From Moraxellaceae bacterium (lineage in GTDB: Bacteria > Pseudomonadota > Gammaproteobacteria > Pseudomonadales > Moraxellaceae): 64,000 bases of DNA. The stretch spans positions 62,001-126,000 of the forward strand of contig JAUSND010000002.1 of NCBI GenBank assembly GCA_030646295.1, written 5' to 3'. Positions 1-64,000 of the stretch are shown here, in pieces. The notes under the pieces were generated by a model. That model was not told the DNA's origin. It ran no database searches and was given only the letters and a program-made list of their open reading frames with translations. The number at the start of each line of letters is the position of its first letter. Position 1 is the stretch's first letter. The position numbers were made by a program, and so were the translations under genes.

Positions 1-336
1 ATCCTGGTGCCACGCGTGGAAAACATTCGGGAAATCTTCGAGCTGGATGCTGCGCAACAGCAACAGTTGCTGCAGGAGTCCAGCTGGGTCAGCGAGCGCA
101 TGGCAAGGCACTTCAATGCCACCAAGATCAATATCGGGGCACTGGGCAACATGGTGCCGCAACTGCACCTGCATGTTATTGCCCGCTACGAGAATGATGC
201 CGCCTGGCCAGGGCCGGTCTGGGGCAAGCACCCCGCCGAACCCTATACCGGCGATAACCTGCAACGCATGAACAAGCGTCTGCATGAAGCGTTTGCCGAT
301 GCGGCCGATGCAGGTTTTGTCTGGGCTGATCGCTAG
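1..336 (+). CDS. HIT family hydrolase, 5' end outside window
   Basis: C-terminal 111 residues of a histidine-triad (HIT) nucleotide hydrolase; the reading frame is open through base 1, so the start lies upstream of the window. The HIT motif reads QLHLHVIAR, followed by a tail containing WPGPVWGKHP. The first position of the classical H-x-H-x-H triad is Gln; I recall this QLHxH form as a recognised proteobacterial subgroup, so the enzyme is probably active on a nucleoside phosphoramidate or dinucleotide, but the substrate is unknown. It ends with TAG 38 bases before the convergent PAS gene, with no obvious terminator hairpin. Confidence 0.85.
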   Translation: MLVPRVENIREIFELDAAQQQQLLQESSWVSERMARHFNATKINIGALGNMVPQLHLHVIARYENDAAWPGPVWGKHPAEPYTGDNLQRMNKRLHEAFADAADAGFVWADR

Positions 337-374
337 CACCCGAAGCAGCATATCAAAGCAATCTGTCGTTTACG

Positions 375-2096
375 TCAGGCAATGCCATCCTGCTCTTCAA
401 GCATGGAGACAACAGACTCCAGCCGATCATTCGCATCACCTGATGGTGCGCCAGGCTGGCGACTGAGGTCGACCAGCAGGCACTTGATGGCGGACTGTCC
501 GGCCTGCTCGACCATCAGGGCATTGACCAGCAGTCTCACCTGCCGTCCGTCCACACCGGGAAGCGTAAACTCCACATCCCGCAATACACCGTCACGTATC
601 ACGCGCGCCAGAAACCGCTGTAGCTGCCCCTCCCTCCCCGGCGGCATGAACAGCTCCAGCGGGCGTCCCAGCAGCTGCTCAGGCGTCGCTACCCCGGCCA
701 TGACACAAAATGGCTGATTGGCCTCCAGTACACGACCATCCAGATTAAGGCTGACAAAACCCGTGTGTGACTGCGTCACCAGCGTGCGGAAAACCAGCTC
801 GGTTTCCCGCGCATGCCGTTCTGCCGTGATGTCGGTGATATGGCCATCAACGGTCCAGCTGCTGTCTGGCCTCTGCCAGACACAGCCGGACTCACTGACC
901 CAGCGCACCCCGGAAGGGCCATGGCGCAAGCGGTAAGTCACATCAAAGCGCCCCGAGCCGGCAATGGCTGACTCAAGGGCTGCCTGCAATGCCGGACGAT
1001 CCTCGGGCAGGATCAAGGCACCAAGACTCTGCGGCGGCTGGCCACGTGTGAACGGACTCAATACCTGCCCTGTCAGGATGCTGGTGCCATCACTGAGAAA
1101 TGCCGCCGGGCGGTCATGATGCAGACCTTGCCGTGCAGCCGGCAGCTCATAGCGATAAACCGCACCGGAGAGATTTGCAATCAGGGTCGTCATGCGACGC
1201 TCGCTTTCAAACAGCGCCATTTCGGTCTGCTTGCGCTCGTGCACATCACTGATCTGTGCCAGCAACAACGACTGGCCTGGCGCAAGGGAAAGCAGGCGGC
1301 AGCGCATGTTGCCCCAGCGCATCTGCCCGTCACGAGCCAGGTATCTTTTTTCCATCTGGTACAGTGTGTCCGGCTGCTGATGCAGTGCCGCCAGCGCCAT
1401 CATGCTGGCTTGACGATCATCTTCATGCACCAGCTCCTGCACATTAAGCATCACCATCTGCTCTGGGGCGTCATAACCGAAAAAGCGCGCACAGGCAGGA
1501 TTCACCATCAACATCCGGCCTTCGGCATCCAGCAGTGCCAGTGATGCCGGCACCGCCTCGAACATGAGACGAAAACGCGCCTCACTGTCCGCCAGCCACT
1601 GCTGCATGGACTCGACATCCGTCACATCGTGACCCACGACAGAAAGATAACGACGACCATCGCGCGCATCGGTGAAGTGCCTTGCACGCCAGCGCAACTG
1701 GCGCTCGTTGTCAGGACTTGCCTGCACGGAAAAACTGAATTCCAGCACGGCATCACTGCTGCGCATGGCCATCATGCGGGCCGACAGCGCAGCCGCATCA
1801 CCCTCGGGGGCACAGCACATGAAGAACTGGCGCCCCAGCATCTCATGGCGGGATAACCCGTACAGCCGCTCCAGCACCGGGTTCCAGTCAACCACATGAC
1901 AGGCTTCATCAAGTACGGCAATCGCCAGATCAGCAACACCCAGCAACTGCCGGTACTGCAATTCACTCGCCTGCAAATGACCGTTAAGGGAGGTGTGCTG
2001 ATCCCGTACCCGGTACCAGGCCATGGCAAAAAACACTGCGGCCAGGCAGGCAAGTACAAGCAAGACGGACAGGATCTGAAGCACAGACACGGACAT
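375..2096 (-). CDS. Membrane-anchored multi-PAS sensor protein without visible output domain
   Basis: 573 residues. One N-terminal membrane segment (about residues 5-28) is followed by four PAS/PAC-like units at roughly 45-160, 165-285, 290-420 and 425-545. Each opens with a pattern such as FRLMFEAVPASLALLD or FRTLVTQSHTGFVSLN and several close with a PAC-like DITAERH/DVHERK segment. The protein stops about 25 residues after the last PAS unit: there is no GGDEF, EAL, histidine kinase, HTH or chemotaxis domain. It may sense a small ligand or redox state through the PAS pockets and act on a partner protein. No partner is adjacent; the upstream gene is an AraC regulator on the same strand, 169 bases away. 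Domain calls are by eye. Confidence 0.75.
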   Translation of the reverse strand: MSVSVLQILSVLLVLACLAAVFFAMAWYRVRDQHTSLNGHLQASELQYRQLLGVADLAIAVLDEACHVVDWNPVLERLYGLSRHEMLGRQFFMCCAPEGDAAALSARMMAMRSSDAVLEFSFSVQASPDNERQLRWRARHFTDARDGRRYLSVVGHDVTDVESMQQWLADSEARFRLMFEAVPASLALLDAEGRMLMVNPACARFFGYDAPEQMVMLNVQELVHEDDRQASMMALAALHQQPDTLYQMEKRYLARDGQMRWGNMRCRLLSLAPGQSLLLAQISDVHERKQTEMALFESERRMTTLIANLSGAVYRYELPAARQGLHHDRPAAFLSDGTSILTGQVLSPFTRGQPPQSLGALILPEDRPALQAALESAIAGSGRFDVTYRLRHGPSGVRWVSESGCVWQRPDSSWTVDGHITDITAERHARETELVFRTLVTQSHTGFVSLNLDGRVLEANQPFCVMAGVATPEQLLGRPLELFMPPGREGQLQRFLARVIRDGVLRDVEFTLPGVDGRQVRLLVNALMVEQAGQSAIKCLLVDLSRQPGAPSGDANDRLESVVSMLEEQDGIA

Positions 2097-2152
2097 GAAG
2101 TTACCGCCGGGTTGGCGCAGCGTCCTGCCGCTCTATGTTTTTATTATGTGGG

Positions 2153-2168
2153 GTGCATTTTGATGCAC
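2153..2168. promoter_or_regulatory. Short perfect inverted repeat upstream of the PAS gene
   Basis: GTGCAT and ATGCAC arms of six bases are separated by four bases, about 57 bases before the PAS protein start. A further ATGCAC copy lies about 13 bases beyond. A possible -10 (CATAAT on the minus strand) lies on the gene side. It could be an operator or a small hairpin; no regulator can be assigned. Confidence 0.3.
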
Positions 2169-2265
2169 GCTCCAAAGAACATGCACCGTCCTGCCGGCAC
2201 TGGCAAGCCCGGGCCGGACAACGGGGCATCCGGCCTGACAAACGCGCGATCCGGACGGATGAACG

Positions 2266-3273
2266 TCAGGGATCCAGCCCTCCCTTGGCCGCCTGACCGG
2301 GCGTCATGTCAAACCAGCGCCGGAATGCCCGGCTGAATGCACTGCTGCTGGAAAAGCCCAGCACCAGCGCCAGCTCGGTCATGTTGCGTGCCCGCCCGGC
2401 CTGCCGGGTCGACAGCCAGTGGCGTGCCAGCTCACGCCGGGCCTCGTCAAGCACATCCTGGAACGACTTGTCCTCCGAGGCCAGATGGCGCTGCAAACTG
2501 CGCGGACTGACGTTCAGGGCAGTCGCAATGCTGGCCAGCGTGGGCTCGGTCTCGGTATCCACCAGATGCTGGCGTACCCGCAGGGCAACCTTGGGTGCCC
2601 AGCCGGACGAAGCCTCCAGGCTGGCCAGGCGAGCCGCCAGCACCGGCTCGAAATGACGCGCCACTTCCGATCCTGCCGGCCCGTGACGATACCCCTCAAG
2701 CGGGAACACCAGTGTCGTGGAAGAGGCTCCCTGCTCCACCGGACAACCAAAAAATCCTTCATAGGCCGCCTGGCCTGCGGGGTTATCAAAACAGAGGGAA
2801 ACTGACAGCGGACAAAGCTTCGGATCCAGTCGAAACCGCAACAACCCGATGATGAGGCCCGTTGCAAACTCGACGGCACGCCAGTGCGGATCACCATTGG
2901 TATGGATGGTGACGCTCAGGGCATCACCGTCCTCGGTGATTTCATAATGCATGGCGTCGGTGAGCAGACGGTGAAAGCGGGCAATCCGCTCCATGATCTG
3001 GGGCAGGCTGCCCCCGGCCAGCATGACCACACCAAGCTCACCAAAATCCGTGAAATTTATCTGGGTCAGCATGGAGAGCCCGAGCACCGGATCGGTACCT
3101 GCCTGCTCGGCCACCGACCATATCTGGCGGGTCAGGGCCACCGGCAGGCGGCCACCGGCAGACTCGTCAGGAATGGCTATCCCCGCTGCCAGCAGCCCCG
3201 CCTGCAGGTCATGCCCCCCCGCCTGCAGCGTGCGCTCCAGAATCACCATCCAGTTGTGAAACGTTCCCAGCAT
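2266..3273 (-). CDS. AraC family transcriptional regulator
   Basis: 335 residues, the usual length for the AraC subgroup with an N-terminal arabinose-binding-like effector domain (about residues 15-205) and a C-terminal pair of helix-turn-helix motifs (about 235-330). The second motif shows MTELALVLGFSSSSAFSRAF followed by RRWFDMTPG, the AraC signature. It is transcribed away from the fatty acid desaturase gene, with 122 bases between the start codons. That arrangement suggests it controls the desaturase and possibly itself, perhaps in response to a fatty acid or lipid-derived effector. The regulatory link is inferred from position and from the inverted repeat in the shared promoter region; the effector is unknown. 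Confidence 0.9.
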   Translation of the reverse strand: MLGTFHNWMVILERTLQAGGHDLQAGLLAAGIAIPDESAGGRLPVALTRQIWSVAEQAGTDPVLGLSMLTQINFTDFGELGVVMLAGGSLPQIMERIARFHRLLTDAMHYEITEDGDALSVTIHTNGDPHWRAVEFATGLIIGLLRFRLDPKLCPLSVSLCFDNPAGQAAYEGFFGCPVEQGASSTTLVFPLEGYRHGPAGSEVARHFEPVLAARLASLEASSGWAPKVALRVRQHLVDTETEPTLASIATALNVSPRSLQRHLASEDKSFQDVLDEARRELARHWLSTRQAGRARNMTELALVLGFSSSSAFSRAFRRWFDMTPGQAAKGGLDP

Positions 3274-3318
3274 GAGGAGTCCATGCGCTCTTTGCGGCGC
3301 GTTAGGTGAACAGTCTGT

Positions 3319-3350
3319 CGTATTGGGGCAAGCATAAACGCGCCAATACG
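3319..3350. promoter_or_regulatory. Candidate operator in the araC/desaturase divergent promoter
   Basis: Perfect eight-base arms CGTATTGG (3319-3326) and CCAATACG (3343-3350) are separated by 16 bases, so their centres lie 24 bases apart, a little over two helical turns. One mismatch extends the match to 11 bases. It sits midway between the two divergent starts, where a regulator of both genes would bind. AraC proteins more often bind direct repeats, so the binding protein could be another regulator. Confidence 0.4.
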
Positions 3351-3395
3351 CCTAGCCTACCCTCATTACAAAAACGCTGTACCGGGGGAATCATC

Positions 3396-4490
3396 ATGAA
3401 CGCACAGGCCCGCCTGCCATCCGAAGGCCGTATCAACCCTGTTGATGCCGCTCGCAGCCAGCGCATCCGCCAGGGCATCCTCGAGGCAGGCAATGCCTTG
3501 CGCGCCCGCCAGCCCTGGCTGGAGAAGCACCAGAACGCAATCGGCATGGCCATTTTCTGGACCAGCATCGCCGGCATCCTGGGCAATGCATGGGCCTATT
3601 ACACCGGGGTGATGAGCTGGTGGATGGCAATTCCGGTGGCCGCGTTCTTCATGTCACTGCTGCATGAACTGGAGCATGACCTCATCCACATGATGTATTT
3701 CCGCAAGAACAAGTTCTGGAACGACTTCATGCTGGCCGGGGTATGGCTGTTCCGACCCAGTACCATCAGCCCCTGGGTGCGCCGTCGCCTGCACATTCAT
3801 CACCACAAGGTGTCCGGTACCGAATCCGATCTGGAAGAGCGCGGCATCACCAATGGCGAAAAGTGGGGTATCCGTCGCCTGCTGATGACCGGCGACAACA
3901 TGCTGGCCATTTACCTGCGCCCGTTTGCCACGTACAGGATGACACGGACCTTCATCCGCGAAGTCGCCAAAAGCAAGGCTGAGGCCCATGCCATTGCACG
4001 GGAAAATGTTCTGGGGTACTTCCCGCTGGGACTCGTCAACTACACCCTGTGGCACGGTTTCTTGGTGTATCACGCAGGCCTGTTTGCCGCCAGCGCGCTC
4101 GGCATGGATGTCACCGTTCCAGCCATGCTGCAGAACGTCATGCATGCCGTGTCCTTTTACGCAGTGGCCATCGCGGCACCCAATGCCCTGCGCACTTTCT
4201 GCCTGCACTTCGTCAGCTCCAACATGCATTACTACGGCGATGTGGAAAAGGGCAACATCGTGCAGCAGTGCCAGATCTGGACCACCCCGTGGGCCATTCC
4301 CCTGCACCTGTTCTGCTTCAACTTTGCCGGCACTCATGCCCTCCATCACTTTGTGGTGCGTGACCCGTTTTACGTACGCCAGTGGCTGGCGCCCGGCCTG
4401 TACCCACTGATGCGTGAGAACGGTATCCGCTTCAATGATTTCGGCACATTCAGTCGCGCCAACCGCCTGGCAGAACCTGCTACGGCCTGA
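3396..4490 (+). CDS. Membrane fatty acid desaturase
   Basis: 364 residues when started at ATG 3396, which follows a GGGGGA ribosome site at good spacing; a GTG 90 bases upstream is in frame but would put the coding region over the inverted repeat. The three histidine boxes of the di-iron desaturase/hydroxylase family are visible: HELEH at residues 90-94, HIHHH at 133-137 and HALHH at 314-318, with extra histidines at 271 and 278. Hydrophobic segments at about 48-68, 74-92 and 205-260 fit an inner-membrane enzyme. It probably introduces a double bond into acyl chains of phospholipids or acyl-CoA; regiochemistry and electron donor are not evident. The divergent AraC gene is the likely regulator. 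Confidence 0.88.
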   Translation: MNAQARLPSEGRINPVDAARSQRIRQGILEAGNALRARQPWLEKHQNAIGMAIFWTSIAGILGNAWAYYTGVMSWWMAIPVAAFFMSLLHELEHDLIHMMYFRKNKFWNDFMLAGVWLFRPSTISPWVRRRLHIHHHKVSGTESDLEERGITNGEKWGIRRLLMTGDNMLAIYLRPFATYRMTRTFIREVAKSKAEAHAIARENVLGYFPLGLVNYTLWHGFLVYHAGLFAASALGMDVTVPAMLQNVMHAVSFYAVAIAAPNALRTFCLHFVSSNMHYYGDVEKGNIVQQCQIWTTPWAIPLHLFCFNFAGTHALHHFVVRDPFYVRQWLAPGLYPLMRENGIRFNDFGTFSRANRLAEPATA

Positions 4491-4503
4491 GGCATCGCCC
4501 ACA

Positions 4504-4537
4504 ATAAAAAAGGCCGGAAAATTCCGGCCTTTTTTAT
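4504..4537. terminator. Bidirectional terminator between desaturase and E2 gene
   Basis: Stem GGCCGGAA/TTCCGGCC (4512-4519, 4522-4529) is flanked by A-run and T-run on the two sides, so it can end transcription from either direction between the convergent genes. Confidence 0.92.
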
Positions 4538-4561
4538 TTCAGCAAACTGCACATGCCGGCA

Positions 4562-5602
4562 TCACGTTGCCAGATCAGCCATCACCGCCGCCAGAAATCG
4601 GGCTGCCTCCCCCCCTGTCACAACACGATGATCCACCGTAAGTGACAGCGGCAGTGCAAGCTGCCAGATAGTGCCGCCATCCTTCTCGCGCAAAGGCACC
4701 TCCCGCCACTGCCCGACACCAAGAATGGCCACCTGCGGCGGCATCATCAGAGGCGTGGCAAACCGCCCGGCCAGACTGCCATAGTTCGACAGACTGATGG
4801 TTGCACCGGCCTGCATCGCGGAAGTAAGCCGGCGTTCGGTTGCCTTGACCTTCAACGCCTCAATCTGTCGGGCAATATCGTCAGGCATGAGGCTGGCGGC
4901 ATCTTTCAGCACCGGCACATAAAGTCCATGTGCCGTATCCATGGCAACACCTATGTGCACATCATCATGCAGGCGTCTTCGCTGTTGCGCACTGTCATAC
5001 CATGCATTCAGTGCCGGCTCGGTACGAGCGGCCACCACCATTGCCCGCACAATACGTGGCAGCAACCCGGCACGATCCGTGAATGCTACACATACCTCAT
5101 CAAAGATAGTGACCGGCACAATTTCGCGATGCGCCGCTGCCATGTTTTCCGCCATTGCCCTGCGCACAGGCTCCAGCGGCTCCCATCGTTCGAACACAGC
5201 AGCAGGGGTCACGGAGCCTGCACGCTGTGCGCGACGCTGACGTGTCTGCTGCAGGCGAGCCTCGGTATGGCGATGACGTCCAACAATAAAGCTCTCTTGA
5301 CCGGCATGTGGTGCTGTTACCGGCAAGCTGCCTACCACGCTGCCAGCATCATCAGGGGAAGCATCCATTGTCGCCGCAAACCGGACAAGGGGCGCATATG
5401 TAGGGATCACGGCACCCTCGGAGGCAAGTAATGCCTCAATGTGTCCACGCTGGGGTGAAGGAATATCGACAATGGCCTTGTCAGTTTCTACCGAGACCAG
5501 CAACTGGTCGGCCACCACCTCATCACCGGCAGACACATGCCAACGCACTACCGTGGCCTCTGCCAGACCCTCACCAAGATCCGGCAAATGAAAAATACTC
5601 AT
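4562..5602 (-). CDS. 2-oxo acid dehydrogenase E2, dihydrolipoamide acyltransferase, compact form
   Basis: 346 residues from ATG 5602, which overlaps the E1 beta stop as ATGA; a longer upstream frame is only the shadow of E1 beta. An N-terminal lipoyl domain (about 1-78) carries the lipoyl lysine K42 in ETDKAIVD. The C-terminal catalytic domain (about 138-346) shows EPLEPVRRAM, ISLSNYGS and DHRVVTGGEAARF. Two features are odd. The linker (about 80-138) is rich in Gln and Arg and lacks a recognisable peripheral subunit-binding domain, which normally holds E3 or E1. The active-site motif HxxxDG reads HRVVTG (H325, T329). I recall related proteins with the Thr form, so it may be a subfamily trait. 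The acyl substrate (acetyl or branched-chain) is not certain. Confidence 0.9.
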   Translation of the reverse strand: MSIFHLPDLGEGLAEATVVRWHVSAGDEVVADQLLVSVETDKAIVDIPSPQRGHIEALLASEGAVIPTYAPLVRFAATMDASPDDAGSVVGSLPVTAPHAGQESFIVGRHRHTEARLQQTRQRRAQRAGSVTPAAVFERWEPLEPVRRAMAENMAAAHREIVPVTIFDEVCVAFTDRAGLLPRIVRAMVVAARTEPALNAWYDSAQQRRRLHDDVHIGVAMDTAHGLYVPVLKDAASLMPDDIARQIEALKVKATERRLTSAMQAGATISLSNYGSLAGRFATPLMMPPQVAILGVGQWREVPLREKDGGTIWQLALPLSLTVDHRVVTGGEAARFLAAVMADLAT

Positions 5603-6579
5603 GAAGACTCCATTACGTCCCTGACTACCGCCACAATATCGGCAACGCCGGGAAGATAATACGGCTCCAGCTTCAGATAGGGCACGATCACATCCGGTGC
5701 CGTTACACGTCGTGGAGTAGTCCGCAGGCTGGCAAATGCCGACTCGGTCACTTGCGCCACAATCTCCGCACCAAAACCACCGGTGCGACAGGCCTCGTGC
5801 ACGACCACACAACGGCCGGTATGCTGTACGGACTCCACAATCGTCGGCATGTCGAGTGGTCGCAGGCTGGCCACATCAATCACTTCGGCCGAGATACCAT
5901 TCTCCGCCAATTGCTCCGCCGCCAGAAGGCAGTCCTGCACGCAGGCACCCCAGCTGACCAGAGTGACATCATCACCTTCGCGCCAGGTCAGACACTGCCC
6001 CAGAGGCAAGGCAACACCGTCATCCGTCACCTCGGCTTTCAGGCTGCGATACAAACGCTCGGGCTCCAGCACGATAACCGGATCAGGATCGCGAATGGCG
6101 GCCAGCAACAAACCATAGGCCGTTTGTGGTGACGACACCGCCAGTACTTTCAGGCCGGGGATGTGGGCAAGCAAAGCCTCGGTACTTTCAGAGTGATGCT
6201 CGGGCGCATGAATGCCGCCACCAAAAGGCATGCGCACGGTAAGCGGACAGGTGATCCTGCCCCGCGTACGGTTACGCATGCGTGCAGCATGTGACACCAG
6301 ATGCTCCAGGGCAGCATACATGAAACCCATGAACTGGATTTCTGCCACCGGCCGCAGTCCCTGTGTCGCCATGCCCACGGCAACGCCCGCGATCAGGTTC
6401 TCGGCCAGCGGCGTGTCCATCACCCGTCGCGGGCCGAAGCGTTCACGCAAACCTGCCGTCGCACGGAAAACGCCACCATTGCGTCCCACATCCTCTCCGA
6501 GGAGTACAACATTTTCATCCTCGCTCAGGGCGCGAGCCAGTGCCAAATCGACAGCCTCGACTACCGTCATCAGCATCAC
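5599..6579 (-). CDS. 2-oxo acid dehydrogenase E1 beta subunit
   Basis: 326 residues, typical length for the beta subunit of heterotetrameric pyruvate or branched-chain 2-oxo acid dehydrogenase. It shows LGEDVGRNGGVFRAT near the N-terminus, the MDTPLAE segment, PFGGGIHAPEHHSES in the middle and LRPLDMPTIVESV with VVHEACRTGGFGAE in the C-terminal transketolase domain. Together with E1 alpha it decarboxylates a 2-oxo acid on thiamine diphosphate and transfers the acyl group to the E2 lipoyl arm. Its start overlaps the E1 alpha stop by four bases and its stop overlaps the E2 start by four bases, so the three subunits are likely made by coupled translation. Confidence 0.93.
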   Translation of the reverse strand: MMLMTVVEAVDLALARALSEDENVVLLGEDVGRNGGVFRATAGLRERFGPRRVMDTPLAENLIAGVAVGMATQGLRPVAEIQFMGFMYAALEHLVSHAARMRNRTRGRITCPLTVRMPFGGGIHAPEHHSESTEALLAHIPGLKVLAVSSPQTAYGLLLAAIRDPDPVIVLEPERLYRSLKAEVTDDGVALPLGQCLTWREGDDVTLVSWGACVQDCLLAAEQLAENGISAEVIDVASLRPLDMPTIVESVQHTGRCVVVHEACRTGGFGAEIVAQVTESAFASLRTTPRRVTAPDVIVPYLKLEPYYLPGVADIVAVVRDVMESS

Positions 6580-7655
6580 GGCCTCCTGCCACGGATGAGC
6601 GCCGCCTGACGCTGCGCAAGCAGTTCGTCCGGCAGACTGGCAAACAGGAAATCAAACATGTCAGTGGGTAACGGCGCAGGATCTGCCAGAAACCCTGCAA
6701 TAGCGGAGTCAATCACCTCCACTTGCCGCTGCTCCCTGTGCATTTCCTCCTCATCACTACACAGCCCGACAGTCTGCAGCAGCAGTTGCAAGCGCCGCAT
6801 CGGCTCCACTGTCTCTGCCTGTTGTCGCTGCAAGGGATCGGCATAGCGGCTCATGTCATCCGCTGTGGTGTGATCACACAGACGATACGTCACAGCCTCC
6901 ACCAGCACAGGACCTTTACCTGCACGCGCACGGGCCAGAGCCTCGCCAATGACGGCATGCAGGGCCAGCACATCATTGCCGTCAACACGAACCCCGGGAA
7001 TGCCCGCCGCAACTGCTTTTTGAGCCAGCGTTTGACACGCCGTCTGCGCAGAAACAGGCACCGAGATGGCCCACTGGTTGTTATTGACAACAATTACCAG
7101 GGGCAAATGCCAGACGCCTGCCAGATTAAGTGCCTCGTAGAAATCACCGCGCGACGTCGCACCATCGCCGCAAGTTGCCAGGACCACACGCTTTTCACCG
7201 CGCAGGCGAATGGCACTGGCAATTCCTGCAGCATGCGGAATCTGGGTCGCAATCGGCACGCAATTGGGCATGTCATGACAGGGGAAAGGGAAGTCCGAAC
7301 CGCGCTCATCACCACCCCAGAAACGCAGGATGTCCTGCATGCGCACACCACGCAGCAATTGTGCGGCCTGATCACGGTAATAAGGCACAAGTACATCTTC
7401 AGGCCGCATGACAAGGCCCACTGCGGTACTGATGGCCTCCTGTCCATAACAGGAGGCATAGGTACCCAATCGACCAGTGCGCTGCAGATTGATGGCTCGC
7501 TGATCAAAGCGGCGCGTCAGGCTGATGTGTTCCCGGAACTGCACCCACAACTCTGGCGAGCACTGAGCCTCCGGCGTGCTGGCAGCAAGCCCGCCGTTCG
7601 CATCCAGAAACGTAAGGGCGGGAAACTCGGGCGTAATGTCGTGGATGAATGCCAT
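6576..7655 (-). CDS. 2-oxo acid dehydrogenase E1 alpha subunit (TPP-dependent)
   Basis: 359 residues from ATG 7655, preceded by GGTGGAG at good spacing; a TTG 48 bases upstream is possible but less likely. The thiamine diphosphate motif runs from CGDGATSRGDFYEA (GDG at 163-165) to VVNNNQWAIS (NN at about 191). The phosphorylation-loop region reads YRLCDHTTADD. Overall it resembles the acetyl-transferring pyruvate dehydrogenase alpha chain of the Bacillus type, but a branched-chain substrate cannot be excluded. It is the first of three coupled genes (E1 alpha, E1 beta, E2). No lipoamide dehydrogenase (E3) gene follows, so E3 must be encoded elsewhere. Confidence 0.92.
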   Translation of the reverse strand: MAFIHDITPEFPALTFLDANGGLAASTPEAQCSPELWVQFREHISLTRRFDQRAINLQRTGRLGTYASCYGQEAISTAVGLVMRPEDVLVPYYRDQAAQLLRGVRMQDILRFWGGDERGSDFPFPCHDMPNCVPIATQIPHAAGIASAIRLRGEKRVVLATCGDGATSRGDFYEALNLAGVWHLPLVIVVNNNQWAISVPVSAQTACQTLAQKAVAAGIPGVRVDGNDVLALHAVIGEALARARAGKGPVLVEAVTYRLCDHTTADDMSRYADPLQRQQAETVEPMRRLQLLLQTVGLCSDEEEMHREQRQVEVIDSAIAGFLADPAPLPTDMFDFLFASLPDELLAQRQAALIRGRRP

Positions 7656-7722
7656 GGCCGACGCTCCACCAGGGATCTGGATGAAGTGTAGACCAACGAC
7701 CAAGGGAAAACAGACCCGCCAC

Positions 7723-8298
7723 TCAGCGGGTTGCGGCCAGCCGCTGCAGGTGCGCCTCCACCATCCTCACATCAGCAATTCCCATGAAGCCTTTCTGGCG
7801 GGTACGGCGATCTCCATCACTGTCACGCCAGACTTCCGTGGCAAATACCAGATCGCCAGAACCATCCGGGCGCTCGGTGCGGACAATTTTCTCCAGCTGT
7901 GAAGAACTCCACGATTCAACCGTGATGCTACGGCCACCCGTCATGGCAAGGGCCCGCTTGCTGGTGATCACATACACCATGTGACGGGCCTTGAGATAAA
8001 TCCAGAACGGAGAAGAAAGCCCTCCCACTCCGATCAGGAAAAATGGCAAACCGAAAAGCGGAAAAAATTCAAAAGGCTGACTGAAATCCGGCACCTTGAA
8101 ACCGGAGGCTCCGGCAATCCAGAACACTGAAAATGCCGTCCATGGAATAAAAAAAATCCACAAGGCAAATCCCCCCAGCATCAGCCGTCGAGGATCTGGC
8201 TGCCCGACCCAGATCACCACCTCACCGGGCTGCAATTCCCGCATGACCCTTTCCTGCAACACCTGAGGCAACCGGTACATATCCATGCTCACAGGCAT
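7723..8298 (-). CDS. Inner-membrane protein with PH-like domain
   Basis: 191 residues of unknown function. Residues about 38-62 and 75-100 form two hydrophobic segments; the part after them (Y-V-I-T-S-K-R-A-L..., about 108-165) resembles the bacterial pleckstrin-homology fold of YdbS/DUF304-like proteins, and the N-terminal part LQPGEVVIWVGQPDPR is typical for that group. AGGAG lies just upstream of the start. It begins 12 bases after the alpha/beta hydrolase stop and ends 67 bases before E1 alpha, so it is probably co-transcribed with both. The role is not known; a structural or lipid-associated function is only a guess. Confidence 0.65.
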   Translation of the reverse strand: MPVSMDMYRLPQVLQERVMRELQPGEVVIWVGQPDPRRLMLGGFALWIFFIPWTAFSVFWIAGASGFKVPDFSQPFEFFPLFGLPFFLIGVGGLSSPFWIYLKARHMVYVITSKRALAMTGGRSITVESWSSSQLEKIVRTERPDGSGDLVFATEVWRDSDGDRRTRQKGFMGIADVRMVEAHLQRLAATR

Positions 8299-8310
8299 GA
8301 TCTCCTGCGT

Positions 8311-9258
8311 TCAAAGCCCAAGAAAGGTTCGAAACTCCGCCACAGTGGCGGCAGCATCCTCTTCATGCGGCACATGACCCAGCCCGGGAAAAACAACCAG
8401 CTGGCTACCGGCAATATCCTTGTGAAAATTCTCGCCATTCACGGGAGGAATCAGGCGGTCATGGCCACCCCACAGAACAAGTGTCGGCAAGGTCAACATG
8501 CGGATACGTGCTGCATTTTCGCCTGACGGGGCCTGCCGGAAACGCTCGACCAGTGCCGCACGGTTTCCTGCACGCAAGGTGAGCTCGTAATAACGATCGA
8601 CCAGTTCCGGCGTCACCTTATCCGGATGCCCGTACACATTGCGCACACTCGACTCCACCATGTTACGCGGCAAGGTTACTTCCATCAGCTTGTTCAGCAG
8701 AGGAATCTGCGCAATCCGGAAACCAACCGGAATGGAAACTGATGGTGTCGGATAGCCGGCGGCATCCACCAGCACCAGCTTTTCAACACGCTCCGGATGC
8801 GCTGCGGCCATTTCCCAGGCCAGCCGTCCCCCGAAAGAATTCCCGACCAGCACCACCTTCTCTAATCCCATCGCATCAAATACAGCTGTCAAAAACTGCA
8901 CGTACCGTTCCATGCGATAGTCACCATCGGCCATCGGGCCGGTAAGGCCAAAACCGGGCAGGTCCAGGCTGATCACACGCCGATCCGTCTTCAGCGCTGC
9001 CACCCAGCCCTCCCATGTATGCAAGCTGGCCGAGGTGCCATGCAACAGCACTATCGGCGCAGCATCGTCACGCGGCCCCTCATCACGCACATGCACCTGC
9101 ATACCCTGCACCGCCACAAAGGCTGATGGTGCAGGAGCCCAACGCGATGTCAGTTCTGTCACCGGGCGATCCGGCGCCCAGTTCACGACCACCAAGACCA
9201 CTGACACCAGCACAATCACCGCCAGAAACCCGGCAACAACCCTTGCAACCATACGCAT
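8311..9258 (-). CDS. Membrane-anchored alpha/beta hydrolase
   Basis: About 315 residues from ATG 9258; several in-frame ATG and other starts exist up to 9351, but AGGGAG is best spaced for 9258. An N-terminal hydrophobic segment (VVAGFLAVIVLVSVVLVVV) acts as signal anchor. The alpha/beta hydrolase fold follows, with oxyanion HGTSAS, nucleophile elbow GNSFGG, acid segment WGGHDRLIP and catalytic His in GLGHVPHEE. An esterase, lipase or haloalkane dehalogenase-like reaction is possible; the substrate is unknown. It precedes the PH-like membrane gene by 12 bases. Confidence 0.85.
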   Translation of the reverse strand: MRMVARVVAGFLAVIVLVSVVLVVVNWAPDRPVTELTSRWAPAPSAFVAVQGMQVHVRDEGPRDDAAPIVLLHGTSASLHTWEGWVAALKTDRRVISLDLPGFGLTGPMADGDYRMERYVQFLTAVFDAMGLEKVVLVGNSFGGRLAWEMAAAHPERVEKLVLVDAAGYPTPSVSIPVGFRIAQIPLLNKLMEVTLPRNMVESSVRNVYGHPDKVTPELVDRYYELTLRAGNRAALVERFRQAPSGENAARIRMLTLPTLVLWGGHDRLIPPVNGENFHKDIAGSQLVVFPGLGHVPHEEDAAATVAEFRTFLGL

Positions 9259-9360
9259 GTGCATCACTCCCTGAATATCAGCATCAAAACAGACTCCCTG
9301 AATAACAGTTTTTGAACGCATGCGACAAGATGGCTTCTCCGCATTCTGCAACGAACATGC

Positions 9361-9400
9361 AATAAAAAAACCCGGGGAACTCGGCCCCGGGCTTTTTATT
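9361..9400 (-). terminator. Terminator of the glycine-zipper gene
   Basis: Stem CCCGGGG/CCCCGGG (9371-9377, 9385-9391) with a seven-base loop. On the minus strand it is followed by a run of seven T, just past the glycine-zipper gene stop. Confidence 0.9.
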
Positions 9401-9414
9401 CCACTCTTTATCCG

Positions 9415-9936
9415 TCAGTCATCGTAGCGCTGATAGGCATATTCCCGATAACCATTATCCTGGCGGTAACTCCTGCCCTCATGCCTGGCGTTCCACTTGT
9501 TATGGTGGTGGCCACGTCCCCAGCCATGGCCCTTGCCCGGGTGCCTGTCACTCTCCACCACGACCACACGCGGAGCACGCTCCCTGACCACTATCACCGG
9601 GGCCTCGCGGTAAATTACCGTTGGCGCATCACGGTAGACGATGCGGGTACGATCACGCCCCTCATAACGTTCATGGCCTTCATAATGATCATGCCGTTCA
9701 TCCCGTCCACGGTAATCCGGCTCGTTGCGACCACCATTGTCGTTGGCAATCATGACGCCCGTCATGGCGCCAAGCATGCCGCCCACCACTGCACCATCCC
9801 GTCCCCCCATGGACTTGCCCACCGCAGCACCCACACCACCACCAATGATGGCGCCTACCACCGGATCACCGGCCATGGCCTGTGTACTGAAAACCGTGCC
9901 AAGCACCAGAAAGGAAATGGCAAATTTGCTTTTCAT
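9415..9936 (-). CDS. Secreted glycine-zipper protein with charged His/Arg-rich tail
   Basis: 173 residues. A signal peptide of about 22 residues ends at AMA. Residues about 25-65 form a glycine zipper of the 2TM/OmpA-like type (VVGAIIGGGVGAAVGKSMGG and GAVVGGMLGAMTG), which usually inserts in or lies against a membrane. The remaining 105 residues are highly charged: DERHDHYEGHERYEGRDR, then beta-like REAPVIVVRE, then a GHGWGRGHHHNK stretch. No lipobox Cys is visible. The start has AGGAG at good spacing. Probably an envelope protein; metal or nucleic-acid contact by the His/Arg tail is speculation. Confidence 0.75.
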   Translation of the reverse strand: MKSKFAISFLVLGTVFSTQAMAGDPVVGAIIGGGVGAAVGKSMGGRDGAVVGGMLGAMTGVMIANDNGGRNEPDYRGRDERHDHYEGHERYEGRDRTRIVYRDAPTVIYREAPVIVVRERAPRVVVVESDRHPGKGHGWGRGHHHNKWNARHEGRSYRQDNGYREYAYQRYDD

Positions 9937-10129
9937 GATCTGTTCTCCTGTTGCCTGCCGGAGTGGCGGGCCATCCTGACGCGCCGTCCCTTAAAGAGAT
10001 TCCGGCTTCGTTCAACAGGATTAACGCGGGTTAACAGGAGCAGTTGACAGTGGTTGCAGGTTATTACATCTGTGCAACAGGCCGGTTACACGCGCAGGAA
10101 CCATTACTGCGGAGACATGCGGGCATTTC

Positions 10130-10161
10130 GCATTAGCGAACCTGATGAATTATGCTAATGC
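10130..10161. promoter_or_regulatory. Inverted repeat in the FKBP gene promoter region
   Basis: Perfect eight-base arms GCATTAGC (10130-10137) and GCTAATGC (10154-10161) with a 16-base spacer. The right arm overlaps a plausible -10 (TATGCT), 33-60 bases before the FKBP start, where a repressor would block transcription. The binding protein is unknown. Confidence 0.4.
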
Positions 10162-10193
10162 CCTGCCTTGCATGAACGGAACGGATTGGCACC

Positions 10194-10535
10194 ATGACAG
10201 AAGAGCTGAAGGTGGAAGACATTATTGTTGGAGAGGGAAAGGAGGCGGTCAAAGGTGCGCTCATCCTCACCCACTATCGGGGCACACTTGAGGACGGTAC
10301 CGAGTTTGACTCCTCTCACCGTCATGGTCGGCCGTTTGAATGTGTGATCGGCACAGGTCGCGTCATCAAGGGCTGGGATATCGGCATGATGGGCATGAAA
10401 GTTGGCGGCAAGCGCAAACTGTTTGTACCGGCACACCTGGCATATGGGGAGCGCCAGATCGGGGAGTTCATTAGCCCCAACTCGAATCTGCTGTTTGAAA
10501 TCGAATTGCTGGAAGTCCGCACGCGCGATGAATAA
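10194..10535 (+). CDS. FKBP-type peptidyl-prolyl cis-trans isomerase
   Basis: 113 residues forming a single minimal FKBP domain without signal peptide, so probably cytoplasmic. Characteristic segments are THYRGTLEDGTEFDSS, GTGRVIKGWDIGMMGMKVGGKRKL, the AYGERQIG turn and LLFEIELLEV. It should catalyse proline isomerisation in folding proteins. Unlike SlyD there is no inserted chaperone flap or His-rich tail. It stands alone between the glycine-zipper gene (divergent) and the DUF445 gene (same strand, 191 bases on). An inverted repeat overlaps its likely promoter. Confidence 0.95.
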   Translation: MTEELKVEDIIVGEGKEAVKGALILTHYRGTLEDGTEFDSSHRHGRPFECVIGTGRVIKGWDIGMMGMKVGGKRKLFVPAHLAYGERQIGEFISPNSNLLFEIELLEVRTRDE

Positions 10536-10726
10536 CGCAAGACAGCGCAACTGACCCTTCGCACAACTGCCGGCCGCCTGCATCAAGGACAGACAGGATT
10601 CTTTTTTGACTTGGCCGAACTGACTGAAAAAGTCTGATCCTGCGGCCAAACAACAACCGCCACACTGATGGCATGCTGCCCTGTTGATGAGCCGCCCTGG
10701 CCACTGCCGCAGAGACATATCCTCAC

Positions 10727-11992
10727 ATGAACGCCCTTACCCTCTTCTGGCAGGAACTCACTGCCCGTCCCGACTTCTGGGGCTTTATCAGCATTCCCGT
10801 TGTCGCTGCCGTCGTCACCTGGGTACATGTGTGGTGGGCCATGCAGATGGTTTTCTACCCACTCGATTTTATCGGCATCAAGACACCAAAGCTGGAAAAA
10901 ATGCTGGGCCTGCACCCGTTTGGCTGGCAGGGCATCATTCCGCGCAAGGCCCGCAAGATGTCCGACATTGTGGTGGACCGCGTGATCAACCGGATGGGAT
11001 CCGTCAGCGACTTCCTGCACCAGATGGAGCCTGAAAAAGTGGCGGCCTATGTCGCCGAATCCGTAGCAGCCAATATCGAGGAATACACCGACGAAGTCAT
11101 GCGCGAGCGCAACAGCCTGTTCTGGGACAATCTGCCCGTCAGCGTGAAAGGCATGGTGTATGCACATGTGCGCAGCCGCCTGCCCCGCATCATGGACCGT
11201 GTGGTGCAGTCCATGATCAGTCAGATAGACGATCTGGTTGATGTGAAAGAAATGTGTGGCCGCCAGATGGAAGCTGATCGCGCGCTTGTCGTACGCATGT
11301 TTCTGGAAGTCGGCGACAAGGAAGTAAGGTTCATCATCAATTCCAGTTTCTGGATCGGTCTCGCCTTTGGCGTCGTCCAGATGGTGCTGTTCTGGTTCAT
11401 ACCCTGGCACGGACTGCTGCCGCTCTATGCTGCCGTGCTGGGCTTGCTCACCAACTGGCTGGCACTGGCAATGGTCTTCAGGCCGGTGAATCCGGTCAGA
11501 ATCGGCCCCTTCACCATTCAGGGCCTGTTCCTGCGCCGTCAGGCACAGGTAGCCGACAAGTTTGCCACCATCAGCTCCCAGGAAATCCTCACGGTTCACC
11601 AGTTCATGCGCGAGGTCCTGACCGGTTCGCGGTCCGAACGTGCCCGGCGCATGATACACAAGCACGTCAACCGGCTGGTAGATGAGTCATTGCTGGCACG
11701 CACCGGCGCACAGGTGGCATTCGGCGCAGCCGGTTTTTCAGACCTCAAGACGCTGATCACCGACAAGAGCGTTGAAATGGCGCTGAAGCCGCTATCAAAC
11801 CAGCGCTTCAACCGGGAACGGGCCACAGAGCTGGCGGATCTTTTTGCACGCAAGATGAAGGAGCTGACACCGGCCGAATTCCAGGACCTGCTGCGGCCGG
11901 CGTTCCAGGAGGATGAATGGATTCTTTTGCTGCTGGGCGCCGTGACCGGCATGGCTGCGGGAACCATACAGCTACTGCTGGGCTTTCAGTAG
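10727..11992 (+). CDS. DUF445 family inner-membrane protein
   Basis: 421 residues. A first membrane segment lies at about 17-45, a second pair at about 208-255 (FWIGLAFGVVQMVLFWFIP, LLPLYAAVLGLLTNWLALAMVF) and one at the C-terminus (about 400-418). The TNWLA motif and the repeated FGWQGIIPRKA and GPFTIQGLFLRRQ segments, each followed by a helical region, are the internal duplication typical of DUF445 proteins. The biochemical role of the family is not established. It is followed by a strong terminator shared with the convergent fad operon. Confidence 0.85.
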   Translation: MNALTLFWQELTARPDFWGFISIPVVAAVVTWVHVWWAMQMVFYPLDFIGIKTPKLEKMLGLHPFGWQGIIPRKARKMSDIVVDRVINRMGSVSDFLHQMEPEKVAAYVAESVAANIEEYTDEVMRERNSLFWDNLPVSVKGMVYAHVRSRLPRIMDRVVQSMISQIDDLVDVKEMCGRQMEADRALVVRMFLEVGDKEVRFIINSSFWIGLAFGVVQMVLFWFIPWHGLLPLYAAVLGLLTNWLALAMVFRPVNPVRIGPFTIQGLFLRRQAQVADKFATISSQEILTVHQFMREVLTGSRSERARRMIHKHVNRLVDESLLARTGAQVAFGAAGFSDLKTLITDKSVEMALKPLSNQRFNRERATELADLFARKMKELTPAEFQDLLRPAFQEDEWILLLLGAVTGMAAGTIQLLLGFQ

Positions 11993-12083
11993 CTGCATCA
12001 TGCATTGATTAAAATACGCGCCTGATCCGGGCTGCCAGACACCGCAAATGAACACGTGGTTAGCTTCATCGAATCAACAACCC

Positions 12084-12117
12084 AATAAAAAGCCCCGCAG
12101 ATGCGGGGCTTTTTATT
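12084..12117. terminator. Bidirectional terminator between DUF445 gene and fad operon
   Basis: Near-perfect stem AGCCCCGCA/TGCGGGGCT (12091-12099, 12102-12110), with AATAAAA on one side and TTTTATT on the other, between convergent genes. Confidence 0.95.
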
Positions 12118-12137
12118 AACGGATCAGCAACTCAACC

Positions 12138-14318
12138 TTACTGGAAGGTCTCGCCCTTGGCCGCCATCTCCACCAGCAACTTCGGCGGTGTGAAACGCTC
12201 ACCGTGTTTGGCCGCCAGTTCACCGGCACGCTTGACGAACTCGGGCACACCGATGAAGTTGATGTACTGCAACTGGCCACCGGTCCACGGTGCCATGCCA
12301 ATACCGAAGATCGAACCGATGTTCGCATCCGGCACATTGCGCAGCACGCCTTCTTCAAAGCAGCGAGCCGCTTCGATGGACTGGCGATACAGCAGACGCT
12401 CCTTCAGCTCTTCAAATTCAGCCGGCGTCGGCTGGGCCTTGTCGGCCTTCATGAAGTGCCCGGCCAGTTCCGGCCACAGGTGCTTCTTGCCATCGGCAGG
12501 ATAGTCATAGAAGCCAGCGCCATCCTTCTTGCCCGGACGCTTGAACTCGTTAAGCATCTTTTCAACCACCGGCACGGCTGCATCCGCGGGCAGCGACTTG
12601 CCTTCGGCAGCAAGATCCTTCTCGGTCTGTACACGCACCTTGCGGGTGAGCTCCAGGTTCACTTCATCCAGCACGGCCAGCGGACCAATCGGCATGCCGG
12701 CCTGGGCAGCCGCCTGCTCGATGGAGACCGGGTTCCAGCCTTCGGCCAGCATGTTCACACCTTCCATGCAGAAGGTGCCGAATACACGGCTGGTGAAGAA
12801 ACCACGACTGTCATTCACCACAATCGGGGTCTTCTTGATCTGCAACACATAATCAAAGGCCTTGGCCAGCGCGTCTTCGCCGGTTTCCTTGCCCATGATG
12901 ATTTCCACCAGCGGCATCTTGTCGACCGGCGAGAAGAAGTGCAGACCGATGTAGTTCTTTGCATTGCGTGAGGCTTCTGCCAGACCGGTGATCGGCAGCG
13001 TCGAGGTATTCGATGCCATGATCAGGTCGGCGCCACAGGCGGCCTCGGCCTTCGCGGTCACATCAGCCTTGATCTTGCGATCTTCGAACACAGCCTCGAT
13101 CACGAGATCGGCACCGGCCAGTTTGCTGTAGTCGGTCGTTGCGGTGATCAGGGCCAGCTTCTGCTCGGCCGCTTCCTTGGTCATGGCACCCTTGGAGACA
13201 CGCTTTTCCAGCAGCTTCTGCGTGTACGCCTTGCCACGATCAGCCGCATCCTGAGCTGCATCAATCAGCACCACTTCAATGCCGGACATGGCCGACACGT
13301 AAGCAATGCCCTGACCCATCATGCCTGCACCCAGAATGCCGACCTTCTTGCTCTTCCATTCCGGATATTTTTCCTTGGAAGGACGCGAACCGCCGCCATT
13401 GATCTTCTGCAGATCAAAGAAGAAAGCCTTGATCATGTTCTTGGCATGCTTGCCGGTGGCGAGCTTGGTGAAGTAACGGCCTTCAATCTTCAGCGCGCTG
13501 TCAAAATCGACCTGGGCACCTTCAACGGCGGCGCACATGATGGCCATGGGAGCCGGATAGTTTTCCTGGGCACCCTTGAGCTGCTTTCGCAGGTTGGACG
13601 GGAATGCCGGCAGGTTCATGGCCAGTGCCGGCGTGGACGGTGTACCGCCCGGCATCTTGTAGCCGCTCTTGTCCCACGGCTGCTGTGCGCTCGGGTTGGC
13701 CTTGATCCACTCACGGGCCTTGCTCAGCATGTCTTCCTGGGTCTCAGCGATTTCATCGATGATGCCGGTGGACAGTGCCTTGGCCGGCTTCATGCGCTGG
13801 CCCTGCATCAGCACGTTCATCAGACCGTTCTGGATACCGAGCATGCGGGTGATACGCACCACACCGCCACCACCCGGCAGCAGGCCGAGGCTCACTTCCG
13901 GCAGACCGAATTCGGCCTTGGGATTGTTGAGGGCAATACGACGGTGGCAAGCGAGTGCAATTTCAAGACCGCCGCCCAGTGCCGTGCCATTCAGCGCAGC
14001 CACGACCGGCTTGCCGAGTGTTTCCAGCGCGCGCAACTGGCGCTTGATTTCGGTCACGCCGGCTTCAAATTCCTGCGCGTGCTCGGGGCCTGCCTGAATC
14101 AGTGTTTTCAGATCGCCACCGGCAAAGAAGGTTTTCTTGGCCGAGGTAAGGATCACGCCCTTGATGTCGGCTTTTTCGGCCTGCAGGCGTGCAACGGTTT
14201 CCGCCATGGACTTGGTGTACAGCTCGTTCATGGTGTTGGCGGACGAGTTCGGATCGTCCAGGGTCAGCGTGACAATGTTGTCAGCATCTTTTTCCCAACG
14301 GATAGCAGACTGGCTCAT
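12138..14318 (-). CDS. Bifunctional enoyl-CoA hydratase / 3-hydroxyacyl-CoA dehydrogenase
   Basis: 726 residues from ATG 14318, preceded by GGAG eight bases away. The N-terminal crotonase domain (about 1-190) has GTALGGGLEIALAC with E119 and PEVSLGLLPGGGG with E141, the two acid residues of the hydratase. The NAD-binding fold begins at GILGAGMMGQGI (about 327-338), followed by the hydroxyacyl-CoA dehydrogenase domains with GLHFFSPVDKMPLVEI and GFFTSRVF. It carries out two consecutive steps of fatty acid beta-oxidation and belongs to the FadB/FadJ type; which of the two is uncertain. The thiolase gene lies 29 bases upstream in the same operon, giving the standard trifunctional complex. Confidence 0.93.
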   Translation of the reverse strand: MSQSAIRWEKDADNIVTLTLDDPNSSANTMNELYTKSMAETVARLQAEKADIKGVILTSAKKTFFAGGDLKTLIQAGPEHAQEFEAGVTEIKRQLRALETLGKPVVAALNGTALGGGLEIALACHRRIALNNPKAEFGLPEVSLGLLPGGGGVVRITRMLGIQNGLMNVLMQGQRMKPAKALSTGIIDEIAETQEDMLSKAREWIKANPSAQQPWDKSGYKMPGGTPSTPALAMNLPAFPSNLRKQLKGAQENYPAPMAIMCAAVEGAQVDFDSALKIEGRYFTKLATGKHAKNMIKAFFFDLQKINGGGSRPSKEKYPEWKSKKVGILGAGMMGQGIAYVSAMSGIEVVLIDAAQDAADRGKAYTQKLLEKRVSKGAMTKEAAEQKLALITATTDYSKLAGADLVIEAVFEDRKIKADVTAKAEAACGADLIMASNTSTLPITGLAEASRNAKNYIGLHFFSPVDKMPLVEIIMGKETGEDALAKAFDYVLQIKKTPIVVNDSRGFFTSRVFGTFCMEGVNMLAEGWNPVSIEQAAAQAGMPIGPLAVLDEVNLELTRKVRVQTEKDLAAEGKSLPADAAVPVVEKMLNEFKRPGKKDGAGFYDYPADGKKHLWPELAGHFMKADKAQPTPAEFEELKERLLYRQSIEAARCFEEGVLRNVPDANIGSIFGIGMAPWTGGQLQYINFIGVPEFVKRAGELAAKHGERFTPPKLLVEMAAKGETFQ

Positions 14319-14347
14319 TATGTGTTCTCCAAATTCTCTCGTGGGAA

Positions 14348-15562
14348 TCAAACGCGTTCGATGATTGTGGCAATACCCATGCCACCACCAACGCAGAGGG
14401 TGCACAGCGCGCGCTTGAGGCCGCGACGCTCCAGCTCGTCCAGCGCGATCTGCACGATCATGCAGCCGGTGGCACCGAGCGGGTGACCCATGGCGATGGA
14501 GCCGCCGTTGACGTTGACGATGTCGTCCTTGATGCCCATGTCTTTCATGAAGCGCATGGCCACCGACGCAAACGCCTCGTTGATTTCCCAGAGATCAATA
14601 TCAGCAGCGGTGAGGCCGGCCTTGGCCAGGGCCTTCTTGGCTGCAGGGGCCGGACCGGTCAGCATGATGGTCGGGTCAGCGCCGCTCACGGCGGTGGCAA
14701 TGATCTTGGCACGCGGCTTCAGACCGAGCTTCTTGCCGGTCGCTTCGTTGCCGATCAGCATCAATGCGGCACCGTCGACAATGCCCGACGAGTTGCCCGG
14801 GGTATGCACGTGGTTGATCTTTTCAACCCAGTTGTATTTCTGCAGGGCGACGGCATTGAAGCCACCCATTTCGCCCATCATGGCGAAGGAAGGGTTAAGA
14901 CCACCCAGGCCTTCCAGTGTGGAGTTGGCCTTGATGAATTCGTCTTCGGCGAGAATGGTCAGACCGTTAAAATCCTTGACCGGTACCACTGACTTCTTGA
15001 ACCAGCCTTCTGCACGCGCCTTGGCGGCACGCTGCTGCGAGCGCAGGGCAAAGTTATCAACGTCTTCGCGGGAAAAACCTTCGATCGTGGCGATCAGGTC
15101 GGCACCGATGCCCTGCGGCACAAAGCCGGTCTGCAGGTTGGTTTCCGGGTCCATCGCCCAGGCACCACCGTCAGAGCCCATCGGCAGGCGCGACATGGAT
15201 TCCACGCCACCAACCACCACCAGATCCTCGAAACCGGAGCGGATCTTCATGGCGCCGAGGTTCACGGCCTCAAGGCCGGACGCACAGAAACGGTTCAGCT
15301 GCACACCGGCAGTGGTGTCATTCCACTGGGCCTTGAGGGCCGCCGTCTTGGCAATGTCCGCCCCCTGATCACCCACGGGGGTCACGCAACCGAGCACCAC
15401 ATCATCGACGTAGTCCTTGATCCCGGCGCCGTTACGCTCTTCGAGCGCGTGCATGAGACCTACGACCAGATCGACCGGCTTGACTGTATGCAGCGAGCCA
15501 TCCTTCTTGCCCTTGCCGCGGGGGGTGCGGACCCCGTCAAAAATATACGCTTCAGTTGTCAT
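14348..15562 (-). CDS. Acetyl-CoA C-acyltransferase (thiolase) of beta-oxidation
   Basis: 404 residues. ATG 15562 is chosen because AGGA is six bases upstream; ATG 15568 directly abuts that site. The acyl-accepting cysteine lies in [10 protein letters not shown] (C93). The two other active-site motifs are [14 protein letters not shown] and CVGGGMGIA. It releases acetyl-CoA in the last step of beta-oxidation, partnered by the hydratase/dehydrogenase encoded 29 bases downstream. About 11 bases upstream of the ribosome site a GAAAC-AC-GTTCG element resembles, with a mismatch, the PsrA/FadR-like operators described in Pseudomonas. Confidence 0.94.
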
Positions 15563-15761
15563 GGACATTCCTCGTTGACGAACGTGTTTCAGGGACCGGC
15601 TGACTGCTTTTCCGGGCAGGAAAGACAGTCGTGACCAACCGGCCAGCTGGGTCGTAACCTTGCGCCTGGCATCGTTGCCGGACAATGACGTTTGCGTTCA
15701 AAAGCATTGACCAAACCGATCAGGGTCGTGACACAAGGGAAAAGGCCTAAGGATAGACAAG

Positions 15762-15784
15762 AAAAAGCCGGCAGGACGCCGGCT
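15762..15784 (-). terminator. Terminator of the usp gene
   Basis: Stem AGCCGGC/GCCGGCT (15766-15772, 15778-15784) with a five-base loop; on the minus strand a TTTTT run follows. Confidence 0.8.
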
Positions 15785-15819
15785 TTGGGAAGATCGCGTC
15801 AAGGCGTCCTGCAGCAGCC

Positions 15820-16698
15820 TCAGGCGGGCTCAACGTAGTCCTGTGGACGCAAGACCAGTACATCACAATCCACGCGCGGCAACACATCCTCCGCCGTATT
15901 ACCCAGCCAGAAGGCAGCAAAACCGGAGCGCGCCACCGTGCCCAGCAGCAAGCAGTCCACCCCCTCCTGGCGCACCAGTTCCGGCAGCACCACATCCGGG
16001 CGGCCCGGCAACACCCTCACCAGATCGCTGGCCATGCCAAAATCGGCCACCTGCTTTTCAATGCCTTCGCGGTAGGTCTTCTCCAGATCCGTCGCCACAT
16101 AACTGGCGGCATAGGCATCCCCCATCAGCGGCACCAGCTCCGCCGGATTGGGCAGGGCAGACAGCACCCTGATTTGCCCACCAAAACACGGGGCCAGCAA
16201 CTGCAGGTGCTCAAGAATCACCTGATTGAGTACCCGATGCGGTGCATCCTCGGCACCGGCCCCCAATGCGCCGGCAAACATGGCCGGTGTCCGCAAGTGC
16301 CGGACCAGCAACAAAGGGCACGGCAAGTGCCTCAACAGGGGGCGCAAATCGTCAAGATAGCCGGCCCCCATCATCAGGAGGTCCGCCTCGAACCGTCGCG
16401 CCTCATGCACAATCGTGTCCGCAGGGTGCCCGGTCGCAACTGCGGCAAAAGCCGTTCCTGACGGTGCATCGGCCTCCAGCTCCTGCAGCCAGTGCCTGGC
16501 CGCCACCTCCGCATTGTGCGAGGCCATGTCCTGCAGGCCTGGCGCCAGATCCAGACCGGGCTTCACATCCGGCGCCACCGGCACCAGCACCTGCAGCATT
16601 GCACCGGTCGCCTCTGCCCAGGCCAGTGACTGCAGCCATGCGGCCTGGTTATCCCGGCCAGCCTCCAGCACCACCAATATTGTCTTTACCGGCAACAT
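15820..16698 (-). CDS. Tandem universal stress protein, UspE-like
   Basis: 292 residues, twice the length of a single Usp domain: domain one about 1-135 (VKTILVVLEAG near the start, ADLLMMGAG near its end), domain two about 150-292 (DCLLLGTVARSG and VDCDVLVLRP at the end). Start 16698 is favoured because AAAGGAG is six bases upstream; ATG 16704 directly abuts it. The gene is divergent from an FNR/Anr gene. In E. coli uspE also neighbours fnr, so the pairing looks conserved and suggests regulation by oxygen limitation. The typical G-2x-G-9x-G(S/T) ATP loop is only partly visible. Confidence 0.85.
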   Translation of the reverse strand: MLPVKTILVVLEAGRDNQAAWLQSLAWAEATGAMLQVLVPVAPDVKPGLDLAPGLQDMASHNAEVAARHWLQELEADAPSGTAFAAVATGHPADTIVHEARRFEADLLMMGAGYLDDLRPLLRHLPCPLLLVRHLRTPAMFAGALGAGAEDAPHRVLNQVILEHLQLLAPCFGGQIRVLSALPNPAELVPLMGDAYAASYVATDLEKTYREGIEKQVADFGMASDLVRVLPGRPDVVLPELVRQEGVDCLLLGTVARSGFAAFWLGNTAEDVLPRVDCDVLVLRPQDYVEPA

Positions 16699-16801
16699 CT
16701 GCATCTCCTTTGTCTACCGTAGTGTCTCCTGCACCACCCTACCCTGCGCTAGCGACAGCAGCAGCACAAGACAGATCATCAAAACCGCCGGAACGCCTTA
16801 G

Positions 16802-16825
16802 ACCTTTTGTTATAGCCAAAAAGGT
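16802..16825. promoter_or_regulatory. Inverted repeat between uspE and fnr
   Basis: Arms ACCTTTT (16802-16808) and AAAAGGT (16819-16825) with a ten-base spacer, 55-78 bases upstream of the FNR start. It does not match the FNR box, so a different regulator or only a promoter feature is implied. Confidence 0.3.
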
Positions 16826-16879
16826 AGCCTGCTCTGTTATCATGGACGCCCCTGCGGCCGCCGAATCATTGAGCAAGCC

Positions 16880-17650
16880 ATGTCTGACAGCACGACGCAT
16901 GCCACGCCCATCATCGTTCGCACACTGCGCGAGGCCAATTGCGCCGAGTGCGCGTTGAACCCAGTTTGCCTGCCCCCTGCTGTAGAGGATAGCCATCTGG
17001 ATCAACTCGACAACATTATCGAGCGAAACCGGCCACTTCAGCGCGGCAACCACCTGTATCACGAGCGTCAGCCCTTCGAGGCGGTCTATGCGGTTCGCTC
17101 GGGCGCCATCAAGGCCTATACCACCCTGCCCGGCGGTGAAGAACAGGTCACCGGCTTTTACCTGCCCGGTGAAATCGTTGGTCTCGACTCCATCAGTACC
17201 GGTCACCATGCCAGTTCTGCAGTAGCGCTCGAAACCACGGCAGTCTGCACCATCCCCTTTGGTGACCTGGAAAACCTCTCCCGCGAGATTCCAGGCCTGC
17301 AGCATCATTTCTTCCGCCTGATGAGCAAGGAAATCCAGAGCGACCAGCAACTGATGGTGCTGCTCAGCAAGCGCACGGCAGAAGAACGTATTGCCTCCCT
17401 GCTGCTGTCCCTGTCGGCCCGCCACAAGCGCCGGCGGCTTTCCGAAGCCAGCTTCCGCCTGCCCATGTCACGCTCCGACATCGGCAACTACCTCGGACTG
17501 GCCGTGGAAACCGTCAGTCGCATATTCACCCGCTTCCAGCAGATGGGTGTACTGGAGGTTGTCGGCAAGGAAATCACCATCCTGGATCGCGCCCAGCTCT
17601 GCCAGCTGGCAGAGCCCGCCTCGGAGCTGCCCCGCGCCAGCGGCACCTGA
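16880..17650 (+). CDS. FNR/Anr family oxygen-responsive transcriptional regulator
   Basis: 256 residues. The N-terminal cysteine cluster NCAECALNPVC gives C21, C24 and C30, and C123 follows in TTAVCTIP; these four match the [4Fe-4S] ligands of E. coli FNR. A cyclic-nucleotide-binding-like domain (about 45-165) leads to the dimerisation helix and a C-terminal winged helix-turn-helix with SRSDIGNYLGLAVETVSRIFTR. FNR proteins activate or repress genes on loss of oxygen. The divergent uspE-like gene is a plausible target, although I find only an ATCAA half site in between. Confidence 0.95.
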   Translation: MSDSTTHATPIIVRTLREANCAECALNPVCLPPAVEDSHLDQLDNIIERNRPLQRGNHLYHERQPFEAVYAVRSGAIKAYTTLPGGEEQVTGFYLPGEIVGLDSISTGHHASSAVALETTAVCTIPFGDLENLSREIPGLQHHFFRLMSKEIQSDQQLMVLLSKRTAEERIASLLLSLSARHKRRRLSEASFRLPMSRSDIGNYLGLAVETVSRIFTRFQQMGVLEVVGKEITILDRAQLCQLAEPASELPRASGT

Positions 17651-17755
17651 GCCCCTCCGGGACGTGCACCCGGAACCGGATAACCAATACCTGCTTGACC
17701 GCCCCCCCTTCCTCGCACCAAGATGGATGCACTAATAACGGGAGGAGGGGGCATG

Positions 17756-18070
17756 ATGAACTCACCCGCCGCAGACTTTTCCAGTTTCAGGGACTTCTAT
17801 CCCTACTACCTCAGTGAGCATGCCGACCGCACGTGCCGGCGATTGCACTTTGTCGGCACCACCCTGGTGATCGGCATCGTGCTTGCTGCAACGGTGACCG
17901 GCAACCCGACCTTGCTGTTGCTCGCACCGGTTGCAGGCTACGGCTTTGCCTGGGTAGGCCATTACGTGTTTGAAAAAAACCGGCCGGCCACCTTCAAATA
18001 TCCGTTTTACAGCCTGTTGGGCGACTTTGTGATGTACAAGGACATGCTGACAGGCAAAATAGCATTTTGA
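17756..18070 (+). CDS. DUF962 / Mpo1-like membrane protein
   Basis: 104 residues from ATG 17756 (GGAGGAGG about seven bases upstream; ATG 17753 is an alternative). The family pattern is clear: FYPYYLSEHADRTCRRLHF, two membrane segments (about 35-55 and 58-72), then GYGFAWVGHYVFEKNRPATF and LLGDFVMYKDML. Conserved histidines in SEH, RLHF and GHY are the likely metal ligands; the yeast homologue Mpo1 is an Fe(II) dioxygenase that shortens 2-hydroxy fatty acids. A similar role in bacteria is inference. It lies between fnr and cyaB on the same strand. Confidence 0.85.
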   Translation: MNSPAADFSSFRDFYPYYLSEHADRTCRRLHFVGTTLVIGIVLAATVTGNPTLLLLAPVAGYGFAWVGHYVFEKNRPATFKYPFYSLLGDFVMYKDMLTGKIAF

Positions 18071-18120
18071 ACCGTGCCGCCATCTGGCATGACCTGATCC
18101 CCTGAGCTGAAACCCGACTC

Positions 18121-19506
18121 ATGCTGACCGCTGGACAAGAACAAGAACATCACGCGACCGTCACCCCGCAACACACCCGCATGCTTGCCTATATTGTGGC
18201 CGGGTGCATTTTTGCATCCGGGGTCTACAAGGGCTATTACGACACCAGCGTCATTGCCATCATTCCCCTCACGGTCCTGATCCCGTGGGGCATGCGCTGG
18301 CTTGCTGACTGGCTTGAAAACCATCACCCTGACCAGACTCATGGCGCATTGTTGCTGGTTGATGCCTTTGCTGTCGGTATCGGCATTGCTGCTGCCGGAT
18401 ACAGCCTTGTTCCCAGCCTGACCTTCATCAGTATCCTGCTGGCCAGTGCCATGGCCTTCGGCAACCTTTTCCTTGTCACCATTGCCGCCTTTACCAGCCT
18501 GATAGCCAGTCTGCTGGGCGGAGTGATCTTCGGTTTTGCGATTGCGCCCTATGCCGGCACCCCGGCCGAAATGACGTTTGTGGCAATTGCCGGTTTCGCC
18601 AGTTACGTCGGACTGTCTGCCTTCTACATTCGCGAACAGTCACGCAATCTTCTTGGTGCCAAAAACCTGATCATGGAGCAGCAGGAGCAGGCCATACAGC
18701 TCTCGCGCAAGCTGGTCAAATACCTCCCCACCCAGGTATGGGAGTCAATATTCTCCGGTCGTCGTGACGCGCGCCTGCAAAACCATCGCAAAAAACTCAG
18801 CATCTTTTTTTCGGACATCAAGGACTTCACCGAGACAACGGACGAAATGTCTCCTGATGCCCTCACCGAAATGCTGAACTACTACTTTGACCAGATGTCA
18901 AAAATTGCATTGCGCTATGGTGGCACCATCGACAAGTTCATTGGCGATGCCATCCTCATCTTCTTTGGCGACCCCACCACCAGGGGCGCCAAAGAAGATG
19001 CAGTTGCCTGCGTTTCCATGGCAATCGACATGCGCAAGCAGATGCAGGTCATGCGCCAGAAATGGAAAAGCATGGGCATTGAAAAGCCACTGCACGTGCG
19101 CATGGGCATCACCACCGGTTACTGCCACGTGGGGAACTTTGGCTGCGAATCGCGCATGGACTACACCATCATCGGTCGCGATGCCAATCTGGCCTCACGC
19201 CTGCAGAATGCCGCCGATGTCGACGAAATCCTGATATCCAACGACACCTACCTGCTGGTACGTGACCGCATCATGTGCAGGGAAAAAGGCGTGGTCCGCC
19301 TGCGCGGCATCAACAACCCGGTACAAGTCTGGGAGGTCATGGACTTTCGTGCCGACATGGGCGCACAGACCACCTGGATCGAACACGAGCTGGACGGCTT
19401 TGCCATGCTGATGGACATCAACAAGGTGAAGAACTACGACAAGGAAAGGATCGTGAAGGCACTGGAAGGTGCTGCCCAGAAACTGAAGGACAAACGTATC
19501 GTCTGA
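18121..19506 (+). CDS. cyaB: Class III adenylate cyclase with MASE2 membrane sensor, CyaB-like
   Basis: 461 residues, very close to the length I recall for CyaB of Pseudomonas aeruginosa. The N-terminal half (about 20-170) is a multi-helix MASE2-type membrane domain. The catalytic domain (about 222-405) has metal-binding D232 in FSDIKDFT and D276 in FIGDAI, the adenine-selecting K272, and transition-state residues N356 and R360 in DANLASR. The partner base-recognition residue is T349 in YTIIG instead of Asp, which places it in class IIIb, the bicarbonate-responsive type. Product is cAMP. It is convergent with a stand-alone Hpt gene 39 bases away. Confidence 0.9.
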   Translation: MLTAGQEQEHHATVTPQHTRMLAYIVAGCIFASGVYKGYYDTSVIAIIPLTVLIPWGMRWLADWLENHHPDQTHGALLLVDAFAVGIGIAAAGYSLVPSLTFISILLASAMAFGNLFLVTIAAFTSLIASLLGGVIFGFAIAPYAGTPAEMTFVAIAGFASYVGLSAFYIREQSRNLLGAKNLIMEQQEQAIQLSRKLVKYLPTQVWESIFSGRRDARLQNHRKKLSIFFSDIKDFTETTDEMSPDALTEMLNYYFDQMSKIALRYGGTIDKFIGDAILIFFGDPTTRGAKEDAVACVSMAIDMRKQMQVMRQKWKSMGIEKPLHVRMGITTGYCHVGNFGCESRMDYTIIGRDANLASRLQNAADVDEILISNDTYLLVRDRIMCREKGVVRLRGINNPVQVWEVMDFRADMGAQTTWIEHELDGFAMLMDINKVKNYDKERIVKALEGAAQKLKDKRIV

Positions 19507-19545
19507 GGGCGGCATGTTCATGCGCCCAACGGCCCTGTCCGGAAA

Positions 19546-19884
19546 CTACATATAGGCGCTCAACAACTGCACCGCGCGCTCACGCTCATCTGCCACCTGC
19601 TTCAGGCGGGCCGCCTGGCCCGACAGCGGCCCTGCCAGGGCCCCCTCCTCCAGTTCACGACAAAGCTCGGTCAGGAGCTCAAGCCCCAGATTGGCACTGG
19701 CCCCCTTGAGGCTGTGTGTGGACTTGCGCAGCGCATCGGCATCGCCACGGGCAAAGGCATCATTCATGTCTTGCAGACGGATGGCAGAGTCCTGAATATA
19801 CGTTTTCAGCAGCGCCGGAAACTCTTCATCCAGAATATCGCGCAACTCCTCCAGCAAACCTTCATCCAGATACCGCAGCGTCAT
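19546..19884 (-). CDS. Stand-alone histidine phosphotransfer (Hpt) protein
   Basis: 112 residues from ATG 19884, chosen because AAAGGAGT lies seven bases upstream; the frame is open further upstream but that part is antisense to another gene. It is a single four-helix Hpt domain with the phospho-accepting H57 in STHSLKGASANLGL. Such proteins relay phosphate between a hybrid sensor kinase and a response regulator. No kinase or receiver-domain gene is adjacent, so the partners are elsewhere. It is convergent with cyaB and divergent from the unknown gene that starts at 20074. Confidence 0.88.
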   Translation of the reverse strand: MTLRYLDEGLLEELRDILDEEFPALLKTYIQDSAIRLQDMNDAFARGDADALRKSTHSLKGASANLGLELLTELCRELEEGALAGPLSGQAARLKQVADERERAVQLLSAYM

Positions 19885-20073
19885 TGCCCCACTCCTTTGC
19901 GTGAATTCCATGTTCCATCGTGCCTGCCTGCAAGTATTCCATGGCCTGTCACTTAATAGCCAGCCGGCCCGGGGAATCACGATGCACGCATCAATATCAC
20001 CGACAAAACCACCCGAACAAGTTGATCCTCGCGCCAAAAAGACTAAAGCTTGGACCATTGCGATGGAGGCCTC

Positions 20074-20466
20074 ATGCCCACCCCCCAGAAATCCCCTGAT
20101 ATCGAGATCTATGTGCAGTCCACCGACACCAGTGCCGTGCAGGCATGGCTGGGACAGCGCTTTCCGCAGAAAACCCCGCTGGCATGGCGGCCGGCAGGCA
20201 AGCGCCAGTGGCGCAGCAAGCTGGATCATGACGGCCATGTGATTCCCGTGCTGGTGATTGAAGAGGCCAGTCACGGCTTCATCTCCGTCTGGCTCGACAG
20301 CCCCCACACGCCATGGGCGGATGACAAGGAGTGTGCAAGGGAAGCATTCACTGCACTGGGCTGTCCGGTCAGGGCCACTGCCGGCAGCTGGCATGAAGGT
20401 GATGACCCCGACCTCTGGTGGGAGGTCAACCAGACCGGCGAGCATGAGCTGCACTGGCCTGGCTGA
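20074..20466 (+). CDS. Conserved-looking small protein of unknown function
   Basis: 130 residues from ATG 20074, preceded by GGAGG at a short but workable spacing. I do not recognise the family. It has no signal peptide or membrane segment and is probably cytoplasmic. It is rich in Trp (WLGQRF, WRPAGKRQWRSK, SVWLDSPHTPW, DLWWEV and a final HWPG) and moderately acidic towards the C-terminus. The mixed strand/helix pattern (IEIYVQS, VIPVLVIEEA, FISVWLD, ECAREAFTALG) suggests a small alpha/beta fold. It is 95 bases upstream of the patatin gene on the same strand, and divergent from the Hpt gene. Confidence 0.65.
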   Translation: MPTPQKSPDIEIYVQSTDTSAVQAWLGQRFPQKTPLAWRPAGKRQWRSKLDHDGHVIPVLVIEEASHGFISVWLDSPHTPWADDKECAREAFTALGCPVRATAGSWHEGDDPDLWWEVNQTGEHELHWPG

Positions 20467-20561
20467 CCTTCTGTCCCGCTTTTGGCATCGTCCGGACCAC
20501 ACTGCTATGCATCGGCAACAACGCTGCTAGACTGAAAACATACGCAAATGGAGGCAGGCGT

Positions 20562-21755
20562 ATGAACCAGCGGAGCAACAAGCGCACAGGTCTCATCCTT
20601 TCAGGCGGAGGTGCCCGTGCGGCCTATCAGGTCGGCGTGCTGCGCGCAGTTGCCGATATCATGCCGCAGGGCTGCCACAATCCGTTTGAAATCATTTGTG
20701 GCACCTCTGCAGGCGGACTGAATGCCGCCGGACTGGCCACGCACGCTGACTGTCTGCATGACGGCATCAGCATGCTGGAAACGGTCTGGGGCGAGTTTCG
20801 TACCCATCAGGTTTATCGCACCGACTGGCCAGGCGTGTTGCACCGTGCGGCGCGCTGGCTCTGGACCATGGCCTTTGGCCGCATGCGCCGTGACCTCCCC
20901 GTCTCCCTGCTGGACAACAGCCCGCTGCGGGGGCTGCTTGACGCCCACATTCCGCTGGAACGCATACAGCAGGCCATCGACAACGGCTATCTGGATGCGC
21001 TCTGCATTACGGCTTCCGGTTATTCCACCGGAGAATCCATCAGTTTCTTTCAGGGTGTTCCACATCTGGATGGCTGGAACCGCTCACGTCGTGTCGGTAT
21101 ACGCACCGCCATTTCGATTGACCACCTGCTGGCCTCCGCTGCCATACCAATGCTGTTTCCAGCCGTCAGGGTGAACCGGGAATACTTTGGTGATGGTGCC
21201 GTACGCCAGCACGCCCCCATTAGCCCAGCCCTGCATCTGGGGGCCGAGCGCGTCATGGTGATCGGGGTAGGAGGACAGCCATCGGAAGCCGAGCGGGAAA
21301 AGTCCCTCAGCTACCCCAGCATTGCCCAGATTGTCAGCCACATACTGAGCAGCTCTTTTGTAGACAGCCTGGAGTCAGACATCGAGCGCCTGACGCGCAT
21401 CAACAAGACCATCAGCCTGATTCCGGAAGAAGCACGGCACCAGAGCACCCTGCGCCCGGTGGACGTCATGGTCATCACACCGTCGGCACAGGTTCTGGAC
21501 ACCATCGCCATGCGTCACGCCGATGCCCTGCCAAAAAGCATACGGATGTTTGTGCGTGGCTCCGGAGCCACCCAGCGCTCCGGCTCAGGTGTCCTCAGTT
21601 ATCTGCTGTTTGAGGCGGCGTATTGTAAGGAGCTGATACAGCTAGGCTACCTCGACGGCTGCGCACGAAAGGACGAGATGAAGCTTTTTTTCAACATAGC
21701 CGACACGCCCAGCGAAAAACCTGCCAGCAATGTGGTGGAGTTCAAGCGCGGCTGA
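20562..21755 (+). CDS. Patatin-like phospholipase
   Basis: 397 residues. The patatin signature is complete: the glycine-rich oxyanion hole SGGGARAAYQVG (about 14-25), nucleophile S49 in GTSAGG and the catalytic-dyad D211 in FGDGAVRQ. No signal peptide is visible, so it acts in the cytoplasm or at the inner membrane face. It probably hydrolyses phospholipid or another acyl ester. The C-terminal third (about 250-397) is helical and not diagnostic. It converges on tesB with only 38 bases between the stops. Confidence 0.92.
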   Translation: MNQRSNKRTGLILSGGGARAAYQVGVLRAVADIMPQGCHNPFEIICGTSAGGLNAAGLATHADCLHDGISMLETVWGEFRTHQVYRTDWPGVLHRAARWLWTMAFGRMRRDLPVSLLDNSPLRGLLDAHIPLERIQQAIDNGYLDALCITASGYSTGESISFFQGVPHLDGWNRSRRVGIRTAISIDHLLASAAIPMLFPAVRVNREYFGDGAVRQHAPISPALHLGAERVMVIGVGGQPSEAEREKSLSYPSIAQIVSHILSSSFVDSLESDIERLTRINKTISLIPEEARHQSTLRPVDVMVITPSAQVLDTIAMRHADALPKSIRMFVRGSGATQRSGSGVLSYLLFEAAYCKELIQLGYLDGCARKDEMKLFFNIADTPSEKPASNVVEFKRG

Positions 21756-21793
21756 CTTCGGGTCTCAGGCAATCCATTGCCAGACATCTGCTC

Positions 21794-22666
21794 TCAGTAT
21801 TTCTCCGGCACTTCCCGCAGACGCATCAAGCCTTCCTGTGCCGTACTGGCCACCAGACGGCCATCCTGACTGTAAATCAGGCCGCGATTCATGCCGCGTG
21901 AACTGGATGCATTGGGCGCATCCATGTCATACAGCAGCCAGTCATCCGCCCGGAACGGGCGGTGGAACCACATTGAATGGTCAATACTGGCGGCCTGCAT
22001 GTTGTTCTGCATGAAGGACACGCCATGCGGCAACATGGCCGTTCCCATCAGCGCAAAGTCCGACGCAAACGCCAGCACGCACTGGTGCAGCAACGGATCA
22101 TCCGGCAGGCGGCTTTGTGCACGCATCCAGTGATAGCGCCTGGCCTCCTGCTTGACCGGTGCAAACGGATTCACCGGATTGATGGGGCGAATCTCGATCG
22201 GACGCTCACGGGCGAATGCATCCCGTATTTTCTCCGGAATCATCGGCGCCACTTTCTGGCGCAGCTCGGTCTCGCTGAGCACACCATCGGGCCCGTCCAC
22301 CGCAGGCATTTCGCTCTGGTGCTCAAGCCCGTCTTCCGGAACGGCAAAAGATGCCGACATGATGAAAATGATTTCACCGTGCTGGATTGCCTTCACATTG
22401 CGGGTGGCAAAGCTCTTGCCGTCACGGATTTTTTCAACCTGATAGACAATGGGTGCCGTGGTGTCTCCGGCACGCAGGAAGTAGCCGTGCAGGGAGTGCG
22501 CCAGACGTCCGTCAACCGTACGTCCCGCCGCCATCAGGGCCTGCCCCAGCACCTGCCCGCCAAAAACATTCTTGCCAACGATATTATGGCTGGGACCACG
22601 AAAAAGTCCGGCCTCGATGGTTTCAAGATCAAGGAGGTCCAGCACCTCCTGCATCACCTGACTCAT
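21794..22666 (-). CDS. tesB: Acyl-CoA thioesterase II
   Basis: 290 residues, the usual TesB length, built of two hotdog domains. N-terminal FRGPSHNIVGKNVFGGQVLGQAL and HSLHGYFLRAGD, and C-terminal SIDHSMWFHRPFRADDWLLY with RGLIYSQDGRLVAS, are the family hallmarks. It hydrolyses medium- and long-chain acyl-CoA to free acid and CoA in the cytoplasm. GAGGA precedes the start. The next gene downstream in the window is the convergent patatin; corA lies 78 bases upstream and may share its transcript. Confidence 0.96.
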   Translation of the reverse strand: MSQVMQEVLDLLDLETIEAGLFRGPSHNIVGKNVFGGQVLGQALMAAGRTVDGRLAHSLHGYFLRAGDTTAPIVYQVEKIRDGKSFATRNVKAIQHGEIIFIMSASFAVPEDGLEHQSEMPAVDGPDGVLSETELRQKVAPMIPEKIRDAFARERPIEIRPINPVNPFAPVKQEARRYHWMRAQSRLPDDPLLHQCVLAFASDFALMGTAMLPHGVSFMQNNMQAASIDHSMWFHRPFRADDWLLYDMDAPNASSSRGMNRGLIYSQDGRLVASTAQEGLMRLREVPEKY

Positions 22667-22744
22667 GATAAGTCCTCACTGACTGGCGGGCCGCAAAGCC
22701 TAGACCAGAAGCTGTTTGAGTGGAATATCCACCGCGTCCGTTTA

Positions 22745-23722
22745 CTATAGCCAGCCAGCCCGGCGCAGGCGGCGAAACAGCAGCAGGCAGAGTACCGTCA
22801 TCACGCCAAGCGCCACAGGGTAGCCATAGGACCAGTGCAGCTCGGGCATTACCTCGAAGTTCATCCCGTACAAACTGGCAATCAGCGTTGGCACCGCCAG
22901 AATAGCCGCCCATGAAGCCAGTCGCTTCACCACCTCGTTCTGACCTACCGTAATCAGCGCCAGATGCACATCCAGCGCCGCACTCAGCATTTCCGTAATG
23001 GCATCCACGGCATCATTGATGCGGATGACATGGTCATAGATATCGCGGAAATACGGATTCATGTCATCTGACACCAGCGCGGTATCAATGTGCATCAGTT
23101 CATTGCAGATATCCTGCATGGGCGATGCTGCCAGTCTCAGCAACACAAGATCACGCTTCAGATCGTACAGGCGGCGTATGGTGCGACGACGGAAAGACCC
23201 TTCGAAGATTGCCCCTTCAAGGCTCCGCAAATGCGAGCGATAGGACTCCACCACCGGAAAATAGTTGTCCGTGATGAAATCCATCACGGCATACAGCACA
23301 TAACCCGGCCCACGCATCAGCAACTTGGGGTTGTGCTCGCAACGCTCGCGCACAGAAGAATACGACTGCGAGGCACCATGCCGGATGGTCACGACAAAAC
23401 GCGGGCCCAGAATGACATGCGTCTCACCCAGCTTGGCCTCCTCACCCACCATGCGAGCCGTGTGCATCACGATAAACAGCACGTCATCATGCACCTCCAG
23501 CTTGGGCCGCTGATGTGCGCGATGCGCATCCTCCACCACGAGGTCATGCAGGTCGAACTCGTCCTGCACCTGTTGCATCAGTGCGACATCCGGTTCATGC
23601 AGACCAAGCCAGATGAAGGTGTCCTCTTCAACCAGACTCTCACTTATGAGATCAACCGGAATATCACGCAACTTATGCCCGTTACGGCGACTGTAAACAG
23701 CGCAGTTCACTACCATGGTCAT
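22745..23722 (-). CDS. corA: CorA family magnesium/cobalt channel
   Basis: 325 residues. A long soluble N-terminal domain (about 1-255) is followed by two C-terminal membrane helices (about 266-286 and 299-317) joined by the family signature YGMNFEVMPEL, whose GMN forms the selectivity loop. The C-terminus is basic (RRLRRAGW), as expected for the inside. It should carry Mg2+ (and Co2+ or Ni2+) across the inner membrane as a homopentamer. It is divergent from the HSL-type hydrolase gene. Confidence 0.95.
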   Translation of the reverse strand: MTMVVNCAVYSRRNGHKLRDIPVDLISESLVEEDTFIWLGLHEPDVALMQQVQDEFDLHDLVVEDAHRAHQRPKLEVHDDVLFIVMHTARMVGEEAKLGETHVILGPRFVVTIRHGASQSYSSVRERCEHNPKLLMRGPGYVLYAVMDFITDNYFPVVESYRSHLRSLEGAIFEGSFRRRTIRRLYDLKRDLVLLRLAASPMQDICNELMHIDTALVSDDMNPYFRDIYDHVIRINDAVDAITEMLSAALDVHLALITVGQNEVVKRLASWAAILAVPTLIASLYGMNFEVMPELHWSYGYPVALGVMTVLCLLLFRRLRRAGWL

Positions 23723-23850
23723 GGATGCAGAGCCCTGAAAAACAACAAAACCTCACAATAGCAGGAACTGGCCTGTGTTTTCTGCACTGCCCGCCACTTT
23801 GCCAAAGATGTTAGCATCGCCCATCCCATCGTTTCTGCCCAGAGAACACC

Positions 23851-24771
23851 ATGAGCTGGCAAGGTCGCATTCTGAACCAGGTGCTCAAGCGCACCATGAA
23901 GCCCGTGATGCTGCCCCGTCGCCTGACCCGTGCCCGCATGGGCATTTCCGCCTGGGCCATGGAGATTTCTGCCGGTCTTGTACCCGCACCATCCGCCCGT
24001 ATTACACCCTTGCACCGCCCGGTCAAAGGCGAATGGGTGGAAAACGGAGAGAACACCAGCCGGGTCGTCCTGTACTTCCATGGCGGCGCCTACATTGCCG
24101 GATCACCACGAACACATCGGCCGTTAACCGCTGCACTGGCGCGTGATGCCGGAGCCCGCGTGCTGGCACTGGATTACAGGCAGGCACCGGAATATGGTTA
24201 TCCGGCCTGGCTGGAAGATGCTGTCGCCGCCTATGAGCATCTGCTGAAAAGCGGTGAGCGCCCAAACCAGATCGTTTTGGCCGGCGACTCGGCGGGAGGC
24301 AATCTGGTCCTGATTACCCTGTTGCGCTTGCGCGAGCTTGGCCTGCCCATGCCGGCCGGCGCCATCTGCCTGTCCCCCTGGACCGACCTGACCTGCACCA
24401 GCAAGAGCTTCCGCCAGAACGTCGCGTGCGAAGCCATGCTGGATGCCGTTGCCGTTGCCGCGCTGGGCAAGCACCATATCGGAGAACGCGATCCGAAAGA
24501 CCCGCTGGTGTCACCGGCATACGCGAATCTCGAAGGGCTGCCACCACTCATGGTGCACGTTGGCACAGGCGAAATCCTGCTGGACGACGCCCGAGCCATC
24601 CGCCGCGCCGCCAACAAGGCCGGTGTTTCCATGGACTACAAGGAATGGACTGACATGCCGCATGTCTTTCCCATGTTCCACCGTGTCCTGCCGGAAGGCC
24701 GACAGGCGCTGCAGGAAATGACCTCCTTTATCGCTCGCGTCACCCGCACCAGGGTAACCGCACCCGCCTGA
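23851..24771 (+). CDS. Alpha/beta hydrolase of the hormone-sensitive lipase (HSL) family
   Basis: 306 residues. The HSL oxyanion motif HGGAYIAGS (about 70-78), nucleophile elbow GDSAGGN (about 147-153), the acid in GEILLDDA and the histidine in MPHVFPMF are all in place. No signal peptide is evident. It is probably an esterase acting on short acyl esters; the natural substrate is unknown. A hairpin follows 43 bases after the stop. Confidence 0.92.
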   Translation: MSWQGRILNQVLKRTMKPVMLPRRLTRARMGISAWAMEISAGLVPAPSARITPLHRPVKGEWVENGENTSRVVLYFHGGAYIAGSPRTHRPLTAALARDAGARVLALDYRQAPEYGYPAWLEDAVAAYEHLLKSGERPNQIVLAGDSAGGNLVLITLLRLRELGLPMPAGAICLSPWTDLTCTSKSFRQNVACEAMLDAVAVAALGKHHIGERDPKDPLVSPAYANLEGLPPLMVHVGTGEILLDDARAIRRAANKAGVSMDYKEWTDMPHVFPMFHRVLPEGRQALQEMTSFIARVTRTRVTAPA

Positions 24772-24813
24772 CAGCCCCTCGCCCGTCATCTTTTGTTACA
24801 TTCACTGCCTCAG

Positions 24814-24842
24814 GCATCCCGCACCAGGCGGGATGCTTTGTT
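24814..24842 (+). terminator. Terminator after the HSL-type hydrolase gene
   Basis: Perfect nine-base stem GCATCCCGC/GCGGGATGC (24814-24822, 24828-24836) with a five-base loop, then TTTGTT. The T-run is short, so strength is uncertain. Confidence 0.65.
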
Positions 24843-24884
24843 ACCATACAAGGAATTTCCCAAGCCAATCAAAGCCTTATAAAT

Positions 24885-27404
24885 ATGTCTCAGTGGCTTA
24901 GCACTCTCTTCACCGCCATCGCACGCAAGCTCCTGTTTCTCTTTGTGCGCACCCAGGTCATTCCCGAAGACCTCACACAACTCCAGCTTGATCCGGACAA
25001 GCCCGTTTGCTACGTCCTGCAAACCCGTTTTTTTTCGAACCTGCTCGTACTGGATCATGAAACCCGCAAGGCCGGGCTTCCCCGCGCACTCAAGCCGATG
25101 CAGGGCGGACTGAAAGAAAACCGCTCACTGTTTTTCCTGATGCGCAGTGACAACCCCTCTCCCCTGCAGCGCAACCGTTTTGCACACTCGCCACGCTTTG
25201 TGCGGATCGTGCATGCTGTTCGCGAAAATCCTCAACTGGATGTACAGCTGGTTCCCGTCACCATTCTCTGGGGCCGCTCGCCAGACAAGGAAAGCTCCAT
25301 TTTCAAGTTGCTGTTTGCCGACTCCTGGGCCACACCAGGCATGTTCAAGCAGCTCATCACGATCCTGCTGCATGGTCGCCAGACCCTGGTGAAATTCAAC
25401 GCCCCCATCTCGGTGCGCAATCTGGTCGATGAAGGACTGAGCGAAGAAATAACACTGCGCAAGCTGGCTCGCGTCCTGCGTGTGCACTTCCGCCGCCAGC
25501 GTGAAATCGCCATCGGGCCCGACCTTTCACACCGTCGCACACTGGTACGCTCGCTGCTCAACATGCCGCCCGTCAAGGCTGCCATTGCCCGCGAAGCCGC
25601 TGAAAAAAACATCCCGCGGGAAAAAGCCGAAGAACGTGCGCTCAAGTATGCCGATGAAATTGCCGCCGACTATTCACACCCGATTATCCGGATCCTGTCC
25701 ATTTTCCTGACATGGCTCTGGACCCGGCTGTATGACGGCGTCGAAGTTCATCACTTTGATGACGTACGCAAGGCTGCCCATGAAAATGAAATCGTCTACG
25801 TACCCAGCCACCGCAGCCATATCGATTACCTGCTGCTGTCCTATGTGATCTACAACAGGGGTCTTGTACCGCCCCATATTGCGGCCGGTGCCAACCTCGA
25901 CATGCCGGTGATTGGCTCCATCCTGCGCCGTGGCGGGGCATTTTTCCTGCGCCGCAGCTTCAAGGGCAACTTCCTGTATGCCGCTGTATTCAATGAATAC
26001 ATTCACCTGATCACGACCAAGGGTTACTCCATCGAATACTTCATCGAAGGCGGCCGCAGTCGTACCGGGCGTCTGCTGTCACCCCGTACCGGCATGCTGG
26101 CGATGACACTGAAAAGCTATCTGCGTGACCACAGCCGTCCCATCATGTTTGTGCCCACCTACATCGGCTATGAAAAGCTGATGGAAGGTAAAACCTATGT
26201 CGGCGAGCTGTCCGGCAAGCCCAAGAAAAAAGAGTCCATCTGGGGTGTGATCAGTACTGTCCGTAAAATCCAGAAGACCTTTGGCAAGGTACACGTCAGC
26301 TTCGGCGAGCCAATTCCGCTTGCCGCACTGCTGGACGAGGAGTACCCGCTCTGGCGCGACACCACCCTTGAGGATGACGAAAAGCCCGAATGGATGACCC
26401 GGACCGTTGACCGGCTCGCACAGAACATCAATACCAACATCAACAGCACCGCCATCGTCAATCCGGTCAACCTGCTCAGCCTGATCCTGCTGTCCATGCC
26501 CAAGCACGCCATGGACGAGGATGCCCTGATCCGCCAGATCGACCGCTATCGCGAGTTGCTGGGCAGCGTGCCGTACAGCAATCACATCATGATCACGGAG
26601 CTATCCGGTCGCGAAGTCATTGCCTATGGCGAAAAGCTGAAGCTGTTGCAGCGCATTCGTCACCCGCTGGGCGACATGATCAGTGTCGGTGAAGAAGAGG
26701 CCATGCTGCTGACCTACTTCCGCAACAATGTGCTGCACTTTTTCACACTACCATCACTTATCGCCTGCCTGATGCTGCACAACAATGAATTGCATCGTGA
26801 CCAGGTCGTGCGGCTTGTCCGCAGCATCTACCCCTTCCTCCAGTCCGAACTTTTTCTGCCCTGGAGCAATGAAAGCGTTGAGGAAGTCATTCACAAGCTG
26901 CTTGATGCACTCATCGCGTCGCAGTTGCTGACTGCGCGCAACAGCGACGGCCTCATTGCCTGCCCAAGCCCCAACAGCGAAGAGTATGCAGAACTGAACG
27001 TACTGGGTCAGAGCGTGCGACAGAACCTGGAACGCTACTACATGACGGTATCCCTGCTGTCCCAGCAGGGCACAGGAGGCATTACGCAGAAGCGGCTGGA
27101 AGACCTGTGCCAGCTGCTCGCCCAGCGTTTGTCCATCCTGCATGAGTTCAGTGCCCCCGAGTTCTCTGACAAGGCGCTGTTCCATACGTTTGTCGAAACC
27201 CTGCGCGAAAATGGTCAGATCCAGACTGATGACAGCGGACACCTCACCTTTGACCATCGCCTGATTGATGTGGCTGAAGGGGCTCGCCTGATCTTGCCGC
27301 CCGACATGCGGCAGGCCATCCAGCAGATTACCCGCGTCAGTGATGAAGAAATTGAGGCCGCCATGGCGGCGAAAGAACAAAAGGAAAAGAAGCACAAACG
27401 CTGA
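24885..27404 (+). CDS. plsB: Glycerol-3-phosphate 1-O-acyltransferase
   Basis: 839 residues, the usual length for the large gammaproteobacterial PlsB. The acyltransferase catalytic motif HRSHID spans H309 to D314; the downstream GAFFLRRSF and FIEGGRSRTGRL motifs bind glycerol phosphate, and PTYIGYEKLMEG follows. It attaches the first acyl chain to glycerol-3-phosphate at the inner membrane, the entry step of phospholipid synthesis. The C-terminus is highly charged (Lys/Glu). It is monocistronic here and ends at a hairpin shared with the convergent rsmJ operon. Confidence 0.97.
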   Translation: MSQWLSTLFTAIARKLLFLFVRTQVIPEDLTQLQLDPDKPVCYVLQTRFFSNLLVLDHETRKAGLPRALKPMQGGLKENRSLFFLMRSDNPSPLQRNRFAHSPRFVRIVHAVRENPQLDVQLVPVTILWGRSPDKESSIFKLLFADSWATPGMFKQLITILLHGRQTLVKFNAPISVRNLVDEGLSEEITLRKLARVLRVHFRRQREIAIGPDLSHRRTLVRSLLNMPPVKAAIAREAAEKNIPREKAEERALKYADEIAADYSHPIIRILSIFLTWLWTRLYDGVEVHHFDDVRKAAHENEIVYVPSHRSHIDYLLLSYVIYNRGLVPPHIAAGANLDMPVIGSILRRGGAFFLRRSFKGNFLYAAVFNEYIHLITTKGYSIEYFIEGGRSRTGRLLSPRTGMLAMTLKSYLRDHSRPIMFVPTYIGYEKLMEGKTYVGELSGKPKKKESIWGVISTVRKIQKTFGKVHVSFGEPIPLAALLDEEYPLWRDTTLEDDEKPEWMTRTVDRLAQNINTNINSTAIVNPVNLLSLILLSMPKHAMDEDALIRQIDRYRELLGSVPYSNHIMITELSGREVIAYGEKLKLLQRIRHPLGDMISVGEEEAMLLTYFRNNVLHFFTLPSLIACLMLHNNELHRDQVVRLVRSIYPFLQSELFLPWSNESVEEVIHKLLDALIASQLLTARNSDGLIACPSPNSEEYAELNVLGQSVRQNLERYYMTVSLLSQQGTGGITQKRLEDLCQLLAQRLSILHEFSAPEFSDKALFHTFVETLRENGQIQTDDSGHLTFDHRLIDVAEGARLILPPDMRQAIQQITRVSDEEIEAAMAAKEQKEKKHKR

Positions 27405-27408
27405 CATG

Positions 27409-27435
27409 AAAAAGCCGCTGATACAGCGGCTTTTT
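27409..27435. terminator. Bidirectional terminator between plsB and rsmJ
   Basis: Stem AGCCGCT/AGCGGCT (27413-27419, 27425-27431) with A-run before and T-run after, in the gap between convergent genes. Confidence 0.92.
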
Positions 27436-27451
27436 CATTGGGGCAATCCGG

Positions 27452-28261
27452 TCAGGGGGAGTTCATCTGCTGGTTCGCTGGCAGATAGACATCAAAGCGA
27501 CCACTTTTCCCCTCCACCACAAAGTCAGGCTTGCGGCCATCCAGAGGTGGTGCCTGCCGAGGCCGCTTTACCACCACACGCTTCCTGGCAGCACGGAGCG
27601 CCGGCAACAACAGCGCATCCGCATCGTCATCCTCTCCTACCACGGACTGGAAAACCTGCATTTCCTTTTTCACCAATGCACTTTTTTCCCGGTGCGGAAA
27701 CATCGGGTCCAGTACCACCACATCCGGACGATCATCTGCAGACGCCAGCGCCTCCAGCTGCTGCCGGGCATCCCCGGGGCAAAAGCGGAGGCGCTCCACC
27801 AGTGACTGTAACTCGGGCCGGCCTGCTGCCCTGCGCAAGCCATCCCCGACAAGCAGCCCTATCACCGGCGAACGCTCAGCCAGCTGCACCTGACAACCCG
27901 CCATGGCCAGTACGGCGGCATCACGCAACAAGCCGGCCGTCGCATCGAATACTGTCATCATGACACCCGGGCGCACACCACAGGCTTTCACAATCATCTC
28001 GTGCCGGACCTTTGCCTCGTCCAGACGCCAGCCCAGTGCCCCCTCACCCAGTTCCACGCGCACCGGGCCAGACCCGGGCAGGCTGAGCGCATACAGCGCC
28101 AGGCCCGTCTCATCACACACCAGCGCAACACCTTCCTGGGGCAAGGCCTTCAACGCCGGCTTGAGCGGGGAGGAATAGGTAACCGCAGGCAGGGACAACT
28201 GGCGCGACAAATCGGCGGCCTGCGCCACGCAGGACTCTGCCACCAGCAGGTGCAGTGCCAT
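27452..28261 (-). CDS. rsmJ: 16S rRNA (guanine-N2)-methyltransferase, position 1516
   Basis: 269 residues. The Rossmann fold begins at TVFDATAGLLRDA; the catalytic stretch VVLDPMFPHREKSALVKKEM is the specific mark of the RsmJ family, and the C-terminal RVVVKRPRQAPPL and GKSGRFDVY also fit. It methylates G1516 of 16S rRNA using S-adenosylmethionine. In the glycine-rich SAM motif most family members have DxTAGxGxD; here it reads DATAGLLRD, with Leu in the usual Gly position. The start overlaps the uppP stop by one base (TGATG). It is the last gene of the yoaA operon. Confidence 0.92.
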   Translation of the reverse strand: MALHLLVAESCVAQAADLSRQLSLPAVTYSSPLKPALKALPQEGVALVCDETGLALYALSLPGSGPVRVELGEGALGWRLDEAKVRHEMIVKACGVRPGVMMTVFDATAGLLRDAAVLAMAGCQVQLAERSPVIGLLVGDGLRRAAGRPELQSLVERLRFCPGDARQQLEALASADDRPDVVVLDPMFPHREKSALVKKEMQVFQSVVGEDDDADALLLPALRAARKRVVVKRPRQAPPLDGRKPDFVVEGKSGRFDVYLPANQQMNSP

Positions 28262-29091
28262 CAGTGTGCCGACCAGTCCACCAGACCGGTGAACGCTGTC
28301 AGCAGGATCAGACCGCCAAATACAATGCGGTACCAGGCAAATACGGTGAAGTCATGATTGGAGACATACCGCACCAGCGCCTTCACCACCCACGCTGCCA
28401 CCAGAAATGCGCTGACAAAACCCACCGCAAACACGGGAAAATCGGCCAGCACAAATTCGGTCCGGTGTTTGTAGACCGAATACGCCGTGGCCCCGATCAT
28501 GGTGGGAATTGCCAGAAAAAAGGAAAATTCGGCGGCGGTCTTGCGCGACAGGCCAAAAAACAAACCTCCGATAATGGTTGCCCCGGAGCGCGAGGTGCCG
28601 GGGATCATCGCCAGACACTGTGCAAAACCAACCTTGAGCGCATCCTGCCAGCGCAAATCATCCAGCGATTCCGCACGAATGACATGCTCGCGCCGCTCGG
28701 CATACAGGATCAGTATCCCGCCCAGCACCAGTGCCGTCGCCACCACCAGTGGCGTAAAGAGGTAGTCCTTGATAATGCCGATGGCAAAAAAACCGATCAC
28801 GGCGGCCGGCAGGAATGCCATCAGCACATTCACCGTAAAGCGCACAGCATCGGCTTCGCGTTTGAGCACACCCACGGTGACACGGGCAAGCTTCTCGCGG
28901 TAGTCAAAACACACCGCCAGAATGGCGCCCAGCTGGATGGCAATCTCGAACACCACACGCTTGTCGGGCGTCCAGAAATTCATCAGGTCGGCCGTCACAA
29001 TCAGGTGCCCCGTGCTGGACACCGGCAGGAACTCGGTCAGTCCCTCGATCACCCCCATGACAAGGGCCTGCAACAACAGCAGAAAATCCAC
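28261..29091 (-). CDS. uppP: Undecaprenyl-diphosphate phosphatase
   Basis: 276 residues with about eight membrane helices. The two active-site motifs are [15 protein letters not shown] near the N-terminus and [10 protein letters not shown] in the middle. It dephosphorylates undecaprenyl diphosphate to regenerate the carrier for peptidoglycan and other polymers, complementing uppS encoded later in the window. The start is GTG 29091 with AGGAG well placed upstream. It lies two bases after the thioesterase stop and overlaps rsmJ by one base. Confidence 0.96.
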
Positions 29092-29093
29092 GC

Positions 29094-29537
29094 TTACTCC
29101 TCGATTTGCAGCGGCGACTTATACGCCGCCTGAAACTCTGGCGGCATGCGCCGGACTTTTCCTTCCTTTATGTCCACGCACACCCAGTGCGTGCGGCCAC
29201 GAAACACCGTCTGGCCATCCGACTCGCGCACAAACTGGTAGGCGCGACGCGTCGACAGGCGATCATTCCAGATGATCCAGGTGCCCAGCAGGATTGTCTC
29301 ACCCAGAAATGTGGGCTGCAGATAATCCAGCACATGCCGACGGGCCACCATGCCATAACCCAGGCGCTCGTAATCGGCCTCCGCCAGGCCAAGCTGGCGC
29401 GAATGATCCCAGGCCGCGTCTTCCAGCCACTGCAGGTACACCACATTATTGGTGTGCTGCATGACATCAATATGCGAGGCATCAACACATACCCGCATGA
29501 TGTTCGGATCAGGAAAGTCCCAGTCAATCCCCGCCAT
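29094..29537 (-). CDS. Hotdog-fold acyl-CoA thioesterase (YbgC/4HBT type)
   Basis: 147 residues with one hotdog domain. The active-site segment [25 protein letters not shown] carries an acid-histidine pattern of the 4-hydroxybenzoyl-CoA thioesterase family (D followed by H-x-x-N). It probably hydrolyses an acyl-CoA; the chain length preference is unknown. It sits inside an operon between tsaB (12 bases upstream) and uppP (two bases downstream), which is not its usual partner set as far as I recall. Confidence 0.85.
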
Positions 29538-29549
29538 ATATCCTCCAGC

Positions 29550-30227
29550 CTACCGTCCTGGCAACTTCTTCCAGACTTCATCGCGCAGATACACCGGCAG
29601 TGCCAGCTCGGGAGCTTGCGCCCCTCCCTCTGCATGCAGGCGAAGTGCCAGCGGAATGACATCCTCCGCAGAGGGAAACAATGCAGCATCAATACCGGTC
29701 ACATCACATTGCGCACGTAACTCGGCTTCGTAAACACCGGCGCCGTTACCGGCCACAAAAAACCGTCCCGACAAGGATGCCGGCAAGACGGAAGGCGCAC
29801 ACAGGTGTTCAACATCCAGTGGCAGCATCAACGTCTCTGACAGCGCATATCCCCCCACATAAACTTCATTCATGCGCGCATCAAACACGGACAAGACCCG
29901 CTCGGCCCCGTGCACACGCCAGGCGCCCTGCGCGAGCGCCTGCAGGCTGGAAACCGCCAGCACCGGCAAATCGCGTGCATAGGCAATCGCCTGTATCGCC
30001 GCAGCGGCAATACGGACCCCCGTGAAGGCCCCGGGACCACGGCTGTACGCCAGCACATCCAGACCTGCCAGCGTAATGCCGGCCTCGGCCAGAACGTCCT
30101 CTATCATCGGCAGAAGCAGCTCTGTCTGCAGGCGGGGCGCATGACGAAAGCGCACGCACAACGCTCCATCTACCCAGAGGGCGGCGGAACAAGCCTCGGT
30201 CGAGGTTTCAAGAGCAAGCAGTTTCAT
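29550..30227 (-). CDS. tsaB: tRNA threonylcarbamoyladenosine biosynthesis protein TsaB
   Basis: 225 residues. N-terminal LLALETSTEACSAALW and the internal YSRGPGAFTGVRIAAA are the TsaB signatures of the ASKHA fold. With TsaD, TsaE and TsaC it forms threonylcarbamoyl-adenosine at position 37 of tRNAs reading ANN codons. The start overlaps the yoaA stop by four bases (ATGA). The yoaA-tsaB pairing is also known from E. coli. Confidence 0.95.
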   Translation of the reverse strand: MKLLALETSTEACSAALWVDGALCVRFRHAPRLQTELLLPMIEDVLAEAGITLAGLDVLAYSRGPGAFTGVRIAAAAIQAIAYARDLPVLAVSSLQALAQGAWRVHGAERVLSVFDARMNEVYVGGYALSETLMLPLDVEHLCAPSVLPASLSGRFFVAGNGAGVYEAELRAQCDVTGIDAALFPSAEDVIPLALRLHAEGGAQAPELALPVYLRDEVWKKLPGR

Positions 30228-32167
30228 GCCGTCACATCACTCATGCTGTCAATCATCGCAAAAAACTCCCGTACCTCATCCAGTGAGCGCGTGCGCCGCA
30301 TCGGCGGCAGACTTTGCAGAAAGAGCTGGCCATAGGGACGGCCAACCAGACGAGGATCACAGACCATGAGCACACCCGTATCCGTCTCGTCACGAATCAG
30401 GCGGCCCGCACCCTGCTTCATGGCAATAATGGCACCAGGCAACTGATAGCTCACAAACGGATTCCGGCCCCGCGCCTTGTAGGCATCTATACGCGCAGCA
30501 ATCACCGGCTCGCCAGGTGAGGCAAATGGCAACTTGTCGATAATCACGCAGGACAATGCCTCACCACGTACATCCACACCTTCCCAGAAGCTGCCGGTCC
30601 CCAGCAGGACACCATTGCCATGCTCCCTGAAGCGCTTCAGCAACTCTGCCTTGGCCATGGTGCCCTGCACAAACAACGGATACTCAAGACGTCCGCGATA
30701 CCACTCTGCCGCTTCCTTCAATGCACGATGGCTGGTGAACAGAACAAACGCGCGACCCCGGCTTGCCTGTAAAACCGGCAGGCTGGCTTCAAGTACCGAC
30801 TGTGTATAACGGGGGTCACTGGTGTCCGGCAAGCCTCGCGGCACATAGAAAAGCGCCTGCTTTTCATAGGAGAACGGACTGGGCAGCTGCATGGTCTCCA
30901 GATCATTCAGGCCCAGCTGCCCGGAAAAATGCCGGAAGTCCTCATGCACCGCCAGTGTCGCCGAGGTAAACACCCAGGCAGCCTTGCGGCCGGACACCAT
31001 GTCACGAAACGGCTTGGCCACATCCAGCGGGGTCCACTGCAGGACAAAACCTTTCTTGAATGTCTCGAACCAGTGCACCTGGTTTTCCGGCGTATTACCG
31101 GTGAGCTTCTCAAACTGAACGATCAGGTCTTCGGCACGACGATGGGCATTTTCCAGACCCTTGCTGCGCGCACTGGCCGCGTCGAGACAGGCAGAAAGAT
31201 GTGCCAGTGCCAGTCTCACACCCTCAATCCCTGCCGGCATTTTTTCCAGACCGGAAACCTCTGACCAGATGCCTTTCCTCGCGTCATCACCAAAGACCAG
31301 TCGCATATCGGCGACACGATTCTCCAGCTGCGTCGACGCATCCAGAATGGAGCGCATTTCACCGGCTGCCTGCAGCATTTCACCCACGGCATCCTGGGCC
31401 AGTTCCAGCAACTGCCGCGAGGAAATGCTTTCGCCAAAGAACATGGATGCCACTTCAGGCAGCTGGTGGGCTTCATCAAAGATAATGGCCGTGGCATCCG
31501 GCAGGAGCTCACCAAAACCTTCTTCCTTGATGGCAATATCAGCAAAAAACAGGTGATGGTTGACCACCACCAGATCCGCCTCACTGGCTTTCTTGCGCGC
31601 ACGCGCCAGTGGGCATTCCTCAATCAGGGGGCATTCCTGTCCCAGACAATTGTCGGCCGTACTGGTTACCAAAGGCCAGACACTCGCATCCTCAGGCAGA
31701 TCACTCAGCTCGGCGATATCCCCACTGTTGCTCGTGGGCGCCCACTCGGCTACCCGCTGCAACTCATGCACCGTCTGCTTGCTGGCAAAACGGCCATCCT
31801 CCAGATGAATCTGCAAGCGATAGGGACAAAGATAATTGGCTCGTCCCTTCAAAAGGGCCGTGCGTACCGAAACCCCCATTGCCGCCAGAATGGTGGGAAG
31901 GTCACGATGAAAAAGTTGATCCTGGAGATTACGGGTGCCCGTGGAAACAATGACTTTCTCACCGGACAGAAGTGCAGGAGCAAGATAGGCGTAGGTTTTA
32001 CCGGTACCGGTACCTGCCTCAACCATCAGTACACGTTTTTCGCGGACAGCCTCAGCAACGGCATCACTCATGGCCAACTGCGAGTCACGCGGCCGAAAGC
32101 CGGCAATATGTCCGGCAAGCCGCCCCTCTTTGCCCAGAATGGCAAGGCTGTTGAAACGGTCCGTCAT
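30224..32167 (-). CDS. yoaA: DinG-family iron-sulfur DNA helicase, YoaA-like
   Basis: 647 residues. Walker A is EAGTGTGKT, near residue 55; the DEAH box is in IIFDEAHQLPEVA. Between them four cysteines (one in YLCPYRLQ and three in CLGQECPLIEEC) match the [4Fe-4S] cluster of XPD/DinG helicases. Late motifs include GSFWEGVDVRGE and the QGAGRLIR motif VI. It unwinds DNA 5' to 3' and is linked to repair or replication restart in E. coli. It is the first gene of the yoaA-tsaB-thioesterase-uppP-rsmJ operon. Confidence 0.93.
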   Translation of the reverse strand: MTDRFNSLAILGKEGRLAGHIAGFRPRDSQLAMSDAVAEAVREKRVLMVEAGTGTGKTYAYLAPALLSGEKVIVSTGTRNLQDQLFHRDLPTILAAMGVSVRTALLKGRANYLCPYRLQIHLEDGRFASKQTVHELQRVAEWAPTSNSGDIAELSDLPEDASVWPLVTSTADNCLGQECPLIEECPLARARKKASEADLVVVNHHLFFADIAIKEEGFGELLPDATAIIFDEAHQLPEVASMFFGESISSRQLLELAQDAVGEMLQAAGEMRSILDASTQLENRVADMRLVFGDDARKGIWSEVSGLEKMPAGIEGVRLALAHLSACLDAASARSKGLENAHRRAEDLIVQFEKLTGNTPENQVHWFETFKKGFVLQWTPLDVAKPFRDMVSGRKAAWVFTSATLAVHEDFRHFSGQLGLNDLETMQLPSPFSYEKQALFYVPRGLPDTSDPRYTQSVLEASLPVLQASRGRAFVLFTSHRALKEAAEWYRGRLEYPLFVQGTMAKAELLKRFREHGNGVLLGTGSFWEGVDVRGEALSCVIIDKLPFASPGEPVIAARIDAYKARGRNPFVSYQLPGAIIAMKQGAGRLIRDETDTGVLMVCDPRLVGRPYGQLFLQSLPPMRRTRSLDEVREFFAMIDSMSDVTA

Positions 32168-32272
32168 GGAGTCTTGGTCTGAATGGAAACGAGCATTCTA
32201 ACCGTTCACGGTCAGTGTGGCATTCCCGTTCAGCCCTCGGCCGGGATTCGTTCTCTCATTCCGTTACCCCAT

Positions 32273-32301
32273 AAAAAAACCCCGCCGAAGCGGGGTTTTT
32301 T
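32273..32301. terminator. Terminator downstream of the AlgP-like gene
   Basis: Stem CCCCGC/GCGGGG (32280-32285, 32290-32295) with CGAA tetraloop, A-run before and T-run after. It works for the minus-strand histone-like gene and could act in both directions. Confidence 0.92.
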
Positions 32302-32306
32302 CAACC

Positions 32307-33116
32307 TCAGGCCTGAGGAGCAGCGGCCTTGGGTGGACGACCGCGACGCGAAGCAGCAGGCTTGCGTGCAGCAGGCTTCTTCGCAGCAGGCTTGCGAGCA
32401 ACCGGCTTCTTTGCAGCAGCTGGCTTGGCAGCCGGCTTCTTCGCAGCAGCTGGCTTGCGTGCAGCAGGCTTCTTCGCAGCAGCTGGTTTCTTGGCAGCAG
32501 GCTTGCGAGCCGGCTTGCGTGCTGGCTTGGCAGCAGCGGCAGCCTTCTTGGCAGCACGCTTGGCCAGTGCAGCAGCCTTGCGGGCAACAGCACGCTCGGC
32601 AGCCTTGGCAGCAGCAGCTTCTTTCTTGGCCATTGCCTTCATCTTGGCAGCAGCACTCTTCAGCGCAGCCTTCACCTTGGCAGCCACTTTCTTCTGAGCA
32701 GCCTTCACCTTGGTAGAATCAGCCTTGGCGATACGCTTTTCAGCAGCTTTCTTGGCACGCTCAACAGCAGCAGCACGCTTCTTCTCGAGCGCAGCAGCCA
32801 GTTTGGCTACGCGCGCATCGGCAGCGGCCTTCACCTTCTCAACGGCGGCATGCACCTTTGCCTTGGCCAGTGCAGCCTTGGCTGTACGGGCAGCGGCGCG
32901 AGCAGCCTTCACCTTTTCATTTGCTTTTGCTTTTGCAGCAGGGGTCTTGGCTGCTTTTGCAGCAGCAAGAGCTGCAGTCAGCGTAGCAGCAGCCTTGGAG
33001 GCAGCTTCTTGGGCCTTGGCGCCAGCAGCGGAGCTCACAGCAGGAGCAGCACGACGGACAGCAGGCTTACGAGCAGCCGGTTTTTTCGCAACAGCTTTTT
33101 TGGTGGTACGAGCCAT
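32307..33116 (-). CDS. AlgP-like, histone H1-like DNA-binding protein
   Basis: 269 residues composed largely of Ala and Lys with some Pro and Arg. The N-terminal part (about 1-30) and the C-terminal third (about 195-262) consist of short K-P-A-A / K-K-P-A-A units, while the middle (about 45-190) is an Ala/Lys helical region without Pro. The end carries the AT-hook-like core RRGRPPK. This matches AlgP (AlgR3) of Pseudomonas, a histone H1-like protein linked to alginate control. Function here is inferred from composition only. GGGAG lies eight bases before the start. The upstream DNA is strikingly AT-rich. Confidence 0.85.
   Translation of the reverse strand: MARTTKKAVAKKPAARKPAVRRAAPAVSSAAGAKAQEAASKAAATLTAALAAAKAAKTPAAKAKANEKVKAARAAARTAKAALAKAKVHAAVEKVKAAADARVAKLAAALEKKRAAAVERAKKAAEKRIAKADSTKVKAAQKKVAAKVKAALKSAAAKMKAMAKKEAAAAKAAERAVARKAAALAKRAAKKAAAAAKPARKPARKPAAKKPAAAKKPAARKPAAAKKPAAKPAAAKKPVARKPAAKKPAARKPAASRRGRPPKAAAPQA
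32349..32535. repeat. Short tandem repeats encoding the K-P-A-A tail
   Basis: Imperfect repetition of GCAGCAGGCTTCTTC and GCAGCTGGCTT units encodes the Lys-Pro-Ala-Ala tail. Such arrays commonly vary in copy number by slippage, so the protein length may differ between strains. Confidence 0.75.
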
Positions 33117-33646
33117 TGAAGGTTCTCCCTCTAAGTGTTTTTAAAAGCATTTTGCCTTACTACGTTTTAAAAAATAGCACAAAAAAAAAGCAGTTGGTAC
33201 AAATTACCAGCATTAACAATTGATTTTTGATGGTTTTTATTAAAAAAATCGCAAAAAAGTCATTTTCAGAGTCATTCAATGTCTCCGGAAATGCATTTCC
33301 GCTTAATTACGAGATTTGATCACGGGATTATTTTTCCTCATCCGGCAACCCTTCTGCATTCACCAAAGAGTGTGCGACGCGATTAATTACCGCCGTCACT
33401 GAATGCCAGAGAACCATTCAAGGACAATAAAACACCCGATATAAAGTTCCATCCTGGTTTCAGGAAAACCATTTCAAGCACTCACGCCGATAAATTCATT
33501 ATCAAGACCGCCGTGACACCTGCCCGATTTACAGCCCCCACAAAAACTGTCCATGCGTACAGGAAAATAACGGCATCGCATTACTGCACTGCACCTGAAC
33601 TGCCCCAAATAGCATCAGATCAAATAAAAGTGTTACTGCCAGAAAC
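33117..33646. other. AT-rich non-coding region upstream of the AlgP-like gene
   Basis: About 530 bases with no credible gene, much richer in A and T than its surroundings. The part nearest the histone-like gene (33138-33266) contains many A or T runs; those centred near 33226, 33236, 33245, 33255 and 33264 are spaced about one helical turn apart, which predicts intrinsic curvature. The remainder (33270-33640) is less extreme and shows no clear hairpin, promoter or tRNA. It probably holds the promoter region and leader of the AlgP-like gene; a small RNA cannot be excluded. Confidence 0.6.
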
Positions 33647-33675
33647 AAAAAGCCCCGGTTTATCCGGGGCTTTTT
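33647..33675 (-). terminator. Terminator of hemH
   Basis: Stem AGCCCCGG/CCGGGGCT (33651-33658, 33664-33671) with a five-base loop. On the minus strand it ends in TTTTTG just after hemH; a T-run also exists in the other direction. Confidence 0.92.
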
Positions 33676-33690
33676 AACAACACACGTGAA

Positions 33691-34701
33691 TCAGTTTGCC
33701 TGAAAGGCTTCCAGATGCGGGCGCACCAGTGCAGACATCAGGGCAATATGATCGGGACGTGTATTAAGCGCGGCAATGTACTCGTAGGCTTTCCCGCCTG
33801 CATGCAGGAACGCCTCGCAATTTTCCCCGGCAATTTCCTCGAGTGTCTCCAGGCAATCAGCAGAAAAGGCCGGGCAGACAACCTGCACCGATGCCGTCCC
33901 CTGCTTCGCCCATGACTCCAGCAATACATCCGTGTAGGGCTTGATCCACTCCTGCTTGCCAAATCGGGACTGGAAGCTGCAAGCCCAGGCATCGTCAGGC
34001 AGATTCAGGGCTGCAGCAACACGAACCGCCGTCTCACGGCAACGCTCAGGATAGGGATCACCCTTGTCGGCATACGGCTGGGGAATGCCATGAAAGGAAA
34101 ACAGCAGCTTTTCTGCAGAGCCGTTTTGCTGCCGGTGGGACTGGATCGAAACCGCAAGGGCAGCAATGTAGATCGGGTGCTTGTAGTAGTCCTTGATGAT
34201 CACAACCGAAGGCAGATTGCGCTGCGTCGCCTGCCAACGGGCAATTGCATCGTAAACCGGTGCCGTCGAGGTTGCCGAGAACTGGGGGAAAAGAGGCAGG
34301 ACAACAATCTGCTCCACTCCCTGCGCAAGCAATCCATCCATGGCGGAGGCCATCGACGGATTACCGTAACTCATGCCTGGCACAACAATCACGTCAACAG
34401 CAGGCATGGATGCCGTCAGCTGCTGCTGCAATTTGGCACATTGCTCTTTCAGTATCCGCCGCATCGGGGAATCACCCTCACGCTCCCAGATGGACTGATA
34501 CAGCTTTGCAACCCGCCCAGGCCTGAATGGCAGGATGAAGGCATTCAGAATGACCCACCACACCGGCCGAGGAATCTCTATCACTCGCGAGTCCGCCAGA
34601 AACTCGCGCAAAAAACGGCGTACGGCGGGAACAGTTGGCGCATCCGGCGTACCCAGATTGGCCAGCACAACTCCCAGACGGCGACGCACGGGCTCAGACA
34701 T
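33691..34701 (-). CDS. hemH: Ferrochelatase
   Basis: 336 residues from ATG 34701, which has GGAG eight bases upstream; a GTG nine bases earlier overlaps that site. N-terminal [12 protein letters not shown], the metal-site [17 protein letters not shown] and [16 protein letters not shown] are typical. It inserts Fe2+ into protoporphyrin IX, the last step of haem synthesis. No extra cysteines for an iron-sulfur cluster are seen at the C-terminus. The gene is monocistronic with its own terminator; adk lies upstream on the same strand behind another hairpin. Confidence 0.96.
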
Positions 34702-34845
34702 GAAAGACACTCCACCAGGTGATGTCCGGATTTAAGCAAATCCAGGCGCCGTCTAGAAGACGACAAGCAACAACCACTCACCACCAGCATGATGGTGAGA
34801 TAAAGCAATGTCACGGACGGAGCAAGGAACCTGACCGGCCACAAA

Positions 34846-34872
34846 GCAAAACGCCGTGCATGAGCACGGCGT
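34846..34872 (-). terminator. Terminator of adk
   Basis: Perfect nine-base stem ACGCCGTGC/GCACGGCGT (34851-34859, 34864-34872) with a four-base loop; on the minus strand a short TTTTGC follows. Confidence 0.75.
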
Positions 34873-34903
34873 CAGCCAGAAGTCTTGCTTCTTATATATA
34901 GGA

Positions 34904-35692
<789 letters not shown>

Positions 35693-35731
35693 TCACAAGC
35701 AGACCATCCGGTCATTCCCTTCCTGAAGGAA

Positions 35732-37003
35732 TCATGGCAGCACGGAATTGATGCGCAAGACCACCTTCTGTGCCTGCTCACTCTGGCGTACCGGAACGGC
35801 TACCGCCTCAAGATCTCCGGCTTGCTTCTCGGGTGATCCATGCCGCGATATTCGCGCCTCGACAACAATCTCCTTTACCGAGGAAAGCGGGCGGTCCGGC
35901 ATCATGCTTTGCGAATCATCCAGCTCGACCATCAGCGGCAAATCGGCGGCAGTCTTGCGCACCACTGCCAGTGGCATGGGCGGCCCCTGCAAGGCACGGG
36001 CAAACACATACACCACATCCTCGGGACTGAACTTGCCGGCCAGCGACTTGTCGACCTGAACGGACACACTCAGGCGTGACGTGCTGGCTGCCAGGGCAGT
36101 CCCGTCGGCCTTTGCCTGCAACTGCAGCCGGGCATCTGCCAGCGTTCTGGCAACTTCCTGCATGGCGGCCGAGCCGTCACCAGGCGAGCGCTGGCCGCGC
36201 ACCTTCTGCAACTGCTCCAGCACGGATACCGTCAGCGCATGATCACCACTACGGTACGCACCCAGACCCAGCAGCAACAGCGCACCTTCGTGTGCAGGCT
36301 CACGCTGGACGACGGACGTCAGCAGCTGGCGACTGAGATCATCCAGCTGCCCCTGATTGCTGAACAGTCTTGCCTGGGCAAACGTCAGGGCATACCGGGT
36401 TTCATCCGGCCGGAGCCGCCACGCACGTTCGAATGCAGTCAGTGCAGGGGGCAAAAGCTCCGCCTGTGCATAAGCCACCCCCAGCGTAAACCATGCCTCA
36501 GGCTGCTCCGGATTCTTTTGCAACTGGTACTGCAAACCCTGAATGATTTCCTGCAGGGAGTGGGTATTGTTTTCATTCTCCGGCGGCAACTTGCCCTCAA
36601 TCAGGCGTTGTGCGGCCGGGCCCGCGCTTTTCTGTACCTGCCACCATGTCTGGACATCACTGGAAAGCAAAACCTGCCCATAAAAGAGTACCGCCACCAG
36701 GGACGCAAGAATTGCCACGGCCAGTGGCACGCGCCATGAGCGCACGTCAGAACCGTTTTGCCCCGGCTCATCCAGAGACAGCAGATTGCGCTGCAGGTCC
36801 GTCTGCAGGTCACTGAAAGTGTCGGCATCAATACGGCCTTCGTCACGATCCGCTTCAAGCTCAGCCAGACGCTCCTGATACACACGCCGGTTAAGCACCA
36901 GCAGTGATTGCTCATTACGTCGCGGCGCACGCCAGAGCGGCAATAACACTGCAGCAGTGACCAGCAGGGACAGCAGGACAACCAATATCCAGAAGAAAGT
37001 CAT
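35732..37003 (-). CDS. ccmI: Cytochrome c maturation protein CcmI (apocytochrome chaperone)
   Basis: 423 residues. Two membrane segments (about 2-22 and 92-112) flank a cytoplasmic loop with RVYQERLAELEADRDEGRID, the CcmI/CycH hallmark. The periplasmic part (about 150-420) contains TPR-like helices such as PEAWFTLGVAYAQAELLPPALTAFERA. It presents apocytochrome c to the haem ligation complex. It is the last gene of the ccmFGHI run, nine bases after ccmH. Confidence 0.92.
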   Translation of the reverse strand: MTFFWILVVLLSLLVTAAVLLPLWRAPRRNEQSLLVLNRRVYQERLAELEADRDEGRIDADTFSDLQTDLQRNLLSLDEPGQNGSDVRSWRVPLAVAILASLVAVLFYGQVLLSSDVQTWWQVQKSAGPAAQRLIEGKLPPENENNTHSLQEIIQGLQYQLQKNPEQPEAWFTLGVAYAQAELLPPALTAFERAWRLRPDETRYALTFAQARLFSNQGQLDDLSRQLLTSVVQREPAHEGALLLLGLGAYRSGDHALTVSVLEQLQKVRGQRSPGDGSAAMQEVARTLADARLQLQAKADGTALAASTSRLSVSVQVDKSLAGKFSPEDVVYVFARALQGPPMPLAVVRKTAADLPLMVELDDSQSMMPDRPLSSVKEIVVEARISRHGSPEKQAGDLEAVAVPVRQSEQAQKVVLRINSVLP

Positions 37004-37012
37004 GTGCGCGTG

Positions 37013-37474
37013 TCAGTCCCGAGAAGGTGAGTCATCATTGAGCAGCCGGGCCAGCCGCGCCTGCTCCTCTGCTGAAATGGCCGCCGGATGAGCGGCCGGC
37101 CGGCGCACCCGCCAGACCAGAGCCAGGCCCACCAGCAGCATGAGAACAAACGGGCCCATCCACAAAACCAGTGTGCCTGCCCGCAGCGGCGGCTTGTAGG
37201 TAATGAAATCACCATAACGTTCAATCAGGTAAGCCCGAATCTCGTCATCCGACTTGCCTTCCTGCATCAACTCGTAAGCGCGATTCTTCAGGTCTGTTGC
37301 CACACCGGCATCCGATCCTGCGAGATTCTGGTTCTGACATTTCGGACAACGCAGCTCTTCAATCAGCAGACGGTAACGTTGCTCCTGCTCGGGCGACTCG
37401 AACTCGTAAACATCAATGGCTGCCTGTGCGCCAAGACTGGCCAGCAGCAGAAGCACTACACCAATCATTTTCAT
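37013..37474 (-). CDS. ccmH: Cytochrome c maturation thiol protein CcmH
   Basis: 153 residues. A signal peptide of about 18 residues ends at AQA. The redox motif LRCPKCQNQ gives C43 and C46, followed by the three-helix bundle (SDAGVATDLKNRAYELMQEG) and a C-terminal membrane anchor (about 103-123). It keeps the CXXCH haem-binding site of apocytochrome c reduced. This is the short form, with CcmI as a separate protein. The start overlaps the ccmG stop by four bases. Confidence 0.94.
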   Translation of the reverse strand: MKMIGVVLLLLASLGAQAAIDVYEFESPEQEQRYRLLIEELRCPKCQNQNLAGSDAGVATDLKNRAYELMQEGKSDDEIRAYLIERYGDFITYKPPLRAGTLVLWMGPFVLMLLVGLALVWRVRRPAAHPAAISAEEQARLARLLNDDSPSRD

Positions 37475-38043
37475 TGTGTAGCCACCTCTTCAGGTAACGC
37501 CCTGCCCGCCAGCAACGCCTCATAGCGGGGCTTCAACTCGGCTTCCCATTTCTGCGGGTCAAGCACCCCGACAAAGCGGTAACGGATATTGCCATCGCGA
37601 TCGAGCAGATAGGTTTCCGGTGCGCCATAGACGCCCAGATCAAGGCCCAGATCGCCCTTTTCATCGAACACGGAGAACAGAAAAGGATCGCCGTGCAGCT
37701 CCAGGTACTTGGTGGCCGCCTGACGGATATCCTTGTAATTGACACCGATGATCGGCACGCCCTGACGCGCCATTTCCATCAGGACCGGATGCTCGACCTG
37801 ACAGGAAATACACCAGGTGGCCCAGACATTGAGGATGGAAACCTTTCCCTTTACGTCCACAGCCGACAGCAGCCGATCCGGTGCCGTCAGCGATGTCATG
37901 CTGAACTCCGGCATGGGCTTGCCCAGACGTGCCGAAGGCAGCACACCCGGATCGGTACCCAGACGACTACCGAGCAGGATCGCCAGGGCCACAAACAGCA
38001 GCAGAGGCAACGCATACAGCGCAATGCGAACCGGCCTTTTCAT
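37471..38043 (-). CDS. ccmG: Thiol:disulfide interchange protein CcmG/DsbE
   Basis: 190 residues. One N-terminal membrane anchor (about 7-25) precedes a periplasmic thioredoxin fold with active site WATWCISCQVEHP (C78, C81) and the cis-Pro region GAPETYLLDRDG. It passes electrons to CcmH or apocytochrome c during maturation. Both ends overlap the neighbouring ccmF and ccmH genes by four bases (ATGA). Confidence 0.95.
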   Translation of the reverse strand: MKRPVRIALYALPLLLFVALAILLGSRLGTDPGVLPSARLGKPMPEFSMTSLTAPDRLLSAVDVKGKVSILNVWATWCISCQVEHPVLMEMARQGVPIIGVNYKDIRQAATKYLELHGDPFLFSVFDEKGDLGLDLGVYGAPETYLLDRDGNIRYRFVGVLDPQKWEAELKPRYEALLAGRALPEEVATQ

Positions 38044-40016
38044 CCCGCCACCCTTTCTGCCGTCACAACCGCATCCTGTTTCACTTTCAACCGATAGCGC
38101 CGGTCACTTGCCGCCAGCAAACCGCCAGCAGCCATGAGTAATGCACCCAGCCATATCCAGCGCACAAACGGCTTGTGATACAGACGGACTGCCCAGGCAT
38201 CGCCATCCAGCGGTTCACCCATTGCAACATAGAGGTCACGGAAAAAGCCGGCATCGATGGCCGCTTCCGTCATGGAGTTGCGCTGCACAAAATAAAAGCG
38301 CTTTTCCGGATGCATGACAGCGATTTCCTGATCGCCCCTGAACACCTGCATGGTGCCACGTACTGCAGAATAATTCGGGCCCGTGTGTTCTTCCACTCCC
38401 TGAAAGACAAAACGGTATTCATTGACCGACGCACTGTCTCCCGGCGCCATGCGGACATCGCGCTCGATGCTGTACACCGAAGTAAATGCCACACCCAGCA
38501 CCGTCACCACCAGCCCCAGATGAGCCAGCTGCATGCCGACATAGCTGCGGGACAACCGCCGCAGCCCCGCCAGGATGCCGGCCCTGGCTGTACGCACCTT
38601 CACGACGACATCACGTACAGCCGAAATGACCACCCAGCATGACAATACCGATGCCAGAATGACACCCACTCCTGCCTTGGCAAAAACCAGCAGCGGAATG
38701 ACAACGCCAACGACTATTGCCGCACCCAGAATTTTTCCATATGGCTGCAGCAACGCACGCGCATCATGACGCTTCCAGTTGGCCTGAGGCCCCAGTGCCA
38801 TGAATGCCATCAGCATCAGGGTCAGCGGCACAAACAACAGATTGAAATACGGGGGGCCCACTGAAATCTTGCCCAGATTGAAGGCGTCTGCCACCAGCGG
38901 GAACAGTGTTCCCAGAAACACCACAGTGGTGGCAGTCAGCAAGATCAGGTTATTGAGCAACAGAAACATTTCACGGGAAACCAGCTCATAGCGGGACTCA
39001 TTGGCAAGCATGCCGGCACGCACGGCAAACAGTGTCAGCGAACCGCCAATAACCACGGCCAGAATCCCCAGCACAAACAGCCCGCGCTCGGGATCCGAGG
39101 CAAAGGCATGTACAGACGTCAACACACCGGAACGCACCAGGAAGGTCCCCAGCAGACTGAGCGCAAAGGCGATGATGGCCAGCATGACGGTCCATGCCTT
39201 GAATACGCCCCGCTTCTCCGTCACCGCAAGCGAGTGAATCAATGCCGTACCCGCCAGCCAGGGCATGAAGGAGGCATTTTCCACCGGGTCCCAGAACCAC
39301 CATCCACCCCAGCCCAGCTCGTAGTAGGCCCACCATGATCCGAGGGCAATACCCACCGTCAGGAAGCACCAGGCCGCCACGGTCCACGGGCGGGACCAGC
39401 GTGCCCAGGCCGAGTCCAGACGCCCGCCCATCAAGCCGGCGAGTGCAAAGGCAAACGGTACGGCAAAACCGACGTAACCCATGTAGAGCATGGGCGGGTG
39501 AAAGATGAGCCCCGGGTCCTGCAACAGCGGATTCAGGTCATTACCGTCTGGAGGAAAGTCCGGCAACAGGCGGCGGAAGGGGTTGGACGTCAACAGGATG
39601 AACAGGATGAAGGCAACACTGATGCTGCCAAGAATCGCCAGAACGCGCGCGATCATGTCGCGCGGCAGGCTGCGGCTGAACCGTGCCACCGCCGAACTCC
39701 ACAGCGCCAGCACCAAAGCCCACAGCAGAAGGGAGCCTTCATGCCCGCCCCAGACCGCCGAAACCTTGTACCACACCGGCAGCATGGTATTGCTCTGCCT
39801 GGCGACATAATCAATGGTGAAGTCGTTATTGATGAATGCCAGCGTCAGCATCCCGAAGGAAAACAGGAGCAGGAACAGCTGCAGATAGGCGGCATTGCGC
39901 GCAACAGCCTGGGCCCCCGCATGTCCACGCCAGACCCCGATGATCGGCACGATGAACTGCAGCACTGCCACCACAAGCGCCAGCACAAGCGCAAAATGAC
40001 CTAGCTCGACGAGCAT
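38040..40016 (-). CDS. ccmF: Haem lyase subunit CcmF
   Basis: 658 residues from ATG 40016, preceded by AGGAG six bases away; an upstream in-frame extension has no family similarity. It is a polytopic inner-membrane protein with the tryptophan-rich haem-handling motif GWGGWWFWDPVENASFMPW and conserved periplasmic histidines. With CcmH and CcmI it attaches haem to apocytochrome c. In most gammaproteobacteria ccmABCDE directly precede ccmF; here the upstream neighbour is fabA on the other strand, so those genes must be elsewhere. Confidence 0.95.
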   Translation of the reverse strand: MLVELGHFALVLALVVAVLQFIVPIIGVWRGHAGAQAVARNAAYLQLFLLLFSFGMLTLAFINNDFTIDYVARQSNTMLPVWYKVSAVWGGHEGSLLLWALVLALWSSAVARFSRSLPRDMIARVLAILGSISVAFILFILLTSNPFRRLLPDFPPDGNDLNPLLQDPGLIFHPPMLYMGYVGFAVPFAFALAGLMGGRLDSAWARWSRPWTVAAWCFLTVGIALGSWWAYYELGWGGWWFWDPVENASFMPWLAGTALIHSLAVTEKRGVFKAWTVMLAIIAFALSLLGTFLVRSGVLTSVHAFASDPERGLFVLGILAVVIGGSLTLFAVRAGMLANESRYELVSREMFLLLNNLILLTATTVVFLGTLFPLVADAFNLGKISVGPPYFNLLFVPLTLMLMAFMALGPQANWKRHDARALLQPYGKILGAAIVVGVVIPLLVFAKAGVGVILASVLSCWVVISAVRDVVVKVRTARAGILAGLRRLSRSYVGMQLAHLGLVVTVLGVAFTSVYSIERDVRMAPGDSASVNEYRFVFQGVEEHTGPNYSAVRGTMQVFRGDQEIAVMHPEKRFYFVQRNSMTEAAIDAGFFRDLYVAMGEPLDGDAWAVRLYHKPFVRWIWLGALLMAAGGLLAASDRRYRLKVKQDAVVTAERVAG

Positions 40017-40271
40017 TCGAAACTCCTGAACAAAGGGGATGACCGCCTGATGCGACAAGTCGCACGAAGGCCTGCCAGCCAAGGCTGCGCCATCATATAC
40101 AGCCCCCTTTGCTTGTCCATAATCCGCATGTAACACAGCCGGGTTTCTGACGGTCAGGGTCACACATTTGGAAACAAGTTAGGACCCTGTAGCAACCAGA
40201 CTGTCAGGAGGCCCCTGATACAATCCCGATGCCGCCAAAAAGGCGGTGCTGCGTCAAGGACTGCTTCAATA

Positions 40272-40784
40272 ATGCGACCCAATGCCTTCAGCCGGGATGA
40301 CCTGCTTGCCTGCGCCCACGGGGAACTGTTCGGACCGGGCAATGCCCGTCTGCCCCTCCCCAACATGCTCATGATGGACCGAGTCTCCCTGATTACAGAT
40401 GAAGGCGGCCTGTACGGCAAAGGTGAAGTCATCGCCGAGCTTGATATACGTCCAGACCTCTGGTTTTTCGGCTGTCATTTTGAAAGTGATCCGGTCATGC
40501 CTGGTTGTCTCGGTGTGGATGCCATGTGGCAGCTGCTCGGCTTCTGGCTGGCATGGCGTGGCAATCCGGGACGGGGCCGTGCACTGGGTTCGGGCGAAAT
40601 CAAGTTTTTCGGGCAGGTGCTGCCACACCATCAGAAGGTGACCTATCACCTGAACATCAAGCGCGTGGTCGAACGCAAGCTGGTCATGGGTATTGCAGAC
40701 GCCAGCATGAAAGTGGATGGCCGCGAGATTTATACCGCGCAGGACCTGCGTTGTGGCCTGTTCACCAGTACTGACCACTTCTGA
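40272..40784 (+). CDS. fabA: 3-hydroxydecanoyl-ACP dehydratase/isomerase
   Basis: 170 residues. The active-site histidine is H69 in [12 protein letters not shown] and the aspartate is D83 in GVDAMWQ, equivalent to H70 and D84 of the E. coli enzyme. It dehydrates 3-hydroxydecanoyl-ACP and isomerises the product to cis-3-decenoyl-ACP, the branch point to unsaturated fatty acids. AAGGA is about 11 bases upstream, and a short hairpin (CCGCC-AAAAA-GGCGG, near 40230-40244) lies in the leader. fabB follows 93 bases downstream. Confidence 0.97.
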
Positions 40785-40877
40785 TCAGCAGCCAGTCCTG
40801 ACAGTCATCTGACTGACGCATGACAGGCATAAAAAGACAGCGCAAGAAATGACGCTGCCAAACGATGAGGGTTGAAG

Positions 40878-42089
40878 ATGCGACGTGTAGTGATTACCGG
40901 GCTGGGCATCGTTTCCAGCCTGGGAAACGACAAGGCAAGCGTCAGTGAAAGCCTGCGTCTGGGCAAGTCCGGCATCAAGGCCAATCCGGTTTATGCCGAG
41001 ATGGGCTTTCGCAGCCAGATCAGCGGACGCCCCGAGATTGATCTTGATGCGCTGATTGACCGCAAGGACAGGCGCTTCATGGGTGATGCTGCGGCCTATG
41101 CCGCCGTTGCCATGCAACAGGCCATCAGTGATGCGGGTCTGCCTCCGGAACTGGTCTCCCAGCCGCGCACCGGCATCATTGCCGGCTCGGGCGGTGCTTC
41201 GTCGCTCAATCAGGTTGAGGCTGCCGACATTGCACGCAGCAAGGGCGTAAAGCGCATTGGTCCTTACATGGTGCCCCGCACCATGAGCAGCACGATCTCT
41301 GCCTGCCTCTCTACCGCCTTCAAGATCAAGGGCGTCAATTATTCAATTGCCTCTGCCTGTGCCACCAGCGCGCACTGCATTGGCAACGCCATGGAACAGA
41401 TCCAGCTTGGCAAGCAGGACATTGTCTTTGCCGGCGGCGGTGAAGAAGAAACCTGGGCACAGTCCTGCCTGTTCGATGCCATGGGTGCCATGTCCAGCAA
41501 GTACAACGATACGCCGGAGAAAGCATCACGTGCCTATGATGCCAACCGTGATGGCTTTGTCATTGCCGGTGGCGCCGGCATGGTGGTGCTCGAAGAGTAT
41601 GAGCATGCCGTCAAGCGTGGCGCCCGCATTTATGCCGAGGTTATCGGATACGGTGCCACCTCTGACGGCCATGACATGGTCGCCCCCAGCGGCGAAGGCG
41701 CAAAACGCTGCATGGAGCAGGCGCTGGCCACGGTAGATACCCCGATTGACTACATCAATGCCCACGGCACCTCGACGCCGGTTGGTGATGTCGCCGAACT
41801 GCGGGCAGTCCGCGAAGTATTCGGTGAAAGCAGCCCGAAAATCAGCTCCACCAAATCCCTGTCAGGCCACTCGCTTGGTGCTGCAGGCGTGCAGGAAGCA
41901 ATCTACTGCCTGCTGATGATGGAGGGAGATTTCGTTGCCGGCTCCATCAACATCGATACGCTTGACCCCGTAGCTGAAGGCATGAATGTCGTGCAGAAAA
42001 CCATCGAGAAAGCAGGATTGAAAACCGTCATGTCCAACAGCTTCGGGTTTGGCGGCACCAACGCCACGCTGGTGATGCGCAAGCTGTGA
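40878..42089 (+). CDS. fabB: 3-oxoacyl-ACP synthase I
   Basis: 403 residues from ATG 40878; a TTG six bases upstream is in frame but would overlap the AGGG ribosome site. The condensing cysteine is C161 in [12 protein letters not shown], with the histidines in [11 protein letters not shown] and SGHSLGAAG. It elongates the cis-3-decenoyl-ACP made by FabA and so commits carbon to unsaturated fatty acids. It forms the classic fabAB operon with the gene upstream and is closed by a bidirectional terminator. Confidence 0.97.
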
Positions 42090-42104
42090 GCCGTGAGGCC
42101 TGCC

Positions 42105-42143
42105 AAATAAAAAAGCCGTGATTTTCACGGCTTTTTTATTTTT
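42105..42143. terminator. Bidirectional terminator between fabB and tilS
   Basis: Stem GCCGTG/CACGGC (42115-42120, 42126-42131), A-run before and T-run after, between convergent genes. Confidence 0.94.
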
Positions 42144-43464
42144 CCATCGGGCAAGTGACATCACAAAGGGAAAAGCGGACCGCTTCGTGCAAAAGCGATG
42201 ATCGCAAAGCGGTACCCGCCACTGCCATCAATTCCCCGCCAGAAAAAACCAGCGGCAACCGCTCACGTTCCCAGGGCGGAATGCCAGATGCCTGCAGCAG
42301 TTTTTTCAGGTCATGCGTCATGCCGTGTCCACGCAACGATTCACCGCCCTTGCGAAACCCGACATGACAGTCCGCCAGCCCAACGCCTGCCGGCAGGCTC
42401 GCCGAAAGTTCACGACCATCAGGCAGCAACAGTGGCTCGGCCAGCATCCATTCCGCCTGCCAGTCCGCCGACACCTCCGGCAACGGGGGCATGGCATACA
42501 AATGCTGACGATAGCGCCGGATCTCGCACCCCTCCCAACACACAAGCGGCGCAGCATCCTCACGCGCCATCATGACCTCCCCGCGAATACGCTCCAGCAT
42601 TGCCTCATCCGGCAACAGGAAAGACTGCTGTTGCAACCAGAAACGCAACAACAGGCGCTGGCGCGGGGCTGACAAGGCCAGCACCGGAGAAACCTGAAGA
42701 CGGTGCTGACCATCAATACAGTCCGCGGCCATGCCTGCTGCCATTTCCTGCAACAACGCATCCGCTTCCTGCATGCGCCCTGCCGTTGCAGCCAGAACCT
42801 GCGTTACCGCAGGCCAGTGCTCCCGCAACGTGGGCAGGATGTCATTGCGCAGGAAGTTGCGTGCATACCTTGCATCATGATTGGACTCATCATCCACCCA
42901 TGCCAGGTCATGTTCCTGCGCATAGTGCAGCAGCGACAGCCGGGCAACAGCCAGCAGTGGCCGCCACAATGGCACCGCCGGGTTGCCCGGTGAGGCAAGC
43001 TCACCCGCCTCATGCATGGCCCCAAGCCCGGTAACACCCGCGCCACGCATCAGGCGAAACAGCAGTGTTTCAGCCTGATCATCTTCATGCTGTGCAAGCA
43101 ACAGTGCATCACCTTCGACAACACTGGCAGCGAATGCCTGATAACGCGCGGCACGCGCCGCCGCTTCCAGACTCGCCACACGCTCCACCGCCACCTTGTG
43201 TACCTGCAACGGTATCTGCCATTTGTCACAAACACTGGTGACATGTGCCATCCAGTGATCTGCATGAGGACTGAGGCCATGATGCACATGCACCGCCAGT
43301 AATTCGCGGCCATGACGTGAAGTCAGCGTATGCAACAGATGCAGCAACACTGTCGAGTCCAGTCCGCCGGAAACGCCGATCACCAGTCGCCGTACCTGTG
43401 GCGACTGGTCCATCATGCGATCCAGAAACCGCTGCATTGCTTGTTCAGGCATGAAGGCTGTCAT
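42136..43464 (-). CDS. tilS: tRNA(Ile)-lysidine synthase
   Basis: 442 residues from ATG 43464. The PP-loop SGGLDSTVLL lies near residue 33, and HVHHGLSPHADHW with ARAARYQAF follow, all characteristic of TilS. It makes lysidine at position 34 of the AUA-reading isoleucine tRNA. The C-terminal half (about 220-442) holds the usual accessory tRNA-binding domains. It ends the leftward gene cluster, 67 bases after accA; its stop lies within the terminator shared with fabB. Confidence 0.95.
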   Translation of the reverse strand: MTAFMPEQAMQRFLDRMMDQSPQVRRLVIGVSGGLDSTVLLHLLHTLTSRHGRELLAVHVHHGLSPHADHWMAHVTSVCDKWQIPLQVHKVAVERVASLEAAARAARYQAFAASVVEGDALLLAQHEDDQAETLLFRLMRGAGVTGLGAMHEAGELASPGNPAVPLWRPLLAVARLSLLHYAQEHDLAWVDDESNHDARYARNFLRNDILPTLREHWPAVTQVLAATAGRMQEADALLQEMAAGMAADCIDGQHRLQVSPVLALSAPRQRLLLRFWLQQQSFLLPDEAMLERIRGEVMMAREDAAPLVCWEGCEIRRYRQHLYAMPPLPEVSADWQAEWMLAEPLLLPDGRELSASLPAGVGLADCHVGFRKGGESLRGHGMTHDLKKLLQASGIPPWERERLPLVFSGGELMAVAGTALRSSLLHEAVRFSLCDVTCPMEK

Positions 43465-43531
43465 CAAAAACCTGCATCAAGAAAAACGCCGGCATCAGCC
43501 GGCGCAGAAACACACTCTCGCGAGCAGGCCA

Positions 43532-44482
43532 TCACTCGATACCATAGCTCATCAGGCGTTCATACCGACGCTTGAGCAAGGCGGGCGAGTCCAGGCCACG
43601 CAACTTCTTGAGCTGGCGAATGAGGGACTTGCGTAAGCTGTCAGCCATGGCATCCATGTCACGATGCGCACCGCCCAAAGGCTCCCTGACCAGCTCATCA
43701 ACAAAACCCAGCTCTTTCAGTCGCTCCGCTGTAAGCCCCATCGCTTCAGCAGCCTCAGGCGCCTTTTCCGACGTTTTCCAGAGGATGGAGGCACAGCCCT
43801 CGGGGGAAATCACGGAATAGGTACTGTATTGCAGCATGAGCAGACTGTCACATACACCGATAGCCAGTGCACCACCGGAGCCACCCTCACCAATCACGGT
43901 AGAAATGATCGGAGTCTTGAGCCGGGACATGACCGCAAGATTGCGTGCAATGGCTTCACTCTGGCCACGCTCTTCGGCATCAATGCCGGGGTAGGCGCCA
44001 GGCGTATCAATGAAGGTCAGGATCGGCAACTGGTAACGCTCGGCCATCTCCATGAGGCGCAACGCCTTGCGGTAGCCTTCAGGTTTTGGCATGCCAAAAT
44101 TGCGCCGTACCTTTTCCTTCACGTCACGGCCCTTCTGATGACCGATCACCATCACCGGCTCACCCTGCAGGCGCGCTGTACCACCGATAATCGCCGCATC
44201 ATCACCAAACACACGATCACCGTGCAGCTCATCGAAGTCCGTGAGGATGCGCTCAACATAGTCCAGCATGTAGGGGCGACGCGGATGCCGCGCCAGCTGG
44301 GACACCTGCCACGCAGTCAGGCTGGTAAAAATTTCTTCCGTCAGCTTGAGGTTCTTGTCCTCAAGACGGGTGATTTCCTCGTTGATATTGAGGCCGGTGC
44401 CGGACCCGACCAGCTTGAGCCCTTCAATCTTGGCTTCCAGCTCGGCAATCGGCTGCTCAAAATCCAGATAGTTCGGATTCAT
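43532..44482 (-). CDS. accA: Acetyl-CoA carboxylase carboxyltransferase subunit alpha
   Basis: 316 residues, standard length. N-terminal [15 protein letters not shown], the crotonase-like core with [20 protein letters not shown], and [15 protein letters not shown] with [14 protein letters not shown] are diagnostic. With AccD it transfers carboxyl from biotin-AccB to acetyl-CoA, the first committed step of fatty acid synthesis. It lies between dnaE and tilS on the same strand, as in other gammaproteobacteria; the 175 bases before it could hold its own promoter. Confidence 0.97.
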
Positions 44483-44657
44483 GCCTTCCCTTCCTTACGC
44501 AGACACGGCCATGGTCTGGCCTGTGGTATCAAGAGGCAACGCACGGAGTTGATAACCCCGTGCAGCCGGGAAACGGTCTCTAGTGTAACCGTGACCGTCA
44601 TGCCGCGCGAACCACCTGTCGCCCGGGATTTGCCGCAATTCATTTCAAAGAACCAGG

Positions 44658-47600
44658 TCAGTACAGAACCTCGACCGCCGCGTTACCCAGCTGCTGGCGC
44701 AGGCGCTTGAGCAACTCCTCGGAGGGATTGACGCGCCAGGCGTCCCCCAGACGCAAGGTCGCCTCGACATCAGGGCGACGATAATGCAGCCTGATCGACG
44801 CCCCCTGCTGACCATCAAGCGGCCGATGTCCGGTGAGCAACTGCTGCAACTCATGCACAAAGCGGCTGCCCATGCTGGCGGCATCGACCCGTATCTCCAG
44901 ACCGCGACTGCGGCTGGCCCGGGCCTCGGCCAGGCTCATGACCTTGCGCACCACCATCTTGAGGCCACCGGCATAGTCATCATGACTGACTTCGCCTTCG
45001 ACAACGACCACCGTGTCCTTTACAAGCAGATGACGGAACTGCTCATAGGCATCACTGAACAGGGCCGCCTCGATGCGCCCTGTACGGTCATCAAGGGTCA
45101 CGAATGCCCGGTTTCCTCGTGCGCCCTTCTGGATGCGGCTGGCCATCACCAGGCCTGCCACTGTGGTAGTGACCCCGCGCCGGGTAGGCTGAAGATCGGC
45201 GAGACGCTGTTCGACAAAACGCACCAGCTCGCTTTCATACTGATCAATCGGATGCCCGGTGAGAAAAAGCCCAAGCGTTTCCTTTTCCGCCATCAGGCGT
45301 TCGTCATCGGTCCACGGCAAGGCATCAATGAATTCGCCACTCGGTGCGGCTTCCACCACATCGCCGAACAGGTCGACAATACCGGCATCCGCATTACGGG
45401 CCTGCTGCTCGGCAGCGGCCACCGCCTCGTCCAGCGAAGCCATGATCACCCCGCGATGCGGCCCCAGCGCATCCAGTGCACCGGCACGTACCAGCGCTTC
45501 CAGCGTACGCTTGTTGCACTTGCGCAAGTCGACACGCAGACAGAAATCAAACAGGTCCCTGAAGGCATCACCGGCTTCACGCGCCTGCATGATGTTGTCG
45601 GTAGGACCTTCGCCAACCCCCTTGATTGCCCCCAGACCATAAATGATCTCGCCGGCATCCGTGGTCACAAACTTGAAACGGCTATGGTTCACATCCGGGG
45701 ACACGATACGCAACTTCATCTCGCGACACTCTTCGATGAACGTCACGATCTTGTCGGTGTTGTGCATTTCAGACGACAGCACCGCCGCCATGAATTCGGC
45801 AGGATAATGCTGCTTGAGCCAGGCAGTCTGATAGGACACCAGTGCGTAAGCAGCAGAGTGCGACTTGTTGAAACCGTAGCCCGCAAACTTTTCCATCAGG
45901 TCAAAGATGTGGCCGGCAAGATTGGCATCAATCTCCTGACTCTTGGCACCATCCATGAACTTCACACGTTCCTTGGCCATTTCCTCGGGCTTTTTCTTGC
46001 CCATGGCACGACGCAGCATGTCGGCGCCACCCAGCGAATAGCCGGCCATGACCTGGGCAATCTGCATCACCTGTTCCTGATACACGATAACGCCATAGGT
46101 TGGCTTCAGTACCGGCTCCAGGCATTCGTGCTGGTATTGCGCATCAGGATACGCCACTGGCGCACGTCCGTGTTTCCGGTTGATGAAATCATCCACCATA
46201 CCGGACTCAAGCGGCCCCGGGCGATACAGCGCCACCAATGCAATAAGGTCTTCAAAATTCGACGGCTTGAGCTTTTTCAGCAGCTCCTTCATGCCGCGGG
46301 ATTCCAGCTGGAACACGGCCGTCGTGCGGCCTTCCTGCAACAGTTTGAAGCTCGCCGCATCATTCAGCGGCACCTGCATGATGTCGAGTGGCGCTTCGCC
46401 TCGACGTGCACGCTTGGCGTTGATGTCCTTCAGTGCCCAGTCGATGATGGTCAGTGTGCGCAGACCGAGGAAGTCGAACTTCACCAGCCCCACCTGCTCC
46501 ACATCATCCTTGTCGTACTGGCTGACCCAGCGCCCTTCTTCATCACAGAAAATGGCCGTGAAATCCGTCAGGCTGCCTGGCGCAATCAGCACACCACCGG
46601 CATGCTTGCCGACACCACGCGTAATACCCTCAAGCTTGAGCGCCATCTCCCAGATTTCCAGCGCATCCTCGTGATCACGCTCAGCTGCATTGGTGAGCAG
46701 ATCATTCAGCTGCGGTTCCTGCTCACGTGCTTCCTGCAGGGAGATACCCGGCGTAAACGGGATCAGCTTGGAAATTCGGTCTGCCAGGCCATAGGACTTG
46801 CCCTGCACACGCGCCACGTCACGTACCACAGCCTTTGCTGCCATGGTGCCAAACGTGATGATCTGTGACACCGCCTCGCGGCCGTAATTGTTGGCGACAT
46901 AATCGATGACGCGGTCACGGCCATCCATGCAGAAATCGATGTCAAAATCGGGCATGGAAACACGTTCGGGATTGAGGAATCGCTCGAACAGCAGGTCGTA
47001 GGGCAACGGATCAATATCGGTAATTTTCAGGGCATACGCCACCAGCGAGCCCGCGCCGGAGCCGCGACCAGGCCCAACCGGCACACCATTGAGCTTGGCC
47101 CAGCGAATGAAGTCCATCACGATGAGGAAGTAGCCCGCAAACCCCATCTGGTTGATGATGCCAAGCTCAAACTCAAGGCGGTCTGCATATGTTTTACGCT
47201 TTTCAGCATAGTCTGCTGCCGTACTGTCCAGAAGAACACTCAAGCGCTCTTCAAGGCAGTCGCGTGAATACTGGATGAAGTATTCATCCATGGTCATGCC
47301 TTCCGGCACCGGATAGTTCGGCAGATAGTTCTTGCCGAGCGTGATGTCCAGCGTACAACGCCGGGCAATTTCCAGCGTATTTTCCAGCGCTTCCGGAATA
47401 TCAGAGAACAGCTCGGCCATCTGCTCAGGCGTTTTCAGGTATTGCTCGGAAGAGTAGTCGCGGGGACGACGCGGATCATCCAGTGCATAACTTTGTGCGA
47501 TGCAGACTCGTACCTCGTGCGCCTCGAAATCATCCTGAACCAGAAAGCGCACATCATTTGTCGCCACCACCGGGCACTGCAACTGCTCGCCGAGCGCCAT

Positions 47601-48137
47601 GGCAGCATGCAGGAAATCCTCGTCGCCATCACGACCGGTACGGGTCAGTTCAAGATAAACGCGCTGCGGAAAATGCTGCATCCACATCGCCAGATGGTCA
47701 GGCGCCGTCTGCTCATCCGAGCCAAGCAACGTCTGGCCGATGTCGCTGCGACGTCCCAGCAGGACGATCAAGCCGTCCGCATGCTTTCTCAGCAGCTCAA
47801 GTGCAACAATCGCATCACCCATTTCCTGACCGTGGATATAGGCATCCGAAATCACACGGATAAGATTGCGGTAACCCTGCTCGTTCATCACAAGCACGGT
47901 TACCTCAAACAGCTGCTCGCCATCCCTGACTACAAGATCGCTGCCAAATACCGGCTTGATGCCTTTACCCTGTGCTGCCTTGTAGAATTTCACCAGCCCG
48001 TAAAGATTCATCAGGTCACTGATGGCAACCGATGGCATGCCGGCCTTTGTCGTGGCAGCGACCAGCTCATCAATACGAACAATACTGTCCTTCAGGGAAA
48101 ACTCGCTGCGAACATGCAGGTGCACGAAACCGGTCAT
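44658..48137 (-). CDS. dnaE: DNA polymerase III alpha subunit
   Basis: 1159 residues. PHP domain at about 1-270, palm with catalytic aspartates in PDFDIDFC (about 396-403) after [16 protein letters not shown], fingers with [10 protein letters not shown] and [14 protein letters not shown], then helix-hairpin-helix and OB domains ([13 protein letters not shown] onwards) and the tau-binding C-terminus. It is the replicative polymerase. The first PHP motif reads HLHVRSEFS, so the second His of the HxH metal motif is R10; a degenerate PHP site is also known in E. coli DnaE. The start overlaps the rnhB stop by four bases. Confidence 0.97.
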
Positions 48138-48766
48138 TTCTTGTCTCCGGGGAAATGCTCCATCAGAGCCAGACGCACAGGTGCAAATGAACGACGGTGC
48201 TCAGAAATCGGCCCATGCTGTTGTAACGCAGCCATATGTACTGCCGTGGGATAACCCTTGTGCTGATCAAATCCGTATTGCGGATATTCTTCATGCAGGG
48301 TGGTCATTTCGGCATCCCTTGCCACCTTGGCAAGAATGCTGGCCGCGCTGATGACTGCAACCCGGGCATCCCCTTTCACCACAGCGGTGGCGGCACAGGA
48401 AAAACGGGGACAACGATTACCATCAACCAGCACATGCTGCGGCACCACATCCAGGGCAGCAACGGCACGCTGCATGGCCAGCATGGTGGCATGCAGTATA
48501 TTCAGTTCATCAATTTCATGAGGCTCGGCACGCCCAAGGGCAAAAGACAGCGCCTTTTCACGAATCTCGTCCGCCAGCGCCAGTCGTCTTTTTTCCGTTA
48601 GCGCCTTGGAGTCGGCCAGTCCGGCAATTGGCCGGGCAGGATCAAGAATGACCGCTGCCGTCACCACCGCGCCTACCAGCGGCCCGCGACCAACCTCATC
48701 CACACCGGCCACGAGCAGACCGGACAGATCGGGCAACGCAGGAAAAACACGCTCTTGCCGCGCCAT
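48134..48766 (-). CDS. rnhB: Ribonuclease HII
   Basis: 210 residues. The catalytic D23 and E24 lie in GVDEVGRGP near the N-terminus; [12 protein letters not shown] and the later [12 protein letters not shown] with HKGYPTAVH complete the family pattern. It removes single ribonucleotides and RNA from RNA-DNA hybrids. It begins one base after the lpxB stop and overlaps dnaE by four bases, so the three are tightly coupled. Confidence 0.97.
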
Positions 48767-48767
48767 C

Positions 48768-49940
48768 TCAACCCGCTCCTACCTGATGCAAGTCCAGCAG
48801 ACGCATCACGGCATCTGCAGCCTTCCCGTTTGCATCCTGCCGCAACATTTCGTGCAGGCGGGTGAATTTCTGCAGACGCTGCTGGCGATAGCCGTCATCC
48901 TTCAGCCAGCGTAGCGTTTCACGGCAGATGGCATCCGGCGTCGCCGCATCCTGCAACAACTCTGGCACCAGCACATCCCCCTCCAGCAGATTGGGCAACC
49001 CCACATACGGGACCTTCACCAGCAAGCGGACAATCAGCCAGGTCAGCCAGTGCAGGTAATAAACAATCACCATGGGCTTTTTCAGCAGCATGGCTTCCAG
49101 CGAAGCCGTTCCCGAGGCGAGCACCACCACATCGGCCGCCCCCATCACCAGACGCCCTACACCGGCCCCATAAGTGTCATCAAAGACATGCGCCTCAATA
49201 CCAGCCTCTGCAAGGTAGCGCCCGATATCTGCACGACGAGCCGCATTGATCGCGGGAATAATGAACTGTGCCTGTGGCCGCTCCTTGCGCAACTGCGCTG
49301 CGGCGGCAAAAAGACGGGGGGCAAGGCGACTGACTTCACCACCACGACTGCCGGGCAGTAATGCAATGTACTCCGCATCAGGCTTCAGCCCGAGTGCGCG
49401 CCGTGACGCTTCAGTGTCATGTTCCAGCGGAATGGTATCGGCCAGTGTGTGCCCGACAAAGACGGCATTCACTCCATGCTGGTCATAAAACTCCTTTTCG
49501 AACGGCAGCAGACAAAGCACCGTATCCACGGCTTGCCGAATGCCCTCCACGCGCCCCTGGCGCCATGCCCACACCGAGGGGCTGACATAGTGCACCGTCG
49601 GGATGCCCAGGGGTTTCAGCATGGCTTCGATGCGCAGATTGAAATCGGGAGCGTCGATACCGATGAAGAGATCGATTTTCTGCTCGGTGAACTGCCGTAC
49701 CAGTTCGTCACGAATCGTGAACAGCTCACGCAGGCGACCAAGCACTTCCACGAGCCCCATGACGGAAAGGCGCTCCATCGGGAAGATGGACTGACCACCC
49801 TCGGCCAGCATCTGGGGACCACAAATACCGACAAACTCGACATGGGAAAGACGCTGCCGCAATGCCTGCATGAGGCCTGCACCCAGCGTGTCGCCAGAGA
49901 CTTCACCGGCCACAATACCGATGCGAAGTGGTCTGGTCAT
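48768..49940 (-). CDS. lpxB: Lipid-A-disaccharide synthase
   Basis: 390 residues. [17 protein letters not shown] at the N-terminus, [29 protein letters not shown] and [15 protein letters not shown] are the LpxB signatures of this GT-B glycosyltransferase. It joins UDP-diacylglucosamine to lipid X on the inner membrane surface to build the lipid A disaccharide. It follows lpxA by four bases and precedes rnhB by one base. Confidence 0.97.
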
Positions 49941-49944
49941 GAGA

Positions 49945-50721
49945 CTAGCGCGTTATGCCGCGTGTGGATGACTTGAGGGAGTCAATGAAAACAACCAGCT
50001 CGGGACATTCGGCCACCATGGCATCGAGCTCGACAAGGGCATTTTCCAGGGTCAGGCCTTCACGGAAGACAATCTTGTACGCCTTGCGCAACTTGCCAAT
50101 GGTTTCCTGTGACCAGCCACGACGACGCATGCCCTCGAAGTTCATGCCATGCGCGGCGGCGGGATTACCACCCACCATCACATAGGCGGGCACATCCTTC
50201 ACAATCAGGCTGCAACCTGAAGCCATGGAATAAGAGCTGATACGACAAAACTGGTGGACACCGGTCATGCCGCCAAGAATAACGCTATCGCCAATATGTA
50301 CATGCCCGGCAATGCCGCAGGTATTGGCAAAAATATTGTTGCTGCCAATCTTGCAGTCATGGGCAACATGCACGCCAACCATGAACAGGTTACCATCACC
50401 AATTTTCGTCAGACCGTCATCCTGAACAGTGCCACGATGAATGGTGACAGACTCGCGAATGACATTGTCATTACCGATTTCCAGACGGGTGGGCTCACCA
50501 TTGTATTTCTTGTCCTGGCAATCCTCGCCCACGCTGGAAAACTGAAAAATCCGGTTATTGGTTCCTATACGGGTGGACCCCTTGATCACCACATGCGATG
50601 CAATGCGAGTACCCGCACCGATCACCACATCGGGTCCAATAATGCTGTACGGACCTACCTCGACATCAGCAGCAAGTTCGGCACGGGAATCAACAATCGC
50701 GGTTGGATGGATCACAGGCAA
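49945..50721 (-). CDS. lpxA: UDP-N-acetylglucosamine O-acyltransferase
   Basis: 258 residues. A left-handed beta-helix of hexapeptide repeats (from IHPTAIVDSRAELAADVEVG onwards) ends at about 190 and is followed by a helical C-terminus. The catalytic histidine lies in HVAHDCKIG. It performs the first step of lipid A synthesis, adding a 3-hydroxyacyl chain from ACP. It is 15 bases after fabZ, which competes for the same 3-hydroxyacyl-ACP pool. Confidence 0.97.
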   Translation of the reverse strand: MPVIHPTAIVDSRAELAADVEVGPYSIIGPDVVIGAGTRIASHVVIKGSTRIGTNNRIFQFSSVGEDCQDKKYNGEPTRLEIGNDNVIRESVTIHRGTVQDDGLTKIGDGNLFMVGVHVAHDCKIGSNNIFANTCGIAGHVHIGDSVILGGMTGVHQFCRISSYSMASGCSLIVKDVPAYVMVGGNPAAAHGMNFEGMRRRGWSQETIGKLRKAYKIVFREGLTLENALVELDAMVAECPELVVFIDSLKSSTRGITR

Positions 50722-50736
50722 AACCCCTAGTTATTT

Positions 50737-51174
50737 TTATACCGTCTGCTCGGCAACCAGAATATCAGCACTGGCGGCCAGCTCTCCATCAACCATCGCA
50801 CGACATGTGAACTTGTAGATATTAAGTTTCGAGCCGGTTACTTCTGCCTGCAGTTCCAGACGATCCCCAGGCACCACCTGCCGCTTGAAGCGTACATTGT
50901 CGGCACCCGCAAACAGATAGATGAAGCCGTCTGCCGGACGCTTGCCGGTTGTATAGAAGCCCAGAATTCCGGACAACTGGGCCATGGCCTCAAGAATCAG
51001 CATGCCTGGCATGACGGGCTTCTCCGGGAAGTGCCCGTTGAAGAACTCCTCATTGACCGAGACATTCTTGTAGCCGTTAATGATCTTTCCGGCCTGCACA
51101 TCAGTCACCCGGTCAACAAGCAGGAACGGGTAGCGCTGTGGCAGGAACTGGCGAATCTCCAGAATATCCATCAT
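50737..51174 (-). CDS. fabZ: 3-hydroxyacyl-ACP dehydratase FabZ
   Basis: 145 residues with a single hotdog domain; N-terminal [13 protein letters not shown] and the active-site helix [22 protein letters not shown] are diagnostic (His in GHFPEKP, Glu in LILEA). It dehydrates 3-hydroxyacyl-ACP in the elongation cycle. It is separated from lpxD by 135 non-coding bases, wider than other gaps in this cluster, in which I see no clear hairpin or promoter. Confidence 0.97.
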
Positions 51175-51309
51175 GGTCGTACTGTCCTCGGGTAACTCAG
51201 ATACAAATGGCGTGGTCAGTGGCCGGCATCCTGCGCGACCACCCAGACAGGCTATTGTAAGGATTCACGGGCCCCACGTAGAGGCTTGATTTTGAGCAGA
51301 AAAGAGGGT

Positions 51310-52362
51310 TCAAACAGGCTCAACGGGCGGCTGGGTCTTCGCAACGATGGCTTCCAGCTCACGCAAACGCCTGGCCATGTCGTCCAGACCGCGCAGTCTG
51401 ACCGCCGTCTTGCGCCAGTTCACGGTGGACTCCATGCCGGTTCCCGATGAATACGAACCGGGAGACGTGATCGACTTGGTGACCATGGTCATCCCGGTAA
51501 ACTGTACCTTGTCACATATTTCCAGATGGCCGGCCACACCAACACCACCCGCCAGCACGCAATAAGCACCGATCCGGGTACTCCCCGCGATACCAACGCA
51601 ACCGGCAATGGCCGTAAACGCACCAATGACCACATTGTGGGCAATGTGTACCTGGTTATCGATGATGACGCCCTGATGGATGATCGTGTCTTCCAGGGCA
51701 CCACGATCAATGGTGGTATTGGCCCCGATATCAACATCATCATGAATCACGACACGGCCAATCTGGGCAATCTTTTCCCAGCGCCCTGCATCGTTGGCAA
51801 AACCGAAACCATCACTGCCGATAATGGCACCCGAGTGAAGGTTGACCCGATCCCCGAGCACGCAGTCATGATAGACAACCGCGTTGGCCCTGATCCGGCA
51901 GTCACGCCCGATCAGGCTGCGCGCCTGGATTACCGCCCCGGCCTCAATGACGGTACCCGGCCCCACGACAACCCCATCCGCAATGACTGCATGTGGGCCG
52001 ATGGAAGCACTGGCATCAACCCGTGCGGTCGCACTGACCACGGCGGTTGCATGTATACCTGCAGCCGGGCGAGGTGTCTGGTCAAACAGCCGGGCAACGC
52101 GTGCATAGGCCAGATAGGGGTTGGCCAACAGCAGCGCGTTGCCACCATAGCCCTCCGCATCCGCCGGGCGCAGCAGCACCGCCCCCGCCCGCGTATGCTC
52201 CAGCTCGCCCACGTAACGCGGGTTTGCCAGGAAGCCAAGCTGATCCGGCCCGGCAACCGTCAGGGTATGTACGCCGCAAATCCTGTACGCGGGATCACCA
52301 CGCAACTCGGCGCCCAGCATTTCTGCCAGCTCTGACAGGGTCCAGACCGTTTTTGCACTCAC
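51310..52362 (-). CDS. lpxD: UDP-3-O-(3-hydroxyacyl)glucosamine N-acyltransferase
   Basis: 350 residues from GTG 52362, chosen because AGGAG sits six bases upstream and because the family normally starts close to the [12 protein letters not shown] segment. An N-terminal uridine-binding domain (about 1-100) leads to a hexapeptide-repeat beta-helix with the catalytic His region [12 protein letters not shown]. It adds the second 3-hydroxyacyl chain in lipid A synthesis. It begins 16 bases after the skp stop. Confidence 0.96.
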
Positions 52363-52378
52363 AGACAACTCCTGCGGC

Positions 52379-52885
52379 TTACTTGGCTGCGTTGAGCTTT
52401 TCGGTGATCTTGCGCGTGATGTCCGCTGCAGGATCAACAAAAATCACATTCTTCTTTTCAATGATGATGTCGTAACCACCGGCCTTGCGCAGCTCCTCAA
52501 TCACGGCTTCCATTTTGGGAAGCATGCGCTGCAACAGTTCGCCATGAACTTCCTGTCTGCGCTTCTGCACTGTCTCGGCCAGATTGCGGTACTCACTCAG
52601 TTTGCTCTCGGCCTGCTTCTGCATGCTCTTCTTGTCGGCCTCACTCAGCACGGAAGCATCCTTCTGAAAGCGGTCTTCGATAACCTTGACCTCCTTGCGA
52701 ATGGCATCCATCCGGTCAAGCTGCGTCTTGAGCTCACCCTGCAGCTTCTCGTTCGACTTCTTGGCAACATCAGTTGCCATCAGGGCCATCTGGCTGTCAG
52801 CCACCACCACACTGGCCTGCTCTGCCACAACAGAACCCGACATCAGACCGGCAAGCAGTCCGGCAATAATCAGACTATGACGCAT
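52379..52885 (-). CDS. skp: OmpH/Skp family periplasmic chaperone
   Basis: 168 residues. A signal peptide of about 21 residues ends at VVA. The mature chain is mostly a long charged coiled coil (about 45-130, including [20 protein letters not shown]), the tentacle region of Skp, followed by the [13 protein letters not shown] strand of the trimerisation body. It holds unfolded outer-membrane proteins for delivery to BamA, encoded just upstream. Confidence 0.93.
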
Positions 52886-52947
52886 GAACGTAATCCCCGT
52901 TTTTTCAGGCCATCCGGCCTTGTTGTTGAATTCCCTGCCAGCCCAGG

Positions 52948-55278
52948 TCAGAACCCCTGACCGATGGTAAACTGGAAAGCCTGTGTTGCATCACCCGGCT
53001 GCTTGTTAAGCGGCCGGGAGAGACTGAAGCTGAGCGGGCCAATCGCCGTCAACCACGAAAGGTTGATACCCGCACTGTAACGCATCAGTGACATATCGAG
53101 ACCATAGCCTGGTACTTCGGTGTCATAGGCATTACCGGCATCCAGAAAGACGACCGTCCGAAGCTGACGATTCCCGGCAGCAAACGGAGTCGGCACGATC
53201 AGCTCTGCACCACCCTCGATCAGGATATTACCCCCCACCACTTCGGGATAGGGGTCATTCGGACAGAGGGCAACCGAACAGCTTTTTGCCCCCAGCGTAT
53301 TGTCCTCGTAGCCACGTACTGAGCCAAAACCGCCGGCAAAGTAGTTTTTGTAAAACGGCAGCCGGCTGGTATCGCCATAGTTGTCGCCATAGCCAAGGCT
53401 GGTGTGCAAGCGCATGACCAGGGGATTCCCAAGAGGAATAAACAACTGGCCGTTATAGCTCAGCTTGTAAAAGGCAAGATCACTGGCCGGCAGGGTAAAC
53501 TCCAGACCCACCGACTGTGAGGCACCACGATCCGCAAACATGCCGCGGTTAAGGGTGTTACGCCCCCAGGACAGGGTGCTGGTGTAATTCAGGTAGCGAT
53601 CACCCTCGACCGCCACAAAATCAGTCACGACCTCGGATGCCAGTGAGCCGATGGTGATGTCGGTCTTGTCTGCGCCAACCGAGAAATTGATCGACTCGTT
53701 CTCGTCAATCGGATAGCCAAAACTGATGTTGCCACCCATCGTGTTGGTAACGTAGTTACTCACGTTGCGGGCATCAAACTTGGTCTCGCGATAAAAGATG
53801 TTATAACCGCGACTGACGCCATCAAGTGTGAAATAGGGGTCTACAAAAGACAGATTGTAGGAATCCTGTGTGTCCGAGCGATTCAGGGCCACAGAAAAAC
53901 GGTTTCCCGTTCCCATGAAATTGGTCTGGCTGACATTGGCACTGAAGATCATGCCGGAGCCCTGAGAGAAACCGATACTGGCACCAATGGTGCCGGAAGG
54001 CTGCTCCTTTACCGCAATGTTCACATCAACCTGATCCGACACACCGGGCACTCGCGGTGTATCCAGCGTCACTTCCTCAAAGAAGCCCAGTCTCTGCAAT
54101 CTGAGTTTGGACAGATCCAGCTTCTCGCTTGAGGCCAGTGCACCTTCATGCTGTCGCATTTCACGGCGCATGACATTGTCATCGGTCTTCATGTTCCCGG
54201 AAAAATTGACACGGCGAACATAGGCCTGCTTGCCGGGATTAACAAAGAAGGTGACATCTGCAACACGGGTATCATTGTGGATATCCGGCACACCATTTAC
54301 TTCGGCAAAGATATAACCGTCATTCCCGAGGCGGCGCGTCATCAGCTTGGTCGTACTGGTAATGCCGGCCTGATTGAAAATGTCGTCCTTGCGGATCAGC
54401 AGGAAACGCTTGAGCAAATCCTCGGCGACAGGCAGCTCGCCGGAAATCTTGATCTCGCCAAACTTGAACTGCTCCCCCTCACTGACATTGATATCGATGA
54501 AGACATCCTTTTTGTCAGGCGAGAGTGTGACCTGGGTCGAATTGACGCTGAAATTCACATAACCACGATCCATGTACTGCGAGCGCAACCGCTCCAGATC
54601 ACCCTGCAGCTTTTCGCGGGAGTACTTGTCATCGTTCTTATAGAATGAGGTGAAGTGTGTCGGCCGCAGCTGGAACGTACTGCTTAATACCTTGTCGTCA
54701 AACACCTTGTTGCCGACAAAATTGATACCCCGGATCCTGGCTGCACTGCCCTCTTCAATCTGGATATCGAGAGCCACCCGGTTGCGGGGCTTTGGCTTGG
54801 CATCCACGGTAATTTCTGCGCCATAGCGCCCCTGGGCAATGTACTGTCGCTCCAGTTCGCGCTTGACGTGATCCAGCACCGAGCGCTGAAAGACCATCCC
54901 TTCTGCCAGGCCTGCCGACTTCAACCCCTTCAGCAGATTGTCCTTGTCGATGGATTTGTTGCCCTTGATGTCCAGACTGATGATGGATGGCCGCTCGGTC
55001 AGTCGGATCACCAGAACGTCGCCATCGCGTCCAACCTGGATATCCTCGAAATTTCCCGTCTTGAACAGCAGGCGTAACGCCTCGGCTACTTTAGCCCCGT
55101 CCGCGCGATCACCGGCACTCAACGGCAATGCGGCATAGACACTGGCAGCAGAAAGCCGGGCGAGCCCCTCAAGGCGTATATCCTGAATGACAAAGCTATC
55201 GTCGGCCTGTACCACACTGGCGGCACAGCACATCACGACGGTCGCTGGCAATGCCTGCCGCAGCCGTAAAAAACTCAT
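52948..55278 (-). CDS. bamA: Outer-membrane protein assembly factor BamA
   Basis: 776 residues. A signal peptide (about 1-25, ending QA) is followed by five POTRA domains (about 28-430), the first opening with FVIQDIRLEGLARLSAASVYAAL, and a 16-strand Omp85 barrel. The barrel holds the VRGYEDNTLG loop motif, and the chain ends in FTIGQGF with the terminal Phe of the sorting signal. BamA inserts beta-barrels into the outer membrane. It lies 19 bases after rseP and 62 bases before skp. Confidence 0.97.
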   Translation of the reverse strand: MSFLRLRQALPATVVMCCAASVVQADDSFVIQDIRLEGLARLSAASVYAALPLSAGDRADGAKVAEALRLLFKTGNFEDIQVGRDGDVLVIRLTERPSIISLDIKGNKSIDKDNLLKGLKSAGLAEGMVFQRSVLDHVKRELERQYIAQGRYGAEITVDAKPKPRNRVALDIQIEEGSAARIRGINFVGNKVFDDKVLSSTFQLRPTHFTSFYKNDDKYSREKLQGDLERLRSQYMDRGYVNFSVNSTQVTLSPDKKDVFIDINVSEGEQFKFGEIKISGELPVAEDLLKRFLLIRKDDIFNQAGITSTTKLMTRRLGNDGYIFAEVNGVPDIHNDTRVADVTFFVNPGKQAYVRRVNFSGNMKTDDNVMRREMRQHEGALASSEKLDLSKLRLQRLGFFEEVTLDTPRVPGVSDQVDVNIAVKEQPSGTIGASIGFSQGSGMIFSANVSQTNFMGTGNRFSVALNRSDTQDSYNLSFVDPYFTLDGVSRGYNIFYRETKFDARNVSNYVTNTMGGNISFGYPIDENESINFSVGADKTDITIGSLASEVVTDFVAVEGDRYLNYTSTLSWGRNTLNRGMFADRGASQSVGLEFTLPASDLAFYKLSYNGQLFIPLGNPLVMRLHTSLGYGDNYGDTSRLPFYKNYFAGGFGSVRGYEDNTLGAKSCSVALCPNDPYPEVVGGNILIEGGAELIVPTPFAAGNRQLRTVVFLDAGNAYDTEVPGYGLDMSLMRYSAGINLSWLTAIGPLSFSLSRPLNKQPGDATQAFQFTIGQGF

Positions 55279-55297
55279 GGAATAAAAGACCCCGCGC

Positions 55298-56662
55298 TCA
55301 CAGGCGGCTCAAATCATTGAATATGGCCAACAGCATCAGGCTCATCAGCATGGCAACGCCAATGCGCAAACCAAACATCTGCACCCGCTCCGAGAGGGGA
55401 CGCCCCGTAATTCCTTCAATCGCGTGATACACAAGATGGCCACCGTCCAGCACGGGAACCGGCAGCAAGTTGAGCACACCAAGACTGACGCTCAGCAGCG
55501 CCATGAAACCAAGCAACGCTTCCCAGCCTAATGACGCCGACTGGCCGGCGACTTTAGCAATCGTAATCGGACCACTCAAGTTATCCACGCTGATCAGGCC
55601 ACGAATCATCTTGCCCATGGACTCCAGCGTAAAGGCAATCAGCTTACCTGTTTTCACAATGGCAGCACCCGCCGCCTCGACTGGCCCCAACTGGACCGTC
55701 TGCCGATAGGCGGCCGGCACTTCATAAGGCTGCTCTTTCAGGGCAATGCCAAGACGGCCACGCACAACGCCGCGATCATCCTTCTCTGCTGCAGGCACCA
55801 GATTCAGCTGCAGACGATCAGATCCGCGCAGCACCTCGGCCAGCACCGGCAACTCCGGTCGCACTCGCACGACATCAACAAAATCCTGCCAGCTCTCAAC
55901 CGCGCGTCCGTCCACAGCCAGAATACGATCACCCGCCTTCAGACCCTGGCGCTCTCCCGCACTGCCGGCGACCACTTCACCAATAACCGGGTCCAGCAAG
56001 GGCTGCCACGGGGTGAAGCCGATTTCACGGAAAGGATCGACATCGCTCCCGCCCAGGAAATGATCCAGTACCAGCAGCCTTTCCTGACTGGCACCCGTCG
56101 AACCGGCCGGACGTATGGACACCCGCAACTGGCCGGACTCGCCCATACGGTCAATCAGCGCATAGTTGATGGCTTCCCAGTCCGTCACCGGTTCGCCATC
56201 AATCGCCACAATCTCGTCGCCGGACGCAAGGCCGGCCATCGCGGCCGGCGAGTCGGCAATGACACGTCCCACCACCGTGCGCAAGGTTTCGGTGGGCTGA
56301 AGAAACAGGACCCAGTAAAGGAGTACCGCAAACAGGAGGTTGATCAGGGGGCCGGCAGCCACAATGGCCATGCGGGCCCATACCGGCTGGTTGTTGAAGG
56401 CACGGGGAATATCCTCGGCTGGCACTTCACCTTCGCGCTCGTCCGCCATGCGCACAAAGCCGCCCAGAGGAATGGCTGCAACCTGGAACTGGGTACCGTG
56501 ACGGTCTTTCCATTTAAGAAGGGCCGGGCCAAAGCCGATGGAAAACGTAATGACCTTGACCCCGACGCGGCGAGCCACCCAGAAATGACCAAACTCATGA
56601 ATGGCAATCAACGGCCCCAGAACAATGATCGCCGCCAGCACCATCAAAAAAACAGAATTCAT
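55298..56662 (-). CDS. rseP: Site-2 membrane metalloprotease RseP
   Basis: 454 residues from ATG 56662; the upstream open frame lies mostly over the dxr end and has no similarity. The zinc site is HEFGH (H22, E23, H26) in the first membrane helix, with the third ligand in LPVPVLDGGH near the C-terminus. Two PDZ domains lie between (one near DSPAAMAGLASGDEIVAIDG, the other near GSAGERQGLKAGDRILAVDG). It cleaves anti-sigma factor RseA inside the membrane and clears signal peptides. It is preceded by dxr, 10 bases away. Confidence 0.96.
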   Translation of the reverse strand: MNSVFLMVLAAIIVLGPLIAIHEFGHFWVARRVGVKVITFSIGFGPALLKWKDRHGTQFQVAAIPLGGFVRMADEREGEVPAEDIPRAFNNQPVWARMAIVAAGPLINLLFAVLLYWVLFLQPTETLRTVVGRVIADSPAAMAGLASGDEIVAIDGEPVTDWEAINYALIDRMGESGQLRVSIRPAGSTGASQERLLVLDHFLGGSDVDPFREIGFTPWQPLLDPVIGEVVAGSAGERQGLKAGDRILAVDGRAVESWQDFVDVVRVRPELPVLAEVLRGSDRLQLNLVPAAEKDDRGVVRGRLGIALKEQPYEVPAAYRQTVQLGPVEAAGAAIVKTGKLIAFTLESMGKMIRGLISVDNLSGPITIAKVAGQSASLGWEALLGFMALLSVSLGVLNLLPVPVLDGGHLVYHAIEGITGRPLSERVQMFGLRIGVAMLMSLMLLAIFNDLSRL

Positions 56663-56672
56663 TGCCCCACCC

Positions 56673-57851
56673 TCAAACTGATACCGGCAACAGCCGGGAG
56701 GCGTGCGCACGCGCAGCACGATCTGCAGCAAGGATTGTGGACAGCTCATCTGCTGCCATCATTGGCAATTCTGTAAGTGTGCGCTCGATAAGCGCGGGAA
56801 TATCAGTGAATCGCAGCCGCCCATCGAGAAAGGCCTCCACGGCCACTTCATTGGCGGCATTCAGCACGGCGGGGGCAGTTCCTCCCGCCATCATGGCCTC
56901 GCGTGCCAGACGCAGGCAGGGAAAGCGCACCTCGTCGGGCGCCTCGAAATTAAGGCTGCCAGTTGCAAACAGCTCCAGCGCTGACACTCCTGCCGGCACG
57001 CGGTCAGGCCAAGCCAGCCCGAGAGCAATCGGCGTACGCATGTCGGGATTACCCAACTGGGCCAGAGTGGAGCCATCCACATACTGGACCAGGGAGTGGA
57101 CAATGCTTTCGGGATGCACCACCACCTGCACATGTGCGGGCGTGGTACCAAACAGCCAGCAGGCCTCAATGAGCTCCAGCCCCTTGTTCATGAGCGTGGC
57201 GGAATCCACCGAGATCTTGCGCCCCATCGACCACTTGGGATGCTTGACGGCCTGCTCGGGCGTCGCCTGCTGCATCTGCTCAATCGTCCAGTTGCGAAAG
57301 GGACCGCCGGATGCCGTCAGCAGCAGACGCTCAACACCAACCTGGGCAAGACCACGACTGAAGTTGCCTGGCAGGCACTGGAAAATGGCATTGTGTTCCG
57401 AGTCGATAGGCAGCAATGCAGAGCCGCTGCGGACCACCTCCCGCATGAACAGGGCTCCGGACATGACCAGAGCCTCCTTGTTGGCCAGCAGGATCCGCTT
57501 GCCCGCCTTCACCGCCGCCAGCGTTGGCAACAGCCCTGCTGCCCCCACGATCGCCGCCATGACGGTGTCGGTTTCCGCCGACGCCGCAACCTGACAAAGC
57601 GCCTCCGGCCCATACATGATGCTGATCGACTGCCCTTGCAGGAGCGTCTGCAAGCGCAAGGCATCCTCTGCGGTGGCAACAACCGCAACCTGGGGGGAGT
57701 GTGTACGGCAAAGTCGGGCGAGCTCATCCACCCTACTGTGCGCCGTCAAGGCAAATACCTGATACCGGTCAGGATGACGGGCAATCACATCCAGCGTACT
57801 CGCCCCGATGGAGCCGGTCGCCCCCAGCAAGGTGATTCGCTGCACAGCCAT
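56673..57851 (-). CDS. dxr: 1-deoxy-D-xylulose 5-phosphate reductoisomerase
   Basis: 392 residues from ATG 57851, whose A is shared with the cdsA stop (TGATG). NADPH-binding [17 protein letters not shown] opens the protein; [24 protein letters not shown] and the SGGPFRNW flexible loop followed by [15 protein letters not shown] form the active site. It catalyses the second step of the MEP isoprenoid pathway, which supplies uppS downstream in metabolism. Confidence 0.97.
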
Positions 57852-58672
57852 CAGAACCCGCCCGCCAGCCACCAGCCCAACGCAAATACCGGGGCCGCTG
57901 CGGTGAGGCTATCGATACGGTCCAGCGCACCACCGTGCCCCGGGAAAATATTGCCGGAGTCCTTGATGCCGGCATGCCGCTTGGTCATGGACTCGAAAAG
58001 ATCACCCAGCACTGACGCCAGTGATGTCAGCAGGCACAGGCCCATGAACGCCATCAGCCGGATACCTGAAAGGTCACGCCAGATGGCAACCGCCAGTGCG
58101 ATCGCGAGGGCCAGCGCCAGCCCCCCCACCATTCCTTCGATGGTCTTACCAGGACTGACGGCCGGAGCAAGCTTGTTCTTGCCAAGGGCACGACCGGCAA
58201 AATACGCCCCGGTATCCGCTCCCCAGACCAGCAGGAACAGAAACATCAGCCACCAGGGCGAGACCGCATGCAGACTGGTCAAGCCCAGCCAGGCAGGCAG
58301 CAACAGGACCAGACCAACGGGCGCCAGCAGCCAGGCACGCGCCCAAAGAGAGGCATTATCCGGATAACCGGTAACCAGACGCAGCGCCAGCAGCCAGAAA
58401 CCGGCACTCAGCATGTAGAGAGCGGGCGCAAAGCCGGCCAACTCAGGCAGTCTCATGGAGACCAGCAAAAGAGCCAGCAACACCACATAAAGCACACGGG
58501 GCGCGACCGACATCCAACCCATCAGGCGAGTCCACTCCCATGCCCCCACAATCACGATTGCGCCGGCAAACGAGGCAAATGCCGTTGCATCCGGAGCCAG
58601 AAATACACACCAGACAACAACCGGCAACAGCAGGAGTGCCGTAATGATTCTCTGCCTGAGTTCACTTGTCAT
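57851..58672 (-). CDS. cdsA: Phosphatidate cytidylyltransferase
   Basis: 273 residues from ATG 58672, giving an 11-base overlap with uppS. About eight membrane helices and the C-terminal signature ([12 protein letters not shown], then [17 protein letters not shown] and [14 protein letters not shown]) identify CdsA. It makes CDP-diacylglycerol from phosphatidic acid and CTP, supplying all phospholipids; PlsB upstream in the pathway is also encoded in this window. Confidence 0.96.
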
Positions 58673-59447
58673 GACGAGATGCCTCAACCTGCTCCGAGGT
58701 TCGTCCAAACCGGCGCTGCCGACTGGCATAGGTCATAAGGGCATGATCCAGCTCTGCCGCATCAAAATCGGGCCAGAGCACATCTGTAAACAGGAACTCG
58801 GCATACGCCGCCTGCCACAGCAGAAAATTGGAAATACGCATTTCACCACCGGTACGAATCAGCAAGTCCACCGGCGGCAAATCAGCCATCTGGACATGTC
58901 GGCCCATCTCGAGAGGAGTGATGTCATCGAGCGACAGGCGTCCAGCCTGAACAGCTTCTGCCATGCAGCGAGCAGCATGGGCCATATCCCACTGACCGCC
59001 GTAGTTCACGGCAATCACAAGGGTCATGCGCGTGTTGGCGGCCGTCAGGTCGACCGCCGCCGCCATGCCCTGCTGGAGGGCGAGACTGAAACCTTCGAGA
59101 TCACCAATAAAGCGCAACCGGATGCCGTTCTCATGGAGCTCCGCCACCTTCCGGGTCAATGCCTCAAGAAACAGTGACATCAAGGCCGCCACTTCCTGCT
59201 CGGGCCGCCGCCAGTTCTCACTCGAAAAAGCAAACAGGGTCAGCACTTCGATTTTCGAGCGGATGGCGTGCTCCACCAGACGACGCACGGCTGCCTCACC
59301 GGCACGGTGACCCTCAGTACCCGGCAAGCCGCGTTTTTTGGCCCAGCGATTGTTGCCATCCATGATGATGGCAACATGCCCTGGCTGACTGTCGCTTGCC
59401 GAGCCAATATCCGGTGCCGCGCTCTCGATCACGATTGGCGTCCCCAT
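58662..59447 (-). CDS. uppS: Undecaprenyl diphosphate synthase
   Basis: 261 residues. HVAIIMDGNNRWAKKRG holds the catalytic Asp; FAFSSENWRRP and the C-terminal DLLIRTGGEMRISNFLLWQ complete the cis-prenyltransferase signature. It builds the C55 carrier for peptidoglycan and lipopolysaccharide. An N-terminal extension of about 22 residues precedes the core. Its start overlaps the frr stop by one base (TGATG). Confidence 0.97.
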   Translation of the reverse strand: MGTPIVIESAAPDIGSASDSQPGHVAIIMDGNNRWAKKRGLPGTEGHRAGEAAVRRLVEHAIRSKIEVLTLFAFSSENWRRPEQEVAALMSLFLEALTRKVAELHENGIRLRFIGDLEGFSLALQQGMAAAVDLTAANTRMTLVIAVNYGGQWDMAHAARCMAEAVQAGRLSLDDITPLEMGRHVQMADLPPVDLLIRTGGEMRISNFLLWQAAYAEFLFTDVLWPDFDAAELDHALMTYASRQRRFGRTSEQVEASRHDK

Positions 59448-60001
59448 CAGACCTGCATCAGGTCCTGTTCTTTCGACGCCAGCATGCGGTCAACTTCACC
59501 CACATACTTGTCAGTCAGCTTCTGCACATCATCGTTGCCCTTGCGCTCTTCATCTTCAGAGATTTCCTTTTCCTTCAGGAGCTCCTTGATGTCCGCCAGA
59601 ATATCGCGACGGATGTTGCGGAGGGCAACACGTGCATTTTCCGCTTCGGCACGCGCGACTTTCTGCATGTCACGACGTGTTTCTTCGGTCAGCGCCGGCA
59701 ACGGCACGCGAATCACATCACCGGATACCGGGTTCAGACCCAGATCCGCCATGCGAATGGCCTTGTCAATCGCGCCAATCATGGTGCGCTCATACGGCTG
59801 CACGATCAGCGTGCGCGAGTCTTCCACGCCGACGTTGGCCACTTGTGTCAAAGGCGTATCAGTACCGTAGTACGGCACCATCACATCCTTGAGAATCGCA
59901 GGACTGGCACGACCGGTACGTACCTTGGAAAACCCCTGCTCAAGGGACTCCAGGGTCTTTTTCATGCGGACTTCGCCGTCTTTTTTCAGATCATTGATCA
60001 T
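59447..60001 (-). CDS. frr: Ribosome recycling factor
   Basis: 184 residues, standard length. [19 protein letters not shown], the [16 protein letters not shown] hinge region and the C-terminal [19 protein letters not shown] helix are diagnostic. With EF-G it splits the post-termination ribosome. It follows pyrH by 26 bases. Confidence 0.98.
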
Positions 60002-60027
60002 GAAGGACTCCAGCAGTCGAGCGCGCC

Positions 60028-60759
60028 TCAGCGCGGATCGTTTTCGATCAGCGTGCCTTCCGACTCGCCAACCATGAGATTGAGTAGTGCCCCGGCCTTG
60101 TTCATGTTGAACACACGCAGCGGCATCCTGTGATCACGGCACAGGCAGATGGCGGTGAGATCCATCACCCCCAGCTTCTTGTCGAGGACTTCGTCGAAGG
60201 TCAGGAAGTCGTACTTGATGGCAGTGGGATCTTTCACCGGGTCTGCATTGTAGACCCCATCCACTTTGGTGGCCTTGAGCACGAGATCGGCATTGATCTC
60301 GATACCACGCAAACAAGCTGCCGTGTCCGTCGTGAAAAAAGGATTACCGGTACCTGCGACAAAAATCAGCACATCACCACTTTGCAGATAACGGACGGCG
60401 GCACGACGGTCGTAATGATCCACCACCCCACTCATGGGAATGGCCGACATCAGACGGGTCTTGATGTTGTTGCGCTCCAGGGCATCGCGCATGGCAATCC
60501 CGTTCATCACGGTTGCCAGCATGCCCATGTGATCGCCAGCAACACGGTCCAGGCCGGCCGCCTGCAGGGACGCCCCCCGGAACAGATTGCCGCCACCTAC
60601 TACAATACCGATCTGGACACCAATCCCGACCAGCTGGCCGATCTCCAGTGCCAAGCGGGAGAGCACCTTGGAGTCAATACCACCATCTGCATCGCCGGCC
60701 AGTGCCTCACCGGATAACTTGAGCAGAATACGCTTGTGTGCAGGGTTACGTTCGGCCAT
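60028..60759 (-). CDS. pyrH: UMP kinase
   Basis: 243 residues. [43 protein letters not shown]-like strand, and [13 protein letters not shown] mark the hexameric bacterial UMP kinase of the amino acid kinase fold. It phosphorylates UMP to UDP. GAGGA precedes the start. It is separated from tsf by a terminator, so it may have its own promoter in 60760-60850. Confidence 0.97.
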
Positions 60760-60849
60760 GGCGTCCTCGAGCGGTTTCCTGAAAAGCAGTCTTCAGGGCA
60801 GTACGAAAAGTGGCGGAATCTTACCGCAAGATGCGGAAACTTGCCCAAG

Positions 60850-60873
60850 AAAAAGGCCCCTCACGGGGCCTTT
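60850..60873 (-). terminator. Terminator of tsf
   Basis: Stem AGGCCCC/GGGGCCT (60854-60860, 60865-60871), four-base loop, followed on the minus strand by a TTTTTC run. Confidence 0.9.
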
Positions 60874-60892
60874 CTCACTTGCTGGCAACGTC

Positions 60893-61777
60893 TTACTTGT
60901 TGGCAGCGGCGGCAGCAGCAGTGGCTTCGGCCACTTCGGCAGCAAAATCGACAACCTTCTTCTCGATGCCTTCGCCCACTTCCAGGCGCACAAACTGGAC
61001 GACCTTGGCACCGGCCTTGGCCAGCAGGGCACCGACCTTGGTATCCGGGTCCTTCACAAAGGCCTGCTCAACCAGCGACACTTCGGACAGGTACTTCTTC
61101 ACGGAGCCTTCCACCATCTTCTCGACGATGTTGGCGGGCTTGCCGGATTCGGCAGCCTTGGCGGCAGCAATTTCACGCTCCTTGGCAATAAGGGCCGGGG
61201 ACACATCTTCCGGCGCAATGGCTTCGGGCTTTGCCGCAGCAATGTGCATGGCAACATCACGGGCCAGCTCGTCATTGCCACCTTCCAGCGCCACCACCAC
61301 ACCGATCTTCAGACCGTGGATGTAGGTCGCCAGCAGGGCACCTTCCACCAGTTGCGCACGACGCACCTGGATGTTTTCACCGATCTTCTGGACCAGGGCC
61401 ACACGAGCCTCTTCAACGGTCTGGCCGTCAAAGTCCAGACCGGCAATTTTGGCCACATCCGTTTCACGGGCAGCGAGTGCAATCCGGGCAACCTTGTTGG
61501 CGAACGCAGCAAAGTTGTCGTCACGTGCCACGAAGTCAGTCTGGCTGTTCACTTCCAGAAGGATGGCCGTATTGCCTTCCTGGGCCACAATGATGGCACC
61601 TTCGGCGGCGATGCTGCCGGCCTTCTTGGCGGCCTTGGCCTGGCCGGACTTGCGCAGGTTGTCGATGGCGGTTTCGATATCGCCACTGGCTTCGGTAAGT
61701 GCCTTCTTGCACTCCATCATGCCCAGGCCGGTACGGTCACGCAGTTCTTTCACGAGGCTGGCGGTAATCTCTGCCAT
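60893..61777 (-). CDS. tsf: Translation elongation factor Ts
   Basis: 294 residues. The N-terminal [19 protein letters not shown] and the conserved [12 protein letters not shown] are clear. The coiled-coil insertion ([19 protein letters not shown]) and the C-terminal module ending in an Ala-rich tail are present. It exchanges GDP for GTP on EF-Tu. GAGGA lies upstream of the start. It follows rpsB with a strong hairpin between the two genes. Confidence 0.98.
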
Positions 61778-61860
61778 GTCAGCAATCCTCTAGTGTTGGC
61801 GCCGGGGCAGCATTGCCCGCAGCAGGAAAAAATTCTGAAAGGCAAAAGCCTTTTTGCATG

Positions 61861-61893
61861 ATGAACAAAGGGGGCGATGCCCCCTTTGTTCAT
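61861..61893 (-). terminator. Strong rpsB-tsf intergenic hairpin (partial terminator or attenuator)
   Basis: Perfect 15-base stem (61861-61875 with 61879-61893) and a three-base loop, 22 bases past the rpsB stop. There is no clean T-run directly after it on the minus strand, so it more likely attenuates transcription or protects mRNA ends than fully terminates. Confidence 0.75.
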
Positions 61894-61914
61894 GCAAGGT
61901 CGATATTGCCGGTA

Positions 61915-62661
61915 TTACTCGGCAGCTTCGCCTGCCACTTCCACAAAGCCGTCAGCTTCGCGGCCGCTGTGGGTAGCAGCGAATTCCTTGCCTTCGAGCA
62001 CGGCATCAGCCATGGCACCGACATACAGCTGCACGGCACGGATGGCGTCATCGTTACCCGGAATCACGTAGTCCACACCAGCAGGATTGGAGTTGGTGTC
62101 GACAATGCCGATCACCGGGATACCCAGCTTATTGGCTTCGGTGATGGCAATCTTTTCGTGATCCACGTCCACCACGAAAATGGCATCAGGCAGGCCGCCC
62201 ATGTCCTTGATACCACCAAGGGACTTTTCCAGCTTTTCCATTTCACGGGTGCGTTCCAGCGCTTCACGCTTGGTCAGCTTGGCGAAGGTGCCGTCCTGTA
62301 CCTGGGCTTCCAGGTCCTTCAGACGCTTGATGGACTGGCGAATGGTCTTCCAGTTGGTGAGCATGCCGCCCAGCCAGCGGTGATCGACGAAAGGCATGCC
62401 AGCGCGGGTGGCCTGTTCGCGAATGATCGGGGCTGCAGCACGCTTGGTGCCCACGAACAGCACCTTGTTCTTGTTCGACGCCAGCTTGTTGACGTAGGTC
62501 AGCGCGTCATTCAGGGCCGGAACGGTGTGCTCGAGGTTGATGATGTGAATCTTGTTACGGGCACCGAAGATGTACTGAGCCATCTTGGGATTCCAGAAAC
62601 GGGTCTGGTGACCGAAATGTGCGCCTGCTTGCAGCAGTTCGCGCATGGTGACTTGTGCCAT
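61915..62661 (-). CDS. rpsB: 30S ribosomal protein S2
   Basis: 248 residues. [36 protein letters not shown] and [14 protein letters not shown] are classic S2 segments; the C-terminus is acidic. It binds the 30S platform and recruits S1. It is the first gene of the leftward cluster, with a well-formed promoter about 157-185 bases upstream and a long leader that may mediate autoregulation, as known for E. coli rpsB. Confidence 0.98.
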
Positions 62662-62817
62662 GAGAAACTCCAGTATGGGTTAGGCCTCCACATGTCCCGA
62701 TTGCCCACCCTCCTTTCTCGGAAGGCACCCAGGCAGCCGTGACGACATGTGTGCGGTTTCAGGGATGTCGCCTTTTGGCACCCCCGTTCAACACGGGTTT
62801 GCTGAAAAGCGCGGCGC

Positions 62818-62846
62818 TTTATACCATAGGCCCCCTTTCGCCTCAA
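62818..62846 (-). promoter_or_regulatory. Promoter of rpsB-tsf with GC-rich discriminator
   Basis: On the minus strand TTGAGG (62841-62846) and TATAAA (62818-62823) are 17 bases apart, the ideal sigma-70 spacing. The bases just after the -10 are GCGCCGCGC, the GC-rich discriminator typical of ribosomal promoters under stringent control. It leaves a leader of about 150 bases before rpsB. Confidence 0.75.
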
Positions 62847-62886
62847 CCGCTGGCCGCCCACCGGACAGCTCCATGCCGAGACCCCA

Positions 62887-63672
62887 ATGAGCCAGTTGAT
62901 CAAGACCCCCGACGATATTGAAGGCATGCGCGTAGCCGGCCGCCTGGCCGCGGAAGTGCTCGACATGATCGGGCCTTACGTAAAGCCCGGGGTCAGCACA
63001 GGCGAACTTGACCGGATCTGCCATGACTATATCGTCAACGTACAGAAGGCCATCCCGGCACCCCTGAACTACAAGGGCTTCCCCAAGAGCATCTGCACCT
63101 CGGTCAACCATGTGGTCTGCCACGGCATTCCCAGCGAGACCAAGATCCTCAAGGAAGGCGACATCGTCAATATCGACATCACCGTGATCAAGAACGGCTA
63201 CTTTGGCGACACCAGCAAGATGTATGTGGCCGGCAAGGCATCCATCCTGGCCGAACGCCTGATCCGCGTCACCCAGGAGTGCCTGTACAAGTCACTGGCC
63301 GTGGTGAAGCCGGGCTGTCGCCTCGGCGACATTGGTCACGCCATCCAGAAGCACGCTGAAGCCAACCGTTTCTCCGTCGTTCGCGACTTTTGTGGCCATG
63401 GTATCGGCAAGGTTTTCCACGAAGACCCCCAGATCCTGCACTATGGCCAGCCTGGCACAGGCATGGAACTGCAAGCCGGCATGACGTTCACGATCGAACC
63501 CATGATCAACGCCGGCAGCTATCATACAAAGGTGCTTCCGGACGGCTGGACAGCTGTCACCAAGGATCACAAGCTCTCGGCACAATGGGAGCACACACTG
63601 CTGGTGACACCGACCGGCGTGGAAGTACTGACCGCCCGTAGCGAAGAAGACCTCAGCTTTCTTGGGGCCTGA
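62887..63672 (+). CDS. map: Type I methionine aminopeptidase
   Basis: 261 residues. The five metal ligands can be placed in NIDITVIKNGYFGDTS (two Asp), GHGIGKVFHEDP (His), FTIEPMI (Glu) and WEHTLLV (Glu). It removes the initiator methionine from nascent proteins. The ribosome site is weak. It is divergent from rpsB, with 225 bases between the starts holding the rpsB promoter, and followed by glnD, an arrangement shared with E. coli and Pseudomonas. Confidence 0.97.
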   Translation: MSQLIKTPDDIEGMRVAGRLAAEVLDMIGPYVKPGVSTGELDRICHDYIVNVQKAIPAPLNYKGFPKSICTSVNHVVCHGIPSETKILKEGDIVNIDITVIKNGYFGDTSKMYVAGKASILAERLIRVTQECLYKSLAVVKPGCRLGDIGHAIQKHAEANRFSVVRDFCGHGIGKVFHEDPQILHYGQPGTGMELQAGMTFTIEPMINAGSYHTKVLPDGWTAVTKDHKLSAQWEHTLLVTPTGVEVLTARSEEDLSFLGA

Positions 63673-63703
63673 ACCCCATACACCACACGCGGACACCACG
63701 CAT

Positions 63704-64000
63704 ATGAATGCTGCCATTGATACCACGCTCTTCGACCCGGCGAGCCTGGACACCGGGGAAGCATTACCACGAGGCGCCTACCGCGAGGCACTGAAAAAGG
63801 CCCGGGAAGTGCTGTTTGAGCGCTTTCGGGCAGGGGAAGACATCCGCCAGCTGGTCGGCATGCGCGCATGGGTGATCGATCAGGTACTTGCGCATGCATG
63901 GTGCGCCCTCAAACTGGACGCCTACACTGACGTTACGCTGCTTGCCGTGGGCGGCTATGGCCGGGGCGAACTGCATCCCGGCTCTGACATTGACGTGCTG
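63704..64000 (+). CDS. glnD: Bifunctional PII uridylyltransferase/uridylyl-removing enzyme, 3' end outside window
   Basis: The first 99 residues are present, from ATG 63704; the frame runs off the window end. The nucleotidyltransferase motif GGYGRGELHPGSDIDVL, with the GRGE loop and the two metal-binding aspartates, is complete at the very end. GlnD modifies PII in response to glutamine and so sets nitrogen control. It starts 31 bases after map. Its later HD and ACT domains cannot be checked. Confidence 0.93.
   Translation, partial: MNAAIDTTLFDPASLDTGEALPRGAYREALKKAREVLFERFRAGEDIRQLVGMRAWVIDQVLAHAWCALKLDAYTDVTLLAVGGYGRGELHPGSDIDVL

Follow-up and report, generated by a model that had tools for sequence, protein, structure and literature searches.

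The window analysed here is a 64,000-nucleotide stretch of the genome of a Moraxellaceae bacterium (assembly GCA_030646295.1, contig JAUSND010000002.1, positions 62,001 to 126,000 of the forward strand), a draft of 3.14 Mb in 27 contigs that is 97% complete. On its minus strand, a gene that we take from its sequence to be adk-like is followed by hemH (ferrochelatase, 33691-34710), a region of A/T tracts, the gene of a histone-like protein (32307..33116) and a YoaA-type helicase gene. hemH and the histone-like gene are separated by 574 intergenic bases (33117-33690), and positions 33100-33299 form an AT-rich island of 32% GC. Directly 3' of hemH lies a perfect 12-bp hairpin (AAAAAGCCCCGG/CCGGGGCTTTTT, 33647..33675, minus strand), which is probably the hemH transcription terminator, so that the histone-like gene probably requires a promoter of its own. 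Promoter and terminator scans of 32200-33800 returned no match each, the terminator scan missing the hairpin at 33647-33675, and an Rfam search of 32150-33800 was likewise without a match. Near-copies of the hairpin were seen at other sites of the host genome and in other genomes, and its sequence looks like a recurrent terminator. Opposite the histone-like gene runs a 300-aa open frame (32217-33119), probably a by-product of that gene's Lys/Ala-rich codons.

The histone-like gene encodes a Lys/Ala/Pro-rich protein of 269 aa, histone-H1-like by composition, with the C-terminus RRGRPPK. A sequence-only reading of this DNA had called the product AlgP-like with an AT-hook-like tail; the tail is real, and the AlgP likeness held for composition (a Lys/Pro/Ala repeat tail of AlgP type, recognised by eye) but not for the AlgP N-terminal model NF038178, which had no match in the genus (0 of 9 genomes) and one among 58 genomes overall (G056). 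AlgP itself is described as a protein of the nucleoid and of polyphosphate granules that carries KPAA repeats (PMC9239181). Against the histone-like protein, no Pfam or NCBIfam family scored over its cut-off, with Pfam HC2 (17.6 bits vs 40) and Extensin_1 (21.7 vs 105) both far under theirs. Among 49 genomes outside the genus, protein matches at E<=0.001 were found only in G012 and G027 (29% and 24% identity), in a search that scored at most 57 candidates per genome and may miss distant relatives of so low-complexity a protein; the promoter motif described below was not found in either genome.

Genes downstream of hemH were inspected at 13 of 80 hemH loci. In G012 and G027, of a sister genus, the matching gene likewise follows a ferrochelatase-like gene, within 19 (L136) and 45 bases (L137), and encodes a charged protein of 225-227 aa (L136:1414-2091, L137:1324-2007) that has no basic KPAA-type tail. 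The H1-like protein may have derived by growth from such a protein. One of these sister-genus proteins matched the AlgP N-terminal model at E=0.012 (16 bits vs 100) and scored better to an unrelated radical-SAM family (19.9 bits vs 380), so the weak AlgP match may be coiled-coil noise.

The tract array consists of five A/T tracts at 33224..33266 (minus strand), with centres, read on the plus strand, at 33226 (T5), 33236 (T5), 33245 (A7), 33255.5 (A6) and 33264.5 (T4). Toward the gene follows a run of nine A at 33181..33189, which reads as nine T on the minus strand (T9) and falls within the promoter spacer; four turns (41 bp) separate its centre from the array tract closest to it. The sequence-only reading had placed the tracts and the nine A at these positions and had put their phasing at about 9-10.5 bases, and both claims were borne out. 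Spacings were 10, 9, 10.5 and 9 bp (mean 9.6 bp, below the helical repeat), the phase resultant of the array was 0.75 at 10.5 bp and 0.93 at 10.0 bp, and the best tract period in the window was 10.0 bp once the A9 tract was included.

Rarity was assessed in 464 kb of the host genome (~15%), comprising the window and 20 further stretches. A chain was defined as A/T runs of at least 4 spaced 8.5-11.5 bp apart, unless another spacing is given. The array was the one chain of at least five tracts in the 464 kb; none occurred in 5 block-shuffled copies, and a chain of at least five arose in 0.5% of 5000 dinucleotide shuffles of 33117-33290. With spacing widened to 8-13 bp it was still the sole chain of five, and with spacing tightened to 9.5-11.5 bp it dropped below four, because two of its intervals measure 9 bp. 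Other chains of four numbered one at 8.5-11.5 bp and one at the off-helix spacing of 12-15 bp; fours are therefore no sign of helical phasing, and it is the fifth tract that gives rarity. Runs of at least nine A or T occurred twice in the 464 kb. The other chain of four at 8.5-11.5 bp (L112:18374-18409) lies downstream of a miaA-like ORF and directly 5' of an ORF that is presumably hfq. When every tract between -165 and -20, counted from the ATG, was included, phasing at 10.5 bp was not significant in the window (p=0.08) and reached <0.05 in two of eight orthologues, because the tracts of the 5' UTR are then counted in.

Bending was predicted with Bolshoy and De Santis-type wedge values. With the De Santis-type wedges the array region ranked first in the 464 kb and exceeded dinucleotide shuffles at p<=0.01 in all eight orthologues. 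With the Bolshoy wedges it ranked 12, 13 and 10 for 60, 100 and 128 steps, at p=0.058 against shuffles in the window and <0.05 in two of eight orthologues. The DNA, made of runs of at least four that repeat near the helical repeat as bent A-tract DNA does, is thus predicted to curve, as had been claimed from the letters, and physical bending is likely, though dependent on the model.

The core promoter was read from conserved blocks on the minus strand. The block TTTGTACC (33196..33203) contains TTGTAC, with TTGTACC in seven of eight orthologues and TTCTACC in G008. Since 20 bp separate TTGTAC from the putative -10 (TATTTT), it is too distant for a normal -35. The nine-T tract is invariant in length (8/8) and is followed by a candidate extended -10, GTGC plus TATTTT at 33171..33180 (GTGY plus TANTTT in 8/8), and by GTAGTA at the expected start site (33158..33163, 8/8), 26-27 bases past the start of T9 and 46-49 bases before the ATG in every orthologue. 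Together, T9-GTGY-TANTTT and GTAGTA would form an extended -10 without a usable -35, plus a start region. A consensus scan for sigma-70 promoters over 32200-33800 gave no match: TTGACA-like and TATAAT-like hexamers 16-18 bp apart are lacking, and the putative -10, TANTTT, is poor.

All 58 genomes were searched with the pattern TTGTACC-N3-TGN-T9-GTG. Within the genus it occurred once per genome in eight of nine, G005 being without it, and the single match outside the genus (G049, from another family of the order, with two mismatches) was taken as chance; the pattern written backwards, used as a control, also matched once (G035). Relative to sigma-S promoters, the -10 region reads GCTA, then T, A or G, then TTT in seven of eight orthologues, with T at -13 in G008. 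The RpoS gene scored above its cut-offs (494.1 bits vs 394; 451.1 vs 378.7) in what we take to be a pcm-nlpD-rpoS neighbourhood. The C at -13, the absent -35 and the upstream curvature lead us to lean towards sigma-S over sigma-70. A sigma-54 promoter was rejected by eye, because G002 and G003 lack the GC and have TGG at that place, and an IHF-like site at 33213-33225, judged by eye, is not conserved.

A DNA search found the array and promoter region in every genome of the genus but one (8 of 9, the host included); the exception, G005, is 59% complete. In G004 the match spans the entire intergenic region, with 94% identity to the window over 641 bases, and in G001, G002, G003, G006, G007 and G008 it is limited to the array, the core promoter and the start of the gene. 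G007 gave an extra 40-base match over the hemH hairpin, and hairpin-like matches lay elsewhere in some genomes. The ~380 bp at 33267-33646 were matched in G004 only among the 58 genomes, short pieces apart, unlike the adjoining array. One further DNA match, in G022, had no histone-like gene beside it in the list of ORFs.

Relative to T9, the array tracts stand at about -37, -47, -56, -67 and -76. A chain of at least five tracts is present in seven of eight orthologues, so the phasing recurs in relatives, as the sequence-only reading had suggested checking; in the exception, G002, it is interrupted by a T3 and a 7.5-bp step at the tolerances used. One array tract consists of A in G003 but of T in all seven others. 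The near-duplicate G004 (L006) was omitted from the column count and from the identity, tract/spacer and period figures that follow. In the seven remaining lineages the array and core promoter form an indel-free block of 106 columns (33168..33273, minus strand), flanked by regions in which 17 of 51 columns upstream and 6 of 54 in the 5' UTR are gapped. Averaged over lineage pairs, identity rises from 0.40 upstream of the array to 0.59 within it and 0.80 in the core promoter, then falls to 0.66 in the 5' UTR and to 0.59 over the opening 120 coding bases.

Inside the array (55 columns), tract columns defined in one lineage were 89% identical among the six others, against 55% for the rest of the columns (average over seven such masks), a contrast internal to one alignment; A/T columns outside tracts were 56% identical under the same one-lineage masks. 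The difference was matched by 0 of 54 circular shifts for five masks and by 1 of 54 for two. A mask built from the rows being scored gave 92% vs 49.5%, a method that favours tract columns; the smaller contrast of the one-lineage masks is the figure relied on here, and it leaves the interpretation as it was. Across the seven lineages the mean phase resultant was 0.89 at 10.2 bp vs 0.47 in independent shuffles, which ignore relatedness (0 of 1000 shuffles), and in a scan of 6-16 bp with T9 included, each lineage had its best period at 10.0-10.2 bp. This is the pattern of a footprint: tracts and spacing are kept while the letters between them drift.

We consider it fairly likely that the array is an upstream bent-DNA (UP-like) part of the histone-like gene's own promoter, compensating for the missing -35. 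Five rigid A-tracts on roughly one helix face, continued in phase by T9 in the spacer, would bend the upstream DNA toward RNA polymerase and may offer their narrow minor grooves to the C-terminal domains of the alpha subunits; bend and alpha contact together would then make up for the absent -35 beside the extended -10. In this mechanism the core promoter, the start site, the physical bend, its direction, the alpha contact and the activating sign are all proposed. Points against it are that the array is less conserved overall than the core (0.59 vs 0.80), that the -10 is poor and the promoter scan empty, that G002 breaks the chain, and that neither the Bolshoy bend nor the whole-region phasing at 10.5 bp is significant in six of eight orthologues. 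Counted from the putative start site, the tracts lie at about -62, -72, -81, -92 and -101, and T9 at about -21. A classical UP element occupies -40 to -60, a segment that is not tract-rich here, and this too speaks against the reading.

Narrow-groove tracts might instead have been retained for a silencing protein. An H-NS-family protein nucleating at the array, and holding the histone-like gene low until relieved, is a less probable account, though the foremost of the alternatives. The host genome has one H-NS-family gene over the Pfam cut-off (58.2 bits vs 25.6), which carries GRGKSPRW, and the low GC of the island (32%, 33100-33299) also speaks for the H-NS-type control raised by the sequence-only reading; the same protein scores under the NCBIfam H-NS and StpA cut-offs. 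In full, the segment of this protein (L138:1258-1620) reads TWSGRGKSPRW, which presumably replaces the QGR-type loop of enterobacteria. A-tracts are reported generally to improve H-NS binding, but H-NS too is reported to prefer TpA steps (PMC4466236), which are few in the array. For E. coli, H-NS control has been reported with a putative curved region 5' of rcsA as its key element (PMC6070653). For silencing as such, neither exact phasing at 10 bp nor a T9 of fixed length would be required.

Self-binding, also proposed from the sequence, would have the histone-like protein act on its own tracts through the AT-hook-like tail and basic repeats. The RRGRPPK end makes this conceivable, and promoter motif and protein share their distribution in the genus (8 of 9 genomes). 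For basic repeats such as these, however, DNA binding of low sequence specificity is expected. RGRP is retained in six of eight orthologues, and G003 lacks the GRP core yet keeps the array, which makes that hook unnecessary for the array's persistence and weakens the idea; we regard such autoregulation as unlikely.

That the tracts are a functionless by-product of AT-rich intergenic DNA could draw on the strong AT richness, on the shuffles that do produce such a chain (the 0.5% above) and on the whole-region phasing of p=0.08 in the window, but the tracts are conserved over spacers and over non-tract A/T columns and their spacing is kept, and we hold this to be very improbable. Least credible of all is an MvaT-type silencer at the array, the other part of the earlier silencer proposal, which has the AT-rich region in its favour and is unsupported because the MvaT domain PF22055 was not found in the host genome (97% complete; it matches nine of 56 genomes of the order, seven over cut-off) and because MvaT is reported to prefer TpA steps and to be penalised by A-tracts (PMC4466236), while the array has rigid A-tracts and not several TpA steps but 0-3, against 5.0-8.2 expected from composition.

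The upstream bent-DNA reading can be set beside known systems, and as a bent-DNA promoter element the array probably belongs to a kind already known. Upstream A-tracts and UP elements of bacterial promoters have reportedly been treated by Aiyar (1998), Estrem (1998) and Bracco (1989); the likeness is in the phased A-tracts 5' of a core promoter, and the differences are that the array starts near -62 and not -40, that alpha contact is only proposed here, and that its pattern is traced across a genus. In Helicobacter pylori sabA, a T-tract near the core and A-boxes 10-11 nt apart upstream are described, with alpha contacts and curvature proposed (PMC4081817); the arrangement of T-tract and phased upstream A-tracts is shared, but the sabA T-tract is reported to vary in length and so tune expression, whereas here it is nine in 8/8 and lies within the spacer. 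A-tracts of IS5 are described as activating glpFK, with the alpha C-terminal domain reported, on a preliminary basis, as dispensable (PMC2753651). Curved RpoS promoters that lack a -35 are described with the -10 consensus KCTAYRCTTAA (PMC5650638). The present promoter resembles them in its predicted upstream curvature, its lack of a usable -35, the RpoS gene of its host and CTA at the -10 in seven of eight orthologues, and departs from the consensus after CTA.

Sigma-70 promoters of Campylobacter are reported to combine a periodic A/T pattern with an extended -10, as here, but in ~89% of the promoters of an AT-rich genome (PMC3656092), against the sole chain of five in 464 kb. In Synechocystis, helically phased A-tracts are described as in phase with the start site (PMC9825172); the likeness is that tracts are phased with the core promoter, and the difference is that the phasing is genome-wide there and confined to a single promoter here. 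The literature searched, by titles and abstract openings, yielded no description of the present promoter.

A bolder and unlikely proposal is that the promoter is read mainly by shape, with phased A-tracts and a fixed T9 replacing the -35, the letters between tracts free to drift, and the gene's own H1-like product or H-NS competing with polymerase for the narrow grooves, which would make a shape-sensing autoregulatory loop. The published cases of phased A-tracts that were found are single promoters, constructs or genome-wide patterns (PMC4081817, PMC2753651, PMC3656092, PMC9825172). The present case is one promoter in a little-known genus with a clean comparative footprint, its tract positions fixed and its spacers drifting. 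The natural orthologues therefore offer a way to tell the part of DNA shape from that of sequence in how the promoter works, and these eight variants could bear on whether curvature can replace a -35 and favours sigma-S.
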